Part shown: piece after piece, positions 1 to 64,000 of the stretch | Numbering within the stretch: the stretch's first letter is position 1 | How the letters are laid out: each line of letters starts with the position of its first letter | From: Ruegeria marisrubri | GTDB taxonomy: Bacteria; Pseudomonadota; Alphaproteobacteria; Rhodobacterales; Rhodobacteraceae | Length of the DNA: 64,000 bases | NCBI RefSeq assembly: GCF_001507595.1 | Contig: NZ_LQBQ01000003.1 | Coordinates: 1 to 64,000, forward strand | Reading direction: 5' to 3' | The notes under the pieces: model-generated | The model's database searches: none | Told to the model about the DNA's origin: nothing | Seen by the model: the letters and a program-made list of their open reading frames with translations, nothing else | Translations under genes and position numbers: made by a program

Positions 1-180
1 GCGATAGCGCACCGAGCGGCCCGACTTGTAGAATTTCGGGCCGAACCCGGTCACGCGCCATTTCTGGATGGTGCGCACGCTCTGGCATAGGAAATCGGCA
101 GCTTTGCTTTCGTCAATAAAGCCGTCCAGATAGTCCGTGGCCGGGCGGTTGTTGTCGTTTGCAGGTTCCTTGGTGAGCAT
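1..180 (-). CDS. Helix-turn-helix DNA-binding protein, partial (excisionase/AlpA-like)
   Basis: The gene starts with ATG at 180, 6 nt after a purine-rich GGGAG ribosome site, and runs off the left edge after 60 codons. Residues about 24-60 look like a MerR/excisionase-type winged helix: an adaptor helix (DESKAADFL), a recognition segment (SVRTIQKWRVTG) and the wing GRSVRYR. Proteins of this kind, small and next to an integrase, usually act as excisionases or as regulators of the element. Which role applies here is inference. Confidence 0.7.
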   Translation of the reverse strand, partial: MLTKEPANDNNRPATDYLDGFIDESKAADFLCQSVRTIQKWRVTGFGPKFYKSGRSVRYR

Positions 181-264
181 CTGTTTTCTCCCTTTCGAAT
201 CTCAGATGCTCTTGATTTGGACCAATCCCCAATCTCGAAAAATATCTTTAAATCCCCAAACAAT

Positions 265-996
265 TTATAGTTTGGAGGATTCCTTCAACTCATTGAAAAG
301 AGGCGCAAAGTACTTTTGGATTGTTTTGTCCGATATGTATGCGGGTGGCACTTCGAGGTCCGGTCGGTGCAATTCAAGCCACCTTTTGACCTTCGGGTAA
401 TGTGACATCTGCGACGCTTCCGGATCAATTTCACCGGCTTCGTGGAGCCCGTGAAAGGCCGCTTCGATGTCACGCTTGACCGAAGGCCTGCCGGGCGCTC
501 GGGTCGGTGTGGTATCCACGTTGCCGCGTTCGAGGATTTCATTGCGGATGCGGTTGGTCGTGAGGCGGATGTCGACAAATTCCAATCCCCTGTAGCTCAG
601 AGCACCTCCGGTCCAATCGCAGCGACCGGCCCATGCAGCTTTCGGGATTGCGACAGGGGCACTGGAAACCTTTCTCGGCAATTCGTAGCCAAAGCCATGA
701 AGGTGGCCGCCCGCGATATACTTCAAAATGTTCTTTTGCAGGGTTTCCCGAAGCTCGGTGCGAGCCCTGAGGATTTTCTGCGGCCCTTCGAGCGCCATTT
801 GGATTTTTGCAACTGCATCGCCTTCAGATGCAGATGCCATTGCAGCGCCTTTTTCGAACGCATCGCTCGCCGAACGCTGCTGAAGCTCTGCCCAGCGTTC
901 TTTCAGATCCGGCTTGGCGTATGTCACCCAAGCCTGCGTCATCGGCACACCCTTGTGCCACAAACGATTCAACTGGTCTGTTGTTTCCTGGGCCAC
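265..996 (-). CDS. Hypothetical protein of the integrated element
   Basis: A 243-aa soluble protein with a GTG start at 996; an AGAGG ribosome site lies about 8 nt upstream. I do not recognise the family. It has a mixed helical N-terminal half and a proline/arginine stretch around residue 165 (TPTRAPGRPSVKRD), followed by a C-terminal part predicted to be helical (SDKTIQKYFAPLFNELK). It lies between the HTH gene and the integrase on the same strand, as accessory genes of islands often do. No signal peptide or membrane segment is visible. Confidence 0.6.
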   Translation of the reverse strand: MAQETTDQLNRLWHKGVPMTQAWVTYAKPDLKERWAELQQRSASDAFEKGAAMASASEGDAVAKIQMALEGPQKILRARTELRETLQKNILKYIAGGHLHGFGYELPRKVSSAPVAIPKAAWAGRCDWTGGALSYRGLEFVDIRLTTNRIRNEILERGNVDTTPTRAPGRPSVKRDIEAAFHGLHEAGEIDPEASQMSHYPKVKRWLELHRPDLEVPPAYISDKTIQKYFAPLFNELKESSKL

Positions 997-1006
997 TGCA
1001 TCGCCT

Positions 1007-1191
1007 CTAATTAATTAGTTAGCAATCCGTACGCCATACGGCGCGTTTAGTTAATAGGGTGCGTGTTCCCGCCTGCGCCTACGTGTACGGGCCACTCTCC
1101 ACCCTATGTAACGTAGAGTCGACGCGCGCCCCTATGTAGCGTAGGCTTACGTATACGTTTACGGGGGGAGTCGCGCCTAACTAATTACTTG
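1007..1191. repeat. Integrase-proximal non-coding segment with direct and inverted repeats
   Basis: The gap between the hypothetical gene and the integrase carries a 15-bp direct repeat, CCCTATGTA(A/G)CGTAG, at 1102-1116 and 1130-1144 (28-bp spacing). TACGTGTAC- and TACGTATAC-like motifs lie on either side. An AT-rich inverted repeat, CTAATTAATTAGTTAG at 1007-1022 and CTAACTAATTACTTG at 1177-1191, brackets the segment. Integrase arm sites or operator sites are possible roles; neither is proven. Confidence 0.5.
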
Positions 1192-2369
1192 ACTAGGCGC
1201 AGCCCGGGACTGGTTTCCTGCGCCCCAACGATTGCGTTTAGCCGTGCCGCGTTATCTTCCGCCGCCCGCCGCACCGGATCATCGGCCAGATGCGCGTACC
1301 GCATGGTGGTCTGAATCTGGCTGTGACCCAACAACCGCCCGACCATCTGAATCGGCATGCCCGACGATACCGCATTCGACGCATAGGTATGACGCAGGTC
1401 GTGAATTCGCACATTTGGCAACCCGGCACGTGCACGTATGCGCCGCCACGGTTTTTGCAGGTCGGTGGCATAGTGGCCGGGAACAGCCCCGGCAATGACG
1501 TACGGGTTGTCAGGCAGCCGTGGGAGGGCGCTCAGAACCGCTCTGGCGGCTTGGGGCAGGGGAATGCGCCGCGCGCCTGTCTTGGTATCTGGTAGCTCCA
1601 TTCCCGCGTCAGTGATGAACGACCATTGCAAGGTCTGGATTTCCCCAAGCCGACAGCCGGTCAGGATCAGCAGTCGGAACGCGGCGACGACGAAGGGCGT
1701 TTCCGACCCGTCCTGTTCCGCTTCCGCCAATACCTGCCCAAGACGTTGCAACTCGTCTTGGTTCAGGTATCGTTCGCGCTTCGCTTCCCGGTATTTCGGC
1801 ACGTGGCGGCAGGGGTTCGACCCGTCAGGCCGCAAGCCCCAGATTTCCGCCAGATTGAACATCTTGGACAGCACACCCAAAGTCCGGTTTGCCTGATAAG
1901 GCTTGTCTCTGAACTTGTGATGCAACTCGGCAATGTCTTTCCGCTCCACGTCCACCACTTTGAAGCTCCCCAAGGCAGGGGCAATGAACAGGTCTATTGC
2001 CCTGCGGTATTCCCTTTGGGTGGAGGGCTTGCAGCGTTCCTTGACGTGGCTGTCAAAGAACCGCTCACACAAGGCCGCGACCGTCGGCGCACGGCGATGC
2101 TGGGCAATCTCTTCGGCGGGGTTCTCGCCCTTGGCGACTTGCCCCATGACTTCTTTTGCCAGCTTGCGGGCTTCGTCGACGGTGATCTTGCCATGCCGAC
2201 CGATTGAGACCCGCCGGGTTCTTCCGCCTTTGCGGTACTGCGCCTGATAGGTCTTGGCTCCGGACGGCATCACGCGCACCCCGAACCCGGCAATCTGGCT
2301 GTCCCAGACAAAGTAATCTTTCGCCTCAAGCGGCAAGGCGTCTACGGCGCGTTTGGTCAGTTTCGGCAT
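1185..2369 (-). CDS. Tyrosine recombinase/integrase, P4 type
   Basis: A 394-aa site-specific recombinase that would integrate and excise the element at tRNA-fMet. Residues about 5-85 form the DUF4102 arm-binding domain and 95-175 the SAM-like core-binding domain. The catalytic domain carries R240 (TGCRLGEI), K263, H323-x-x-R326 (HDLRH), H349 (LLGHS) and nucleophile Y358. All expected catalytic residues are present and length is normal for the family. The start codon lies 179 bp from the tRNA remnant, the usual position of an integrase next to its attachment site. Confidence 0.95.
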   Translation of the reverse strand: MPKLTKRAVDALPLEAKDYFVWDSQIAGFGVRVMPSGAKTYQAQYRKGGRTRRVSIGRHGKITVDEARKLAKEVMGQVAKGENPAEEIAQHRRAPTVAALCERFFDSHVKERCKPSTQREYRRAIDLFIAPALGSFKVVDVERKDIAELHHKFRDKPYQANRTLGVLSKMFNLAEIWGLRPDGSNPCRHVPKYREAKRERYLNQDELQRLGQVLAEAEQDGSETPFVVAAFRLLILTGCRLGEIQTLQWSFITDAGMELPDTKTGARRIPLPQAARAVLSALPRLPDNPYVIAGAVPGHYATDLQKPWRRIRARAGLPNVRIHDLRHTYASNAVSSGMPIQMVGRLLGHSQIQTTMRYAHLADDPVRRAAEDNAARLNAIVGAQETSPGLRLVK

Positions 2370-2547
2370 CCCTCATCTCTCTCCCTGTTTCCGCCCCGTG
2401 GAAGCATTGTGGAAGCAACTGGAAGCGGTTCATGGCGTAACAGGTAGGAACTGGGTGTGCGGATCGTCAATAATAAAACAACGATTACAATAAGATAGGG
2501 TAAGTTGGCGTTTGCCGGAGTAGATGGTGCAGATTCCCGCAAGCTAT

Positions 2548-2592
2548 CTCATAACCTGAAGGTCAGAGGTTCAAATCCTCTCCCCGCAACCA
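2548..2592 (+). repeat. Attachment-site remnant: 3' half of tRNA-fMet
   Basis: Bases 2548-2592 read as anticodon loop (CTCATAACC), anticodon stem 3' strand, variable loop, T arm, acceptor 3' strand and encoded CCA of an initiator tRNA. The 5' half is missing. A partial tRNA of exactly this kind is what integration into a tRNA 3' end leaves at the far end of an element. Confidence 0.85.
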
Positions 2593-3119
2593 ATCTTTCC
2601 AATCAGATATCAAATGCTTAGCGCCCCAAGGGGCGCTTCCTGCGTTTGAGGCCGCAGCAGCCGGTGCTCCAACGGTGCTACGGAAGAGAGCAAAGTACAG
2701 AACTGCAATAGGTATTCGGTGAATCGGTCTAGCCTTCTTGAACAATTGTCCGACCGCTGCCATGGCGGATCTTCGCACCACCGGTAACATGAACGACCGA
2801 TATGGATCTGTACTTAAGGGAGTGCTTCAAACTACATCGTCATCCAACACAAATATCTCAAGAGCCCATTTTTTGAGATAAGGTTGAACTTGACAGTGGA
2901 TTTTGCTCTACCCAGCAGTTACTCGGCAAGGCGAGGTTACCGCTTTCGTCTCCTTCACTGCAGAACCGGCTATTGTGAAAAACAACCCAAGATTGAAATC
3001 TTGTGTGTTTGGGGGGATGTCTGGAAACATTTGGTGTGGTATGACTGTAAGAAGAATAGGTTTGGCCTCGGATGAAGGGCGGGGCTTTTTGTGGTGAGAA
3101 ACAGTGGCAGGAGTTACGA
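2593..3119. other. Non-coding chromosomal stretch downstream of tRNA-fMet
   Basis: I see no convincing gene here. Bases 2620-2637 form a perfect hairpin (AGCGCCCC, loop AA, GGGGCGCT) that probably ends transcription of the original tRNA-fMet, although no strong U tract follows. The rest is lower in GC than its surroundings and may contain decayed gene remains. Confidence 0.5.
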
Positions 3120-3317
3120 ATGTTGCATTATGTTGGCATATTGATTGGAAAGCTGAAACGCGACGAGCGGGGGGCAACCCTGGTAGAATACGCGATCGCA
3201 TTGCTGGTCGCGATCGGAGTGGGCGGTTTTGTTGTTACGAACCTTTCCACAAATACCCAAGACAATTTCTGCAGTGCTGACGACGCGGTTCAGGGAGCAG
3301 CGCCTGACGGCTGCTGA
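3120..3317 (+). CDS. Flp/Fap-type pilin component
   Basis: A 65-aa type IVb prepilin. A short basic leader (KLKRDERG) is followed by the class III cleavage context G|ATLVE, with Glu at +5 of the mature protein, and one hydrophobic helix (YAIALLVAIGVGGFVV). The start at 3120 has a CAGGAG ribosome site 6 nt upstream; an in-frame ATG at 3072 lacks one. Flp pilins assemble through the Tad secretion machinery and mediate tight adherence. No tad genes are in this window, so this is an orphan pilin that would depend on a machinery encoded elsewhere. Confidence 0.85.
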   Translation: MLHYVGILIGKLKRDERGATLVEYAIALLVAIGVGGFVVTNLSTNTQDNFCSADDAVQGAAPDGC

Positions 3318-3516
3318 CTGGGGTGGCTTTCGCTGGTTTGGACGGTTCGGCGTGATTTTCCGGCCTGTCAACCAGCGAACCGATCCGGGTTTTCCGGAAC
3401 CGGATATGTTGGTTGGACCGGCCGATATGGAAGAAACGAGCCTCTCGTGGCTTGGTGTTGCATTCTGCTGCGGAGAACCGGGGCGGAGCGTTTCCTGAAG
3501 TCGGCCTGGCGTCAAT

Positions 3517-3620
3517 GCATCCGCGCTTTATGCGGATGCTCGCTTGCCATTTGGCAAGAGCGCCCGGACAGTTCGACCCCCCATTGACTGCAAGAGACCG
3601 TCCGGAATGGACGGTCTTTT
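3517..3620 (+). ncRNA. Candidate small RNA: tandem hairpins followed by a terminator
   Basis: Three stems follow one another: GCATCCGC/GCGGATGC (3517-3539), CGCTTGCC with GGCAAG-A-GCG (3541-3562), and a terminator stem at 3595-3617. A single-stranded C-rich run (GACCCCCCATTGAC) lies between the second and third. No reading frame fits. The pattern suits a trans-acting small RNA. It could instead be the structured 3' end of the pilin transcript, 200 nt upstream. Confidence 0.4.
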
Positions 3621-3623
3621 CTT
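3595..3623 (+). terminator. Rho-independent terminator
   Basis: Perfect 9-bp stem AGACCGTCC / GGACGGTCT with a 5-nt loop, followed by TTTCTT. It ends either the pilin transcript or the candidate small RNA. Confidence 0.85.
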
Positions 3624-3695
3624 GCTGGCCCCTGTCGACTGGAATTGCAAGACGCGCCGCGGAAGCCCCGCCGGTGAAGGGGTCTCCGGCACTAT

Positions 3696-4592
3696 TCAGG
3701 GCTGCAATCGTTGGTTGCCGAACCCTTCTGCCAGCGAATTCCAGAACTCCTCGGCCGCCGGGTTGAGACGGCGTGCGGGGTTCGAGATCATCCGCAACTC
3801 TCGATCCGCCCGAATGTCCTCGGGTGCAACGAAGCCGATACCATCTGGCCTGTGCGTCAATGCACTGTCAGGCAGCACAGTGGCACCCAGCCCTTCGCGC
3901 ACGAAGGAGATCAGCGCGGTCGTGTTGCGCGCCTGCAAATTGCAGGAATGCAGCAACTCGAGCACGACCGGCGAGGGTACCAGGTCGCAGAGCGGGTTGG
4001 CGATCAAAGGTTCCTGGCGCAGAAGCGACCAGCTCTGTTCCGCGCCCTTGGACAGTGCCCTCGCGATTTCGCCGTCTTCGTGAAAGGCAATGCCAAGCCT
4101 GTCCTGCATGATCACGACGCCTTCGACTTCATCTTCACTGGCGGACCCGGTGACGATGCCGATATCCGCCTCATCCATGCGCACGCGGCGGCGCACCGAG
4201 GCGCTGTCGAGGTCGCTGATTTCCAGGCGCACCCCGGGGCGGGTCTTGCGGAACGCGGCGATCGCGCGCGGCAGGAACGTGACCGTGACCGAGGGAACCG
4301 CGGCTATGCGCACCGTGCCGGCGATGGAACTGGTCAGCCGGATGATTGCCTCTCTGCTGCTTTCGAAGACGTCCGTTGCCCGCGTCGCCTCGGCCAGGAC
4401 GAGTTCGCCGAGCTTGGTCAGTTGGTTCTTCCGTTCGCCTTCGAAAAGCGGGGCGCCAATGTTGTCCTCGAGCTGGGCAAGCATCATCGACACGGCCGAC
4501 GGGGTGCGGCCGAGGATCGCTGCCGCCTGTGACAGGGCGCCTTGTTCCGCCACGACGCGAAAGACGCGCAGCATTTCCAGTTTGATAGCCAT
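3696..4592 (-). CDS. LysR-family transcriptional regulator
   Basis: A 298-aa regulator with an N-terminal winged HTH (residues 1-60; FRVVAEQGALSQAAAILGRT-type recognition helix) and a periplasmic-binding-like effector domain (about 90-290). It is transcribed divergently from the aldehyde dehydrogenase operon with an 88-bp shared gap, the classical arrangement for a LysR protein that controls its neighbour. The gap contains dyads suited to LysR binding (4604-4637). The inducer is unknown. Confidence 0.93.
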   Translation of the reverse strand: MAIKLEMLRVFRVVAEQGALSQAAAILGRTPSAVSMMLAQLEDNIGAPLFEGERKNQLTKLGELVLAEATRATDVFESSREAIIRLTSSIAGTVRIAAVPSVTVTFLPRAIAAFRKTRPGVRLEISDLDSASVRRRVRMDEADIGIVTGSASEDEVEGVVIMQDRLGIAFHEDGEIARALSKGAEQSWSLLRQEPLIANPLCDLVPSPVVLELLHSCNLQARNTTALISFVREGLGATVLPDSALTHRPDGIGFVAPEDIRADRELRMISNPARRLNPAAEEFWNSLAEGFGNQRLQP

Positions 4593-4603
4593 TTCAAAAT
4601 TCC

Positions 4604-4637
4604 TGAAATGATGTTCAGAAGTTCAAGATTGCCTGAA
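4604..4637. promoter_or_regulatory. LysR-type operator between the regulator and the aldehyde dehydrogenase operon
   Basis: Two overlapping dyads sit in the divergent gap: CTGAA-N6-TTCAG at 4604-4619 and TTCAG-N14-CTGAA at 4615-4637. LysR regulators bind interrupted palindromes in such gaps. The role is inferred from position and symmetry. Confidence 0.5.
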
Positions 4638-4680
4638 GGGCGGTCGCAGGTCTAGCCTTCGCGAAATCAAGGAGACCATC

Positions 4681-6132
4681 ATGGCACAGGCGACAGGATT
4701 GCATATCGCAGGACGTTGGCAGCAGGGGGCGTCGGTCATCGAGAACCGCAATCCCTCGGACATCACCGATCTGATCGGCGAATACGCCCAGGCCAGCAGC
4801 GCCCAGCTTGACGAGGCCATCGCGGCCGCCCGTCAGGCGCAGCCGGCGTGGTGGCGCGCGGGTGTGCAGAAGCGGCACGATGTCCTGATGGCCATCGGCT
4901 CCGAGCTGATGGCGCGGGCCGAAGAGATTGGCCGGATGGTGTCGCGCGAGGAAGGCAAGCCGCTGGCCGAAGGCAAGGGCGAGGTCTATCGCGCCGGCCA
5001 ATTCTTCACCTATTTCGCCGCCGAGGTGCTGCGCAACCAGGGGGATCTGGCCGAAAGCGTGCGGCCGGGGATCGAGATCGACGTGCGGCGTGAGCCGGTG
5101 GGCGTCGTGGCGATCATCAGCCCGTGGAACTTTCCGGTGGCCACCCCCGCGTGGAAGATCGCCCCGGCGCTGGCCTTTGGCAACGCTGTGGTGTGGAAGC
5201 CCGCCAACCTGACCCCGGCCAGTGCCGTCGCGCTGACCGAGATCATCGTCAAGCAGGACATTCCCGCCGGGCTGTTCAACCTGGTCACTGGCTCGGGCCG
5301 CGACGTGGGGCAGCGTCTGGTCGAAAGCCGCGACGTGGACGCGATCAGCTTTACCGGCTCGGTTCCGGTCGGGCGCGGTATTGCCGCCAGCGCGATTGCC
5401 AACATGACCAAGATCCAGATGGAGATGGGCTCGAAGAACCCGATGATCGTGATGGATGACGCCGATCTGGATCTGGCGGTTGCGCATGTGGCCAACGCGG
5501 CCTTTGGCGGGACCGGGCAGAAATGCACCGCCGCATCGCGCCTGATCGTGCATGACGCCATTCACGACGCCTTCGTCGAAAAACTGGCCGCAGCGGCGCA
5601 GGCGCTCAAGGTCGGGCACGCGCTGGAAGAGGGAACCCAGATCGGCCCGGCCGTCTCAGAGGGTCAGTTGCAGCAGAACCTGGACTATGTGGCGCTCGGC
5701 AAATCCGAGGGCGCGGAACTGGTCTGCGGTGGAGAGCGGCTGACCCGCCCGACCGAGGGCTACTTCATGGCGCCGACCGTCTTTGCCAGCACGCGCAATG
5801 ACATGCGCATCAACCGCGAAGAGATGTTCGCCCCGATCACCTGCGTGATCAAGGCCGGCAGCTATGACGAGGCGCTCTCGATCGCCAATGACAGCGAATT
5901 CGGCCTGACCGCGGGCATCATGACCCGCTCGCTGGCCCGGGCCAATCACTTCCGCGCCAACATGCGCGCCGGCTGCGTCATGGTGAACCTGCCCACCGCA
6001 GGCACCGATTATCACGTCCCCTTCGGCGGGCGCGGCGCCTCGTCCTATGGCCCGCGCGAGCAGGGCCGTTATGCCGCCGAGTTCTACACCACCGTCAAGA
6101 CCGCCTATGTCGCGGCCGGAGCGCCGGAATGA
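4681..6132 (+). CDS. NAD(P)-dependent aldehyde dehydrogenase
   Basis: A 483-aa ALDH-superfamily enzyme oxidising an aldehyde to the acid. Catalytic residues are in place: N150 (SPWNFPV), E248 (MEMGSKNP) and nucleophile C282 (GQKCTAAS). The overall sequence resembles semialdehyde dehydrogenases such as alpha-ketoglutarate-semialdehyde dehydrogenase, but the substrate cannot be read from sequence. AAGGAG lies 6-7 nt before the ATG. The stop overlaps the next start (ATGA), so the two products are probably coupled. Confidence 0.92.
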   Translation: MAQATGLHIAGRWQQGASVIENRNPSDITDLIGEYAQASSAQLDEAIAAARQAQPAWWRAGVQKRHDVLMAIGSELMARAEEIGRMVSREEGKPLAEGKGEVYRAGQFFTYFAAEVLRNQGDLAESVRPGIEIDVRREPVGVVAIISPWNFPVATPAWKIAPALAFGNAVVWKPANLTPASAVALTEIIVKQDIPAGLFNLVTGSGRDVGQRLVESRDVDAISFTGSVPVGRGIAASAIANMTKIQMEMGSKNPMIVMDDADLDLAVAHVANAAFGGTGQKCTAASRLIVHDAIHDAFVEKLAAAAQALKVGHALEEGTQIGPAVSEGQLQQNLDYVALGKSEGAELVCGGERLTRPTEGYFMAPTVFASTRNDMRINREEMFAPITCVIKAGSYDEALSIANDSEFGLTAGIMTRSLARANHFRANMRAGCVMVNLPTAGTDYHVPFGGRGASSYGPREQGRYAAEFYTTVKTAYVAAGAPE

Positions 6133-7145
6133 AACCGCTGATCGACGGCCTGCAATACGCCAACTGGTCGGAAAAGATCCTCCGCCAGATGCGCGAGGGC
6201 GGAGTCGATGCCGTCCACGTCACCATCACCTATCACGAGAACTTCCGCGAGACGGTTCTGAACATCGAGAAATGGAACCGCTGGTTCGAGCAGTTCCCGG
6301 ACCTGATCTTTCAGGGGCGCACCGCGTCCGACGTGACCCGCGCCCGTGAATCCGGCCGGACCGCGATCTTTTTCGGGTCGCAGAACCCGTCCTGCATCGA
6401 GGATGACATCGGGCTGGTCGAGGTGATGCACACGCTGGGCCTGCGGTTCATGCAACTGACCTACAACAACCAGTCGCTGCTGGCCTCGGGCTGTTACGAG
6501 GAAGACGACACCGGCCTGACCCGCATGGGGCGCGAGGTGGTGGCCGAGATGAACCGGGTGGGGCTGGTCGTGGACATGAGCCATTCGGGCGAACGCTCGA
6601 CGCTTGAGGCGATCGAACATTCGACGCGCCCGATCGCCATCACCCATGCCAACCCCCACAGCTGGCACCCGGCGCTGCGGAACAAGTCCGAGACCGTGCT
6701 GCGCGCGCTCGGGGAAAGCGGCGGGATGCTGGGCTTTTCGGTCTACCCCCACCACCTGAAGGGCGGCAGCGCCTGCGGCTTGCAGGATTTCTGCGACATG
6801 ATCGCGCGCACGGCCGATCTGATGGGCATCGACCATGTGGGCATCGGCACCGACCTCTGCCAGGATCAGCCTGACAGCGTGGTCGAGTGGATGCGCGTGG
6901 GCCGCTGGACCAAGGCCATCGACTATGGCGAAGGCAGCGCCGCCGCGCCGGGCTTTCCGCCGATGCCGGACTGGTTCGCGGACAACCGCGACTTTGGCAA
7001 CATCCAGGGCGGATTGCGGGCGACCGGGATGGGTGACGCGGACATCGCCGCCGTCATGGGAGGCAACTGGCTGCGGTTTTTCGGAACGAGTTTTGGAGGG
7101 CAGGCAGAAGAGACGCCCCCCGGTCTTTCCACCAGATGGCAATAG
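6129..7145 (+). CDS. M19 (membrane/renal dipeptidase) family protein with altered metal site
   Basis: A 338-aa TIM-barrel protein of the M19 family. The second-metal and substrate residues look present: H152 (DMSHSG), H173 (ITHAN), R184 (LRNKSE) and an Asp in IGTDL. The N-terminal metal motif HxD (normally DGHxD) is here DGLQY, and the bridging Glu (GxEG) reads GSQN. Three of the canonical zinc ligands therefore seem replaced. The protein may bind one metal or catalyse a different reaction than dipeptide hydrolysis, as known for some M19 homologues. It overlaps the dehydrogenase gene by 4 nt. Confidence 0.85.
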   Translation: MKPLIDGLQYANWSEKILRQMREGGVDAVHVTITYHENFRETVLNIEKWNRWFEQFPDLIFQGRTASDVTRARESGRTAIFFGSQNPSCIEDDIGLVEVMHTLGLRFMQLTYNNQSLLASGCYEEDDTGLTRMGREVVAEMNRVGLVVDMSHSGERSTLEAIEHSTRPIAITHANPHSWHPALRNKSETVLRALGESGGMLGFSVYPHHLKGGSACGLQDFCDMIARTADLMGIDHVGIGTDLCQDQPDSVVEWMRVGRWTKAIDYGEGSAAAPGFPPMPDWFADNRDFGNIQGGLRATGMGDADIAAVMGGNWLRFFGTSFGGQAEETPPGLSTRWQ

Positions 7146-7355
7146 GGCGATTGGAATGGCGATCTCGGTGCAAGCAGGATCATGGCGAACCCGCACTAGG
7201 GCACGCGTCGGGCACGAGATGTTCCGGGCCTTGGAGATGCGCGCAATGGCGTTGATACTGACCCCGACCGGTTCAGGCAGGTTCGGCGCGTTGAAGGGTG
7301 ACGGCGCCGCGGCGCCGGTCTGCCGGAAGCCGGATCAACCGAAGGTGATCGACCT

Positions 7356-9032
7356 ATGAGAAAACACGAGGCCCAATTCGACAAGACCGCCAAACCAGAG
7401 CGCCGCTCGCCGGAATGCGTGATGCGGCTGGCCCGGATGGGTTCGGCCCACCCGACGCGCCTGTCCTTCCTGCGCGTGATGCTGCGCCGGATGAAGGAGG
7501 AAGGCTGGCGTTTCGACCGGCCGGTCTGGGAGATCGACGCGAAAGGCGTTGGCCGGGCGGTCTACCGCGCCATCGGCCCGGTTCGGACCTACAGTCTGGT
7601 GGCCTTTGCCCATGACCTGCCGGACGAGATGCGCTCGGACCGGGTGATCGCCACGGCCTGGGACGCGACCTTCACGCTGTTCGACGGCAGCCCGACGGCT
7701 GAGGACCTGGACCGGCTGGCCCAAAACGTCCCGCTGCAGGAGGCCGGGCGCATAAGTGAACGCGAGCTGTCTCTCAGCCGCGCGAACCGCTCGGTCCGGT
7801 TGTGGGCGCATGTGGTTGACCGGCTGGCCCAGGGGCGCCAGCCCGACCCGGAAGAGATCGAGAAGGTCGGATACCTGATGCGGACCACGGCGGTTTACGG
7901 CTCGGGCAAGTTCGGCGCTGCCGACCGCCGGCAGATCGCCGACCGGCCGGAACTCGCCGCGCCGTTCCAGGCCGAGATGCTGTCGGTCTGGCTGACCCGG
8001 CAATTCACGGTCGATATCGTGGAACATCTGGCTGCGGCCAAGGGGGGCGCCTCGGCCGTGCGCCTGTCGCCGCAGATCAAAGGCCGCCTCGGCGTCGGCA
8101 ACTCCACCGGCCTTGGCATGGCACCCTTCCTTGTGCGCCACCCGGTGCTGCTGAACAACTGGATGGCGGCACGGGAAGAGGCGCTGGCGCGCGTCCGCGC
8201 GTTGGGCGCGGCCTCTCCCGAACAGGTCGAAGCCCTGCACCGGGCCTATGAGGCCGCCTGCGAGAATGCGGCGCTTTGGCGGTCCGAGCACCCGATCCAG
8301 GTTCGGAAACTGGCTGATCTGAGGGCGGATCTGGAACGGATCGGGGACCGCCTGACAACCTTTCCCGGAGATGAGGCACGGCCTTGGGACGGACTCTGGC
8401 GGTGGGGGGAGGACGCCCTCACGCTTGAGGGGCAGGAGATGCTGTTCGCGCTGCTGTTGGAGCCGCATGGCGAGCTGATCGACGATCTGGCGTCCTGCAT
8501 GGCCGCGGACGAAGAGTCCGCCTTTGCGATCGATGGCGCGATGTCGGTGGGGCAGCTTAGGTCAATTCTGCACAAGCATTATGACTGGGCGCTTGCGACC
8601 GATTTCTCGCGCCCCGAGAATGCCGCGCGGTTCTGGTATGTGTCCGAGGAAAAGCTGGAGCCGCGCCTTGGCGACCGTGCCACCGATGCAGGCGTTGAAC
8701 GCGAACAGCCGCTCTGCGCGGGGCTGCTTGCCAAGAACTTGGATGACGCCCTGTCGGGCTGGCCGGATCCCGAAACCGTCGCCGCCTTTCTGCTGCGCCA
8801 CCCCGAGCATCGCTTCATGGTGCGGCGCGCGCAGATCGTCGCGCAATATCCCTATGCCGAGGTTCGCGACAACCTGATCGCAGAGGACATGTTGCCCATC
8901 GACCTGATGCGTTGCAAGCTGGCCTTCTTCGGCGCCACCCATTTCGACCCGAGATCCGACAAATGGGTGCGGATCAGCCTGTTCCAGGGCGCGCCCTATC
9001 CGTTGGACATGCAGGGGAGCAGTTCGGCATGA
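7356..9032 (+). CDS. Conserved hypothetical protein of the catabolic operon
   Basis: A 558-aa soluble protein with no signal peptide and no family I recognise. The N-terminus is very basic and then folds into a mixed alpha/beta region, with a long helical middle (residues about 260-330). A 210-bp gap with a GC-rich palindrome (CGGCGCCGCGGCGCCG) separates it from the M19 gene. Its stop overlaps the start of the DUF3726 gene (ATGA), so those two proteins are probably made together. It could be an enzyme of the same pathway; no motif tells which. Confidence 0.75.
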   Translation: MRKHEAQFDKTAKPERRSPECVMRLARMGSAHPTRLSFLRVMLRRMKEEGWRFDRPVWEIDAKGVGRAVYRAIGPVRTYSLVAFAHDLPDEMRSDRVIATAWDATFTLFDGSPTAEDLDRLAQNVPLQEAGRISERELSLSRANRSVRLWAHVVDRLAQGRQPDPEEIEKVGYLMRTTAVYGSGKFGAADRRQIADRPELAAPFQAEMLSVWLTRQFTVDIVEHLAAAKGGASAVRLSPQIKGRLGVGNSTGLGMAPFLVRHPVLLNNWMAAREEALARVRALGAASPEQVEALHRAYEAACENAALWRSEHPIQVRKLADLRADLERIGDRLTTFPGDEARPWDGLWRWGEDALTLEGQEMLFALLLEPHGELIDDLASCMAADEESAFAIDGAMSVGQLRSILHKHYDWALATDFSRPENAARFWYVSEEKLEPRLGDRATDAGVEREQPLCAGLLAKNLDDALSGWPDPETVAAFLLRHPEHRFMVRRAQIVAQYPYAEVRDNLIAEDMLPIDLMRCKLAFFGATHFDPRSDKWVRISLFQGAPYPLDMQGSSSA

Positions 9033-9745
9033 CCTATGAACCCAACGACCCGACACATTCGGGGCCCGTTTTCGAGGACGGGCCGGAAAGCGACCACTTG
9101 TCCCGCAACGAAATCGAAAGCCTGTCGATGAAGGCCGCGCGGGGCGCGGGAATGCCCTGGGGGCTGGCCGAAGAGGCCGGCTGGGCCACAGGCTGGCTGC
9201 ATGCCCGCGGATTGGATGGGACGAGTGCCTTGCTGGCTCATCTGCAGCACATGGATGGAACGCCCTGGCAAGAGGCCTCGCCTGTCGTTCGCCATGGCGC
9301 GTGGGGATCGACCACCGGCGGCCTGCTGTGCCCTATCGCCGTTGGAACGGCGTTGAGCGATTTCTGCGGGTTGCCCGAAGGCAGTCTCGCAGATGGCGGG
9401 CTTGCAATTGACCCGGTTGCTCGGCCGGTGCTGCTGCTGCCGTTCCTGTCGCGGGTCGCAGGGCGATCGAATCAGGCGGTGACCTGTACCGGAGCCGGGT
9501 CCCTTGTCACCGTTTCTGCCATGGGGCTTGTGGCCGGTGATTTCGACCGGTTCTGTGCCTTGTCCCAGTCGGCTATCGAACTGACCGCGACCGCGCCTCC
9601 CGAGGGAACCAGCAGGCCGGCGGGCGATTTCACATGCAGGCGCGCGACACTGACGGCGCTCAATGGCCTTGCGATGCGCACGACCGTGCCACCCTCTGAA
9701 AAGTCACGCGCCGACGCTGGTGCGGCGACCACTGACAACGACTGA
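9029..9745 (+). CDS. DUF3726 domain protein
   Basis: A 238-aa protein starting at 9029, where ATG overlaps the stop of the previous gene. Residues about 25-90 contain the DUF3726 signature (LSRNEIESLSMKAARGAGM and a following WATGWLHARG stretch). DUF3726 proteins have no established function; this one is translationally coupled to the 558-aa partner. Upstream in-frame codons overlap the coding region of that partner and are not used here. Confidence 0.8.
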   Translation: MTYEPNDPTHSGPVFEDGPESDHLSRNEIESLSMKAARGAGMPWGLAEEAGWATGWLHARGLDGTSALLAHLQHMDGTPWQEASPVVRHGAWGSTTGGLLCPIAVGTALSDFCGLPEGSLADGGLAIDPVARPVLLLPFLSRVAGRSNQAVTCTGAGSLVTVSAMGLVAGDFDRFCALSQSAIELTATAPPEGTSRPAGDFTCRRATLTALNGLAMRTTVPPSEKSRADAGAATTDND

Positions 9746-9769
9746 ACGGTGGACCGGAAGAAAGGTGGT

Positions 9770-9976
9770 ATGGCGATCACCCACCTGAAACCCGGCTCCT
9801 GTATGAGCGAAGCCGTCCGCGTCGGAGAAATCATTTTTCAGGCCGGGCAGATCACCGGAGATAAGGGCACCGGTATCGAAGTGCAGACACAGCAGGTTCT
9901 GGACGGGATAGACCAGGCCATGGCCGAGTTTGTCTGCTGGCAATCCGATGTCTTCTGGATTCAGGTTTGGTTGGTG
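9770..9976 (+). pseudogene. RidA-family gene truncated at the element boundary
   Basis: RidA (YjgF/UK114) proteins are about 130-aa trimeric enamine/imine deaminases. This gene starts at 9770 after a purine-rich ribosome site and keeps RidA-like sequence (VGEIIFQAGQITGD, then SDVFWIQVWLV) for 69 codons. Similarity stops at the first base of the 89-bp repeat. The frame stays open to 10063 but reads repeat sequence, giving a 97-aa chimera without the C-terminal half that completes the active site. It is very probably non-functional. Confidence 0.75.
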
Positions 9977-10065
9977 GGGGCAGAAACGGGGGCATTTCCC
10001 GGGGCACTCGGGTGCCACGGGTGTCCGTCTATCGATGTTCTGATGAAGTGGCTGGGGTGGTAGGA
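9977..10065 (+). repeat. Left direct repeat (att site) of the tRNA-Gln element
   Basis: 89 bp, 88 identical to 16256-16344 (C at 10016 versus A at 16295). The rightmost 17 bases, TGGCTGGGGTGGTAGGA, are the 3' end of tRNA-Gln including CCA on the minus strand; the remaining 72 are downstream flank. Confidence 0.92.
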
Positions 10066-10362
10066 AACCTTGCCGACCGATGATTGTTATCGGCATTTTC
10101 CACTAGCCCGAGAAACTGGGGCGGTTTCGGGGGCATTTTGCGGAGTAGAGCGATGGCGGGTCTGCGCCGGGCATTTCAACCGCCAGAGTGACCGTCGACC
10201 ACCGCTATCGACCCCGTGGCTGGAGACCTGCTGACTGGTGCTGACGGGTTGGTGGCTGGGGGATGCAGCAGCCTCAAAGCATAAGCGTTACTTGTTGGAG
10301 AAGCCGTATCCATCAGCGCTTTCGAGCGAAACGCCGCTTTCTCGTCATCTGTTCGCTGTCAG
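10066..10362. other. Non-coding left arm of the element
   Basis: About 300 bp without a gene I can support. Bases 10116-10140 carry a diverged partial copy of the start of the repeat (ACTGGGGCGGTTTCGGGGGC), as if an older attachment sequence lies just inside the left end. Confidence 0.4.
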
Positions 10363-12210
10363 CTACTCGGATACCGGCCACTTCAACACCCGGCTCTCAA
10401 GAGAGCGTCCGCGTGACTTGGCGATGTAGGCCGGATCGCGTCCACCACGATAGCGAGGGCCCTTTTCCACATTGGCAAAGTTGTCGTCGCCAGCCCCGCC
10501 CTGCGGCGCTCCGATCCAATAGTCGTCATACGCTCGCAGCTGATATTCCATCCGTCCGGACAACCCACCATTCAAGGGGATTTCGGCGCCGACACCAAGC
10601 AAGAAGCCGAGTTCGCTTTCATCCCTGGTCACAACCGGCCCGGAATGCAATTGGTACTGACTGGTGAAGTTGCTGGAAATCGCGCCGAAGCGGCCATACA
10701 ACAAAGCATTTCCGGGGGTTCTCAATCCCGAGATGGCGCTCAAGCTATAGGCATTGCCGCGCTCGACCGAGAAATTCCGCGCACCGGAATGGGGCCATTC
10801 CCCATCATTGAACTCGACCTCGGCCTCCAAGCCGAGCACGAGATCATTCAGGTTTGCCCGATACCCTGCAAACAATCCTGCGACAGGGCTGTTGTCACCG
10901 AAATCGGCGGTCAAGAACCCGTTTGAGCCTCGCGGGCCGTCCACCTTGGTTTGCGTAGCCAGGTTCCCGACATGCCCGCCGATGTAGAAACTGGATGCCC
11001 CCCAGGATGCGAGATTGCCGGTGCCCTCATCATAATAATTGTCCAGCGCGGCCCCCAACCGCAGGGAAATACGATGTTCATCGTATTCCGCTCCGGCCGC
11101 GTCCGACTGTCTTTGTTGAAAGCTGTAGTCCGTATCCAGATAAACGCGAGGATTGAAGTAGTACCGCAGGGATAGTCCCGTTTCCGCCAAATAGTCGGTG
11201 CGGTCAGTCTGTTGATAGTCATTCTGGGTCAGGAAAAAGTAACCGGCGAGCGATACGTTCTGCGAAACCCGATGCCGCAACCGCAGCCCCGCAGAGGTCG
11301 CCAAATAGCCGGACGCGCCGGTCAGGGTGGTTTCTTCCAAGCTACGTTCGACAATGCCGGTCAATCGTGTGGAGTCACCAATCGACGAACTTAGATCAAG
11401 GCCGAAGTCGGGTGCCGTGACTGTATCAAAAGCCGGGTCTTCGTAATCCTGGCTCAGAATCCCAAGCATCACCTCACCGCGCGCGTTACCGATAGAACCG
11501 GTGTATCCAACGGCTGCTCTCAGGCCATCGGAATCGCGTTCCACCGCGGTGTCATAGTCCCGCTTTTCATAGATTCCCTGAACGAACACCTCGCCGTTTT
11601 CGGTTTTCGAAACACCGATGCGCCCGCCTGCCTCCAAGTGAGTGCGATCACGGTCGTCATTGTCGATGCGTATCCCCGAAATGCTGTCCACGTCATCAAA
11701 ATCGAGATCACGGGCATTGATGCCAAACCGGTATCTTCTTTCGTCGATTCGACCGCCGACCCCGAAATACCCGCTGGTCTCATCATATACTGTCGGCTCG
11801 ATACCAAACACAGCATCTGGAGAACTGCGGCTTTCGTGTTCGTGCGCAAAGTCCAGGCCTCCAAAGACGAAAAACTGGCGATCGAATTGGTATCTGAAGT
11901 CCGCGCCAACGCTGTAGTCATCATAGTCTTCTGAGCCGTAGTCTGCATAACGGCCAAGTTCTGCCCGAGCATCCAGTCCGAGACTGAACTTCTCGCCTGT
12001 TAGCGACAGCCTCGCCCAAGGCGCAATGATCGTTACGAAATCATCACGGCGGTCGTTTGACGTCGCGAAGACGTTGTCGGTGTATTCTTCGGCCAGACTG
12101 ACGCCAGCGTCGAAATCAACCTGTGCTGCATCCTGAGCCCACACAGAGGGTGCCAGTAATTGCCCGACCGATGCGCCAGCGACAATTGGAAGGAACTTTC
12201 TCGTAAGCAC
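10363..12210 (-). CDS. Outer-membrane beta-barrel protein, two-barrel fusion
   Basis: A 615-aa protein with a signal peptide (cleavage near PSVWA|QDA), so exported to the outer membrane. Residues about 30-400 resemble the BBP2_2 barrel family found with exopolysaccharide export systems (EEYTDNVFATSNDRRDDF, then alternating polar/hydrophobic strands). Residues about 405-575 resemble a separate Omp25/OmpA-like porin barrel (SSFYIGGHVGNLATQ, GLFAGYRANLNDLVLGLEAE). The last about 40 residues are basic and lack a terminal aromatic strand, so the second barrel may be incomplete. GTG start. It is cargo of the tRNA-Gln element. Confidence 0.7.
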   Translation of the reverse strand: MLTRKFLPIVAGASVGQLLAPSVWAQDAAQVDFDAGVSLAEEYTDNVFATSNDRRDDFVTIIAPWARLSLTGEKFSLGLDARAELGRYADYGSEDYDDYSVGADFRYQFDRQFFVFGGLDFAHEHESRSSPDAVFGIEPTVYDETSGYFGVGGRIDERRYRFGINARDLDFDDVDSISGIRIDNDDRDRTHLEAGGRIGVSKTENGEVFVQGIYEKRDYDTAVERDSDGLRAAVGYTGSIGNARGEVMLGILSQDYEDPAFDTVTAPDFGLDLSSSIGDSTRLTGIVERSLEETTLTGASGYLATSAGLRLRHRVSQNVSLAGYFFLTQNDYQQTDRTDYLAETGLSLRYYFNPRVYLDTDYSFQQRQSDAAGAEYDEHRISLRLGAALDNYYDEGTGNLASWGASSFYIGGHVGNLATQTKVDGPRGSNGFLTADFGDNSPVAGLFAGYRANLNDLVLGLEAEVEFNDGEWPHSGARNFSVERGNAYSLSAISGLRTPGNALLYGRFGAISSNFTSQYQLHSGPVVTRDESELGFLLGVGAEIPLNGGLSGRMEYQLRAYDDYWIGAPQGGAGDDNFANVEKGPRYRGGRDPAYIAKSRGRSLESRVLKWPVSE

Positions 12211-12500
12211 TGCCCGACCTTATCCTCAATGTATTCCGAATAATTTATGTATTGATACGACAAGTCGCTGGTGCGTTGACCTGTGTCAATCAAATGCTGA
12301 AAACATACGAACCCCTGTTTGACGGCTGCGGTTTTGATACAACGGTTGTCCACTATAATGGCCATCAGTGTGCGAAAGGTATTTTCCGCTCGCCAGCGGG
12401 TCACATTCCGCTCCGAAGCCAAGTCTACGGAACACGCGCCACCCAAAAAGAAAAGGAAGTAGCCCCCCGGCAACCCGCTAAGGGCCGCCGAGGGATAGTG
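12211..12500. promoter_or_regulatory. Upstream region of the outer-membrane protein gene with an FNR/CRP-type box
   Basis: No gene is supported here. At 12276-12289 lies TTGACCTGTGTCAA, which matches the FNR/CRP-family pattern TTGA-N6-TCAA, about 66 bp upstream of the GTG start of the barrel protein. In Rhodobacteraceae FnrL or a Dnr-type regulator would read such a site under low oxygen; which one, and whether it activates, is inference. Confidence 0.5.
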
Positions 12501-12677
12501 TTATGAGGGTGGTCTTCGGTTGACGACATAGTCAGCCAGCCATTGCCAGTAGGCTTCAGCGTCACGATACCCCTGAGCCTGAGCAGCCAGATCTTCCGCT
12601 GCCTTACGGGTGCAACCACCATCGTATTCAGCGATAGCGGCTCGTTCCTCGAACGCGTCAATGTCGGGGAACGTCAT
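12501..12677 (-). CDS. Small protein coupled to the integrase (58 aa)
   Basis: A 58-aa acidic protein whose ATG overlaps the integrase stop (ATGA, 12674-12677). It begins MTFPDIDAFEERAAIAEYDG and ends in a tryptophan-rich helix (EAYWQWLADYVV). The EERAAIAEYDGG-type segment recurs, from memory, in small proteins near recombinases of alphaproteobacterial mobile elements, but has no assigned function. Coupling suggests a recombination-directionality or other accessory factor for the integrase; that is inference. Confidence 0.8.
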   Translation of the reverse strand: MTFPDIDAFEERAAIAEYDGGCTRKAAEDLAAQAQGYRDAEAYWQWLADYVVNRRPPS

Positions 12678-13621
12678 GTCGGTAACCGGATCTGGTCCAC
12701 GATCGACCGGCGCTGCTCGTCACTGATGCCAGCCGAGTAAATGCCATAGGTGATCCCGTTCTCCGACCGCGCCGACTTGTGGCCGACCAGAGACGCCGTG
12801 AAGTGCTCTGGAACACCGGTTCGCTCGCACTGGGTAATGAACCACTTCCTGGTCGAGTGAAACACTAACCCCGGTCGCGCCAGATCAAGCCGCCGTCTCA
12901 GTCTCGCGAACCCCTTGGTCACCTGCGCGACAGTCAGGTCAGGGAACAGTGGGCCAGTCGATGGCAGTCGTCGAAACACCTCGTCCAAGACAGGGTGAAC
13001 CGGAACCAGTCGCTCCGCCGCCTCCGTCTTCAGCAGTCGAAGCTGGTTGGGTCTCACATGAACGAACGACCCGAGGTTGCCCTTGGACACCAGATCATCC
13101 CTGAGCAACCCGACCGCTTCCCCCGCGCGCATTCCCGACAGCAGACAGGTCAGCAGAACAGGATGCAGATCCCGGTCCTTGGCTCGGAGCAGTTGGACCA
13201 CCTCATCGTCGGTCGGAACCGCGTAAGGCGCTGGGCGCACCTTCCGATCGAAAGGAACCGTCCGAAACGGATTGGCCTCCAGATGCCCCTCGTAGACCAC
13301 CCAGTCGAGAAAGTGATTGACCTGCGACCAGATCCGCCGCTGGGTTCTGGCCGTTATGGTCACCGACCCCCGCGACGAGTAGGCGACGAGTTGGTCCAAG
13401 GTTAACCCTCTCGTGGTTTCGCTCTTGCCGATCATCGGGGAAAGCTGAGAGATCAGGCTCAGGAACTCCCGTCCGTCAGCCCTGGACAAGCTGCAGACAG
13501 ACCGCTCACCAAACTTGCTGGTGAACAACCCGACGGAGTATCGGACCGATTTGAACCCGCTGGGCCGTAATGCGTTGCTGCGCTTTGAGAGGTAAACTCT
13601 ACTTGCGTCGCGCACGGACAC
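12674..13621 (-). CDS. Tyrosine recombinase of the tRNA-Gln element
   Basis: A 315-aa integrase. The core-binding domain spans residues about 1-130 and the catalytic domain 135-305: R165 (SGMRAGEAV), K198 (LKTEAAER), H255-x-x-R258 (HSTRKW), H281 (LVGHKS) and the nucleophile Y292 or Y295 (TYGIYSAG). It starts with GTG at 13621, two bases after the stop of the upstream small gene. It lacks the DUF4102 arm domain of the other integrase in this window and belongs to a different subfamily. It would recombine the 89-bp repeats. Confidence 0.93.
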   Translation of the reverse strand: MSVRDASRVYLSKRSNALRPSGFKSVRYSVGLFTSKFGERSVCSLSRADGREFLSLISQLSPMIGKSETTRGLTLDQLVAYSSRGSVTITARTQRRIWSQVNHFLDWVVYEGHLEANPFRTVPFDRKVRPAPYAVPTDDEVVQLLRAKDRDLHPVLLTCLLSGMRAGEAVGLLRDDLVSKGNLGSFVHVRPNQLRLLKTEAAERLVPVHPVLDEVFRRLPSTGPLFPDLTVAQVTKGFARLRRRLDLARPGLVFHSTRKWFITQCERTGVPEHFTASLVGHKSARSENGITYGIYSAGISDEQRRSIVDQIRLPT

Positions 13622-13623
13622 CT

Positions 13624-13815
13624 TCAGGCGTCGGAGACGACCCGGACGATCAGGTCCAGCGCCGGTTCGCCGTACTCGCCAGCCAGAGGGCCGGTCAGCG
13701 CGGTCCCGGTCACGCAGTCTTCGAACACCTCGTCCACGAGGAACAGATGCTCGGGGACGTCATCGAAGGCCCGGATCACCACGACGTCACCGGGTTTCAG
13801 GTCCAACTCAGTCAT
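13624..13815 (-). CDS. Small conserved element protein (63 aa)
   Basis: A 63-aa acidic, beta-rich protein (LKPGDVVVIRAFDDVPEH, then FLVDEVFEDCVTGTALTG), suggestive of a small SH3-like barrel. The start at 13815 has GGAGG 6-7 nt upstream; longer in-frame versions lack a ribosome site. It overlaps the end of the upstream membrane-peptide gene by 8 nt and ends 2 nt before the integrase start. The function is unknown. Confidence 0.8.
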   Translation of the reverse strand: MTELDLKPGDVVVIRAFDDVPEHLFLVDEVFEDCVTGTALTGPLAGEYGEPALDLIVRVVSDA

Positions 13816-13981
13816 CGTAGCCTCCGTTCTTCCAAGACCAGAGGACCGCCAGCAGAACCAGCGCCGAGACAACGGGGTGGGAACGCGAGATCACCCAGAG
13901 CATCGTCGTCAGGACGGCCTTGGGCGGTGGGCGCAAAAGAAAACCCCCGGCGAGGACGCCGAGGGCAGACAGGTACTTCAT
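13808..13981 (-). CDS. Small membrane protein heading the integrase operon (57 aa)
   Basis: A 57-aa peptide, ATG at 13981, 7 nt after AGGAG. It has an N-terminal hydrophobic segment (YLSALGVLAGGFLL), a short basic/proline turn (RPPPK), and a second hydrophobic segment (HPVVSALVLLAVLWSW), so one or two membrane passes. The stop overlaps the next gene. It may be a holin-like or regulatory membrane peptide; nothing specific is recognisable. Confidence 0.7.
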   Translation of the reverse strand: MKYLSALGVLAGGFLLRPPPKAVLTTMLWVISRSHPVVSALVLLAVLWSWKNGGYDD

Positions 13982-14115
13982 GGATCAAACTCCTGCAGTT
14001 GCATCTTTATTTAGGTACAGGAGGGTCCTCGGTTTTGGCGCTAGATGTTGCGTGGATCGGCCCGGCATGCTCTTATTCGGAGAATGTTTTTAGTTGGTTT
14101 CGCGTTGGAGTGCTT

Positions 14116-15531
14116 ATGACTGGATCGCCGCTGGCTGACGTAATCGTCGTTCTTCTTACCGTCTCACCGGTCCTTGCTATTGTTTTTCTAGTACTTTGGT
14201 TGAAACGTAGGCGCGATCTGAAAGCTCTAGAGTTTGAAACCGACAAACGTGACGCTGAGCTGACTAGGCAGATCCAAGCCGCTGAGAATAGCAAGCATCA
14301 ACTCGAGGAGCGCTTTTCTGCGATCTTGGACATCGAGGCCGAAGTTCAGAAAACTCGAACGGAACGAGATCGGATCGAGAGAGAAATTGAAAGCCTTCGC
14401 GCCACCTACAAGGAGAAACGACAGATCTACGACCGCCTGCTCGAACAAGTGGCCATATTTGACGAGCAAATCTCCTTTGCCGAGTTTGGCGTTTACCAGC
14501 CGCATTTCGAGTTCGGTGACAGCGAACGATATAAGGAGGCCATAAAGGCGGTGCGGGACGAACAGAAAAACGTGGTGAAGGCTAAGACAGCTGTCGATGT
14601 ACATACCGCGTGGACGGTCGAAGGTTCTAAAGCAAAAGGCCAGACGATGGCCAATCGGGCTGTTCGGTTGGCACTTCGGGCCTTCAACGCTGAGGCGGAT
14701 GCAGCAATCGCTAACACCAGATGGAACAACGCCGAGGCGATGATCCGACGTATCGAAAACGCGTGCACCCAGATCAACAAGGCAAACGCATCTCTGAATA
14801 TTGAGATCACGCAATACTATCTGGACTTGAAGCTGAGAGAGCTTAGGCTGACGCATGAATATCGTGAACAACTCAAGGCTGAACGTGACGAGCGCGCAGA
14901 AGAGGCTCGGCTTCAGCGCGAGGAGAAACGGCTTGAGGTAGAGGCCGAAGAAGCTCGCCGCGAAGAAGAAAAATACGAAGCCATGCTGGCAAAGGCTCGA
15001 GCGGAAGCTGGAGCAATCCAGTCGGAAGATCAAGGTGCCAAGATCGCTGAACTCGAAAGACAGCTAGCGGAGGCGCATGAAAAGACGGAACGGGCTCAGG
15101 CGATGGCAGAGCGTACTAAGACTGGTTTTGTCTATATCATTTCGAACGTTGGGTCATTTGGCGAAGACGTGGTCAAGATTGGATTAACCAGACGGCTAGA
15201 TCCTGCTGATCGCGTCAGGGAACTGGGAGACGCATCGGTGCCCTTCCTTTTCGATACGCATGCTATGATCTATTCTGAAGAAGCCCCCGCACTGGAGGCG
15301 GCTCTCCATGCAGAGTTTGACGGCCAGCGAGTCAATGGTGCCAACATGCGGAAAGAGTTTTTCCGGGCTACCCTTGAGGAAGTCGAGGCGGCTGTTCGCT
15401 TTCTCGCGCCAGATGCCGAATTTCACAAAGACGTTGAGGCGCAGGAATTCCGGGAGACATTGGCAAAGCGAAAACAACAGTTGGAGGCGGAACGCCAAGA
15501 TGAAAAGCTCATGTTCCCCGCGGAAATCTGA
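14116..15531 (+). CDS. Membrane-anchored coiled-coil DUF4041/GIY-YIG nuclease, SNIPE-like anti-phage protein
   Basis: A 471-aa protein starting at ATG 14116, 5 nt after GGAG. An N-terminal membrane helix occupies residues 8-29, then coiled coil 38-118, a DUF4041-like core about 120-240 (GVYQPHFEF, RLALRAFNAEADAAI), charged coiled coil 250-335, and a C-terminal T5orf172/Mug113 GIY-YIG nuclease domain 337-430 with YII (340-342), VKIGLTRR (353-360), E394, H398 and RKEFF (412-416). Membrane anchor plus DUF4041 plus GIY-YIG is the architecture of SNIPE, described as a nuclease cutting phage DNA during injection. It is divergent from the integrase operon. The defence role is inferred from architecture and location. 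Confidence 0.82.
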   Translation: MTGSPLADVIVVLLTVSPVLAIVFLVLWLKRRRDLKALEFETDKRDAELTRQIQAAENSKHQLEERFSAILDIEAEVQKTRTERDRIEREIESLRATYKEKRQIYDRLLEQVAIFDEQISFAEFGVYQPHFEFGDSERYKEAIKAVRDEQKNVVKAKTAVDVHTAWTVEGSKAKGQTMANRAVRLALRAFNAEADAAIANTRWNNAEAMIRRIENACTQINKANASLNIEITQYYLDLKLRELRLTHEYREQLKAERDERAEEARLQREEKRLEVEAEEARREEEKYEAMLAKARAEAGAIQSEDQGAKIAELERQLAEAHEKTERAQAMAERTKTGFVYIISNVGSFGEDVVKIGLTRRLDPADRVRELGDASVPFLFDTHAMIYSEEAPALEAALHAEFDGQRVNGANMRKEFFRATLEEVEAAVRFLAPDAEFHKDVEAQEFRETLAKRKQQLEAERQDEKLMFPAEI

Positions 15532-15573
15532 AGCGACAATACGCACTGAAATACAAGCGTAATCGGAAGGAAT

Positions 15574-16035
15574 ATGAGAGTTATCCAGCCAAAAGGGACC
15601 AAAGGAAGCTTGAAATGGATTCAAGAAATGATCCAATGCTATCCTGACCTTCTTCAGCCGTCAGGACTTCCAACTATCGAATGGGTTTCACCTCTAGCGG
15701 AAGATGAATACGCCGAGTATCGCGATGAGGCATTCTTGGACCGCCTCGGTATCGGGCACCTCACAGCGTCACTGAAAGACTTCTGGCCGCAACGTGGACC
15801 TCAGTGGGATGCTTTGGGAGTGACTTCGAGTGGCCCGGTGCTCGTCGAGGCAAAAGCACACGTTCGCGAGTTTTTTTCGCCGCCGTCGCAAGCCGGTCAA
15901 CGCTCTCGTAAACAGATTGATCGCGCCTTCGCCTCAGTCCGGGCCGATCTTGGGGTTGGCCGGGCCACTGACTGGTCAGAACTCTATTATCAGTACGCCA
16001 ATCGCATAGCTTTCCTATGGTGGCTCCGCGAGTAA
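15574..16035 (+). pseudogene. PD-(D/E)XK nuclease-like protein, C-terminally truncated
   Basis: 153 codons, ATG after GGAAGG, 42 bp downstream of the GIY-YIG gene on the same strand. Residues 78-95 contain QWDALGVTSSGPVLVEAKAH, fitting the D-x(n)-ExK core of the restriction-like nuclease fold. The product stops at IAFLWWLRE, where the fold would need further helices, and the DNA continues straight into a fragment of a different gene. The gene is probably broken by a deletion junction near 16030, although the nuclease core itself is intact. Confidence 0.6.
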
Positions 16036-16189
16036 CCGGGCGGTGATTGACGAGACGACGGTGGTTCGCCATCGCTGCCACAACGAGCGCTGCTGTCGGC
16101 CGGAGCATCTGGTCGAGGGGTCGGCGGCGGATAACAAGCGCGACGACTGGGACTTCTGGGCGAACGGGGTCGATTACGACCTGCTATAA
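16034..16189 (+). pseudogene. HNH endonuclease C-terminal remnant
   Basis: About 51 codons without a start encode VVRHRCHNERCCRPEHLVEG followed by a DNK helix, the zinc-ribbon/HNH core seen in phage HNH endonucleases, then end normally at TAA. The N-terminal half is missing, replaced by the truncated PD-(D/E)XK gene. It marks decay at the right end of the element. Confidence 0.75.
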
Positions 16190-16255
16190 ACGTGGCATGG
16201 GCCTTCACCGACCTCTGAGGGCCCACCCTGCACACCCGTAACACCCAAAACCACT

Positions 16256-16344
16256 GGGGCAGAAACGGGGGCATTTCCCGGGGCACTCGGGTGCAACGGG
16301 TGTCCGTCTATCGATGTTCTGATGAAGTGGCTGGGGTGGTAGGA
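16256..16344 (+). repeat. Right direct repeat (att site), overlapping tRNA-Gln
   Basis: Second copy of the 89-bp repeat; its last 17 bases are the 3' end of the intact tRNA-Gln gene. Identity stops one base into the next tRNA position (T at 16345 versus A at 10066). Confidence 0.92.
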
Positions 16345-16402
16345 TTCGAACCTACGGTACGCGGTACCAAAAACCGTTGCCTTACCACTTGGCTACACCC
16401 CA
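16328..16402 (-). tRNA. tRNA-Gln (anticodon TTG)
   Basis: 75-nt cloverleaf with encoded CCA. Acceptor TGGGGTG/CACCCCA, D stem GCC/GGC, anticodon loop TTTTGGT giving UUG, T arm GTAGG/CCTAC with TTCGAAT. The top pair of the anticodon stem reads A-C (ACGGT/ACCGC). The gene is the integration target of the neighbouring element and is intact. Confidence 0.96.
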
Positions 16403-16414
16403 ACGGTGAGCGGC

Positions 16415-16443
16415 TATCTACGGCCATTGCATCCGGGGTTCAA
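16415..16443 (-). promoter_or_regulatory. Promoter of tRNA-Gln
   Basis: On the minus strand TTGAAC, 17-bp spacer, TAGATA, ending 12 nt before the tRNA 5' end; a good sigma-70-type match at the right distance. Confidence 0.65.
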
Positions 16444-16494
16444 GGCCCCTTTCGCAAAAAAATCGCACCGCCGCTCGCATTTTTTAGCTGACCA

Positions 16495-17487
16495 CTAGGC
16501 GCGGCATTGAACGAGCACGGCACCGGCGCGGCCACCGGTTTCGACGGCTTCATGGGCGGCCGCGCAATCGGCCAGATCATACACCGATTGGACTGGGCAG
16601 TCCAAGGCGCCGTCCTGCAATGCGGCGGCCAATCGGTCGATGGCCTGCTTGCGTATCGACGCCGACAGCAGGTAGACCAGCACCATCTCGAGCGTCACGG
16701 CTTTGAACATCAGCGCGTAGAAGGGCAGGGTCGGTGCCATGTCCTTGGCTGAACCATATGCGTTGATGCGTCCGTTTTCGGCGATGACCTCCGTATCGGT
16801 CTCCACGTTCACGCCGAATTCCACCTCGACGATTCGCTGCACCGGATCGCCGCCATTGGCCGAGAGAATCTGTTCGGCCAAGTCGGGGTCTGCATAGTCC
16901 AGCGCAACGTCCGCTCCGGCGGCGCGTACGCGGTCCAGGCTGCCTGCACCCGCCGTGGCGATCACCCTGGCGCCGCCCCATTTGGCCAGTTGGACGGCCA
17001 GGTAGCCGACCGTCCCCGCGCCCCCATGAACCAGAACGGTCTGACCCGCTATGTCGCCGCCCGAAAAAACCGTATGGCAAGCCGTCAGCCCAGGGATTCC
17101 CAGCACTGCGCCGGTTTCCAGCGAGACGGATTCCGGCAGGGGCACCGCCTGCTCGGAGGGCAGTGATATCTTTTCGGCGGCGGTTCCGAAGGCGCGCCGC
17201 CACTGGCCGTTCCAGACCCAGACCCGCTGGCCGATCCGCGAGGGCGACACGCCCTCGCCCACTGCCGAGATCACGCCGGAGCCGTCGCTGTGGGGGACGA
17301 TGACCGGATAAGGCGGCTTGGTTACGCCCGGCCGGGCGCCGGCCCGGGCCTTGACGTCCGACGGGTTCACCCCGGAAAAGGCCAGATCGACCACCACTTC
17401 ACCGGGCCCGGGGTTCGGCGGTTCCATTTCGCTGATCCGCAAAACGTCCCGCGCCGTTCCGAATTCGCTATAGGTTATGGCCCTCAT
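16495..17487 (-). CDS. Zinc-free NADPH:quinone reductase (MDR superfamily)
   Basis: A 330-aa medium-chain oxidoreductase. The GroES-like domain (1-130) lacks the zinc-binding cysteines, and the Rossmann domain carries the AXXGXXG-type motif HGGAGTVGYLAVQLAK. This is the quinone oxidoreductase/zeta-crystallin type, reducing quinones or enones with NADPH in the cytosol. The start at 17487 follows GGAGCAGG; an upstream extension would add about 87 basic residues not typical of the family. It is a stand-alone gene between tRNA-Gln and the ribosomal cluster. Confidence 0.85.
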   Translation of the reverse strand: MRAITYSEFGTARDVLRISEMEPPNPGPGEVVVDLAFSGVNPSDVKARAGARPGVTKPPYPVIVPHSDGSGVISAVGEGVSPSRIGQRVWVWNGQWRRAFGTAAEKISLPSEQAVPLPESVSLETGAVLGIPGLTACHTVFSGGDIAGQTVLVHGGAGTVGYLAVQLAKWGGARVIATAGAGSLDRVRAAGADVALDYADPDLAEQILSANGGDPVQRIVEVEFGVNVETDTEVIAENGRINAYGSAKDMAPTLPFYALMFKAVTLEMVLVYLLSASIRKQAIDRLAAALQDGALDCPVQSVYDLADCAAAHEAVETGGRAGAVLVQCRA

Positions 17488-17813
17488 CCTGCTCCACCTG
17501 TTCTTGAAGTCCTGCCAGGAATTCCGGCAAGACGCGGTTTCACTCTGGAAACACATGATGGGCGCGATGGGCACGCATCGCAACACAAGACCGCACCGTC
17601 CTGCAGCGCCGTTTCGGGCAGAAGAAACCCCGGCCTGTGGGCCCCGAAAGTTCCGCGCAAACTTTCCCTTGCCCTCAAAACGACTCTCCCTTATAGGGAC
17701 GCATCCTGCGATCACCCGGGCCTCCCGGGGGATTCGCATGTCTATCATTCATCCACCAGGTCAAAGGTGACCCGAGAAGGGGCCTTCTGGTGTTTTGAGC
17801 AAAGGAAAAGGCG
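17488..17813 (+). promoter_or_regulatory. Promoter and leader of the rpmC ribosomal cluster
   Basis: A gene-free 326 bp. At 17669-17697 lies TTGCCC, a 17-bp spacer and TATAGG, which would start transcription near 17704 and give a leader of about 110 nt ahead of rpmC. The leader has a small hairpin AGAAGG-GG-CCTTCT (17775-17788). A promoter is needed here because no rplP or other S10-operon gene lies upstream. Confidence 0.55.
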
Positions 17814-18014
17814 ATGAACGCCCAGGAACTGCGTAACAAGACCCCGGACCAGCTCCGGGAGGACCTGGTCAACCTGAAAAAGGAAGCATTCAATCTGCGC
17901 TTCCAGCAGGCGACCGGCCAACTCGAGAACACCGCCCGGATCAAAAGCGTGCGCCGCGACGTGGCGCGCGTCCAGACCGTGCTGAACGAAAAAGCCGCTG
18001 AAGCTGCGAACTGA
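17814..18014 (+). CDS. rpmC: 50S ribosomal protein L29
   Basis: 66 aa, two antiparallel helices ([19 protein letters not shown], then [18 protein letters not shown]), normal length. It binds 23S rRNA near the exit tunnel. First gene of the cluster here; in most bacteria rplP precedes it directly, which is not the case in this window. Confidence 0.97.
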
Positions 18015-18027
18015 GGAGCCTGAATAG

Positions 18028-18258
18028 ATGCCCAAACGTATTCTGCAAGGCACCGTGACCAGCGACGCCAACGAACAGACCGTCACCGTGCTGGTGGAGC
18101 GCCGCTTCACGCACCCGGTTCTGAAGAAGACCATCCGTAAGTCCAAGAAATACCGGGCTCACGATGAAAAGAACGCCTTCAAGGTCGGCGACACCGTTCG
18201 CATCATCGAATGCGCGCCGAAATCGAAGACGAAACGCTGGGAGGTTCTGGAGGCGTAA
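18028..18258 (+). CDS. rpsQ: 30S ribosomal protein S17
   Basis: 76 aa, OB-fold 16S rRNA-binding protein ([20 protein letters not shown]). It lies 13 nt after rpmC with a GAGG-type ribosome site. Normal length. Confidence 0.97.
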
Positions 18259-18333
18259 GCCCCCGGAACTTTCCCTTTGTCGAAACCCTGGGGGAACTAA
18301 CGAGACCAGCCCCCACAGGTCGGGAGAAACCAC

Positions 18334-18702
18334 ATGATCCAGATGCAGACCAATCTGGATGTCGCTGACAACTCCGGCGCACGCCGAGTTCAGTGCATCA
18401 AGGTCCTGGGTGGTTCCAAGCGTAAATACGCCTCCGTCGGCGACATCATCGTCGTCTCGGTGAAGGAAGCCATCCCGCGCGGCCGCGTGAAGAAAGGTGA
18501 CGTCCGCAAGGCCGTCGTCGTGCGCACCGCCAAGGAAGTCCGTCGCGAAGACGGCACCGCGATCCGTTTCGATCGCAACGCCGCCGTCATCCTCAACAAC
18601 AACCTGGAGCCGGTCGGCACCCGTATCTTCGGGCCGGTTGTTCGCGAGCTGCGCGCGAAGAACTTCATGAAGATCATTTCGCTGGCTCCGGAGGTGCTGT
18701 AA
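18334..18702 (+). CDS. rplN: 50S ribosomal protein L14
   Basis: 122 aa, begins [20 protein letters not shown], the L14 signature. A 75-bp gap with a C-rich/G-rich pairing segment precedes it. It contacts 16S rRNA at an intersubunit bridge. Confidence 0.98.
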
Positions 18703-18704
18703 TC

Positions 18705-19016
18705 ATGGCTGCTAAACTCCGCAAAGGCGACAAGGTCGTCGTGCTGGCCGGCAAGGACAAGGGCAAAGAGGGCACCATCACCTCGGTCGACCCGAAAGCC
18801 GGCAAAGCTGTTGTCGACGGCGTGAACATCGCCATCCGCCACACCCGCCAGTCGCAGACCTCGCAGGGCGGCCGTCTGCCCAAGGCGATGCCGATCGACC
18901 TGTCGAACCTGGCGCTGCTGGACAAGAACGGCAAGGCAACCCGCGTCGGCTTCCGCATGGAAGGTGACAAGAAGGTTCGTTACGCCAAGACCACGGGGGA
19001 CGTGATCGATGCTTGA
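18705..19016 (+). CDS. rplX: 50S ribosomal protein L24
   Basis: 103 aa with the KOW motif near the N-terminus ([17 protein letters not shown]). It is an assembly initiator that binds the 5' end of 23S rRNA. It starts 2 nt after rplN and overlaps rplE by 8 nt. Confidence 0.98.
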
Positions 19017-19569
19017 TGCTGCAAACTACACCCCGCGTCTGAAGACTCAGTACGCCGACAAGATCCGCGCCGCTCTGAAAGAAGAGTTCGGCTACAAGAA
19101 CGACATGATGATCCCCAAGCTGGAGAAGATCGTTCTGAACATCGGCTGTGGCGCTGAGGCGGTGAAGGACTCGAAGAAAGCCAAGTCGGCCGTCGAGGAC
19201 CTGACCGCGATCGCTGGTCAGAAGGCCGTTGCGACCAAGGCGAAGAAGTCGATCGCAGGCTTCCGCGTCCGTGAAGACATGCCGCTGGGCGCCAAGGTGA
19301 CCCTGCGCGGCGACCGGATGTACGAATTCCTGGATCGTCTGATCACCATCGCGCTGCCGCGCGTGCGTGACTTCCGCGGTGTGAAACCCGCTTTCGACGG
19401 CCGTGGCAACTTTGCCATGGGTCTGAAAGAGCACATCGTGTTCCCGGAAATCGACTTCGACAAGGTCGACGAGGTCTGGGGCATGGACATCGTAATTGCC
19501 ACCACAGCGAAAACCGACGCTGAAGCAAAGAGCCTGTTGAAGCACTTCAACATGCCGTTCAACGCGTAA
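19009..19569 (+). CDS. rplE: 50S ribosomal protein L5
   Basis: 186 aa, the 5S rRNA-binding protein of the central protuberance ([20 protein letters not shown], and [18 protein letters not shown]). Its start lies inside the rplX coding end, indicating translational coupling. Confidence 0.98.
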
Positions 19570-19587
19570 GCGCCGGGAGGATTAGAC

Positions 19588-19893
19588 ATGGCTAAAAAAG
19601 CAATGATCGAGCGCGAGAAGAAGCGCGAGCGTCTGGTGGCAAAATACGCCGCGAAGCGCGCCGAGCTGAAAGAAATCGCGAATGACGAAAGCCGCCCGAT
19701 GGAAGAGCGCTTCAAGGCGCGTCTGAAACTGGCGAAACTGCCGCGCAACAGCTCGGCAACCCGTCTGCACAACCGCTGTCAGCTGACCGGCCGTCCCCAC
19801 GCTTACTACCGTAAGCTCAAGGTCAGCCGTATCGCGCTGCGCGAGCTGGGCTCTGCTGGTCAGATCCCCGGCATGGTGAAATCGAGCTGGTAA
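19588..19893 (+). CDS. rpsN: 30S ribosomal protein S14
   Basis: 101 aa, the longer zinc-independent S14 form. Only one cysteine is in the C-terminal region ([19 protein letters not shown]), so the CxxC zinc ribbon is absent, as usual for alphaproteobacteria. Confidence 0.97.
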
Positions 19894-19905
19894 GGAGAGA
19901 GTGAG

Positions 19906-20298
19906 ATGAACGATCCTATCGGCGATATGCTCACCCGTATCCGCAACGCGCAGATGCGCGGCAAGTCCACCGTGATCACTCCGGCGTCGAAACTGCGCGC
20001 CTGGGTTCTGGACGTGCTGGCGGACGAGGGCTACATCCGCGGCTATGAAAAAGTGACTGGTGAAAACGGTCACCCGGCGCTTGAGATCAGCCTGAAATAC
20101 TACGAAGGCACCCCTGTCATTCGCGAGCTCAAGCGGGTCTCGAAACCCGGCCGCCGCGTGTACATGGGCGTCAATGACATTCCGCAGGTCCGTCAGGGTC
20201 TGGGCGTGTCGATTGTCAGCACTCCGAAAGGTGTGATGTCGGACGCGAACGCTCGCTCCAACAATGTTGGCGGCGAAGTGCTCTGCACCGTCTTCTAA
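19906..20298 (+). CDS. rpsH: 30S ribosomal protein S8
   Basis: 130 aa. N-terminal [20 protein letters not shown] and C-terminal [14 protein letters not shown] are S8 signatures. It binds the 16S central domain and in many bacteria represses its own operon. Confidence 0.98.
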
Positions 20299-20310
20299 GG
20301 AGGTCCGGAT

Positions 20311-20844
20311 ATGTCTCGTATTGGTAAGAAACCGGTCGAGCTGCCCAGCGGCGTTACCGCCTCTGTGTCCGGCCAGACCATCGAAGTCAAAGGTCCGAAA
20401 GGCACCCGCAGCTTCACCGCCACCGACGACGTGACCCTCGCTGTCGAAGACAACGTGGTCACGGTCACCCCGCGTGGCACCTCGAAGCGCGCACGCCAGC
20501 AGTGGGGCATGAGCCGCACCATGGTCTCCAACCTGGTGACCGGCGTGACCCAGGGTTTCAAGAAAGAGCTTGAGATCAGCGGTGTGGGTTACCGGGCTCA
20601 GATGCAGGGCAACACCCTGAAGCTGAACCTGGGCTACAGCCACGATGTCGACTATGTCGCTCCGGAAGGTGTCACCATCACCGCTCCGAAGCAGACCGAG
20701 ATCGTCGTCGAAGGCATCGACCAGCAGCTCGTCGGCGAAGTCGCGGCCCAGATCCGCGAATGGCGCCGCCCGGAACCCTACAAGGGCAAGGGCATCAAGT
20801 ACAAAGACGAGTACATCTTCCGCAAGGAAGGCAAGAAGAAGTAA
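20311..20844 (+). CDS. rplF: 50S ribosomal protein L6
   Basis: 177 aa, two tandem L6 folds, C-terminal [18 protein letters not shown] signature. AGGAGG lies just before the ATG. Confidence 0.98.
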
Positions 20845-20855
20845 GGACGCTAGAC

Positions 20856-21215
20856 ATGGCAAACAGCAAACGTACCCTGTTTCTGAAGCGCCGCCTGCGC
20901 GTTCGGAACAAGCTTCGCAAGGTCAATGCCGGGCGTCCGCGCCTGTCGGTGCACCGCTCGAACAAGAACATCTCGGTCCAGCTGATCGACGACGTTCGCG
21001 GCGTGACCCTGGCTTCGGCCTCGACCCTGGAAAAGGATCTGGGCGTCGTCGGCAAGAACAACATCGAAGCGGCTGCCAAGGTGGGCGCGGCGATCGCCGA
21101 GCGCGCCAAGAAGGCCGGTGTCGAAGAAGCATACTTCGATCGTGGCGGCTTCCTGTTCCACGGCAAGGTGAAGGCTCTGGCCGACGCCGCGCGTGAAGGT
21201 GGGCTGAAACTGTAA
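20856..21215 (+). CDS. rplR: 50S ribosomal protein L18
   Basis: 119 aa, starting [19 protein letters not shown] at 20856, 11 nt after rplF. 5S rRNA-binding protein with [20 protein letters not shown] and C-terminal [21 protein letters not shown] 110-bp gap with a strong hairpin (GGGTGGCC/GGCCACCC at 21224-21243) follows, before rpsE. Confidence 0.97.
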
Positions 21216-21325
21216 GAACCTGTGGGTGGCCGCCCGGCCACCCCGATGATCCGGGAACCGGCCCTGTTCCGGTTCACCTGGATTGGCAAAAACGGCGCCA
21301 CGCGCCAGAGAGAGAGGAATGCCGA

Positions 21326-21898
21326 ATGGCAGAACGTGAAAACCGCCGGGGCGGCCGTCGCGAACGCGAGGAAGCACCGGAATTCGCCGATCGTCTTGTT
21401 GCGATCAACCGTGTTTCGAAAACCGTCAAGGGTGGTAAGCGCTTCGGCTTCGCCGCTCTGGTGGTTGTTGGCGACCAGAAGGGCCGCGTCGGCTTTGGCA
21501 AGGGCAAGGCGAAAGAAGTGCCCGAGGCCATCCGCAAGGCCACCGAGCAGGCAAAGCGCAACATGATCCGTGTTCCGCTGCGCGAAGGCCGCACCCTGCA
21601 CCACGACATCGAAGGCCGTCATGGCGCCGGTAAAGTGGTCATGCGCACCGCGCCGGAAGGTACCGGTATCATCGCCGGTGGTCCGATGCGTGCCGTGTTC
21701 GAAATGCTGGGCGTCAAGGACGTGGTTTCCAAGTCGCTGGGCAGCACGAACCCCTACAACATGATCCGCGCCACCATCAACGGCCTGCAGAAAGAGCAGA
21801 GCCCGCGTTCGGTCGCCGCGCGTCGTGGCAAGAAGGTTGCCGACATCCTGCCCAAGCGGGAAGAAGCACCGGCCGCTGCCGAAGCAGCCGAAGCCTAA
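21326..21898 (+). CDS. rpsE: 30S ribosomal protein S5
   Basis: 190 aa with an N-terminal double-stranded RNA-binding fold ([20 protein letters not shown]) and the S5 C-terminal fold ([20 protein letters not shown]). Decoding-fidelity protein. The C-terminal tail is alanine/glutamate-rich. Confidence 0.98.
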
Positions 21899-21910
21899 GG
21901 AGACGTCACC

Positions 21911-22099
21911 ATGGCAAAAACCATCGTCGTCAAGCAGATCGGTTCTCCGATCCGTCGCCCCGCCGACCAGCGCGCAACCCTGATCGGCCTGGGCCTGAAC
22001 AAGATGCACAAGACCCGCGAGCTCGAGGACACCCCCTCGATCCGCGGCATGATCAACAAGATCCCGCATCTGGTCGAGATCGTCGAAGAGCGCGACTGA
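21911..22099 (+). CDS. rpmD: 50S ribosomal protein L30
   Basis: 62 aa, normal bacterial L30 ([32 protein letters not shown]). Last gene before an intrinsic terminator, so the first transcript of the cluster can end here. Confidence 0.97.
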
Positions 22100-22135
22100 T
22101 CGACCTGCGCTGACTACCGGCGTATCGAACGAAAG

Positions 22136-22171
22136 ACACCCTCGGAACTGCTCCGGGGGTGTTTGTTTTTT
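22136..22171 (+). terminator. Rho-independent terminator after rpmD
   Basis: Stem ACACCCTCGGA/TCCGGGGGTGT (one internal mismatch) with 5-nt loop, followed by TTGTTTTTT. It splits the spc-type cluster. Confidence 0.85.
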
Positions 22172-22313
22172 GTGACTGGCATTCCGCTATCGCATAGCGG
22201 CTAGACCGATTCAGAGATTGTCCACGGTGCCGACCGAACCTACTTCCCTGCGATCCGCATCTATTTTGGAAGGCTGCTTGGGAATACGCCCAAGCCAAGG
22301 AAAGGAAACGCAA

Positions 22314-22529
22314 ATGGCAGACATCGTGAACATTCCCAATGCCGGGCTGAACCTCTGGGGCCGGATCAGGAATCTCGTGGACGGGATCAAACAGGCCCGC
22401 GCCCGCGCGGTCGAGTACAACCGCACTTATTCCGAGCTGCAGAGCCTGTCGGACCGTGAACTGAACGACATCGGCATCCGTCGCTGCGATATTCAGGACA
22501 TTGCCGAAAAGCACGTCTATTGCCGCTGA
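22314..22529 (+). CDS. DUF1127 (YjiS-like) protein inside the ribosomal cluster
   Basis: A 71-aa protein starting at 22314 after AAGGAAAGGAAA. The C-terminal 40 residues carry the DUF1127 pattern: arginine-rich helix, then YSELQSLSDRELNDIGIRRCDI. Short DUF1127 proteins in alphaproteobacteria have been linked to RNA turnover and stress or phosphate adaptation, but this one is not characterised. It is bracketed by its own terminators (22136-22171 and 22598-22618), so it is probably an independent transcription unit between rpmD and rplO. Confidence 0.85.
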   Translation: MADIVNIPNAGLNLWGRIRNLVDGIKQARARAVEYNRTYSELQSLSDRELNDIGIRRCDIQDIAEKHVYCR

Positions 22530-22597
22530 GGTCTTGCGCGTGCAGCTCAGGGCCTGCGCGCGCCACGGCAACGGCCCGAAAGAGCCCCGGAGTCCAG

Positions 22598-22618
22598 CGC
22601 CCCGACAGCGGGGCGTTT
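22598..22618 (+). terminator. Terminator-like hairpin after the DUF1127 gene
   Basis: Stem CGCCCCG / CGGGGCG with ACAG loop, followed by TTT only. Weak U tract, so termination may be partial. Confidence 0.55.
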
Positions 22619-22777
22619 GGCGTCTGTGGGCATGTTGCCGCCGCAAGCCCTTGCGTGGCTGGGCAAGTGGGTTTATACGCCCCCGGTGGCCCGACGGCCG
22701 CATGAGAATCAAAACCAAGAAATGCCGTGTTTGGCCCATCACGCTTCGGGGGCCACATCCGGCTCAGGAGAAGCGAA

Positions 22778-23251
22778 ATGAAACTGCACGAACTGCGCGA
22801 CAATCCCGGCGCCGCTCCCAAGAAAACCCGTGTTGGCCGTGGCCCTGGCTCGGGCAAGGGTAAGATGGGTGGCCGTGGTATCAAGGGTCAGAAATCCCGC
22901 TCGGGTGTGGCCATCAACGGCTACGAAGGCGGCCAGATGCCGCTGTATCAGCGTCTGCCCAAGCGTGGCTTCAACAAGCCGAACCGCAAGGCATACGCCG
23001 TCGTCAACCTGGGCCTGATCCAGAAGTTCGTCGATGCCGGCAAGCTGGACGCCAAGGCCGCGATCACCGAGGACGCGCTGGTCGCATCCGGTCTGGTGCG
23101 CCGCAAGCTGGACGGTATCCGCGTTCTGGCCAAGGGCGAAATCAGCGCCAAGGTGAACCTGGAAGTGACCGGTGCCTCGCAAGCGGCGATTGAAGCCGTC
23201 GAGAAAGCGGGCGGTTCACTCAAGGTCACAAAAGCCGCTGCGGCAGAGTAA
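22778..23251 (+). CDS. rplO: 50S ribosomal protein L15
   Basis: 157 aa from [20 protein letters not shown]; glycine/lysine-rich N-terminal extension ([20 protein letters not shown]) as usual for L15. CAGGAG lies 9 nt before the ATG. A longer reading frame upstream is not used. Confidence 0.97.
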
Positions 23252-23303
23252 GCGCTTGTGAGCGGGCGCCGACCCGCTTACATAGACCACAGAGTTTTCC
23301 AAG

Positions 23304-23343
23304 ACGCCGCCCGAGCCGGAAAACGGTTCCGGGCGGTGTTTTC
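23304..23343 (+). terminator. Terminator or attenuator between rplO and secY
   Basis: A long stem, ACGCCGCCCGAGCCG with CGGTTCCGGGCGGTGT, loop GAAAA, followed by TTTTC. It lies about 20 bp before the secY start and would lower secY relative to rplO, or end the ribosomal transcript. Confidence 0.75.
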
Positions 23344-23360
23344 ATAAGAGAGACCGATTT

Positions 23361-24721
<1,361 letters not shown>

Positions 24722-24725
<4 letters not shown>

Positions 24726-25363
24726 ATATCATTCTTCTGGGACCGCCGGGCGCGGGCAAGGGCACACAGGCGCGGCATCTGGTCGAAACCCGCGGCATGA
24801 TTCAGCTGAGCACCGGCGACATGCTGCGCGAGGCCAAGACCTCGGGCACGGAAATGGGCAAGAAGGTCGCCGAGATCATGGATGCCGGCAAGCTGGTGAC
24901 CGACGAGATCGTGATCGGCCTGATCGAGGAAAAGCTGCAGTCCGAGGCCGGCGCCGGTTTCATCTTTGACGGTTTCCCGCGCACGCTGGCGCAGGCGGAT
25001 GCCCTGGCGGCGCTGCTGGCCAAGCTGGGCCAGTCGCTTCACACCGTTATCGAGATGCGGGTGGACGACGAAGCCCTGGTCAAGCGGATCTCGGGCCGCT
25101 TCACCTGCGGCAATTGCGGCGAGGTCTATCACGACGAGACCAAGCCGACGAAGGTCGAGGGCGTCTGCGACAAATGTGGCGGCACCGAGATGGTTCGCCG
25201 CGCCGATGACAACGAAGAAAGCCTGCGCACCCGCCTGATGGAATATTACAAGAAGACCTCGCCCCTGATCGGCTACTACTATGCCAAGGGTGACCTTCGA
25301 CCGGTGAATGGCCTGGCCGATATTGACGAGGTGACCGCCTCGATAGAGGCCATCCTCAGCTGA
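24722..25363 (+). CDS. adk: Adenylate kinase with zinc-type lid
   Basis: 213 aa. Catalyses ATP + AMP = 2 ADP. P-loop [11 protein letters not shown] at residues 7-17, AMP-binding and core helices in place. The lid carries four cysteines (CGNCGEVYH and CDKCGG), the zinc-stabilised long-lid form. It overlaps secY by 4 nt, the common secY-adk arrangement. rpmJ and infA are not found in this cluster. Confidence 0.97.
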
Positions 25364-25377
25364 CCTGCGATAGGGGC

Positions 25378-25406
25378 TTGACGGCCAGCCGAAAAGCCCA
25401 TATCGA
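25378..25406 (+). promoter_or_regulatory. Putative promoter of the rpsM-rpsK-rpoA-rplQ unit
   Basis: TTGACG, 17-bp spacer, TATCGA in the 200-bp gap between adk and rpsM. The -35 element is strong, the -10 moderate. Position before the alpha operon supports it. Confidence 0.5.
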
Positions 25407-25564
25407 CCCACATCCCCAATGGGAATCAACCGCGCAGGCGGGATTCGTCCTGCCTGCCTGGACTACCTCGTACAAATGCTGGACCCTCTGGCGCCACTGC
25501 CACGGTCAAGTGTTGTGAAAAAAGGTTCTGGAATTACGGAACCGCAACGAAAGGAAAGTGACAC

Positions 25565-25933
25565 GTGGCACGTATTGCCGGCGTAAACATCCCGACTGCC
25601 AAGCGGGTACCCATCGCCCTCACCTACATCACCGGTATCGGCAACACCTCGGCCAAGGCGATCTGCGAAGCCGTGGGCATCGACGAGAGCCGCCGGGTGA
25701 ACGAACTGTCGGATGCCGAAGTTCTGGCCATCCGCGAGCACATCGACGCCAACTACACCGTCGAAGGTGACCTGCGTCGTGAAGTGCAGATGAACATCAA
25801 GCGCCTGATGGATCTGGGCTGCTATCGCGGTCTGCGTCACCGCCGCAACCTGCCGGTTCGCGGTCAGCGCACCCACACCAACGCTCGTACCCGCAAAGGC
25901 CCCGCAAAGCCGATCGCGGGCAAGAAGAAGTAA
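25565..25933 (+). CDS. rpsM: 30S ribosomal protein S13
   Basis: 122 aa, GTG start giving [19 protein letters not shown], with a GGAAAG ribosome site. C-terminal [20 protein letters not shown] signature. It sits at the head of the 30S and contacts P-site tRNA. Confidence 0.97.
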
Positions 25934-25947
25934 GGAGGGTCTGACCG

Positions 25948-26337
25948 ATGGCACGTGACAAGACACGCGTAAAACGCAAAGAGCGCAAGAACATCGCATC
26001 GGGCGTCGCCCATGTGAATTCGACCTTCAACAACACCAAGATCCTGATCTCGGACGTGCAGGGCAACGCCATCTCGTGGTCGTCGGCCGGCACCATGGGC
26101 TTCAAGGGGTCGCGGAAATCGACCCCCTACGCCGCGCAGATGGCCGCCGAAGACGCCGGCCGCAAGGCGCAGGAACATGGCGTCAAGACGCTGGAAGTCG
26201 AAGTTCAGGGCCCCGGTTCGGGTCGTGAATCGGCACTGCGCGCGCTGGCTGCCGTGGGCTTCAACATCACGTCGATCCGCGACGTGACCCCGATTGCCCA
26301 CAACGGCTGCCGCCCGCCGAAGCGCCGCCGCGTCTAA
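25948..26337 (+). CDS. rpsK: 30S ribosomal protein S11
   Basis: 129 aa with [20 protein letters not shown] and the C-terminal [18 protein letters not shown] lies 10 nt before the ATG. Platform protein near the mRNA exit. Confidence 0.98.
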
Positions 26338-26356
26338 GCGATCGAATTATCAGGCT

Positions 26357-26380
26357 GGGGCCGTGTTTCCGCACGGCCCC
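26357..26380 (+). promoter_or_regulatory. Hairpin between rpsK and rpoA (possible attenuator)
   Basis: Perfect 9-bp stem GGGGCCGTG/CACGGCCCC with a 6-nt loop, 11 nt before a short T tract. It may tune rpoA expression relative to the ribosomal genes. Confidence 0.5.
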
Positions 26381-26454
26381 GGTGCGCCGTTTTGAAACCT
26401 CGGGCGTCTGCACCTTTCTCGGTCATGGGGCGCAGACAGGAATGGAGGGATTAC

Positions 26455-27471
26455 ATGATCCACAAGAATTGGGCAGAATTGATCAAGCCGACCCAACTTG
26501 AAGGCAAGCCGGGCAACGATCCTGCGCGCCAGGCGACCCTGATTGCCGAACCGCTTGAGCGCGGCTTTGGTCTGACGCTCGGCAACGCGCTGCGCCGCGT
26601 CCTGATGAGCTCGCTGCAAGGTGCGGCCATCACCAGCGTCCAGATCGACAACGTTCTGCACGAGTTCTCGTCGGTCGCCGGCGTTCGCGAGGACGTCACC
26701 GACATCATCCTGAACCTCAAGCAGGTTGCCCTGCGCATGGAAGTCGAAGGCCCCAAGCGCCTGTCGATCAACGCCAAGGGCCCGGCCGTCGTCACCGCTG
26801 GCGACATCAGCGAAAGCGCCGGCATCGAGGTTCTGAACCGCGACCACGTCATCTGCCACCTGGACGATGGCGCCGACCTGTTCATGGAACTGACCGTCAA
26901 CACGGGCAAGGGCTATGTCTCGGCCGAGAAGAACAAGCCCGAAGACGCCCCCATCGGCCTGATCCCGATCGACGCGATCTACTCGCCGGTCAAGAAGGTC
27001 GCCTATGACGTTCAGCCGACCCGCGAAGGCCAGGTTCTGGACTATGACAAGCTGACCATGAAGATCGAAACCGACGGTTCGATCACTCCCGAGGACGCAC
27101 TGGCCTTTGCCGCCCGCATCCTGCAGGACCAGCTGTCGATCTTCGTCAACTTCGAAGAACCCGAAGCAGCCGGCCGCCAGGACGAGGACGAGGGTCTGGA
27201 GTTCAACCCGCTGCTGCTCAAGAAAGTGGACGAGCTGGAACTGTCGGTCCGTTCGGCAAACTGCCTGAAGAACGACAACATCGTCTATATCGGCGACCTG
27301 ATCCAGAAGACCGAAGCCGAGATGCTGCGCACCCCGAACTTCGGCCGCAAGTCGCTCAACGAGATCAAGGAAGTTCTCTCGGGCATGGGTCTGCACCTGG
27401 GCATGGATGTCGAGGACTGGCCGCCGGACAACATCGAGGAACTGGCCAAGAAATTCGAAGACGCGTTCTAA
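26455..27471 (+). CDS. rpoA: RNA polymerase alpha subunit
   Basis: 338 aa from [16 protein letters not shown], the usual alphaproteobacterial length. N-terminal assembly domain ([20 protein letters not shown]), linker around 240, and C-terminal DNA/UP-element-binding domain ([20 protein letters not shown]). GGAGG lies upstream of 26455. A start 63 bp upstream would add residues not typical of the family. Confidence 0.98.
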
Positions 27472-27601
27472 GCGCGTCTTCACCAATGCCCGGCCCGAAA
27501 TGGGAATATCCGGGGACCATATGGGCATTTCCGCCCCAAGGAGAGCCGGTGACACGCATCGCCGGCCAGACAAAGCAAAACGCGAAAGAAGGAACTGAAA
27601 A

Positions 27602-28024
27602 ATGCGTCACGCACGTGGTTACCGCCGCCTGAACCGCACTCATGAGCACCGCAAGGCTCTGTTTGCCAACATGGCCGGCTCGCTCATCGAGCACGAACAG
27701 ATCAAGACCACCCTGCCCAAGGCGAAAGAACTGCGCCCGATCGTGGAAAAGCTGATCACCCTCGCGAAGCGCGGTGATCTGCACGCCCGCCGTCAGGCCG
27801 CTGCCCGCCTGAAAGAGGACAAGGACGTCGCCAAGCTGTTCGAGGTTCTGGGGCCCCGCTACAAGGACCGTCAGGGCGGCTATGTCCGCATCCTGAAGGC
27901 CGGCTTCCGTTATGGCGACATGGCGCCGATGGCGATCATCGAATTCGTTGATCGTGACGTCGATGCCAAAGGCGCGGCCGACAAGGCCCGCGTCGCCGCT
28001 GAAGAGGCTGAAGCCGAAGAATAA
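27602..28024 (+). CDS. rplQ: 50S ribosomal protein L17
   Basis: 140 aa starting [20 protein letters not shown], with [20 protein letters not shown]. The C-terminal tail is acidic/alanine-rich. Last gene of the alpha operon, followed by a strong terminator. Confidence 0.98.
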
Positions 28025-28051
28025 GCCCGTCACCCAATAGGGTCGATGGTT

Positions 28052-28086
28052 GCCCCCGCTCCTCGCGAGCGGGGGCTTTCTTTTCC
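28052..28086 (+). terminator. Rho-independent terminator of the alpha operon
   Basis: Perfect 10-bp stem GCCCCCGCTC/GAGCGGGGGC, 5-nt loop, followed by TTTCTTTT. Confidence 0.92.
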
Positions 28087-28108
28087 GTGGTGTCCGTCGG
28101 GCCGGGGC

Positions 28109-28564
28109 CTACATCGCGTCCATCTCGGCCTTGATAAGCGTTTCCAGTTTCGGCACCGGATGATTGGTCAGGTCTTTCGGAATTTCCGCGACGACCCGCC
28201 TTGCAACTTCCTGGTGCAACGCAGGGCGCAGGGCGCCCAGCACTTTCGGCGAGGCCACGAGGACAAGGGAGTCATAAGCGCCCTTGAGCGCCCGTTTGTA
28301 TAGAAGATCCGCCAGTTCCGCCGCGAAGCGGTCGCGGGCATCCTGCTGCCAATTCGGCTCCGCCACAGCCGATTTCTGGTTGGGGCCGCCGTCCGCGCGG
28401 CGGCCTGACTGATCGGTTGGCTTCAGATCGTCCGCGCCGACGGTCGGCATCTGTTCTGCGATCACTTCGAAACTTGGCGCGGGGTATTCCACGAGATTGC
28501 GCAACAGCAACGCCTTGTTGCCGTCGGCCACCACGATCCAGGCGCCTTTTCTCAGTTTCACCAT
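28109..28564 (-). CDS. Host attachment family protein
   Basis: A 151-aa cytosolic protein of the Host_attach family, first linked to plant attachment in rhizobia/agrobacteria; the biochemical role is not established. It starts MVKLRKGAWIVVADGNKALL and contains the RDRFAAELADLLYKRAL helix and YDSLVLVASPKVLGALR strand typical of this family, which is related to release-factor-like folds. GGGGGAG precedes the ATG at 28564. It is divergent from the protease gene. Confidence 0.85.
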   Translation of the reverse strand: MVKLRKGAWIVVADGNKALLLRNLVEYPAPSFEVIAEQMPTVGADDLKPTDQSGRRADGGPNQKSAVAEPNWQQDARDRFAAELADLLYKRALKGAYDSLVLVASPKVLGALRPALHQEVARRVVAEIPKDLTNHPVPKLETLIKAEMDAM

Positions 28565-28730
28565 GTTGTTCTCCCCCAATGCCGTAACGAAATCCGACAG
28601 TTCCGTTGAGACTGGAACCGTTCGATCATCATCCACGGCAAGGCGACCCGGGGCAAGTCGCATGGTCGCCGCCTTGCTTGCATTCGCTCCCTTCTGGCCG
28701 CATATCAGATGCCAGTTCAAAGGAAATGCC

Positions 28731-30116
28731 ATGATCCGTGCCCTGATTATCGCGCTTGGCCTCGTTGTTGCTGCACCTGCGCTGTCGGAAACCCGCGTGC
28801 CACAGTCCCAGGCCGAGATCGCTCTTGGCTTTGCCCCCGTCGTGAAACGCGCCGCGCCCGCCGTGGTCAACATCTATGCCCGGATCATCCGGCCGGGCCG
28901 GGGCAATACGCTGTTTGACGACCCGTTCTTCCGCGATTTCTTCGGTGGCGGCTTCGGTGCCCCACGGCCGCGGGTGCAGAACTCGCTCGGGTCCGGCGTG
29001 ATCCTGTCCGAAGACGGCTATGTCGTGTCGAACTACCATGTCGTAGGCATGGCGACCGAGATTCAGGTGGTCACCACCGACCGGCGCGAATTCACCGCCG
29101 AAGTGGTGCTGGGGGATGAGGAAAGCGACATCGCCATTCTTCGCCTCAAGGATGCCGAGGGGCTGCCCTTTCTCAGGCTGCGCGACTCGGACCATGTCGA
29201 GGTGGGCGAGCTGGCGCTGGCCATCGGCAATCCGTTCGGGGTGGGGCAGACGGTCTCGTCGGGCATCATTTCAGGGCTTGCGCGTTCGGGTACGGCGACC
29301 GGCAACGGGCGCGGCTATTTCATCCAGACCGACGCCCCGATCAACCCCGGCAACTCGGGCGGCGCACTGATCGACGTGAACGGAGACCTGATCGGCATCA
29401 ATACCTCGATCCTCACACGATCCGGTGGCTCGAACGGGATCGGCTTTGCGATCCCTGCCAATCTCGTGGCCGAGTTTCTGCGGCAGGCGCGGGCTGGGAA
29501 CAAGACCTTTGTCCGCCCCTGGGCGGGCATGGCCGGGCAACCGATGACCGCCGATATCGCCGAGTCTCTGGGCTTGTCGGTTCCCGAGGGCGTGGTGATC
29601 TCGGATCTGCACCCCGAAAGCCCGATCGCCAAGGCCGGGTTCCGGGTGGGGGATGTCATAACCCATGTGGATGGAGGCGAGGTCAACTCGCCGGCCGAGA
29701 TGAAGTTCCGCATGTCGGTGGCGGGGATTGGCGGCGTGTCGGTCATGACGCGGCTGCGCAACGGCCAGCGCGACCAGATCGAGGTGCCCATGATCGAGGC
29801 GCCCGACGTGCCCCCCGCCGAGGAAACGGTGCTGGGTGACCGGACGGTCCTGCCGGGGCTGACCGTCGCGCGGGCGAACCCTGCGGTGATCGCGCGCTTG
29901 GGTCTGCCGTTGTCGATCAAGGGCGTCGTCGTGCTGGATGCCGGGCCATATGGCGCGCGGGTGGGCCTGCAGCCCGGAGACGTGCTGGCCGCGGTGAATG
30001 ATCAACAGGTAACCAGCCCCGGCGACGTGCGCGCCGCGCTGACCAATCCCGGCCGCTGGATCAAGATCGACCTTCAACGTCGCGGCCAATGGGTTTCGCT
30101 GCGGTTCCGGATCTGA
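28731..30116 (+). CDS. Periplasmic serine protease of the Do/DegQ family
   Basis: 461 aa with a signal peptide (MIRALIIALGLVVAAPALSE). The trypsin-like domain carries His (VSNYHVVG), Asp (ESDIAIL) and Ser (NPGNSGGAL). Two PDZ domains follow, near 255-340 and 370-455. It is a protein quality-control protease/chaperone in the periplasm. The start at 28731 follows AAAGGAAAT. It ends 3 bp before rarA. Confidence 0.94.
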   Translation: MIRALIIALGLVVAAPALSETRVPQSQAEIALGFAPVVKRAAPAVVNIYARIIRPGRGNTLFDDPFFRDFFGGGFGAPRPRVQNSLGSGVILSEDGYVVSNYHVVGMATEIQVVTTDRREFTAEVVLGDEESDIAILRLKDAEGLPFLRLRDSDHVEVGELALAIGNPFGVGQTVSSGIISGLARSGTATGNGRGYFIQTDAPINPGNSGGALIDVNGDLIGINTSILTRSGGSNGIGFAIPANLVAEFLRQARAGNKTFVRPWAGMAGQPMTADIAESLGLSVPEGVVISDLHPESPIAKAGFRVGDVITHVDGGEVNSPAEMKFRMSVAGIGGVSVMTRLRNGQRDQIEVPMIEAPDVPPAEETVLGDRTVLPGLTVARANPAVIARLGLPLSIKGVVVLDAGPYGARVGLQPGDVLAAVNDQQVTSPGDVRAALTNPGRWIKIDLQRRGQWVSLRFRI

Positions 30117-30119
30117 CCG

Positions 30120-31430
30120 ATGGCCGATCTGTTCGACAGCGGAGCAAAGACACCGGCCGCCGAGCCCCCCCGGCCGCTGGCCGACCGGCTGCGCCCGAAA
30201 TCGCTGGGCGAGGTGATCGGGCAGGACCAAGTGCTGGGCCCGGACGCGCCGCTTGGGGTGATGCTGTCGTCGGGCAGCCTGTCGAGCCTGATCTTCTGGG
30301 GCCCGCCCGGCGTGGGCAAGACCACCATCGCGCGGCTGCTGGCCGATGAAACCGATCTGCATTTCGTGCAGATCAGTGCGATTTTCACCGGGGTGCCGGA
30401 GCTGAAGAAAGTGTTCGAGGCGGCGAAGATCCGCCGCCGGAACGGGCAGGGGACACTGTTGTTCGTGGATGAGATCCACCGCTTCAACAAGGCGCAGCAG
30501 GACGGCTTCCTGCCGCACATGGAGGACGGCACGATCCTGCTGGTGGGGGCGACCACGGAAAACCCCTCGTTCGAGCTGAACGCGGCGCTTCTCAGCCGCG
30601 CGCAGGTTCTGGTGCTGGAGCGGCTGAGCCTTGCCGACCTCGAACGACTGACCCAGCGCGCCGAAAAAGAGCTTGGCCGCGCCCTGCCGCTGACGCCGGC
30701 AGCGCGGGATGCGCTGCAGGAAATGGCCGACGGCGACGGGCGGGCGCTCTTGAACCTGATCGAGCAGGTCTCGGCCTGGAAGGTGGACGGCCCTCTGGAT
30801 ACCGAGGCGCTGGCAAACCGACTGATGCGGCGGGCGGCGAAATACGACAAGTCCGGCGACGAGCACTACAACCTGATTTCGGCCCTGCACAAATCCGTGC
30901 GCGGGTCCGACCCGGACGCGGCGCTCTACTGGTTCGCGCGGATGCTGACCGGGGGCGAGGATCCGCGTTATCTGGCGCGGCGGATCACCCGGATGGCGGT
31001 CGAGGATATCGGTCTGGCCGACCCGCAGGCGCAGTCGATCTGCCTGCATGCGTGGGAGGTCTATGAACGGCTCGGCTCGCCCGAGGGTGAGCTGGCGCTG
31101 GCGCAGGCCGTTGTCTATCTGGCATTGGCGCCGAAATCGAACGGGGCCTATGTGGGCTACAAGGCCGCGATGAAGCTGGCCAGGCAGTCGGGCAGCGAGC
31201 CGCCCCCAAAACACATCCTGAACGCGCCGACCTCGCTGATGAAGGATCAGGGCTATGGCGCGGGCTATGCCTATGACCACGATGCCGAAGACGGGTTCTC
31301 GGGGCAGAACTACTTTCCCGAAGCCATGAAACGCCCCGTGCTCTACCAGCCGGTCGAACGCGGGTTCGAGCGTGAGTTGAAGAAACGGCTGGACTACTTC
31401 GCCAAGCTCCGGACACAGCGCAACCGGTAA
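30120..31430 (+). CDS. rarA: Replication-associated recombination protein A (AAA+ ATPase)
   Basis: 436 aa, MgsA/RarA/WRNIP1 family, acting at stalled replication forks. Walker A GPPGVGKTT (about 61-69), Walker B LLFVDEIHRFN, sensor 1 GATTENPSF, then the clamp-loader-like C-terminal tetramerisation region (YAYDHDAEDGFSGQNYFPEA). Normal length. It is probably co-transcribed with the Do-type protease, an arrangement seen in related bacteria. Confidence 0.95.
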   Translation: MADLFDSGAKTPAAEPPRPLADRLRPKSLGEVIGQDQVLGPDAPLGVMLSSGSLSSLIFWGPPGVGKTTIARLLADETDLHFVQISAIFTGVPELKKVFEAAKIRRRNGQGTLLFVDEIHRFNKAQQDGFLPHMEDGTILLVGATTENPSFELNAALLSRAQVLVLERLSLADLERLTQRAEKELGRALPLTPAARDALQEMADGDGRALLNLIEQVSAWKVDGPLDTEALANRLMRRAAKYDKSGDEHYNLISALHKSVRGSDPDAALYWFARMLTGGEDPRYLARRITRMAVEDIGLADPQAQSICLHAWEVYERLGSPEGELALAQAVVYLALAPKSNGAYVGYKAAMKLARQSGSEPPPKHILNAPTSLMKDQGYGAGYAYDHDAEDGFSGQNYFPEAMKRPVLYQPVERGFERELKKRLDYFAKLRTQRNR

Positions 31431-31528
31431 CGACGTCGGGTCATTTGCGTTGTGTCGCGGCGTCTTTCAAGACAGACGGTCTCGCATCGGCTTCCCTTGG
31501 GTCACGCTGTTGGCAGGAGGAGACCGCT

Positions 31529-32335
31529 ATGGCTGTGACAATCGAAAAGACGGATGACGTCTGGACCATCATCCACGACCGCCCCGAGGCGCGCAATGCG
31601 GTGGACACCGAACATGCGCATGCCTTGGTCGAGGCGTTCATGGAATTCGAAACCGGACCCGCGAAAACAGCGGTGTTCTGGGGCAAGGGTGGCAATTTCT
31701 GCGCGGGTTGGGATTTGAAACTAGCCGCATCGCTGTCGGATCCGCAAAAGCGCGAGGCCTATTTCGATGCACACGCTTTCCCGATCGGAGCCGCCCCGGT
31801 CGGGCCCGGCCCGTTGGGTCCGTCGCGGCTGGAGCTTTCCAAGCCCGTCATCGGCGCGATCGAAGGAGCAGCAGTTGCCGGGGGCATGGAACTGGCGCTG
31901 TGGTGCGACATCCGGGTGATGGCCGACACCGCCTATCTCGGCGTCTACTGCCGCCGCTGGGGGATCACCCTGATGGACGGCGGGTCGGTGCGCTTGCCGC
32001 GGCTTGTCGGGCAGGGCAAGGCGCTGGAAATTGCGCTGACCGGACGCAAGGTCGAGGCGGAAGAGTGCTATCGCATCGGTCTGGCGGAACGGGTGGTGCC
32101 GCACGGGCAGGCGCGCGCCGAGGCCGAGGCGCTAGCCCAGGAAATCGCCCGCTTCCCGCAAGAGGCGGTCCGGGCCGATCGGCGCTCGATCATCGAGACC
32201 CGCGGCATGCAGGTGCGAGATGCGCTCAAGGTCGAATGGGCGAACGGGCTGGACGCGATCCGCCGCGAGGGAACGGCAGGCGCCGGGCGTTTCCGCGATG
32301 GCGCCGGTCGTCACGGCGATTTCACCAATATCTGA
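31529..32335 (+). CDS. Enoyl-CoA hydratase/isomerase family protein
   Basis: 268 aa crotonase-fold enzyme. The oxyanion-hole motifs are KGGNFCAGWDLK and GAAVAGGMELALWCD, and the catalytic Glu region is ITLMDGGSVRLPRLVGQG. The substrate is unknown; it is a single gene, not part of a beta-oxidation cluster here. AGGAGG lies 9 nt before the ATG at 31529. Confidence 0.9.
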   Translation: MAVTIEKTDDVWTIIHDRPEARNAVDTEHAHALVEAFMEFETGPAKTAVFWGKGGNFCAGWDLKLAASLSDPQKREAYFDAHAFPIGAAPVGPGPLGPSRLELSKPVIGAIEGAAVAGGMELALWCDIRVMADTAYLGVYCRRWGITLMDGGSVRLPRLVGQGKALEIALTGRKVEAEECYRIGLAERVVPHGQARAEAEALAQEIARFPQEAVRADRRSIIETRGMQVRDALKVEWANGLDAIRREGTAGAGRFRDGAGRHGDFTNI

Positions 32336-32451
32336 ACGCTTTCGGGTCTGGGCGGGTCAGGCGAGCACCTCCCCAGCCCGATTACCTCAATTGTTGGCCG
32401 AAAACGCCAGCAAAACTTGACATCCCCGCCCGCCCGCGCGACAGGAGCGCC

Positions 32452-32832
32452 ATGTTTTCTTCGGTTCTTCAAGTGGCGCTTGGCGGCGCGGTCGGGGCGA
32501 CGCTCCGGTATCTCACGGGCATGGGCGTGTTTCGCGTTCTGGGCCCGCAGGAGTTTCCGGTGGCGATCATCATCGTCAATGTCATCGGGTCCTTCCTGAT
32601 GGGCGTCTTTGTCGTGGCCGCGGCGCAACGTGGTCTGCACCACCTGAGCCCGCTTGTCGTGACCGGGTTGATGGGGGGCTTCACCACGTTTTCGGCATTT
32701 TCGCTCGAGGCGGTGACGCTCTACGAGCGCGGTGCATTTGGATATGCGGCGCTTTATGTCGGTTTGTCGGTCGGTTTGTCTCTGGCGGCGCTGGCCGCAG
32801 GGCTTTTGGTTGCGCGGGGGATCTGGGCATGA
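32452..32832 (+). CDS. crcB: Fluoride channel FluC/CrcB
   Basis: 126 aa, four membrane helices, dual-topology dimeric channel exporting fluoride. Signature GGFTTFSAFSLEAV and N-terminal GGAVGATLRYL. ACAGGAG precedes the ATG. It overlaps the next gene by 4 nt. I could not find a fluoride riboswitch in the 116 bp upstream. Confidence 0.95.
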   Translation: MFSSVLQVALGGAVGATLRYLTGMGVFRVLGPQEFPVAIIIVNVIGSFLMGVFVVAAAQRGLHHLSPLVVTGLMGGFTTFSAFSLEAVTLYERGAFGYAALYVGLSVGLSLAALAAGLLVARGIWA

Positions 32833-33872
32833 GCGGCGTTCAGACGATCACTGTCGGCGAAGGCGAGGGCGATCAACGCCTCGATCGCTGGCTGCGGCGC
32901 AAGTTCCCGCATGTCAGCCAGGGACGGATCGAAAAGATGTGCCGCAAGGGCGAGTTGCGGGTCGATGGTGGCCGGGTCAAGGCCTCGACCCGCCTGGAGG
33001 CCGGGCAGGTCGTTCGGGTGCCGCCCCTGCCGGATGCGGATCAGAAACCTGCCGTGGCAAAGCCGCGCGTGTCGGATGCCGACGCAAAGATGATCCAGTC
33101 CTGCGTGATCTACCGCGACGATCATGTGCTGGCCCTGAACAAGCCGCACGGGCTGCCGGTGCAGGGTGGCAGCGGCCAGAGCCGCCATGTGGACAGCCTC
33201 GCCGAGGCGTTGCGCTTTGGCTACGACGAGAACCCACGCCTTGTGCACCGTCTCGACAAGGACACCTCGGGCGTTCTGCTGATGGCCCGCACGCGCGAGG
33301 CGGCCAAGGGGCTGACCGCCGCGTTCCGCCACCGCAACACGCGCAAGATCTACTGGGCGCTGGTCGCCGGGGTGCCGACGCCCTATCTGGGCGAGATCAA
33401 GACCGGGCTGGTCAAGGCGCCGGGCCACGGGAAACAAGGCGAAGGCGAAAAGATGATCGCCATTCACCTGGGCGAGATCAGCAGCACGCCGGGCGCCAAG
33501 CGGGCGCATACGCTCTATGCGACGCTCTACCGGGTGGCGGGGCGTGCTTCCTGGGTGGCGATGGAGCCTGTCACGGGCCGGACCCATCAACTTCGCGCGC
33601 ATATGGCGGCGATCGGGCATCCCATCGTCGGGGATGGCAAATATGGCGGTTCGGGGCAGGAAAACCTGGGCGACGGCTGGGGCGCGCAACTGGGCGGGGT
33701 CATCAGCAAGAAGCTGCACCTGCATGCGCGCAGCCTGACGTTTGAACATCCGGTGACGCGCAAGACGGTGACGATCACCGCGCCGTTGCCGCAGCACATG
33801 AAGGAAAGCTGGGACACCTTCGGCTGGACCGAGGATCTGGCCGCGGATGACCCCTTCGAGGAGTTGCAATGA
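32829..33872 (+). CDS. RluC/RluD-family 23S rRNA pseudouridine synthase
   Basis: 347 aa. S4 RNA-binding domain at 15-75 (RLDRWLRRKFPHVSQGRIEK), then the RluA-type catalytic domain with HRLDKDTSGVLLMARTREAA, whose Asp is the nucleophile. It isomerises uridines in 23S rRNA. Start and stop overlap the flanking genes by 4 nt each. Confidence 0.93.
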   Translation: MSGVQTITVGEGEGDQRLDRWLRRKFPHVSQGRIEKMCRKGELRVDGGRVKASTRLEAGQVVRVPPLPDADQKPAVAKPRVSDADAKMIQSCVIYRDDHVLALNKPHGLPVQGGSGQSRHVDSLAEALRFGYDENPRLVHRLDKDTSGVLLMARTREAAKGLTAAFRHRNTRKIYWALVAGVPTPYLGEIKTGLVKAPGHGKQGEGEKMIAIHLGEISSTPGAKRAHTLYATLYRVAGRASWVAMEPVTGRTHQLRAHMAAIGHPIVGDGKYGGSGQENLGDGWGAQLGGVISKKLHLHARSLTFEHPVTRKTVTITAPLPQHMKESWDTFGWTEDLAADDPFEELQ

Positions 33873-34540
33873 ACGCGCCTTTGCGGCTGATCCTGTTCGA
33901 CGTGGACGGGACTCTGGTCGATAGCCAGGGCAGCATCGTGTCCGCCATGACGGCGGCATTCGGCGCCCTGTCGCTACCGGTGCCCGAGCGCGCCGACATC
34001 CTCTCCATCGTCGGCCTGTCGTTGCCTCATGCGATGGCCCGACTGGCGGCGGAGCAGAGCGCATCGGTGCAGAACAGCCTCGTGGAAGCCTACAAGGAGG
34101 CCTACCACGCGCAGCGCCTTGAACAGGGCGCGGCCCAGTCGCCGCTATACCCCGGCGCGCTCGGCGTGCTGCAGGCGCTGCATGCTGTGCCCGAGAACCT
34201 GCTGGGCGTTGCCACCGGCAAGTCGCAGCGGGGGCTCGACGCGCTGCTGGAGGTGCATGGGTTGGAGCACTATTTCGTCACGAGACAGGTGGCGGATCAT
34301 CACCCCTCGAAACCGCACCCGTCGATGATCGACACGGCGCGGGCCGAGACGGGGGTCGAGGCCGCCTCGACCGTGATGATCGGCGACACGAGTTTCGACA
34401 TGCAGATGGCGAAGGCCGCCGGCGTGGCCGGTGTGGGCGTAAGCTGGGGATATCACGCTGCCGAGTCCCTAAGGGATGCTGCCCTTGTCATCGACAGTTT
34501 CGAGCAACTGTCCCCGGCGCTGAACGATCTCTGGAACTGA
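33869..34540 (+). CDS. HAD-family phosphatase (phosphoglycolate phosphatase-like)
   Basis: 223 aa haloacid-dehalogenase hydrolase. Motif I FDVDGTLVDS with nucleophile Asp at residue 10, motif II VATGKSQRG, motif III K in HHPSKPHP, motif IV MIGDTSFDMQMA. The cap domain is of the Gph/beta-PGM type. The substrate is not determined. Translationally coupled to the pseudouridine synthase. Confidence 0.9.
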   Translation: MNAPLRLILFDVDGTLVDSQGSIVSAMTAAFGALSLPVPERADILSIVGLSLPHAMARLAAEQSASVQNSLVEAYKEAYHAQRLEQGAAQSPLYPGALGVLQALHAVPENLLGVATGKSQRGLDALLEVHGLEHYFVTRQVADHHPSKPHPSMIDTARAETGVEAASTVMIGDTSFDMQMAKAAGVAGVGVSWGYHAAESLRDAALVIDSFEQLSPALNDLWN

Positions 34541-34544
34541 GCAA

Positions 34545-35252
34545 ATGAGTGATTGGAAACCGAAACGCTTCTGGAAAGATAGCACCGTCGTTCAGGTTGA
34601 CGACGGCTTCACCGTCGAACTCGACGGGCGCGGCGTCAAGACCCCGGCCAAGGCGCAGCTTGTCGTGCCGACCCGCGCCATGGCCGAGGCCATCGCGCAG
34701 GAATGGGACGCGCAGGAAAAAGAGGTCGACCCGACCACGATGCCCCACACCCGCTCGGCCAATGCGGCGATCGACAAGGTGCGTCATCAGCATGCCGAAG
34801 TCGCCGACATGCTGGCCGCCTACGGTGATTCGGATTTGCTCTGCTACCGGGCGGAACACCCGGAATCGCTGGTCGCGCGGCAGTCGGAACAATGGGATCC
34901 TGCGCTCGATTGGGCCGCCGAGACGCTGGGCGTGCGGCTCGTTCCGGTCTCTGGCGTGGTTCATCGCCCGCAGCCTGACGAGGCGCTGGACCGCCTGCGT
35001 CGCCGCGTTCACGACCTAAGCGAATTTCGACTCGCCGCCTTTCACGATCTGGTCAGCCTGTCCGGTTCCCTCGTGCTGGGGTTCGCGGCGGCGCATGGCT
35101 GGCGCGAACCGGACGAGATCTGGCGCATTTCGCGTCTCGACGAGCTCTGGCAGGAGGAGCAGTGGGGTACCGACGAAGAGGCCCAGGCACAAGCAGAGGT
35201 AAAGCGTCAGGCGTTTCTGCACGCCAAACGGTTCTATGACATATCAGAGTGA
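34545..35252 (+). CDS. ATP12-family F1-ATPase assembly chaperone
   Basis: 235 aa, ATP12 family, related to the mitochondrial chaperone that binds the F1 alpha subunit before assembly. N-terminal KPKRFWKDSTVVQVDDGFTV and the conserved GYDLLCYRA-like segment (SDLLCYRAEHPESLVARQSE) support it. It ends the crcB-pseudouridine synthase-HAD-ATP12 operon, 4 nt after the HAD gene. Confidence 0.92.
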   Translation: MSDWKPKRFWKDSTVVQVDDGFTVELDGRGVKTPAKAQLVVPTRAMAEAIAQEWDAQEKEVDPTTMPHTRSANAAIDKVRHQHAEVADMLAAYGDSDLLCYRAEHPESLVARQSEQWDPALDWAAETLGVRLVPVSGVVHRPQPDEALDRLRRRVHDLSEFRLAAFHDLVSLSGSLVLGFAAAHGWREPDEIWRISRLDELWQEEQWGTDEEAQAQAEVKRQAFLHAKRFYDISE

Positions 35253-35346
35253 ACCTTACCCGGCGACCCGATCGGTTGACCAAGGGTAAACTGGAAAAAA
35301 TGGAATATCCATTTCGCTGATACACCTCTTGACGTTTGTTTATGAT

Positions 35347-35366
35347 TGCGCCCAAACTTGGGCGCA
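35347..35366. promoter_or_regulatory. Perfect inverted repeat upstream of aapJ
   Basis: TGCGCCCAA-AC-TTGGGCGCA, a 9-bp perfect dyad about 97 bp before the aapJ start and 12 bp after a TTGACG -35-like box (35329-35334). It could be an operator or a leader hairpin; no T tract follows. Confidence 0.45.
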
Positions 35367-35462
35367 CTGAAGGGGGGAAACCTTTTTCGGTAACCTTTCC
35401 GGCAAAAGGGAATGCCGGCAGAACCGTTCCGCTAGGGGATGGAAAATCAGGAAGAGGTAAAA

Positions 35463-36479
35463 ATGAAAAAATCCGTAATTTTGGGCGCGGCCACAGTTGC
35501 CGGTCTGGCGGCAGGTGCCGCTGCGGCAGGCACCATGGACGACGTCAAGGCACGCGGCAAGCTGAACTGCGGTGTGACCACCGGTCTGGTTGGCTTTGCT
35601 GCGCCGGATGCGAATGGGGAGTGGAAAGGATTTGACGTGGCCGTGTGCCGCGCCGTTGCAGCCGCCGTTCTGGGCGATGCAAACGCAGTCGAGTTCGTGC
35701 CGACCACCGGCAAGACCCGCTTTACCGCTCTGGCGTCGGGCGAGGTCGACATGCTGGCCCGCAACACCACCTGGACCTTCAGCCGCGACGTCGATCTGAA
35801 GTTCGAATTCGTGGGCATCAACTACTATGACGGTCAGGGCTTCATGGTGCCCAAGTCGCTGGGCGTGAGCTCGGCCAAGGAACTGGACGGCGCCACCGTC
35901 TGCATCCAGACCGGCACCACCACCGAGCTGAACCTGGCGGACTTCTTCCGCTCGAACAACATCAGCTACGAGCCGGTTCCGATCGAAACCAACGCCGAAG
36001 CGCAGCAGCAGTACCTGGCTGGCGCCTGTGACGTGTACACCACCGACGCATCGGGCCTGGCCGCAACCCGCGCCACCTTCGAAAACCCGGGCGACCACGT
36101 TCTGCTGCCCGAAATCATCTCGAAAGAGCCGCTGGGCCCGCTGGTCCGCCACGGCGACAACGAGTGGGGCGACCTGGTCCGCTGGACCCTGAACGCGCTG
36201 ATCTCGGCCGAAGAGCTGGGCATCACCTCGGCCAATATCGACGAGATGGCAGCCGGCACCGAGAACCCGGAAATCAACCGTCTGCTGGGTAGCGAAGGCA
36301 CCCTGGGCGAGATGCTGGGTCTGGACGCCGAATGGGCCAAGCGCGCCATCAAGGCGGGCGGCAACTATGGTGAAATCTTCGCCCAGAACATCGGCGAAGA
36401 CACCCCGATCGGTCTGGCACGCGGCCTGAACGCCCAGTGGACCGACGGTGGTCTGCTGTACTCGCCGCCGTTCCGTTAA
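35463..36479 (+). CDS. aapJ: General L-amino acid ABC transporter, periplasmic binding protein
   Basis: 338 aa with signal peptide (MKKSVILGAATVAGLAAGAA). Family-3 solute-binding protein of the AapJ/BztA type, capturing a broad range of L-amino acids (Glu, Gln, Asp and others) in the periplasm. Typical sequence: GKLNCGVTTGLVGFAAPDAN. GAAGAGG precedes the ATG. A terminator follows, so it can be made in excess over the membrane components. Confidence 0.94.
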   Translation: MKKSVILGAATVAGLAAGAAAAGTMDDVKARGKLNCGVTTGLVGFAAPDANGEWKGFDVAVCRAVAAAVLGDANAVEFVPTTGKTRFTALASGEVDMLARNTTWTFSRDVDLKFEFVGINYYDGQGFMVPKSLGVSSAKELDGATVCIQTGTTTELNLADFFRSNNISYEPVPIETNAEAQQQYLAGACDVYTTDASGLAATRATFENPGDHVLLPEIISKEPLGPLVRHGDNEWGDLVRWTLNALISAEELGITSANIDEMAAGTENPEINRLLGSEGTLGEMLGLDAEWAKRAIKAGGNYGEIFAQNIGEDTPIGLARGLNAQWTDGGLLYSPPFR

Positions 36480-36490
36480 GAAAGCCGCGA

Positions 36491-36520
36491 AAAGGGCGCA
36501 GGGCAACCTGCGCCCTTTTT
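36491..36520 (+). terminator. Terminator between aapJ and aapQ
   Basis: Perfect 12-bp stem AAAGGGCGCAGG/CCTGCGCCCTTT, GCAA loop, run of T. Partial read-through here would set binding-protein excess over permeases, as known for such operons. Confidence 0.92.
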
Positions 36521-36611
36521 GCATCCTTACAAACAACAGGCCCGGTCAATGGGAGCAGGGGCAAACCCTGCCCACGAGGGAACCGGGATGTCACGGGGAT
36601 TTACATAGGTC

Positions 36612-37880
36612 ATGACGACTCTCACTGACCCGCCGAAGGAGCAGTTCCGGCTGTCCATGCTCCTTTACGATACGCGGTACCGGTCTGCGACCATCCAGGT
36701 CATTGCCCTGATCGGTTTCATGCTTCTGGCAGCCTGGCTTATCAGCAACACGATGCAAAACCTGGAAGCGCTGGGCAAACCGGTCGAGTTCGGGTTTTTC
36801 GCCGAACCCGCCAGCTATGACATCAACCAGCGCCTGATCGAATACACCTCGCGCGATACGCACCTGAGGGCGGCCTTCGTCGGCCTGCTCAACACGCTGG
36901 TGGTTGCGTTCCTTGGATGTGTGACGGCCACCATTCTGGGGGTCATAATCGGCGTGGCGCGCCTGTCGCACAACTGGATCGTCGCGCGCATCATGACGGT
37001 CTACGTCGAGATGTTCCGCAACGTGCCGGTTCTGCTGTGGATCGTGTTCATCATGGCGATCCTGATCGAAACGCTGCCGGCGCCACGGGCCTTCAGGGGG
37101 GAAACACCCGAGGCCAGCATGATGCTGGGCGACAGCGTGGCGATGACCAATCGCGGCGTCTACATTCCCGAGCCGCTGTTCTCGAACAGCCTGGGTGACG
37201 TTCATCTGTTCGGGGCCTCGAGCCTGCGTTTCGACGTCAGCCTGGACCTGATGGCGATCCTGCTTGTGCTCGGCATCGGCATCTGGGTGTCGAACTGGAT
37301 CAAGCATCGGGCCGACCGCATCCAGGAACAGACCGGTGACCGTCCCGTCACATGGTGGCAGCGCACCGCGGTGATCGTCGTGCCCATGGCGATCCTTCTC
37401 TACCTGCTGGGCTTCCACCTGGGGTACCCCGAGCTCAAGGGCTTCAACTTCAAGGGTGGTACGCACCTGCGGAACTCGCTGATCGCGCTTTGGCTTGCCC
37501 TGTCGCTTTATACGGCGGCCTTCATCGCCGAGATCGTGCGGGCGGGCATCCTGGCCATCTCGAAGGGCCAGACCGAGGCCGCAGCGGCGCTGGGCCTGCG
37601 TCCGCGCAAGATCATGCGACTGGTGATCCTGCCTCAGGCACTGCGCGTGATCATCCCGCCGCTGATCTCGAACTATCTCAACCTCACCAAGAACTCGTCG
37701 CTGGCGATTGCCGTGGGCTACATGGACATCACCGGCACCTTGGGCGGCATCACGATGAACCAGACCGGGCGCGAACTGGAATGCGTTCTGCTGCTGATGC
37801 TGGTGTACCTGTCCATCTCGCTGATCATCTCGGCGATCATGAACTGGTACAACGAGTCCGTGAAACTGAAGGAGCGTTGA
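36612..37880 (+). CDS. aapQ: General L-amino acid ABC transporter, permease AapQ/BztB
   Basis: 422 aa inner-membrane permease of the His/Glu/Gln class; the EAA loop is EAAAALGLRPRKIMRLVILP near residue 320. It carries the long insert between the first helices and the conserved C-terminal block, as in BztB. One base separates its stop from aapM. Confidence 0.94.
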   Translation: MTTLTDPPKEQFRLSMLLYDTRYRSATIQVIALIGFMLLAAWLISNTMQNLEALGKPVEFGFFAEPASYDINQRLIEYTSRDTHLRAAFVGLLNTLVVAFLGCVTATILGVIIGVARLSHNWIVARIMTVYVEMFRNVPVLLWIVFIMAILIETLPAPRAFRGETPEASMMLGDSVAMTNRGVYIPEPLFSNSLGDVHLFGASSLRFDVSLDLMAILLVLGIGIWVSNWIKHRADRIQEQTGDRPVTWWQRTAVIVVPMAILLYLLGFHLGYPELKGFNFKGGTHLRNSLIALWLALSLYTAAFIAEIVRAGILAISKGQTEAAAALGLRPRKIMRLVILPQALRVIIPPLISNYLNLTKNSSLAIAVGYMDITGTLGGITMNQTGRELECVLLLMLVYLSISLIISAIMNWYNESVKLKER

Positions 37881-37881
37881 G

Positions 37882-39231
37882 ATGTCTGATATCGGATTTG
37901 TCCGTACCGAAATGCTCCCCGAGCAAGATCCGCCTGCATCCGAAGTCGGGATCATAGGCTGGATGCGGCACAACCTGTTCGACGGCTGGTTCAACTCGGC
38001 CCTGACGTTGTTGTCGATTTATTTCGTCTACAAGGTTCTGGCGGCGCTTGTCCCCTGGATTCTGTCGCCGACCTGGGATGCCGGATCGCTGGCAGAATGC
38101 CGCGAAGTCCTGGGCGCTCTGGGCCGTGAAGGCCATTATGCAGGGGCCTGCTGGGGCGTGATCAACGAGCGCTGGATCCAGCTGATCTTTGGCTTCTACC
38201 CGGCTGAACTCTACTGGCGCCCAATTGCGGCCTTTGTCTTGCTCGGTGTGGCTCTGGCACCGGTGCTGTTTTCCGACAAGGTTCCGTCCAAGCTGCTGAT
38301 CTTCACCATACTGTACCCGTTCATCTTCCCCTGGCTTCTGTGGGGCGGAACGATCTGGGGGCCGATTTCGGTCGTGCTGGGGTTCGTGGTCGGTTGGCTG
38401 GTCTATTCGGCCGTCGACAAGGCTGTCAGCAACCTCGCGCTGGTCTATTCGGCCGTCGACAAGGCTGTCAGCAACCTCGTGGGGATCATCGCCGGCGCGG
38501 TCGCCGCCCTGATATGGTGGCTTATCCTGTCCGGCTATTTCGTCGGGGCGATGGACTCCATCGCGGCCATCGGCATCGAGCCGGTCGAAAGCCGGAAATT
38601 CGGGGGTTTCATGCTGTCGATCACCATCGGTGTCGTCGCCATCGCCTGTTCGCTGCCGCTGGGCATCGTTCTGGCGCTGGGTCGTCAGTCCGACCTGATG
38701 ATCGTCAAGTATCTCAGCGTGGGCTTCATCGAGTTCATCCGGGGCGTTCCGCTGATCACGCTGTTGTTCGTGGCCTCGACCCTGCTGAACATCTTCATGC
38801 CGCCGGGCACGGATTTCGACATCATCCTGCGGGTGCTGATCATGGTGACGCTGTTCGCGTCGGCCTACATGGCCGAGGTGATCCGTGGCGGCCTGGCAGC
38901 CCTGCCGCGTGGCCAGTATGAGGGCGCCGATTCACTCGGTCTGAACTACTGGCAGTCGCAGCGGCTGATCATCATGCCCCAGGCGCTCAAGATCTCGATC
39001 CCGGGTATCGTTTCGACCTTCATCGGGGTGTTCAAGGACACCACGCTGGTCTCGATCATCGGGCTTCTGGATCCTCTGGGCCTGTCCAACGCAATCCGCG
39101 CGGACGCCAACTGGAACGGCATCGTCTGGGAACTGTATGGCTTCATCGCCCTGCTGTTCTTCGTCTTCTGCTTCTCCATGTCCCGCTATTCCATGTATCT
39201 GGAGCGCAAGCTCCACACCGGCCATCGTTAA
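37882..39231 (+). CDS. aapM: General L-amino acid ABC transporter, permease AapM/BztC
   Basis: 449 aa permease. The C-terminal 200 residues are the conserved BPD_transp_1 block with [20 protein letters not shown] as the EAA loop; the N-terminal half has extra helices, as in BztC. Residues 173-200 are a 14-residue tandem duplication ([14 protein letters not shown], then [14 protein letters not shown]) from a 42-bp repeat at 38398-38481, in or beside a membrane segment. It stays in frame; effect unknown. Confidence 0.93.
38398..38481 (+). repeat. 42-bp in-frame tandem duplication inside aapM
   Basis: Units 38398-38439 and 38440-38481 differ at one base (GCG versus GTG in the last codon). The near identity suggests a recent duplication. 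Confidence 0.97.
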
Positions 39232-39241
39232 GGAGGGCCCA

Positions 39242-40033
39242 ATGTCTCAACTTGCTGTAGAACGTGAAATCGACCGTTCGAAAATGACGGTGAGCGACGA
39301 GGTCGCCATCGAAATCGTCAACATGAACAAGTGGTACGGGGCCTTCCACGTGCTGCGCGACATCAATCTGACCGTCAACCAAGGCGAGCGGATCGTGATC
39401 GCGGGGCCGTCGGGTTCGGGCAAATCGACCCTGATCCGCTGCATCAACGCGCTGGAAGAGCATCAGGCCGGCAAGATCGTCGTGGACGGGATCGAGCTGA
39501 CCAGCGACCTCAAGAACATCGACAAGATCCGGTCCGAGGTCGGGATGGTGTTCCAGCACTTCAACCTGTTCCCGCATCTGACGGTTCTCGAGAACTGCAC
39601 GCTGGCCCCGATCTGGGTGCGCAAGACGCCCCGGAAAGAGGCCGAGGAACGGGCGATGCATTTCCTGGAAAAGGTCAAGATCCCCGAACAGGCCAACAAG
39701 TATCCCGGCCAGCTTTCGGGTGGTCAGCAGCAGCGTGTGGCGATTGCGCGTTCGCTGTGCATGATGCCCAAGATCATGCTGTTCGACGAACCGACCTCGG
39801 CGCTTGACCCCGAGATGATCAAGGAGGTGCTCGACACCATGATCGAGCTGGCCGAGGAAGGCATGACCATGCTCTGCGTGACGCACGAGATGGGCTTTGC
39901 CCGTCAGGTGGCGAACCGGGTGATCTTCATGGATGCCGGCCAGATCGTCGAGCAGAACGAGCCCGAAGAGTTCTTCAACAACCCGCAGAGCGATCGGACC
40001 AAGCTGTTCCTCAGCCAGATCCTCGGGCACTGA
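39242..40033 (+). CDS. aapP: General L-amino acid ABC transporter, ATPase
   Basis: 263 aa. Walker [10 protein letters not shown], signature [15 protein letters not shown], Walker [16 protein letters not shown]-loop [11 protein letters not shown]. Energises the AapQM permease. It starts 10 nt after aapM with GGAGGG upstream; the 35-residue N-terminal extension in front of the first strand is normal for AapP. Confidence 0.96.
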
Positions 40034-40064
40034 GTGGGGCACCCCACGACTTGGGAAAAACGGT

Positions 40065-40090
40065 AAAGGCGGGGTTTCTCCCCGCCTTTT
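40065..40090 (+). terminator. Terminator of the aap operon
   Basis: Stem AAAGGCGGGG/CCCCGCCTTT, loop TTTCT, then TTCTATT. It sits between convergent genes and may serve both strands. Confidence 0.9.
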
Positions 40091-40588
40091 CTATTCCGGC
40101 AACTCGCGCGGGATGACGAAACCCAGCACCTTGCCGCTGCGCCAGCTCACATCCCGCCAATCGCCGATGCCGAAACGGATCACCGTGGTGGCGCCGGTCG
40201 GGTAGTCGAAGAAGCGGTCGTGCATCGGCGCTTGTTCCACGATGGCGCCTGCAAACCCGGCGATCCCCGGATTGTGCCCCAGCATCAGAACGGTCTGCCC
40301 GGTCGCCGCGGACAGCAGCCGGAACATCCGATCGGGCGGGGCGTGATAGAGGTCGTCGGTGAAGACCTGCTTTTCCGCCTCGAGTCCCATCCGCTCCCAG
40401 GTCTCGCGGGTGCGGACGGAGGACGAGCAGAGCAACTCGTCCGGCAGCCATCCCTTTTCCTTCAGCCAGGCTCCGATTGCCGCCGCCGATTTTCGGCCCC
40501 GCTTGTTCAACGGTCGGGCATGGTCGCTCAGGCCCGGGTTGTCCCAGCTGGACTTGGCGTGGCGGGTCAGGATCAATGTGCGGGGCAT
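40091..40588 (-). CDS. SixA-like histidine phosphatase
   Basis: 165 aa, histidine-phosphatase fold. Phosphohistidine motif LTRHAKSSW at residues 7-15 (RHA in place of RHG, as in SixA), second His in LGHNPGI. SixA-type enzymes dephosphorylate phosphohistidine in signalling proteins; the substrate here is not known. The start lies inside the end of the ferredoxin gene (16-bp overlap). Confidence 0.87.
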   Translation of the reverse strand: MPRTLILTRHAKSSWDNPGLSDHARPLNKRGRKSAAAIGAWLKEKGWLPDELLCSSSVRTRETWERMGLEAEKQVFTDDLYHAPPDRMFRLLSAATGQTVLMLGHNPGIAGFAGAIVEQAPMHDRFFDYPTGATTVIRFGIGDWRDVSWRSGKVLGFVIPRELPE

Positions 40589-41238
40589 GGTGGGTGAAAG
40601 GCCTCCATGTGGTGCGCCGACTGTTCAGGATCGCGCCCTGCGCCGGCGCTGAGGGGGCAGGCCAGCCGGGCGGCGCAGCCCCCGGTCATGCAGGACCGCC
40701 CCTCGGCCGTGTCCAGAAAGCCGTGGCAGGCCTCAACATCATAAAAGCTCTCCGCATTCAGCGCCCCCACCGGGCAGGCGGTGGCGCAGGGGGCAGGGCA
40801 GGTCAGGCAGGGCGAGGGGGCTTTTGCCTCGGGGATCGGGAACTCGTCCGCGAAATGCAGCGCGCCCCGATACGAGATCATCATGCCCACCGTATCATGC
40901 ACCATTGCGCCGACAGGGCTGAGAAAGGCGCGGCCGGATTTCAGCGCCCAGTCTATGAATGGCGTGTAGGGCGGGCCGCCGAAGGGGAAATGCGCCTGCG
41001 CCCCGAAACGTTCGGCCATCGCGCCAATGACGCGGGTCGACCAGCGATCAACCGGGTCAGGGCCGCCGTCGCGCCATTCGGGCGCGGCCGTGAGGACAGG
41101 CCAGAACGCCCCGGCCGCACCCAGCAGGATCAACGTGCCGCCGTCGAGCCCCTTGGCGCCGCTCAGGCGCGGGTGCTGGGCGCCCATCACGATCAGTCCG
41201 TTTGCGTGCGCCGCCTGTTCGATCTCGGCATAATTCAT
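40573..41238 (-). CDS. Ferredoxin-like iron-sulphur protein
   Basis: 221 aa. The start at 41238 overlaps the stop of the upstream hydroxylase gene (ATGA). The cysteine cluster CLTCPAPCATACPVGAL near residue 145 is a 4Fe-4S motif, with further cysteines (AACHG, SCMTGGCAARLACP) that may bind a second cluster. It resembles the C-terminal part of QueG-like and corrinoid-reductase ferredoxins but lacks the cobalamin domain. The role is unknown; as part of a three-gene overlap it may donate electrons to the adjacent di-iron hydroxylase. Confidence 0.8.
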   Translation of the reverse strand: MNYAEIEQAAHANGLIVMGAQHPRLSGAKGLDGGTLILLGAAGAFWPVLTAAPEWRDGGPDPVDRWSTRVIGAMAERFGAQAHFPFGGPPYTPFIDWALKSGRAFLSPVGAMVHDTVGMMISYRGALHFADEFPIPEAKAPSPCLTCPAPCATACPVGALNAESFYDVEACHGFLDTAEGRSCMTGGCAARLACPLSAGAGRDPEQSAHHMEAFHPPCPAH

Positions 41239-42062
41239 TTCTTCTGAAACGGCAGCGACAGGCTCCAGCCCAGCTTCGTGGGGCGGTCGTCCTGCCATTC
41301 GAGACCGATGGTCATGCCGTCATGCCCCTTTCCGGGCTGCGCCACGTAAGTTCCCATCAGGCGGTCCCAGATCGACAGGGCAAAGCCATAGTTGCTGTCA
41401 TGTTCCTCCCTCAGCAACGAATGGTGCACCCGGTGCATGTCGGGCGTCACCAGAACCCTACGCAAGACCGCATCCAGAGCAAGAGGGAGTTTCAGGTTCG
41501 AGTGGTTGAACAGCGCCGTGCCGTTCAGAAGGATTTCGAACAGCACAACGGCCAGCACGCTGGGACCCAGCAGATAGACGAGGCCGATCTTCAGCAGCAT
41601 GGACAGCGCAATCTCGATCGGGTGAAAGCGAACGGCCGTGGTCACGTCCATGTCGCGGTCAGCATGATGCACCCGGTGCAGGCGCCACAGGATCGGCACC
41701 TTGTGCGTGATCAGGTGCTGCGCCCAGATCGCAAAGTCGAGGATCAGGATCGACAGCGCCACTTCGGCCCATGCGGGCCAGGACAGGTGGTTGAACAGGC
41801 CCCAGCCCTTCTGACCCGCATCCAGCGCCGCACCGACCGCCAGCAGCGGCAGGCCGATCGCCATGAGCCGCAGCACAATGGTGTTGAGGATCGTGATCGA
41901 CAGGTTGGTGGCCCACCTTTTCGGCCGCCCGTATTGGCGCGGACGGCGCGGCGAGAGCGCCTCGGCACAGGCAAAGATGATGAACAGGCCCAGGAAAGCG
42001 CCCAAGCGAATGATGGCTTCGTGCTCCATACATTCACAATTGGGCATGTGATGGGAAATCAC
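41235..42062 (-). CDS. Sterol desaturase/fatty acid hydroxylase family membrane protein
   Basis: About 264-275 aa, 4-5 membrane helices. The di-iron histidine motifs are HLITHKVPILWRLHRVHH and MHRVHHS. This integral-membrane superfamily hydroxylates or desaturates lipids, including ornithine lipids, carotenoids and sterols. GTG at 42062 gives the longest form; ATG at 42029 (MEHEAIIRLGAF) is an equally likely start since neither has a good ribosome site. It is coupled to the ferredoxin-like gene. Confidence 0.87.
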   Translation of the reverse strand: MISHHMPNCECMEHEAIIRLGAFLGLFIIFACAEALSPRRPRQYGRPKRWATNLSITILNTIVLRLMAIGLPLLAVGAALDAGQKGWGLFNHLSWPAWAEVALSILILDFAIWAQHLITHKVPILWRLHRVHHADRDMDVTTAVRFHPIEIALSMLLKIGLVYLLGPSVLAVVLFEILLNGTALFNHSNLKLPLALDAVLRRVLVTPDMHRVHHSLLREEHDSNYGFALSIWDRLMGTYVAQPGKGHDGMTIGLEWQDDRPTKLGWSLSLPFQKK

Positions 42063-42086
42063 AAGCCCGGGCGGATAACGAAGCCG

Positions 42087-42950
42087 TCAGTCCGGGCGGA
42101 TCAGCGAACCGGCGCCATGTTCGGTGAACAGTTCCAGCAGCACGGCGTTGGGCGCGCGGCCATCCAGGATGACCACGGCGCGGACCCCGCTGTGCAGCGC
42201 ATCCAGCGCGGTTTCGGTCTTGGGGATCATGCCTCCGGCAATGGTGCCGTCTCGGGTCATCTCGCGGATCTGGCCCGCTTTCAGCTCGGTCACGACCTCT
42301 CCGGCGGCGTTCTTGACACCGGACACATCGGTCAAGAGCAGCAGGCGATCGGCCTTCAGCGCCGAGGCGATCGCCCCGGCGGCGGTATCACCGTTCACGT
42401 TGAACGTCTCGCCGTTTTGCCCGGCCCCCAGCGGGGCGATCACCGGGATCACGTCATGCGAGAACAGGTCGTGCAGGATCTTGGGGTTCATCCGTGCGGG
42501 CGTGCCCACATATCCCAACGAGGCGTCGGTCTGCTCGCAGATCATCAGGTTGGCATCCTTGCCGGAAAGGCCGACGGCCATGCCGCCCTGATCGTTGATC
42601 GCCTGCACGATGCGCTTGTTCACCACGCCGGACAGGACCATCTCGACCACTTCCACCGTGGCGGCATCGGTGACGCGCTTGCCGTTCACGAATTCCGACT
42701 CGATCTCCAGCTTGTCCAGCATCGCGTTGATCATCGGCCCGCCGCCATGCACGACCACCGGGTTCACGCCGACCTGACGCATCAGCACCACGTCGCGGGC
42801 AAAGCTCTCCATCGCTTCGTCGCTGCCCATGGCGTGCCCGCCCAGCTTGATCACGACGATTGCCCCGTCATAGCGCTGCAGATAGGGCAGGGCGCTGTTG
42901 AGCGTGGCGGCGGTGGCTATCCAGTCCCGGTTCATGTCCTGTTTCTTCAT
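42087..42950 (-). CDS. argB: Acetylglutamate kinase
   Basis: 287 aa; ATP-dependent phosphorylation of N-acetylglutamate, second step of arginine synthesis. Amino-acid-kinase fold with [21 protein letters not shown] and [13 protein letters not shown]. Start [14 protein letters not shown] at 42950; an upstream in-frame start would add 22 residues not seen in the family. Confidence 0.96.
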
Positions 42951-43033
42951 GGCTGTGTCCCTCTGACGACCCGTGTTAGGGCCTTTGCGCGGGGCTGCCA
43001 AGTCCGGGGGCGCCAAATGCGGCGCATTGACCG

Positions 43034-43687
43034 TTATTCCAGATGCGCGATGATCGAGCGCAGCGTCGGGATGCCGTCGCCCTTTTCCGACGAGGTCAGA
43101 ACGATTTCGGGAAAGGCCGCGGGGTGCTTGGCCAGTGCCTTGCGCACCTGCTCCAGAACCTTTTCACGATCCTTGGCCTTGACCTTGTCGGTCTTGGTCA
43201 TCACGCATTGGAAGGTCACGGCGCTGGTGTCCAGAAGCTTCATGATCTCTTCGTCCACCGGTTTCACGCCGTGACGGGAATCAATCAGGACAAAGGCGCG
43301 GCGCAGGGTCTGGCGGCCGCTGAGATACTGCTTGAGCAGCTTCTGCCACTTTTCCACCACCTTGAGCGGCGCATTGGCATATCCGTAGCCCGGAAGGTCG
43401 ACCAGGTAGAGGTCGGGGCCCTGGGTGAAATAGTTGATCTCCTGCGTTCGGCCGGGCGTGTTCGACGCGCGGGCCAGCCCCTTGGTGCCGGTCAGCGCGT
43501 TGATCAGGCTCGACTTGCCCACGTTCGAGCGGCCCGCGAAACAGACCTCGAGCCGATCAGGGGCTGGCAGGCCGGACATGGCGACGACACCCTTGAGAAA
43601 CTCGGATTGTCCGGCAAACAGTTTGCGGCCGGCCTCGAGCGCCGCGGCATCGGGCTCTTCGGCAATGGGAAAGGGCAGGGATGTCAT
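43034..43687 (-). CDS. ysxC: Ribosome-biogenesis GTPase YsxC/EngB
   Basis: 217 aa TrmE-Era-class GTPase needed for 50S assembly. G1 [11 protein letters not shown]3 DLPGYGYA, G4 TKTDKVK. Start overlaps the MOSC gene stop (ATGA). Confidence 0.96.
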
Positions 43688-44421
43688 AGCGGTTCAACCT
43701 TGTCTCCGACCCGGATCAGGCCGCCGCGCACCACTTCGGCGCGGACGCTGAAATCCTTGTGGCCCCAGGTTTCCAGCGTGCCGAGCGTGTCGGCGTCCCT
43801 GATCCCGGTTTCCGGGTTCGTGGTCGTGGCGGCGCAGCGGTCGGTGCGTTCCCGAACGTGGAACACGGCCTCGCCAATCTGCACCTCGCGGTCGATCCAG
43901 TCGAACTCTTCCCAGACCGGTAGGCCGTCGAACCAGATGTTCCCGCGCCAGCGGTGGATGGACAGGTCGCGCCCCATCTTCTGTTCCACCGCGCGGTGCG
44001 AGGCCATGTTGCACAGGGTGACAGAGGGGAAGTCGCTGTCGGTCATGCCGCGCCCGGGAACGCGGATGATCCGGGCCGAGGCAGCGCGATCTGCCGGCAT
44101 CAGGGGCTTGACCCAGTCCAGAAAGGCTGTGGCCTGAGTATCGGGGTCGAATTCCAGATCCGGCCGCTTGGGGTGGCTCAGCCTGACCTTGCCGTCCAGC
44201 AGCCGCGCGGTCATGGCCATCAGTTCCGGCGCCTTGGCGACCCGGCTGAAATTGGCGCAGGACACCCATTCCGAACCATCCGCCTTGGACAGCTCATGGG
44301 CAACCGCCCAAACGCGATCCCCGGGCATGGTCTGCCCGGGGCTCACTGTCACCTCGTCCAGGGCCTCGCGGCCGTGGCTTTTGATCGGGTGCCTCCAGAT
44401 GCTGGTGACGGTCCCTCTCAT
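43684..44421 (-). CDS. MOSC-domain protein
   Basis: 245 aa. MOSC beta-barrel domain with N-terminal extension (TVTSIWRHPIKSHGREAL), as in proteins that carry sulphur or molybdenum cofactor, such as the C-terminal domain of Mo-cofactor sulphurase. The conserved cysteine lies in TDRCAATTTNPETG. Substrate unknown. Sits between yidC and ysxC with 4-nt overlaps on both sides. Confidence 0.9.
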   Translation of the reverse strand: MRGTVTSIWRHPIKSHGREALDEVTVSPGQTMPGDRVWAVAHELSKADGSEWVSCANFSRVAKAPELMAMTARLLDGKVRLSHPKRPDLEFDPDTQATAFLDWVKPLMPADRAASARIIRVPGRGMTDSDFPSVTLCNMASHRAVEQKMGRDLSIHRWRGNIWFDGLPVWEEFDWIDREVQIGEAVFHVRERTDRCAATTTNPETGIRDADTLGTLETWGHKDFSVRAEVVRGGLIRVGDKVEPL

Positions 44422-46247
44422 TTGTCGCCTGTCTTCGGTGTCTTCTTGAAGCCGGACTTGATGTTGCCGAAGACGTCAGGCGTGTAGCCCTGGCTGCGCA
44501 TGATCAGATACTGCTGGGTGAAGGTGATCGTGTTGTTCGCGATCCAGTACACCACCAGCCCGCTTGCGAAAGAGCCCAGCATGAACATGAACACCCACGG
44601 CATCCAGGCAAAGATCATCGCCTGAGTCGGGTCCGTCGGCGCCGGGTTCAGCTTTTGCTGCAGCCACATCGAGATACCCAGCAACAGCGGCAGGATGCCG
44701 ATGAAGATGGTCGCCATCAGCGTGCCCGGCTCGGGGCCGGCCCAGGGCAGCAGGCCGAACAGGTTCATGATCGAGGTCGGATCGGGCGCGCTGAGGTCAC
44801 GGAACGGTCCGAACCATTCGGCATGGCGCAGTTCGATCGTGACGAAGATCACCTTGTAGAGCGAGAAGAAGATCGGGATCTGCAGCAGGATCGGCAGACA
44901 GCCCGAGGCGGGGTTCACCTTTTCCTTCTTGTACAGCTCCATCATGCCCTGCTGCAGCTTCTGGCGATCGTCGCCGGCGGCCTCTTTCAGGGCCTCCATC
45001 TGCGGCTGCAGCTCCTTCATCTTGGCCATCGAGACGTAGGATTTGAAGGCCAGCGGGAAGAGGATCGCCTTGATGATCAGGGTCAGGCCGATGATCGACC
45101 AGCCCATGTTTCCGATCAGTTGGTTGAGGTTGTGCAGCAGCCAGAAGATCGGCTTGGTCAGGAAAAAGAACCAGCCCCAGTCGATGCTGTCGATGAACTT
45201 CTGCACGCCACCCGCCTGGTATTCGCGGATGGTTTCCCACTCCTTGGCGCCCGCGAACAGCCGGGTGGTGACTTCCGCCGTTTCACCTGCCGGGATGGTC
45301 AACGTCGGCAAAACGGTTTCGGTCTGGTAGATCTTGCGGCGGGCGTCGAATTTCGCGGCGGCCTTGAAGGGCGAGCCCGGCTCGGGGATCAGCGTCGTCA
45401 TCCAGTAATGGTCGGTAAAGCCGATCCAGCCGTTTTCCTTGACCTGGAAGACCTCGGCCTGCGCCCGTTCGTTCGGATCGATGTCAAATTCCCTGACATC
45501 GCCGTAGTCGATTTCGGACAGAGTCCCGTCGGTCATGCCGATGACGCCCTCGTGCAGGATGAAGAAGTTCTTCAGCCCCGGCAGGTCCGCGTCCTCACCG
45601 ATGCCGTGGCGCGCAAGGATGCCATAGGGGGCCATGCCCACTTCGGCCTGCGAGGCGTTCTCGACCGATTGGGTCACGGTGAACATGAAGTCCTCGTCCA
45701 CCGAAATGGTGCGGCGGAAGGTCAGGCCGTTGCCATTCTCCCAGACCAGCGTCACGGGGCTGCCGACGTTCAGGGTCTCGCCCTGCTCGACGCTCCACAG
45801 CGTGTTCGGGCCCGGCACGTCGCTGACCTTGAGGCCCGCACCCGGTGCCCAGCCGTAGAGGGCGTAATAGGCCGATTGCGACCCGACCGGCGACAGCAGT
45901 TCCACAATCTCGGACTCCTCGTCCAGCGAGACGCGATAGTCCTTCAGAAACAACTCGTCGATCCGGCCGCCCGACAGCGACAGGCTGCCCGACAGGCGCG
46001 GCGTGTCGATCTCGACCCGCGGCGCTTCGCTTTCGGGTGCGGCCTCTGCAGCAACCGATGCGGTGTCGCCGCCCGTATCCGTTCCCGCTGCGCTCGGCGT
46101 CTGTACCGCATCGGCTTCGGTCGCGGTGACCGGCGTTTCGTCTTGCGGCGCGGTCGGTTCCGGCGGGGGGAACATCACGAACCAAACAAGGATCACGAGA
46201 AAGCTGAGCGCGGTTGCGAGGAGAAGATTCTTGTTCTGATCGTCCAT
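44418..46247 (-). CDS. yidC: Membrane protein insertase YidC
   Basis: 609 aa. N-terminal helix, a large periplasmic beta-sandwich domain (about 60-350), then the five-helix insertase core with the conserved Arg in the first core helix (IKAILFPLAFKSYVSMAKMK) and QIPIFFSLYKVIF. Inserts membrane proteins with or without SecYEG. Coupled to MOSC and ysxC genes. The rpmH-rnpA-yidD part of this widely conserved neighbourhood lies 4.3 kb away, separated by three genes. Confidence 0.97.
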   Translation of the reverse strand: MDDQNKNLLLATALSFLVILVWFVMFPPPEPTAPQDETPVTATEADAVQTPSAAGTDTGGDTASVAAEAAPESEAPRVEIDTPRLSGSLSLSGGRIDELFLKDYRVSLDEESEIVELLSPVGSQSAYYALYGWAPGAGLKVSDVPGPNTLWSVEQGETLNVGSPVTLVWENGNGLTFRRTISVDEDFMFTVTQSVENASQAEVGMAPYGILARHGIGEDADLPGLKNFFILHEGVIGMTDGTLSEIDYGDVREFDIDPNERAQAEVFQVKENGWIGFTDHYWMTTLIPEPGSPFKAAAKFDARRKIYQTETVLPTLTIPAGETAEVTTRLFAGAKEWETIREYQAGGVQKFIDSIDWGWFFFLTKPIFWLLHNLNQLIGNMGWSIIGLTLIIKAILFPLAFKSYVSMAKMKELQPQMEALKEAAGDDRQKLQQGMMELYKKEKVNPASGCLPILLQIPIFFSLYKVIFVTIELRHAEWFGPFRDLSAPDPTSIMNLFGLLPWAGPEPGTLMATIFIGILPLLLGISMWLQQKLNPAPTDPTQAMIFAWMPWVFMFMLGSFASGLVVYWIANNTITFTQQYLIMRSQGYTPDVFGNIKSGFKKTPKTGDK

Positions 46248-46372
46248 CGGGGACAGCCACCTTGTGCAATGCGAGACAGGGTGGGTTCAACAGAGTGCGG
46301 CCCCAAAGGTCAAGCGGATTCAGCCCCGAAACCCGCTGTAATTGCCCCAGTCGGGCTTTGGCCCGGTATTTT

Positions 46373-47962
46373 TCAGCCGGTCTGACGGCCGATCTTGGGC
46401 GTCCGGCGAAGTTTTTCCTCGTAGTCGGCAATCCAATGGAAGGTGTGCTCGAGAGGCATTGGCCGCGCGATCCGGAAACCCTGCACATGGTTGCAGCCCA
46501 ATTGAGCCAGCAATGCGTGCTCGCCGGCGGTTTCCACGCCCTCGGCGAGCGTTTCCAGGTCGAGGCGTTCTGCCATGGTCAGGATGGCGCCGACAAGTTG
46601 CTGCTGCCGCGGATCCTGATCTGCCTTCGTGACAAAGCTGCGGTCGATCTTGATCCGCGCGACTTCAAAGCGTCGGATCGAGGCAAGCGAGGCGTGGCCG
46701 GTGCCGAAATCATCCAGATCGATGCGACAGCCCAACGCGGCCAAGGCCGCCACGTTTCGGGAAATAACGTCATTCGATGTCTCGCTGAACACGGTTTCCA
46801 GGATCTCGACGGACAATCGGTCAGGAGAAAGGTCTAACCGGTCGAGATCCCACCGAACGCGGTCGACCAGGCCCGGGTTGCGCAGTTCTTCTGCGGCAAA
46901 ATTCACCCCGACACACGGGATGTTCAGACCGGCCTCGTCCCAGGATTTCAGGGCGGACAGGGCGTTGTCGCGCATGGTCTGGCCCAGGCGTTCCATCAGC
47001 CCGGTTTCCTCGATGATGGGAAGAAACAATTCTGGCCCCAACAGGCCCCGCGTGGGATGCACCCATCGGGCCAGGGCTTCGAACCCCGTTACCTTGCCTG
47101 TGTCGGTCGAGACCTGGGGCTGATACCACGCGACGATCTGCCCGGTGTCCAGTGCATTCCGCATGTCCTTGCGCAGATCGGTATCGGTGCGTCCGACATT
47201 GCGCGTTGCCCTTGAAAATGAGCGAATTGTCGAGGGTCCGACCTGTTTCGCCTCACCCAGTGCGGCAATCGTTGCGTCCAGCCAGTCGCGGGCGCTGTCG
47301 CCCGGCGAGCGATTGTGCAGGCAGAACCCGACAGAGCACGAGACATAGATGGTCGTGCCGTTCAAAATGATCGGGTCCTCGATTGCGCTCTGGATTCGCC
47401 CGGCCAGCTGGATGCAAAGTTCCAGATCGAGTTGCCGGACCGGCGACAGGCAGATGGCGAACCGGTCGCGATCCAGGCTGGCGACGATATCGCTGTCGCG
47501 GACGGCGCCAGAGATGCGTTCGCCACTGCGCCGTGCGATCATCTCGGCCGCCATCTGGCCGTGGCGCTCTTCGACGTCGCGATACTCGTCCAGGGCGATG
47601 ACGAAACAGGCGGAATTCAGCCCTGATGCGACCGTGGCGCTGTGTAGCTCGTCCATCGCGGCAAGAAAGTCGTCTCGCTGGACAAGGCCGGTGATCCTGT
47701 CGCGCGCTGTCTGTCTTGGTGACGGGGAAACGTCGAAGGCGCCGGCAGCCGCAAACAGCAACGGCGCCCCCAATGACGTCAGAAGCAAAGCCGCCTCACC
47801 GCCCAGCCAGAAGGCCCCGAGTGAAAGGGCAGGGAGGAAGGCAAGCGCCGGCGGCCCCATGAAGATCGAGGCGAGACGGTCAAGATATCGGATGAAAAGG
47901 GTTCTGTTCCGCATGGGTTGCACCGGCCTTCGATTGGGACGAGCATCGCTCTGGCCCACCAT
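46373..47962 (-). CDS. Cyclic-di-GMP phosphodiesterase (degenerate GGDEF plus EAL)
   Basis: About 513-529 aa (ATG 47914 or GTG 47962). Two or three hydrophobic helices near residues 30-80 (LASIFMGPPALAFLPAL, and LLLTSLGAPLLFAAAG). The GGDEF region has LDRDRF in place of GGDEF, so no cyclase activity is expected. The EAL domain keeps FEALARW, the following DDFGTGH and KIDRSF, so it should hydrolyse c-di-GMP. It lies between yidC and ttcA. Confidence 0.88.
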   Translation of the reverse strand: MVGQSDARPNRRPVQPMRNRTLFIRYLDRLASIFMGPPALAFLPALSLGAFWLGGEAALLLTSLGAPLLFAAAGAFDVSPSPRQTARDRITGLVQRDDFLAAMDELHSATVASGLNSACFVIALDEYRDVEERHGQMAAEMIARRSGERISGAVRDSDIVASLDRDRFAICLSPVRQLDLELCIQLAGRIQSAIEDPIILNGTTIYVSCSVGFCLHNRSPGDSARDWLDATIAALGEAKQVGPSTIRSFSRATRNVGRTDTDLRKDMRNALDTGQIVAWYQPQVSTDTGKVTGFEALARWVHPTRGLLGPELFLPIIEETGLMERLGQTMRDNALSALKSWDEAGLNIPCVGVNFAAEELRNPGLVDRVRWDLDRLDLSPDRLSVEILETVFSETSNDVISRNVAALAALGCRIDLDDFGTGHASLASIRRFEVARIKIDRSFVTKADQDPRQQQLVGAILTMAERLDLETLAEGVETAGEHALLAQLGCNHVQGFRIARPMPLEHTFHWIADYEEKLRRTPKIGRQTG

Positions 47963-47986
47963 AGGCGCCCGACTCTGAGTCAGGCG

Positions 47987-48856
47987 TTAACGCAACTGCG
48001 GAATTCCCTCGGTTTTTTCGACTTTCTCATTGGGATCGACCGTCAGCCCCGCGAAATCGAACAGTTTCGGGTCCAGCAGGTGCGAGGGTCGCGCATTGGT
48101 CAGGGCGCGGAACATCACCTGCCGGCGACCGGGTGAGTTCTTTTCCCACTGATCCAGGATCTGTTTCACCTGCTGGCGCTGCAGCCCGTCCTGGCTGCCG
48201 CAGAGATCGCAGGGAATGATCGGATAGTTCATCGCGGTGGCGAATTTCTCGCAATCCGCCTCGGCCACATGGGCCAGCGGGCGATAGACGAACAGGTCGC
48301 CTTCCTCGTTCACCAGTTTCGGCGGCATGGTCGCCAGTCGCCCGCCGTGGAACAGGTTCATGAAGAAGGTTTCCAGGATGTCGTCGCGGTGATGGCCCAG
48401 CACCACGGCCGAGCATCCCTCTTCGCGGGCGATGCGATAGAGGTTGCCGCGCCGCAGGCGCGAGCACAGCGCGCAATAGGTGCGGCCTTGCGGAACCTTG
48501 TCCACCACGACCGAGTAGGTGTCCTGATACTCGATCCGGTGCGGCACGCCCATGCGTTCGAGGAACTCGGGCAGAACGGTCGCCGGAAAGCCCGGTTGCC
48601 CCTGATCCAGATTGCAGGCCAGCAGCTCGACCGGCAGCAGCCCCCGCCATTGCAGCTCGTGCAGCACCGCCAGCAGGGTGTAGCTGTCCTTGCCGCCTGA
48701 CAGGCAGACCAGCCACTTGGCGCCGCGTTCCACCATGCCATATTGCTCGATCGCCTCGCGCGTCTGGCGCACGATGCGCTTGCGCAGCTTCTTGAACTCG
48801 GTGGTCGAGGGCGCGCCGGCAAACAGCGGGTGGATTTCTTCAGTCTCGTCGAACAT
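47987..48856 (-). CDS. ttcA: tRNA 2-thiocytidine synthetase
   Basis: 289 aa. PP-loop [12 protein letters not shown] and the cysteine pair [10 protein letters not shown], plus CDLCGS, which bind an iron-sulphur cluster. TtcA adds sulphur at C32 of certain tRNAs. Normal length. Confidence 0.95.
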
Positions 48857-48894
48857 GGGCCGGCCTTACAAGAGTTGCCGGCCCCGGGCAAGGG

Positions 48895-50520
48895 TCATGG
48901 GGCGGTGCCCAACCGGGCAAGTATGCCGCTGACATCCCCCGCGCTGATCGAGCCGCTGATCCGGCCGCTTTCGCCTGCGATGCGGGTGGCGATGAAGGCG
49001 TCCGAGACCGCGGCGGGTGAGCGGCGCAGCAGAAGCGAGGCCGTCAGCAGCAGCGCCCCCCGCTCTGCGAACCAGCGGGCCTCGGCCTCGGGCGGCAGAG
49101 AGGGCCAGCGGTCCTCGTATTCCTTCAGAGCGGCGTCATAGCGGCGGTCGATGCCCAGCCCTGCCCGCAACTCGGCGCGCAGCGCCTCGGCGGCCATTGG
49201 GTCGCGGGCGAGGCTGCGCAGGATATCCAGGCAGATCACGTTGCCCGACCCTTCCCAGATGCCGTTCAGCGGCGCTTCGCGGTAGAGCATGGGCAGCGGG
49301 GTGTCGTCGACGTAGCCCATGCCGCCCAGGATCTCCATCGCCTCGACCACCACGACCGGGCAGCGCTTGTTGGCAAGGAACTTGGCCAGCGCCACGCCGA
49401 TGCGGGCAAAGGCGCGCTCTTCCTCGTTTCCGTTGTCAAAGGCCTGGGCCACGCGCAGCCCGAGCGCCAGCGCGCCTTCCCAATCCAGCACGAGATCGGC
49501 CAGAACCGATCGCATCAGCGGCTGGTCGATCAGGCGGCGCTGAAAGGCGCTGCGGTGGCTGACCCAGTGATGTGCCTCGGCCAGCGCGGCCCGCATCAGC
49601 CCGGCAGGGGCAAGGGCGGTGTCCAGCCGGGTGTGGTGCACCATCTCGATGATTGTTCTGACCCCGGCGCCCTCGTCGCCCAGCTGATAGGCCAGGGCGT
49701 CGTGATACTCGACCTCGGACGAGGCGTTCGAGCGGTTGCCCAGCTTGTCCTTGAGGCGCATCAGGTGGATCGCGTTGCGTTCGCCGTCCAGCCAGCGGGG
49801 CAGCAGGAAACAGGTCAGGCCGCCCGGCGCCTGCGCCAGCGTCAGAAAGCCGTCGCACATCGGGGCGGAACAGAACCACTTGTGGCCCTTCAGCCGCCAG
49901 TGATCGCCGTCTCGGGTGGCGATGGTGGTGTTGGCGCGCACGTCCGAGCCGCCCTGCTTTTCGGTCATCGCCATGCCCAGAGTGGCGCTCTGCTTTTCGG
50001 TGATCGGGCGCGTCGAGGGGTCATAGCTGCGTGCCATCAGCCGTGGGCGCCAGATGGCCGAGAGCTCTTCGTTCGCCGCCAGGGCCGGGATCGCCGCGTA
50101 GGTCATCGTCATCGGGCAGCAATGCCCCGGCTCGACCTGACTGGCGAGATACATCATCGCTGCGTGCGTGACGTGACCGCCCGGCTGGCCCTCCCAGGCG
50201 ATGGCGGCATAGCCTGCCGACTGGCTGGCCTCCATGACGCGGTGATAGGAGGGGTGGAACCGCACCTCGTCCAGCCGGCGGCCGCCGCGGTCGAACAGTT
50301 TCAGTTCCGGCGGGTAGCGGTTCGCGTCGCGCCCGGCTTCGCGCATTTCGGCACGTCCAAGGGTGGCGCCGTAGTCTTCCAGCGGCTTGGTCTGGCCGCC
50401 GGATGTCGCGACATGCTCCTGCAGGGCGATGTCAGTGGCCCATGGATCACAGTCGCCCCGCTCGGGCGGCTGATTGAGAACTTCGTGCGTGGGGAGCGTA
50501 GTACGGGCTGAAGACTGCAT
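48895..50520 (-). CDS. Acyl-CoA dehydrogenase, AidB type
   Basis: 541 aa from the ATG at 50520 (MQSSARTTLPTHEVLNQ), equal to E. coli AidB. Three acyl-CoA dehydrogenase domains; the FAD-contact region TEKQGGSDVRANTT and the C-terminal ILGGMGYVDDTPLP are conserved. AidB-type proteins form tetramers that bind DNA and are linked to alkylation response; its substrate in this organism is unknown. Confidence 0.88.
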   Translation of the reverse strand: MQSSARTTLPTHEVLNQPPERGDCDPWATDIALQEHVATSGGQTKPLEDYGATLGRAEMREAGRDANRYPPELKLFDRGGRRLDEVRFHPSYHRVMEASQSAGYAAIAWEGQPGGHVTHAAMMYLASQVEPGHCCPMTMTYAAIPALAANEELSAIWRPRLMARSYDPSTRPITEKQSATLGMAMTEKQGGSDVRANTTIATRDGDHWRLKGHKWFCSAPMCDGFLTLAQAPGGLTCFLLPRWLDGERNAIHLMRLKDKLGNRSNASSEVEYHDALAYQLGDEGAGVRTIIEMVHHTRLDTALAPAGLMRAALAEAHHWVSHRSAFQRRLIDQPLMRSVLADLVLDWEGALALGLRVAQAFDNGNEEERAFARIGVALAKFLANKRCPVVVVEAMEILGGMGYVDDTPLPMLYREAPLNGIWEGSGNVICLDILRSLARDPMAAEALRAELRAGLGIDRRYDAALKEYEDRWPSLPPEAEARWFAERGALLLTASLLLRRSPAAVSDAFIATRIAGESGRISGSISAGDVSGILARLGTAP

Positions 50521-50619
50521 GACGACCTCGCGATTGCCTGACCGAAGTTTTCGGCCAGAGGCCAAACCGGTCAAGACCGACGGGTCGTAACGGCGCGTAA
50601 CTTGGTTGAGAGCGCAACG

Positions 50620-50874
50620 TCACTCAGAGTCGTCGGTATGCGTGTGACCTTCGGAATCGGGAACCGGGTCATAGCCCGTGCTGCCCCAAGGATGGCACCG
50701 TCCGATCCGTTTGGCGGCCAGCCAGCTTCCCTTGATCGCGCCGTGCTTTTCCAGCGCCTCCAGCGCATAGGCCGAACAGGTGGGCTGATAGCGGCAGTTG
50801 AAACCGACCCACGGGCTGAAGATCAGTCGATAGGCGCGAACGGGCAGCGCGATGATATGGGCAAGGACATTCAT
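50620..50874 (-). CDS. yidD: YidD, membrane protein insertion efficiency factor
   Basis: 84 aa. [20 protein letters not shown] and [14 protein letters not shown] are the family signature. Starts at 50874, overlapping the rnpA stop (ATGA). Confidence 0.95.
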
Positions 50875-51296
50875 CTCCGGTCCCCGTGCAACTTGCTCAA
50901 AGCATAGCGGAGATCGTCCAGCAGCGCCTTGAAGGGGCGCTCGGCGGTGGCATGGGCCTTGCCGATCAGCACATAGTCCCATCCGTCTCGGCCTTCGCCG
51001 GGCAGGACGGCGCGGGCGGCTTCGCGCAGGCGGCGCTTGGCGCGGTTGCGGGCAACGGCATTGCCGACCTTCTTGGAGCAGGTAAAGCCCACGCGGATGC
51101 CCTCGGCCTCGCCCGGTTCGCGCCTGCGCGCCTGCACCATCATCGAGGCGGTGCCCTGCCTGCGCGCCCTTGCGGCCTTGAGGAAATCGGATCTGTTTTG
51201 CAGGACCGTCAGGCGGACGGGCGCGCAAACGGACGCCGCCGGGGGCGTTTCCCCGGGCTGGTCGGTGCCATCCACAGGGGCCTCCGGCGGCGTCAT
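50871..51296 (-). CDS. rnpA: Ribonuclease P protein component
   Basis: 141 aa. RNR motif in [20 protein letters not shown]. The N-terminus carries a 30-residue acidic/proline extension, as often in Rhodobacteraceae. It follows rpmH by 29 nt. Confidence 0.95.
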
Positions 51297-51325
51297 GAGC
51301 GTCAGAACGTCGGTCGGTGGGCGGC

Positions 51326-51460
51326 TTATGCGCTCAGCGACTTGCGACCGCGTGCGCGGCGTGCGTTCAGGATCTTGCGGCCGGCCTTGGTGGCCATGCG
51401 CGCGCGGAAACCGTGGCGGCGTTTGCGAACCAGGTTCGAAGGCTGATAGGTGCGTTTCAT
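51326..51460 (-). CDS. rpmH: 50S ribosomal protein L34
   Basis: 44 aa, [20 protein letters not shown]; first gene of rpmH-rnpA-yidD. GGAG precedes the ATG. Confidence 0.97.
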
Positions 51461-51530
51461 CGCTCCGTCTCCAATCTCTTGCGGTCGGGTGCGGCGCGGA
51501 TTCGCCTCCCGGTATGTGTTCGAAGCCCGT

Positions 51531-51559
51531 CCTCTACTGGCAAGTTCGGGGTAAGTCAA
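51531..51559 (-). promoter_or_regulatory. Promoter of rpmH-rnpA-yidD
   Basis: On the minus strand TTGACT, a 17-bp spacer and TAGAGG, 71 bp before rpmH. The -35 element and spacing are good, the -10 element weak. Confidence 0.5.
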
Positions 51560-51731
51560 ACCCCTTGGGTCCGGTTTTCGTCACCTTTTGCAACAAAAAC
51601 TGCGCCGGAGCCGCCGCAAAGGTTTCAAAACGACCTTCTGCTGCGGGAAACCCTCACATTTCCAGCCGAGTCGTTCAACCCGACGTGATGTAGCTGTTGC
51701 GTCCCGCCCGTCCGGCGCATGTTGAAGCAGG

Positions 51732-52490
51732 ATGGATCCAGACGAGCAGAAAACGCCCATGAGTGACGCAACCGAAGTCCCCCGGCGCCGATTGGCCCGC
51801 CATATCCCGCTGATGGTGATTCTCGTGGTCGCCGTCGTGGGCTATTTCATGCTGGGCGATTACCTGAGCTTTGAAACACTGCGCGAAAACCGCGAGGCGC
51901 TGCTGGCGTGGCGCGACGCAAATTACTGGGCATTGGTCGGAGTGTTCATTGCCACCTACATCCTGATCGTCGCGTTCTCGCTGCCCGGCGCGGCCGTGAC
52001 CTCGATGGCGGGCGGGTTCCTGTTCGGGCTCTTTGCTGGCACCGTGTTCAACGTGACCGCCGCCACGATCGGGGCTTCGCTGATCTTTCTGGCCGCCCGT
52101 GCGGGGCTGGGCGAGGTTCTGACCGCGCGGCTGGAGGCCTCGGAGGGGACGGTCAGGAAACTCAAGGACAACCTGAGGGAAAACGAGATCCCGGTTCTGT
52201 TCCTGCTGCGGCTGGTGCCGGTGGTGCCGTTCTTTGTCGCCAACCTGGTGCCGGCGCTGGTTGGGGTGAAATTCCGGAACTTCCTGCTGACAACCGCGCT
52301 GGGCATCATCCCGGGCGGCATCGTCTATACATGGATCGGCGTCGGGCTGGGCGAAGTATTCGACCGGGGCGAGACACCTGACCTGTCGCTGCTGTGGGAA
52401 CCCTACGTTATCGGCCCGATCCTGGGGTTGTGTGCGCTGTCCCTTCTGCCCATCGTGATACGGGCCCTGCGCGGGCGCAAAGAGGTCTGA
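51732..52490 (+). CDS. TVP38/TMEM64 (DedA-superfamily) membrane protein
   Basis: 252 aa (or 243 from ATG 51759), five to six membrane helices. The conserved VTT block is FSLPGAAVTSMAGGFLFG, with LFLLRLVPVVPFFVANLV later. Relatives are scramblase/transport-like proteins; function here is unknown. Three nt before the flavoprotein gene, so probably co-transcribed. Confidence 0.9.
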   Translation: MDPDEQKTPMSDATEVPRRRLARHIPLMVILVVAVVGYFMLGDYLSFETLRENREALLAWRDANYWALVGVFIATYILIVAFSLPGAAVTSMAGGFLFGLFAGTVFNVTAATIGASLIFLAARAGLGEVLTARLEASEGTVRKLKDNLRENEIPVLFLLRLVPVVPFFVANLVPALVGVKFRNFLLTTALGIIPGGIVYTWIGVGLGEVFDRGETPDLSLLWEPYVIGPILGLCALSLLPIVIRALRGRKEV

Positions 52491-52493
52491 CAC

Positions 52494-53912
52494 ATGCAGG
52501 AAATCAAGACGGACATCCTGGTGATCGGCGCCGGGTCGGGGGGGCTATCGGTTGCGGCGGGCGCCAGCCAGATGGGGGCGGACGTGACCCTGCTGGAAGG
52601 CGGCGAGATGGGCGGCGACTGCCTGAACTACGGCTGCGTGCCGTCCAAGGCCCTGCTGGCCAGCGCCAAGGCAGCACATGGGCAGGCGCACACCTCCTCG
52701 TTCGGCGTGGCCGATCACGACCCCCAGGTGGACTATGCCGTGGCCAAGGACCATGTGCGCGAGGTCATCGCCCAGATCGCGCCGATGGACAGCCAGGAGC
52801 GGTTCGAGGGCTTTGGCGTCCGGGTAATCCGCGCATACGGGAATTTCATCTCGCCGACCGAGGTGCAGGCGGGCGAGTATGTGATCTCGGCCCGCCGGAT
52901 CGTGATCGCCACCGGATCTTCGCCCTTGGTGCCGCCGATCCCCGGTCTCGACGCCGTGCCTTATCTGACCAACGAGACCATCTTTGACCTGCGGGAAAAG
53001 CCTGACCACCTGCTGATCATCGGCGGCGGCCCCATCGGGATGGAGATGGCGCAGGCCCATGTTCGGCTGGGGTGCAAGGTGACGGTGATCGAAGGGATGA
53101 AGGCGCTGGGACAGGACGACCCCGAAGCGGCCGGGATCGTGCTCCAGACCTTGCGCGACGAGGGTGTCGAGATCGTCGAAGGCGACATGGTTTCCGAAAT
53201 CCGCGGCCGGGACGGCGCGGTCGAGGTTCTGGCACAAAGCGGCGCGGCCTATGCGGGAACGCATCTGTTGCTGGCGGTCGGGCGCAAGTCGAATACCGAC
53301 CGCCTGAACCTCGATTTGGCCGGCATCGAGACCACGCGGACCGGGATCAAGGTGGACGCGTCGCTGCGCACCACCAACCGCCGGGTCTATGCGATCGGCG
53401 ACGTGGCGGGCGGGCTGCAATTCACCCATGTCGCCGGCTACCACGCGGGGGTCATCATCCGGTCGGCGCTGTTCGGGCTGCCCTCCAAGGCCAAAACGGC
53501 GCATATCCCCTGGGCCACCTATACCGATCCGGAACTGGCGCAGGTGGGCCTGACCGAGGCACAGGCGCGCGACGCCCATGGCGACAAGATCGAAATCGCC
53601 CGGTTCGACTACCACCACAACGACCGTGCCGTGGCCGAGCGAAAAACCACCGGTTTCATCAAGGTCATGGTGGTCAAGGGGTGCCCGGTCGGCGCCACGA
53701 TCGTGGGGCATCAGGCCGGGGAACTGATCAACTTGTGGTCGCTGGCCTTGGCCAATAATCTGAAAATGAGCCAGATCGCGGCGATGGTTTCCCCCTATCC
53801 CACGATCGGAGAGCTTAACAAACGCGTCGCGGGTGCCTATTTCTCGCCGAGGCTATTTGAGAATCAAATGGTTGAACGAGTGGTCAGGTTCGTCCAGCGT
53901 TGGATTCCCTGA
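52494..53912 (+). CDS. FAD-dependent pyridine nucleotide-disulphide oxidoreductase, MerA-like
   Basis: 472 aa. FAD motif GAGSGG, redox-active disulphide GGDCLNYGCVPSKALL, NAD(P) motif GGGPIGMEMA, C-terminal dimerisation domain. The end reads PYPTIGELNKR, where dihydrolipoamide dehydrogenase has a catalytic His; Tyr here is as in mercuric reductases, but no N-terminal metal domain or C-terminal Cys pair exists. Together with a TVP38 partner this matches known gene pairs of unclear role. Confidence 0.88.
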   Translation: MQEIKTDILVIGAGSGGLSVAAGASQMGADVTLLEGGEMGGDCLNYGCVPSKALLASAKAAHGQAHTSSFGVADHDPQVDYAVAKDHVREVIAQIAPMDSQERFEGFGVRVIRAYGNFISPTEVQAGEYVISARRIVIATGSSPLVPPIPGLDAVPYLTNETIFDLREKPDHLLIIGGGPIGMEMAQAHVRLGCKVTVIEGMKALGQDDPEAAGIVLQTLRDEGVEIVEGDMVSEIRGRDGAVEVLAQSGAAYAGTHLLLAVGRKSNTDRLNLDLAGIETTRTGIKVDASLRTTNRRVYAIGDVAGGLQFTHVAGYHAGVIIRSALFGLPSKAKTAHIPWATYTDPELAQVGLTEAQARDAHGDKIEIARFDYHHNDRAVAERKTTGFIKVMVVKGCPVGATIVGHQAGELINLWSLALANNLKMSQIAAMVSPYPTIGELNKRVAGAYFSPRLFENQMVERVVRFVQRWIP

Positions 53913-53927
53913 CCGGGAAGGGAGCCG

Positions 53928-55313
53928 ATGCTGAACACGCTGTCAGGCCGATTTCTGATCCTGACGACGGTCTTCGTGATGTTGGCCGAAGTGTTGATCT
54001 TCGTGCCGTCGATTGCCCGGTTCCGCGAGGATTTCCTGCTCGACCGTCTGGAGCGCGCCCAGATCGCCTCGCTCGCGCTGCTGGCCGACGACATGCTGTC
54101 GAACGAGCTCGAGGCCGAGCTTCTTGCGAATGCCGGCGTCTTCAACGTCGTGCTGCGGCGGGACGAGGTGCGGCAGCTGATGCTCGCCTCGCCGATCCCG
54201 GGGCAGGTGTCAGACACGTTCGATCTGAGAGATGCCTCGCCCTGGGTTCTGATCCGGGATGCCGTCGAACAGTTCTTTTCCGCCGAGAACCGGATCGTCC
54301 GGGTCATCGGCGAACCGGTGCGTGACGCCGGGCTTCTGATCGAAGTCACCATGGAAACCGATCCACTTCGCGACGCCATGATCGATTATGGCGTGCGCAT
54401 CTTCTGGTTGTCCCTTGTGATCTCGGTGATCACGGCGGTCCTTCTGTTCCTGGCGGTGCGTGTCTTTCTGGTGCGGCCGATCAAGGGGGTCGTCGGATAC
54501 ATGCAGCGCTATGCCCGTGCCCCCGAGGATGCCCATGGCATCATTCAGCCCCACGCGGGGGTGAAGGAACTGCGCGAGGCGGAAGAGGCGCTGCAGATGC
54601 TGCAGACCGAGCTGACCCACGCCTTGAAGCAGCGCGAGCGTCTGGCGCAACTGGGCGAGGCAGTGGCCAAGGTCAGCCATGACCTGCGCAACATCCTGAC
54701 ATCGGCGCAGCTGTTCACCGATCGGATCGAGGCCAGCGAGGACCCTCTGGTGCGGCGCATGGCGCCGAAACTGGTCAACTCGATCACCCGCGCGGTATCG
54801 CTATGCGAAAGCACGCTGGCCTTTGGCAGGGCCGAGGAACCGGCCCCGACCCTGACCATGGTTCGCTTGCGCGACATCACCCAGGACGTGGTGTCGAGCG
54901 AGAGCCTGGCTCTGGAAGGTTCAAATATCGAGATTCGCAACGAAGTGCCCGAGGACATGATCGTCCGGGCGGATCCCGAGCAGATGTTTCGCGTGATCAT
55001 GAACCTTGTCCGGAACGCGCGGCAAGCGCTGGAAATGTCGGACCGTGCGGGCGAGATCACCGTGGCTGCCGAGGAGTGCGAGAATGCCTGGTGTATCGAG
55101 GTTCGCGACAATGGCACTGGCCTGCCGCCCAAGGCGCAGGAAAACCTTTTCACCCCGTTCCAAGGGGGTGTTCGCAAGGGCGGCGCCGGTCTGGGCCTGG
55201 CGATTTCGTCGGAACTGGTGCGCGGTCACGGAGGCGAGTTGCTTCTGAAGAGCACTGGAGAGGACGGAACCACCTTTGAAATAAGGCTTCCGAAGGGCGA
55301 CGGGACTTTTTGA
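53928..55313 (+). CDS. Sensor histidine kinase
   Basis: 461 aa. Two membrane helices flank a periplasmic region (about 10-30 and 150-180), then a HAMP-like linker, a dimerisation/phosphoacceptor helix with the His in KVSHDLRNILTSA, and an ATPase domain with N-box NLVRNARQAL, DNGTGLPP and GGAGLGLAIS. No response regulator gene is adjacent. Signal unknown. Confidence 0.93.
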   Translation: MLNTLSGRFLILTTVFVMLAEVLIFVPSIARFREDFLLDRLERAQIASLALLADDMLSNELEAELLANAGVFNVVLRRDEVRQLMLASPIPGQVSDTFDLRDASPWVLIRDAVEQFFSAENRIVRVIGEPVRDAGLLIEVTMETDPLRDAMIDYGVRIFWLSLVISVITAVLLFLAVRVFLVRPIKGVVGYMQRYARAPEDAHGIIQPHAGVKELREAEEALQMLQTELTHALKQRERLAQLGEAVAKVSHDLRNILTSAQLFTDRIEASEDPLVRRMAPKLVNSITRAVSLCESTLAFGRAEEPAPTLTMVRLRDITQDVVSSESLALEGSNIEIRNEVPEDMIVRADPEQMFRVIMNLVRNARQALEMSDRAGEITVAAEECENAWCIEVRDNGTGLPPKAQENLFTPFQGGVRKGGAGLGLAISSELVRGHGGELLLKSTGEDGTTFEIRLPKGDGTF

Positions 55314-55333
55314 AAGTTTTTTCAAGAATCGGG

Positions 55334-55362
55334 TTGCGCCCCCCCGGCGCTAAGTCTAAATA
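55334..55362 (+). promoter_or_regulatory. Promoter of tRNA-Arg
   Basis: TTGCGC, 17-bp spacer, TAAATA, ending 14 nt before the tRNA. Good spacing; -35 moderate. Confidence 0.55.
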
Positions 55363-55376
55363 GCCCCTCACCAAGC

Positions 55377-55453
55377 GGACCGATAGCTCAGCTGGATAGA
55401 GTACTTGACTACGAATCAAGGGGTCGGGGGTTCGAATCCTCCTCGGTCCGCCA
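55377..55453 (+). tRNA. tRNA-Arg (anticodon ACG)
   Basis: 77-nt cloverleaf with encoded CCA: acceptor GGACCGA/TCGGTCC, D stem GCTC/GAGT, anticodon loop CTACGAA (ACG), T arm GGGGG/CCTCC. It marks the left end of an insertion-sequence-rich region. Confidence 0.96.
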
Positions 55454-55772
55454 CTTGGTACCGAAATGAAAGGGAAATTTCCCTGTGTAGCGGTTTTACC
55501 CGCCAAAAAGCCCGCCATCCGAAATGCGCTTGACTGCTATTAGGTGCGATCGATCGAAGATGCACCATCGGTCGTCATTCCCACATGATTGCGGGTTGCA
55601 AACTAATAAAGTAACCCAAAGGAAGACTGTCAAACCTTACCTTGCAGTGGGGTTAAAAGACCAGTTTCTTTCTGCCTCAATTCGAAAGGTGGGCTAGCAC
55701 AGGACCGATAAAGTCCTATGGTGGCAGGCAAATGCCGGGCATCGTTGCCGTTCCATGGTAACCGCCCGATTT
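55454..55772. other. Gene-free stretch after tRNA-Arg
   Basis: 319 bp, lower GC than the core genome. Nothing supportable is seen beyond a short palindrome AGGGAAATTTCCCT near 55469. No second copy of the tRNA 3' end was found. Confidence 0.4.
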
Positions 55773-56003
55773 CTAACGCGGGCCGCTGTCCTTGACGCGG
55801 GCTGTGATGTCTGGGTCTGACACGAAGGCTTCGAGGAAGTTGCGCCAATCTTTGGGGGATCGTCGGGCGTCGAGGATCAAATCGCGTAGCTCTTCGCTCC
55901 CGTGACCGGTGACGGCGGTGACTGCCTCATCCGTTCCGGTGTGGATGCTGACACTGTTTCCGTAACTGAGGTTATCGTCGTTGCTGACGATTGCGTTCAG
56001 CAT
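55773..56003 (-). CDS. Hypothetical protein (76 aa)
   Basis: ATG start at 56003 without a clear ribosome site. The C-terminal half is helical (EELRDLILDARRSPKDWRNF). No family recognised. It could be a remnant in this decayed region. Confidence 0.4.
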   Translation of the reverse strand: MLNAIVSNDDNLSYGNSVSIHTGTDEAVTAVTGHGSEELRDLILDARRSPKDWRNFLEAFVSDPDITARVKDSGPR

Positions 56004-56104
56004 TTCGGGATTACATCGTTGACGGCGCTGAAATTACACCATGTGCCCGGACGTGACCTTCGCGAACGAGCACTGAAAACGCTTCTCTCCGATTTGTGTG
56101 GAGG

Positions 56105-56187
56105 CCACCGGCCCCTGAAACCATCGTCCCGATGGACCGCAGGCCGGTCATGCACTAACAATCGAGCCGGACCACTCAGCTGGGGCT
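56105..56187 (+). mobile_element. Remnant: right end of an IS3-family element
   Basis: 56105-56158 encodes PPAPETIVPMDRRPVMH and stop, nearly the same as the end of the orfB at 60641, followed by a terminal repeat (GGACCAC-N5-GGGGC) matching the IS right end at 60669. Only the last 18 codons survive. Confidence 0.8.
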
Positions 56188-56189
56188 GA

Positions 56190-56423
56190 TCAGCTCGTCA
56201 GACGGGCTTTCCCGGCTTCCAGGAACTCCTTCGACCAAGGATAATACAAGCTCTCGGCAAGGCCCTCGCGGCGAAACAGCGCTGCAATGCTTTCCTCACC
56301 GCGCAGACTGGCCAAGACGATCCTGATCTTATCCTCGGCCGAGCAATGCTTGCGCGTCTTACGTTTGATGCCCCTGACCAGCTTGTCAGCGGCGTCCTTC
56401 GATGTTCCGGATTTCCTGTTCAT
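56190..56423 (-). pseudogene. Truncated IS3-family transposase orfA
   Basis: MNRKSGTSKDAADKLVRGIK followed by SAEDKIRIVLASLRGEESIA: the N-terminal HTH part of an IS3-family OrfA of a different subgroup. GGAG precedes the ATG at 56423. The frame ends at the junction with the neighbouring IS remnant near 56188. A terminal-repeat-like TGTCTGACGTCAGCACC on the minus strand begins at 56508, so the residual element spans about 56188-56508. Confidence 0.8.
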
Positions 56424-56560
56424 TTTCACTCCATGAAGGTTACGATGAACCAGAAATCCTCCATCGCTCATACCCTCAAATATGTCCGGTAGGTGCTGAC
56501 GTCAGACACTTTTTACGGATTATGGACTTTTACCCTATGAGAAGTTTGTTGTGGCTTGTT

Positions 56561-57679
56561 TCACGCACTGTATTTTAACCATGATGCCTTGTGCCGTGCA
56601 ATCCGAGCGTCGTAGCCGCAATGACAATTTGGGCAATTTAATTTAAACGCGTTTTGCTCTGCTTTTCGATGTTTTTCGGTCTGCAAAAGCTCCAAAAGCG
56701 TATTGGTGTGTAAATTTCCTAATTTGAATGTCACATAACATAGTTGTACGCTACCATCGGCTCCAATCCATATGAGGTCATAAGCAGTACAAGGAACTTT
56801 CATGCGTTCTTTCTTTATGAGCCAATCTGGAATGGATCGCAGACCGCGTTCCGAGTTCGCGATCAGGCCAGGTTTTTTGCGCCTGACTTCAATTAGGCGC
56901 TCCGAAATCTCAACTAAGACACTATGATCTCTTTGATCGAAAGAGAATTTCTCGGCCTCAGCGCCAGATTTAAAGTAAGGGAGTGAATAGTGAACCAGAT
57001 TGATAAACACCTCGGCCTGCATTTCCTGTGCGAAACGCAACATTCTGCTGATGGTGTCGATATTTGCGGTGTGCCGTATTAGTAAAAAGTCAAAGCGCAC
57101 ACGCAGTTGCTCCGGGCCATGGTTTTTTCGCACTGCCTCGACGCCTTGTTTCATAACTTTAAAAGCGCCTTTGCGTTGAACATAAGCGTCGTAAACATCG
57201 CCCGTACCATAGTAGCCAAACGAGATTTTCTTGAGGCCAGCGTCTACCAATTTGTCAATCTTCTTACGTACCAATATCCCATTGGTCGTGATGAATTGGT
57301 CCATTCCGTGATCCGCAATACGCCTAACGTATCTTTCGATATCTTTGTGCAGAAGTGGTTCGCCCCCGTAGAGGCGGATCGTTCGAAAGCCAAGCTCTTT
57401 AGCGTCATCTATTAGACGCTCGCCCACAGACCACGGCAGTTGCTGTTGCGGCATGAAATCGCGACCATAGTTACAAGCTTTACAGCGCAAATTACAATCT
57501 GCGGTTAAGGTGATGAAGAGCGAGTCGGGTACTGGCTTGATGAGGTGAGGATGGCGCAGAGCAAGTTCATGGTAACCACGATCATAGCTGTCTTTGATCG
57601 CTTTAAGCGGGTCGCGTAGAGGTGTGTTTCGAAAGGTTTTCTTGAGCCCATTTTCAATTGATCGCGTAATGTTTCGCAT
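56561..57679 (-). CDS. Radical SAM protein with SPASM-like C-terminus
   Basis: 372 aa. C62-x3-C66-x2-C69 (CNLRCKAC) binds the SAM 4Fe-4S cluster; LYGGEPLLH is the SAM-contact motif. C-terminal cysteines (CYVTF, CPNCHCGYD) fit an auxiliary-cluster SPASM-type domain. Enzymes of this class modify peptides or sugars. No precursor peptide or partner gene is adjacent; both sides are IS sequence. The GC content is clearly lower than the core genes, pointing to transfer. Weak ribosome site. Confidence 0.85.
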   Translation of the reverse strand: MRNITRSIENGLKKTFRNTPLRDPLKAIKDSYDRGYHELALRHPHLIKPVPDSLFITLTADCNLRCKACNYGRDFMPQQQLPWSVGERLIDDAKELGFRTIRLYGGEPLLHKDIERYVRRIADHGMDQFITTNGILVRKKIDKLVDAGLKKISFGYYGTGDVYDAYVQRKGAFKVMKQGVEAVRKNHGPEQLRVRFDFLLIRHTANIDTISRMLRFAQEMQAEVFINLVHYSLPYFKSGAEAEKFSFDQRDHSVLVEISERLIEVRRKKPGLIANSERGLRSIPDWLIKKERMKVPCTAYDLIWIGADGSVQLCYVTFKLGNLHTNTLLELLQTEKHRKAEQNAFKLNCPNCHCGYDARIARHKASWLKYSA

Positions 57680-57884
57680 AATTGCAATTTCCCAAATTTA
57701 TATCGTTACTCTATCAACGCGCGCTGATCTCCAGTCCAATTCTTGACGGCCCGAACCCAGCGATTGCGTGCACCGATAAATTTGCGCCTTAGCCATGGTG
57801 TAGAATTCGCCATCCTACTGGAGTAGCCCCCTGAAAGTGGTCCACCAACTGGGATAGATTATCCCACAAACTGGAGGATCAGCG

Positions 57885-58163
57885 ATGGCTGGAAAACGTG
57901 AGAAGCCAGAAGAGATCGTATCGAAGCTTCGTCAGGTTGAAGTCCTGCAAGGGCAAGGCGCGACGATTGCTGAGGCGGTGCGCCAGATCGGCGTGACGCA
58001 GCAGACGTTCTATCGGTGGCGGAAGCTTTATGGTGGGATGCAGCGGTCTCAGCTTGCCCGGCTGAAAGAGCTTGAGAAGGAGAACCAGCGGCTGCGGCGG
58101 GCGGTATCGGACCTGACGCTGGACAAGCTTATTCTGACCGAGGCTGCAAAGGGAAACTTCTGA
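57885..58163 (+). CDS. IS3-family transposase OrfA
   Basis: 92 aa. HTH (VSKLRQVEVLQGQGATIAEA, then TQQTFYRWRKLYGG) and a leucine-zipper helix (LKELEKENQRLRRAVSDLTL). GGAGG lies upstream. OrfB would follow by frameshift near 58150. Confidence 0.92.
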   Translation: MAGKREKPEEIVSKLRQVEVLQGQGATIAEAVRQIGVTQQTFYRWRKLYGGMQRSQLARLKELEKENQRLRRAVSDLTLDKLILTEAAKGNF

Positions 58164-58717
58164 GCCCTTCACGTCGCCGAAAGTGCATCGACCATGTGCG
58201 GCAGGAACTGGGCGTGTCTGAGCGCCGCGCCTGCCGCACACTTGGTCAGCACCGATCGACGCAGCGTAAGGTGCCCCAGGGCCGGGCTGATGAAGATCGC
58301 CTGACCGACGACATCATTGCGCTGGCTGACCAATACGGGCGCTATGGCTATCGCATGGTAACCGGCCTGCTGAACAACGCGGGCTGGGATGTGAACCACA
58401 AGCGGGTCGAGCGTATCTGGCGGCGTGAAGGGCTGAAAGTGCCACCGAAGCAGAAGAAGAAAGGGCGGCTTTGGCTGAACGACGGGTCATGCATGCGTCT
58501 GCGACCCGAACGGCCGAACCACGTCTGGTCCTATGACTTCGTGCAGGATCGCACCGCAGATGGGCGCGCTTACCGCACACTGAACATCATCGACGAATAC
58601 ACCAGGGAGGCTCTGATGATCCGCGTCGATCGCAAGCTCAACTCAACGGACGTGCTGGATGCGCTGACCGATCTGTTCATTCTGCGCGGCCCGCCGGAAT
58701 ACATCCGGTCCGACAAC
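58148..58717 (+). pseudogene. IS3-family transposase OrfB, 5' part
   Basis: Covers the DNA-binding region and the first Asp of the DDE catalytic core (VWSYDFVQDRT). The frame is cut after IRSDN, exactly before the GPEF of the second catalytic motif, by the IS1111-type insertion. Confidence 0.88.
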
Positions 58718-58953
58718 GTCCTATGTCGGGAAAATTTGGCTGCTTAGGTCAGCAGGTCATGGAGTATTCGGTTGCCCGGATGCTCTGTTATGGTTGCCCA
58801 GACGGTCTCCGCCGTCAAGAAGCGGTCTCTCCCATAGCAAACACAGGGTACGCGCGATGGCGGCCCTCACCGTCCTTAAGACGAGATCCAAAATCCCAAG
58901 CGGAAGACCTGAACATTGTCTACGAGGTCAGCGAACTGCCTCCACGGCTCTTA
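58718..58953 (-). ncRNA. Candidate bridge/seeker RNA of the IS1111-type element
   Basis: The 236-nt non-coding region downstream of the transposase gene is where IS1111-group elements encode the RNA that guides insertion. It contains pairing segments and a repeated GGGCAACC on the minus strand. The boundaries and fold are not resolved; location is the main evidence. Confidence 0.5.
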
Positions 58954-60210
58954 TCAGACAAGGGTCCTTCCGCCTGGGCTCGCCCCTTCGAAGAAAGGAC
59001 GATAAGGTTCGCCATGTTTGACCACGGCGTGTACGGTGCGCGCCATCTTGGCCGCGATGGCGGTGTAGGCCTTGCGGCGCAGATGGGCGTTGTGTCGATC
59101 CCGTGCGATGTAGCGCTCGAACTTGTCGCGAAAGCTGTTGGTGCGTTTGAGAACGGCAACCTGTCCGGCGATCCACAAGGTTCGGCGCAGCCGGGCATTG
59201 CCGTACTTCGAGATCCGGCTCTGGCCGCGGAACATGCCGGACTGCACGGTGGCGAGGTCCATGCCACAGAACTTGAGGAACTGCCGGTGATGCCGGAAGC
59301 GACGCAAGTCACCGGCTTCGGCGAGAATGGTCAGGGCGTTGATCGGCCCGATCCCTGGGATGGTGGTCAGCAGCCGGTAATCCGGATGGTTGGATAAAAG
59401 CTCGACGGCCCGCGCCTCGATCTCGTCGCGCTGTCGGATCAAGCTGCGGCCTTCGGCCAGCACGAGGCGGAACATGCGAACGGCGTCGGAATCTGGGTGA
59501 ACTGGCAACCCCACAGACCCAATCGCCGTCGCGTAAATATCGGAAAGCAGGCGTTCTTTGGAGACCTTGCGGCCGACCACCTGCCAGGCATCAGCAACGA
59601 AGGCTTCGCGGCTCATGGCTGAGATCATGTGTGGCGTCGGGTACTTCTCAAGGAACGCCAGGAACCAGTCGGTTCGCGAGCTGCGATGGAATCTTTCCGC
59701 CTCGGGAAAGTAGAGCGGAAGGTAATGCGTCAGGATGCGATGCCACAGTTCGGTCTTCGAACGCGAGACGATCTCGTGCGTCTTCGAAAGCTCCTGAATG
59801 TCGGCGGTGCCGGTGACCAACGGGTCGTGGAAGAACTGCACGGCGCCGATCTCCAACATGTGCAGGATGACTTGGGCGTCCTTCGGATCGTTCTTGTCCC
59901 AGCTGTTGTGCAGGGCCTCGCGGGTCCGGGCCAGTCCGACGGAGGACACGAGCTTCAGCTCGAACCCGGCTTGGCCAAGGTGATGCGCCAAGGGCCGATG
60001 ATAATTGCCCGTCGCCTCGAATCCGATCCTCACCGGCAGATCGTAGCTGGAAAGAATCCCGCTCAGACGCTCGAAGTCCTCCAACGTGTTCATGATTGTC
60101 ATTCGACGGCGGCGTTTCTTGCCGGGAACACCGATCAATACCTCATGACGGTGCTTGGAAATGTCGATGGCGACCTGCAAGGTCGAGCTGGTAGAATTGG
60201 TGGCGGTCAT
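58954..60210 (-). CDS. IS110-family transposase (DEDD)
   Basis: 418 aa. N-terminal RuvC-like DEDD domain: AIDISKHRHEV, GFEATGNYH, KNDPKDAQ. C-terminal Transposase_20 domain with TTIPGIGPINALTIL and the serine-containing QSGMFRGQSRISKYGNARLR. GGAGA precedes the ATG. It looks intact, so the element may be active. Confidence 0.95.
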   Translation of the reverse strand: MTATNSTSSTLQVAIDISKHRHEVLIGVPGKKRRRRMTIMNTLEDFERLSGILSSYDLPVRIGFEATGNYHRPLAHHLGQAGFELKLVSSVGLARTREALHNSWDKNDPKDAQVILHMLEIGAVQFFHDPLVTGTADIQELSKTHEIVSRSKTELWHRILTHYLPLYFPEAERFHRSSRTDWFLAFLEKYPTPHMISAMSREAFVADAWQVVGRKVSKERLLSDIYATAIGSVGLPVHPDSDAVRMFRLVLAEGRSLIRQRDEIEARAVELLSNHPDYRLLTTIPGIGPINALTILAEAGDLRRFRHHRQFLKFCGMDLATVQSGMFRGQSRISKYGNARLRRTLWIAGQVAVLKRTNSFRDKFERYIARDRHNAHLRRKAYTAIAAKMARTVHAVVKHGEPYRPFFEGASPGGRTLV

Positions 60211-60266
60211 AGCCGGTCTCCTCAGCGGTGTGGTTTACGCAAAACCACTGTTGAGACCTGAGACCC

Positions 60267-60317
60267 GGTTATGGCCACCCGCTGCGCTATTTGACGGCTC
60301 CGCGTGTGGCCATAACC
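60267..60317. repeat. Long hairpin in the 5' non-coding end of the IS1111-type element
   Basis: Perfect 12-bp stem GGTTATGGCCAC/GTGGCCATAACC with a 27-nt loop, between the transposase start and the element end. It may be part of regulation of the transposase transcript. Confidence 0.6.
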
Positions 60318-60347
60318 TCTCAGCAGCTCTTCTTCCCGACGTGCTAT

Positions 60348-60641
60348 GGGCCGGAATTTATTGCTCAGAAGGTGCGGGACTGGATCACCGCCGTCGGCGC
60401 CAAGACAGCTTACATCGAGCCAGGATCACCCTGGGAGAATGGATACTGCGAAAGCTTCAATGCCCGGTTCCGGGATGAACTGCTGAATGGCGAGCTGTTC
60501 TACACCTTGCGCGAAGCCCAAATCCTGATCGAACAATGGCGCGTCCACTATAATACCGTCAGGCCGCACAGCGCATTGGGCTACCGCCCGCCTGCGCCCG
60601 AAAGCATCGTGCCGATGGACCAGAGGCCGACGATGCACTAA
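60348..60641 (+). pseudogene. IS3-family transposase OrfB, 3' part
   Basis: Continues in the same frame with GPEFIAQKVRDWITAVGAKT, contains the catalytic Glu region (PGSPWENGYCESFNARFRDE) and the usual C-terminal RPHSALGYRPPAPESIVPMD. Non-functional while the insertion is present. Confidence 0.9.
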
Positions 60642-60691
60642 CAATCAAACCGGACCACCCGATGGGGGCACGCCAGGAGGAGTATGTTTAG

Positions 60692-62473
60692 TCAGTTTTT
60701 TTTCAGCCCAGCTTGCTCCAGACCGGAAACAATTTCTTCGATGATCTCGGACTCCACGTTGTGGAGTTCGAAAGCGGCCTTTGGATCCTCGGCAAGCAGC
60801 GGCCAGCGTTCCGCCATCCTGTCCAGGTTCTTCCGGGCCGCGGTTTCGTTGCCGAGGGCGCCGTGGGCGATTGCGAGCAGTGCGTAGCTGACACTCGATC
60901 CATCGGCGACGGAATGGTTTGCGGCCTCAAGCATGTCCTCCCAATCCCCCCTCATCATGTGGTTCATCGCAATGATGTGGTAGTAGAAGGGCACAGGCTG
61001 GACCGAGCGCGCGATGGCGCGCTCCATAAGGGGCACGGCTTCCTCGAAACGGTTGCGCGTGCCCAGTCTGTAGGCAAGGTTTGCGAGCGCGTCCGGGTCG
61101 TTAGGGTTCGCCTCGACCGCCTGCTGTGCATAGTCGATCGAACTATCGAAATCCCCTTCGTAGTACTCAATGTGGGAAAGTGCTCGGAGGGCATCAATAT
61201 CCTTCGGAGCGAGAGAGAGGGCACGCATGGCGGCCTCGCGTGCCGGAACGAATTTCTCACCCTCAGCCAGCGTATCGTCGTAACCGAAGCGGGCCGCATC
61301 CATGCGCAGGTAGGCGAGCACCGCCCAGGCGCGGGCGTAGTCGGGGTCCTCGCGTACGGCGTTTTCGAGGCAATCGCGTGCGGCCTGGTATTCTTCGGTG
61401 CGAATGGTCCGCCGGTAGATCTGTGCGCGAGCGACACAGGCATAGGCATCCAGGCTCGATGTCGCGCTATGGGAGAGTGCAAGCGTTCGGGCCTCATTCA
61501 ATGGCCGGCCATAAGATTGCCCAACCACGGTGGCGATCTGCGAAGAGATTTCATCTTGTATTTCGGTGATGCTCCGGTTTTCCGGCCCCTCCGAGTAGCG
61601 TTCGCTCCATAAGACCTTCTGATCCTCGTTGCGCTTAAGCGTGGTACTGACCAGCAATGTATCGTCCTGCTGCCAGACGGTCCCTGTCACGACGAATTGC
61701 GTATTCGGACGCGACCGTGCCGCCTGGGGCTGGCTGGGCCCGGTGGGCTCCAGATAAACGCTCAGGTCCGGAAACTTCAGAAGGGCCGCCGCTATTTCCT
61801 GCGCAAGGCCTGCGGCAAGAAGCGAGGTCAATTCATCTGTACCCCGGCTTTCGAAACCTTCAATCAGGATGCTGGCACCGGCAACAGGGATATCCGGGCC
61901 AGTAGTGGCCTTGTCCTCAGTTCTGTAAATCGCGCCTATCGCGACGGCAGCAAGTGCCAGAACGGCAACGGCAACCACGGCAAATCGGCGCCTCCGCGAT
62001 GAAGTTGCGCCTTCTTGGGACAATTGTATATCTGCAACGCCCGCTTCCGGCTCGGGCGGAACGGCGGGTATTTCTTGGACAGATGGGCTATTCCCGGTTG
62101 GATCGGGCGCGGTCAGGGCTTCGAATTTCGGCACATATCGTCCCTTGGGGATGCTGATCCGGATCGGATCGCCGCGGCCGGCATCGGCGTAGTAGGTATC
62201 GAGATCGCGACGAAGCTTGCGGGCTTCGAGCCGGACTACCGGGTCCGATTGCTGGTCGAAATCCCCCCCCCGGTCGAATACTGCCATCGCGATTGTCGTG
62301 GCCTTGATGCCAGATGCTCGTCCAGCCAGAGCCTCTTCCACGACATAAGCAAGCATGTCGCGACGCCGACCGCTGGCCTGAAAGCCGGGAAATCCAAGGA
62401 TCCGTTTCAGTTGCCGACGGACCTCTTCGTTGGTGATCGGCGTATGACTATAGGTTTCAGGGCGACGCGTCAT
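60692..62473 (-). CDS. Winged-helix/TPR membrane regulator
   Basis: 593 aa. N-terminal DNA-binding-like domain (residues 10-117: RRDMLAYVVEEALAGRASGI, VRLEARKLRRDLDTYY), a linker, one membrane helix (164-183), then a region that often forms a TolB-like fold (260-345), and TPR repeats (370-590; YARAWAVLAYLRMDAARFGY, DPDALANLAYRLGTRN). Architecture of CadC-like regulators, often misnamed adenylate cyclases. Target and signal unknown. Confidence 0.82.
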   Translation of the reverse strand: MTRRPETYSHTPITNEEVRRQLKRILGFPGFQASGRRRDMLAYVVEEALAGRASGIKATTIAMAVFDRGGDFDQQSDPVVRLEARKLRRDLDTYYADAGRGDPIRISIPKGRYVPKFEALTAPDPTGNSPSVQEIPAVPPEPEAGVADIQLSQEGATSSRRRRFAVVAVAVLALAAVAIGAIYRTEDKATTGPDIPVAGASILIEGFESRGTDELTSLLAAGLAQEIAAALLKFPDLSVYLEPTGPSQPQAARSRPNTQFVVTGTVWQQDDTLLVSTTLKRNEDQKVLWSERYSEGPENRSITEIQDEISSQIATVVGQSYGRPLNEARTLALSHSATSSLDAYACVARAQIYRRTIRTEEYQAARDCLENAVREDPDYARAWAVLAYLRMDAARFGYDDTLAEGEKFVPAREAAMRALSLAPKDIDALRALSHIEYYEGDFDSSIDYAQQAVEANPNDPDALANLAYRLGTRNRFEEAVPLMERAIARSVQPVPFYYHIIAMNHMMRGDWEDMLEAANHSVADGSSVSYALLAIAHGALGNETAARKNLDRMAERWPLLAEDPKAAFELHNVESEIIEEIVSGLEQAGLKKN

Positions 62474-62644
62474 TTGGGACTTTGTGATGTCGGTGGAGAT
62501 CGAGAGGCAAGTTAGCAGCTAACTTTGGCAGGTCCCACCGCATTGAGCAAGCCGCTGACAAAAAGTGATAATTCATATGTTGCTACATGTTTCAACGTTC
62601 ACGAGGGCGATCTTCCCTGCCTATCTGAACGAAGGAGCGCATCA

Positions 62645-62932
62645 ATGGCAAAGACATATCTTGAAACACTGATCTGGCGATTTCCGCGGCTCGAAAAGGC
62701 TATTCGGACCTTGCACCGCGAAGACGCGGATTTTCGGTCGATTTGCGAGGAAATGGCGATAGCCGAGGCTGCGCGCGAACGGTGGAAAGACATGCCGAAC
62801 CGGGCCGACGAATACCAGAAAATCTACGACAGGCTGCAGGATGAGTTCCTTGACTACCTCGGTAGAGAGACGCGTGCAGCCTTCGTGCAGTCGTTCAAGC
62901 AAAGGATAAAAGACGATGGCAGGAATACTTAG
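62645..62932 (+). CDS. Small helical protein upstream of a CoA-transferase gene
   Basis: 95 aa, starting at 62645, 8 nt after AAGGAG. Charged helical protein (FPRLEKAIRTLHREDADF, DEYQKIYDRLQDEFLDYLGR). No family I can name. It overlaps the next gene by 17 nt, suggesting coupling with the CoA-transferase. Confidence 0.75.
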   Translation: MAKTYLETLIWRFPRLEKAIRTLHREDADFRSICEEMAIAEAARERWKDMPNRADEYQKIYDRLQDEFLDYLGRETRAAFVQSFKQRIKDDGRNT

Positions 62933-64000
62933 TGGAATCAGGGTGATCGAGGTAGCGTCAATGGCGGCAGCGCCCAACGCGACGGTGATCCTTGCCGATC
63001 TCGGCGCAGAGGTGATCAAGGTGGAACCGCTGAGCGGCGATCCTTGGCGTTACGGCCACATGACACCGGGCCTGCCGCCCAGCAAGATCCCGTGGACAAC
63101 CTATATCCAGAACCGCACCAAGAAGTCCGTGGCGCTGAACCTGAAAAAGCCCGAGGCCCAGGCGGCGCTGAACAAGCTGGTTGAGAAGGCGGATGTATTC
63201 CTGACGAACTCGCCACGTCCGGTGCAGGAGTCGCTCAATCACACATACGAGGACATCAAAGCGGTCAATCCCAAGATTGTCTACGCCTCGATCAACGGGT
63301 TTGGACTGGAAGGGCCGGACAAGAACGCGCCCGGTTTCGACGCGACGGCCTGGTATGCGCGAACCGGCATCATGGAGGAGCTGCGCCCAAAAGACGGCGA
63401 CCCCGTCGCTTTGCCCGTTGGTCTGGGGGATCTGGGCACCGCTGCGACGCTTGCCGGCGCGGTGTTGGGTGGCCTCTACCACCGCGAACGCACCGGCAAC
63501 GGTTCGGAAGTGTTCACCTCACTGATGCAAAACGGCCTTTGGGCGAATGCCTGCATGATGCAATCTGCCCTCGTGGGCACGGACCCGATGCCGAAATTTC
63601 ATCTGGATGAGTGGCCGAACCCGGTGCTTGGCGGACGGTTCAAGACCAAGGAAGGACGCTACGTCATCATCATGGAGATGAACCCGGACAACATCGCCAA
63701 CCTGCGCGATGCTTTCGGAGCCGATCACCTGAAAGGCGATGAGCGTTTTGCAACCCCGCAATCCCGCCTCAAGAACGCCAAGGCGCTGTTCGACGAGATG
63801 CAGGCCATTGTCGGAACGCATGATCTGGAAACGGTCAAAGAGCGTCTCAGCAAATTCGGCGTGAATTTCTCGGTTGTGCAGACCACCGCCGAATGCACCC
63901 AAGACGAACATATGATCGCCAATGGCTGCTTCCCCGAGGTCGAAGGCGCCGATGGCATCCGCACCGTCGACAGCCCGATGCAAATCTTCAGCGAGGGCGT
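62916..64000 (+). CDS. CaiB/BaiF-type CoA-transferase (family III), partial
   Basis: 361 codons up to the right edge, open without a stop. Begins MAGILSGIRVIEVASMAAAP, followed by LADLGAEVIKVEPLSGD and NRTKKSVALNLKKPEAQ. The catalytic Asp lies in the GLGDLGTAATL motif at residues 170-175. Transfers CoA between organic acids; the substrates are unknown. The missing C-terminus should be about 40 residues. Confidence 0.93.
   Translation, partial: MAGILSGIRVIEVASMAAAPNATVILADLGAEVIKVEPLSGDPWRYGHMTPGLPPSKIPWTTYIQNRTKKSVALNLKKPEAQAALNKLVEKADVFLTNSPRPVQESLNHTYEDIKAVNPKIVYASINGFGLEGPDKNAPGFDATAWYARTGIMEELRPKDGDPVALPVGLGDLGTAATLAGAVLGGLYHRERTGNGSEVFTSLMQNGLWANACMMQSALVGTDPMPKFHLDEWPNPVLGGRFKTKEGRYVIIMEMNPDNIANLRDAFGADHLKGDERFATPQSRLKNAKALFDEMQAIVGTHDLETVKERLSKFGVNFSVVQTTAECTQDEHMIANGCFPEVEGADGIRTVDSPMQIFSEG

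Follow-up and report, generated by a model that had tools for sequence, protein, structure and literature searches.

At positions 14116–15531 on the forward strand of the window, by which we mean the whole 64,000-nucleotide stretch of Ruegeria marisrubri DNA analysed here, an open reading frame encodes a 471-aa homologue of the anti-phage protein SNIPE. The protein family was first found as PD-lambda-1 in a 2022 screen (PMC9519451) and was renamed SNIPE in a Nature 2026 paper (PMC13190303). The locus raises the question of whether its product belongs to this family, how such a protein could act in a host of this kind, and what sort of element carries it.

Gene and protein architecture

The gene runs from an ATG to a TGA codon, and its product was identified by Pfam, PADLOC and alignment. 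The reading frame is already open from 13570, but the part upstream of 14116 overlaps, on the opposite strand, an 82-aa ORF that related elements likewise have next to their integrase, which makes 14116 the sensible start. A GGAG motif lies five bases 5' of this ATG, and a hydrophobic helix follows directly after the start. The GC content of the gene is 0.528, compared with 0.565 for the surrounding element and 0.614 for the window.

The product combines three features. A single N-terminal membrane helix spans approximately residues 9–29 (14140–14202, forward strand); it was detected by hydropathy, with a Kyte-Doolittle mean of 3.1 for the hydrophobic segment from residue 9, and is also helical in the structural model. 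The KRRR motif that follows it favours a predicted cytoplasmic C-terminus. DUF4041 (PF13250) occupies residues 185–239 (14668–14832, forward strand) and matches its Pfam profile with an E-value of 3.3e-19 and 69 bits, against a cut-off of 27. The GIY-YIG nuclease domain is found at residues 337–430 (15124–15405, forward strand), where T5orf172 (PF10544; E 3.7e-16, residues 337–430) and MUG113 (PF13455; E 2.1e-15, residues 353–428) both score above their curated Pfam cut-offs. The first-pass annotation had proposed precisely this SNIPE architecture of one helix, DUF4041 and GIY-YIG and had placed it in exactly this interval; hydropathy and the profiles for DUF4041, T5orf172/MUG113 and the PADLOC PD-Lambda-1 family all bear it out.

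Structure prediction, which the same annotation had suggested as a check, gave a more mixed picture. The AlphaFold2 model, built from 28 sequences, shows long helices (residues 5–66, 73–123, 233–298 and 304–335) and a mixed alpha/beta C-terminal domain. Its mean pLDDT is 79.5, but its pTM is only 0.45, and a fold search against solved structures returned nothing at E ≤ 0.001. The look-alikes that fell short of this threshold were mostly coiled-coil and designed-helix structures.

Family membership and catalytic residues

Two PADLOC PD-Lambda-1 models cover nearly the entire protein, namely PDLC03976 (E 3.2e-158, residues 42–463) and PDLC03977 (E 1e-153, residues 13–461). As the E. coli reference we used XSB42081.1, the copy annotated as PD-lambda-1 in the lambda-like Escherichia phage PhiR26_1, which was equated with the protein of PMC13190303 only through the matching numbering of Glu414 and Trp257. 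The two proteins are 43% identical over 497 alignment columns, and the reference contains the same three Pfam families, DUF4041, T5orf172 and MUG113.

Replacement of Glu414 by Ala abolishes defence by E. coli SNIPE, as reported in PMC13190303. The alignment places the equivalent of this catalytic residue at Glu394 (codon 15295–15297, forward strand). To judge its conservation we used 65 full-length homologues, which are the 74 loci of our homologue scan minus nine (L103, whose frame is broken, and eight products shorter than 350 aa). The Glu394 column holds Glu in all 65, and Y340, K354, G356, R359, R360, R366 and N410 of the GIY-YIG domain are likewise identical throughout. SNIPE is described as having a positively charged face on DUF4041 that binds DNA; possible candidates for such a face here are Arg181, Arg184 and Arg188, whose columns hold Arg in 63, 61 and 63 of the 65, respectively. 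A hydrophobic N-terminal segment is present in 61 of the 65 and missing from L047, L081, L087 (which extends beyond the end of its contig) and L092; for the published homologues, PMC13190303 gives one transmembrane helix in 59%, two in 7% and none in 34%. By the sequence features checked, the 471-aa product is a member of the SNIPE family.

Mode of action and host partners

We consider it highly likely that this protein is an anti-phage cargo protein of a tRNA-Gln integrative element in a Ruegeria-type host, as predicted from its sequence. More specifically, the N-terminal helix would serve as an inner-membrane anchor, and the long coiled coils would lie in the cytoplasm. DUF4041 would bind the incoming DNA and, when a siphovirus injects, its tape-measure protein; the GIY-YIG domain would cut the phage DNA during entry, as judged from the conserved domains and catalytic residues. 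For E. coli SNIPE, binding of DNA and tape-measure protein by DUF4041 and cutting at entry by the GIY-YIG domain are shown or supported by experiment in PMC13190303.

According to the same paper, association with ManYZ strengthens the defence of E. coli SNIPE against lambda, while its defence against many siphoviruses is independent of ManYZ (PMC13190303). The family is not defined by its association with ManYZ. In the host studied here, no member of the ManY family was found in its own genome (99.99% complete), the only one searched for it (0 of 1), and no member of the ManZ family in the 54 genomes of the genus; the E. coli control was positive in both searches. Due to these absences, the ManYZ docking route is very probably closed in this host, and with it the ManYZ-assisted branch of defence against lambda. 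Since E. coli SNIPE also defends without ManYZ, targeting is likely to proceed through recognition of the tape-measure protein by DUF4041, or through another host partner. The suggestion of the first-pass annotation that different host partners may be involved gains independent support from these searches. The host thus offers a natural test in which the ManYZ branch appears to be ruled out by gene content: if the protein defends here, tape-measure recognition or another partner must suffice.

The first-pass annotation had also expected the coiled coils to differ in length from those of the E. coli form. They do, but only slightly. DUF4041 starts 13 residues earlier than in the E. coli reference, reflecting a shorter N-terminal coil, and the GIY-YIG domain starts 20 residues earlier, so that the gap between the two domains is 7 residues shorter. 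We regard this difference as minor; the N-terminal region is the most variable part of SNIPE (PMC13190303). At the tape-measure interface, E223 of the E. coli protein corresponds to I210 here, a position that holds E in 60 of the 65 homologues, and W257 corresponds to R244. The departure at I210 counts to some extent against the proposed targeting. A W257R change in E. coli SNIPE raised defence against Bas14 (PMC13190303). However, Arg is simply the commonest residue at this position (26 of 65), and R244 therefore says little about a gain of function.

Distribution of SNIPE relatives

The homologue scan used this one protein as its query and reaches close relatives only. Its 74 loci lie mostly in records with alphaproteobacterial names; the other record names are Gammaproteobacteria, Kangiella, OMG group, Ignatzschineria, Desulfocapsa, Rhodothermales, Flavobacteriaceae and Planctomycetota. 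By tblastn, matches were found in 184 plasmid records, of which 113 are from Klebsiella; in 19 of the 184, query coverage reaches 80% or more. Among phages, 34 records match, all with less than 80% coverage and several through the C-terminal part only.

Ruegeria is a marine genus, and the assignment of the gene to an alphaproteobacterial host of such a genus was correct. The further claim that it would extend the known range of SNIPE does not hold, because PMC13190303 already lists alphaproteobacteria among the classes of its 474 homologues (Extended Data Fig. 9b, legend). DUF4041 itself was detected in 6 of 54 genomes of the genus and, among 385 genomes sampled from the class, in 4; the own genome is counted in each case. 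A literature search on SNIPE or DUF4041 together with alphaproteobacteria, judged by title and the start of the abstract, found no study of an alphaproteobacterial SNIPE. The protein adds a further SNIPE to a family whose wide distribution had been reported before.

Within the genus, the copy in the window is 57–62% identical to the five other copies over the aligned stretches. In a FastTree phylogeny of 73 sequences it pairs with a copy from a Rhodospirillales MAG (support 0.85). The sister group of this pair has seven members, three of which are other copies from the genus (support 0.865); the remaining two of the five lie further off. Separate acquisition of SNIPE copies within the genus is plausible. 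Among 55 of the 74 loci that were looked at, 11 have a tRNA or tmRNA in the fetched stretch. In L060, L069, L074 and L091, a tRNA (Arg, Pro or Ser) or tmRNA begins less than 1 kb downstream of the SNIPE gene, and these are possible further tRNA-linked islands carrying SNIPE.

A two-gene system with a conserved partner was considered and rejected, as the largest cluster of non-SNIPE genes spans only 7 of the 65 loci and the 153-aa ORF downstream of SNIPE, described below, has a relative in just one plasmid record and in none of the other class genomes searched.

The carriage of relatives by mobile DNA bears on who would profit from the protein. It could act as a superinfection-exclusion or inter-element competition factor that blocks phages or rival elements for the benefit of the island, which we regard as unlikely, if not implausible. 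The plasmid and phage records listed above, including the copy annotated as PD-lambda-1 in a lambda-like phage, are consistent with this idea, as is the location of the present gene on an integrative element. However, the gene neighbourhoods of the 65 homologues do not point to any single element type, and PMC13190303 reports that plasmids could still be transformed into cells with E. coli SNIPE. Moreover, a role in exclusion would change the beneficiary and not the biochemistry. We retain anti-phage defence as the preferred function.

The tRNA-Gln element

The first-pass annotation had assigned the gene to a compact element at a tRNA-Gln gene, and the boundaries of this element could be defined. 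A tRNA search located the integration target, tRNA-Gln (TTG), at 16328–16402 on the reverse strand. A repeat search found an 89-bp direct attachment repeat, consisting of a core and an arm that we call the A arm, in two copies at 9977–10065 and 16256–16344 (both reverse strand). The copies are 99% identical, lie 6279 bp apart and bound an element of 6.3 kb; the repeat takes in the last 17 bp of the tRNA gene, 16328–16344 being its 3' end. Directly inward of the left copy, at the inner left end of the element, lies a second arm, the L arm (10066–10140, reverse strand), which comparison showed to be shared by related elements.

We asked whether the A arm might be plain chromosomal sequence beside the tRNA gene. 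Among 36 other sampled genomes of the genus with the tRNA-Gln target, the A arm is absent beside it in 30, where the target is unoccupied, and present in 6, and we rejected this reading. It is also contradicted by G018 and G021, where the A arm is present in stretches that hold no tRNA. The left junction has a history of its own. A ridA-like gene (9749–9976) abuts the left repeat copy, and its similarity to relatives stops at about residue 76, so that the gene is truncated at the arm boundary. In G017, the homologues of ridA and its two neighbours lie together on a contig other than that of tRNA-Gln, and the left junction is therefore probably not ancestral. This suggests a rearrangement through the attachment site.

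Besides SNIPE, the element carries an outer-membrane beta-barrel cargo protein of 615 aa (10363–12210, reverse strand), recognised by the Pfam families BBP2_2 and OMP_b-brl. One may speculate that this protein changes the cell surface in a way relevant to phage adsorption. A tyrosine integrase of 315 aa follows (12674–13621, reverse strand; Pfam and comparison), accompanied, as in related elements, by the 82-aa ORF (13624–13872, reverse strand; comparison). The earlier description of the element as having its own integrase is right in that the gene is present; no other copy turned up in the own genome. The enzyme nevertheless lacks residues 1–116 of its 434-aa homologues, including DUF6538, a net loss of about 0.39 kb relative to the gene in G034, while the core-binding and catalytic parts are kept. 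Across the genus, the integrase gene occurs in 9 of 54 genomes: six copies are full-length, that of G020 is split, that of G423 is partial, and the ninth is the truncated one of the window.

Downstream of SNIPE, a 153-aa ORF (15574–16035, forward strand) has no Pfam match, and by eye we take it to be PD-(D/E)XK-like. Its relatives were found in one plasmid record and in none of the other genomes among 240 of the class. Residues 71–153 align to the middle of an Azospirillum plasmid protein annotated with 237 aa and end earlier, and the ORF is probably cut short relative to it. Next to it, comparison revealed a 3' remnant (16037–16189, forward strand), presumably of an HNH endonuclease gene, as judged from its motif. 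Stretches similar to this remnant adjoin the A arm in G034 and G021 and, more weakly, in G017.

The partial decay of these neighbours, seen in the integrase N-terminus, the 153-aa ORF and the HNH-like remnant, counts against the preferred explanation, and the locus may be ageing even though the SNIPE gene itself is intact. It would also fit a GIY-YIG protein that no longer defends and whose coils and helix persist while the gene decays along with the element. However, the open SNIPE frame and the conserved residues at the catalytic positions checked make this improbable. A housekeeping nuclease of the host that acts at the membrane, for instance in DNA repair or competence, is compatible with the domain content alone but very improbable in view of the sporadic presence of the gene in genus and class, its low GC content, the carriage of its relatives by phages and plasmids, and the fact that the characterised relative is a defence protein (PMC13190303).

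Two further regions of the window were noted. In the region 16495–18014, a quinone-reductase-like gene separates tRNA-Gln from a series of ribosomal protein genes (rpmC, rpsQ, rplN and others, by eye). In the S10-type gene order rplP is expected upstream, and the operon looks split at this position. Farther away, a low-GC stretch at 55377–60700, downstream of a tRNA-Arg, contains a radical-SAM-like gene as well as two genes that by eye resemble IS3 and IS110 transposases, and is flanked by an 82-bp direct repeat with 78% identity.

Related elements with inverted attachment arms

Seven other genomes (G012, G017, G018, G020, G021, G025 and G034) contain eight integrase modules of 5.8–13.4 kb. 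All eight, when examined, had the L arm with its core at both ends, in inverted copies that align over 92–318 columns with 75–100% identity. A search of the 54 genomes for the L-core junction found 22 sites, spread over 10 genomes. Opposed pairs that bound these integrase modules account for 16 of the sites, and the reversed control pattern gave none. Four pairs of integrase modules were compared, and these have in common mainly 2.0–2.5 kb around the 82-aa ORF and the integrase, plus short arm pieces.

Adjoining the integrase modules are cargo modules that have the A arm and core at both ends, again inverted. Their proteins include a 617-aa cyclase, a 637-aa cyclase with TPR repeats, a 514-aa VapE/primase-like protein and a 505-aa protein of phage family phrog_4756; other cargo in the related elements includes a sulfatase, sulfotransferases, an amidase, an autotransporter and a histidine kinase. 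The related stretches with both kinds of module, at or near tRNA-Gln, are L142, L143, L144, L145, L148, L021 and L025/L150. In the relatives, the integrated form reads tRNA-core-A-cargo-A'-core'-L'-(82-aa ORF, integrase and further cargo)-L-core. A simple tandem of sites in one orientation was rejected for these elements, as their sites alternate in orientation. Exceptions to the pattern are an incomplete outer core in G018 and the G025 contig, which ends before the cargo; a second G025 integrase copy lies on a 5-kb contig that is too short to judge. The G018 element lies away from tRNA-Gln and seems to have joined through its other site.

Cargo and integrase modules are combined differently among these genomes. 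Despite integrase modules that otherwise differ, G034 and G021 have a 617-aa cyclase with identical residues at 611 of 617 positions. For the 505-aa protein, G012 and G018 agree at 463 of 505 positions. The SNIPE element has one L arm only. No second L trace was found inside it, the search giving two weak hits of 25–40 bp at the right A arm, and it may represent a reduced or fused form.

We tentatively propose, with the chances somewhat below even, that SNIPE sits on a reduced member of a modular element family built on a two-site circle whose halves are exchanged independently, and that the SNIPE-bearing copy has lost the inner site and part of its integrase. The circular form would hold two attachment sites in opposite orientation, separating a cargo half from an integrase half. 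Either site would serve integration, and SNIPE, cyclase and primase-like genes could be swapped onto one integrase, an exchange we infer from the module combinations. The assemblies are drafts in which inverted repeats can be misassembled, and this counts against the inverted-arm model; the contigs concerned measure 65 kb in G034, 21 kb in G021 and 41 kb in G025, though those in G012, G017, G018 and G020 reach 349–901 kb. Screening of the literature by title and the start of the abstract found no published description that is obviously the same kind of paired-inverted-site element, which does not prove its absence. The architecture of this element family is more novel than the protein. If the proposal is true, paired inverted sites with swappable cargo would be a compact means of reshuffling genes, those for defence among them.

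Comparison with known systems

Among known proteins, E. coli SNIPE provides the closest overall comparison: both proteins have an N-terminal membrane helix, DUF4041, a GIY-YIG domain and the catalytic Glu, in 471 aa here and 500 aa in E. coli. PDC-S57, from the candidate defence proteins of PADLOC, has the C-terminal nuclease domain in common (E 6.9e-19), but its match covers residues 334–460 only, whereas the PD-Lambda-1 match is far stronger and extends over residues 42–463.

The element resembles tRNA-targeted integrative elements, for example those of the Islander database (PMC4383910), in using the 3' end of a tRNA gene as core, in its terminal direct repeats and in its phage-type integrase. 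It differs from them in the truncation of this integrase, and its relatives in seven genomes differ further, with their integrase module placed between inverted arms beside a separately combined cargo module.
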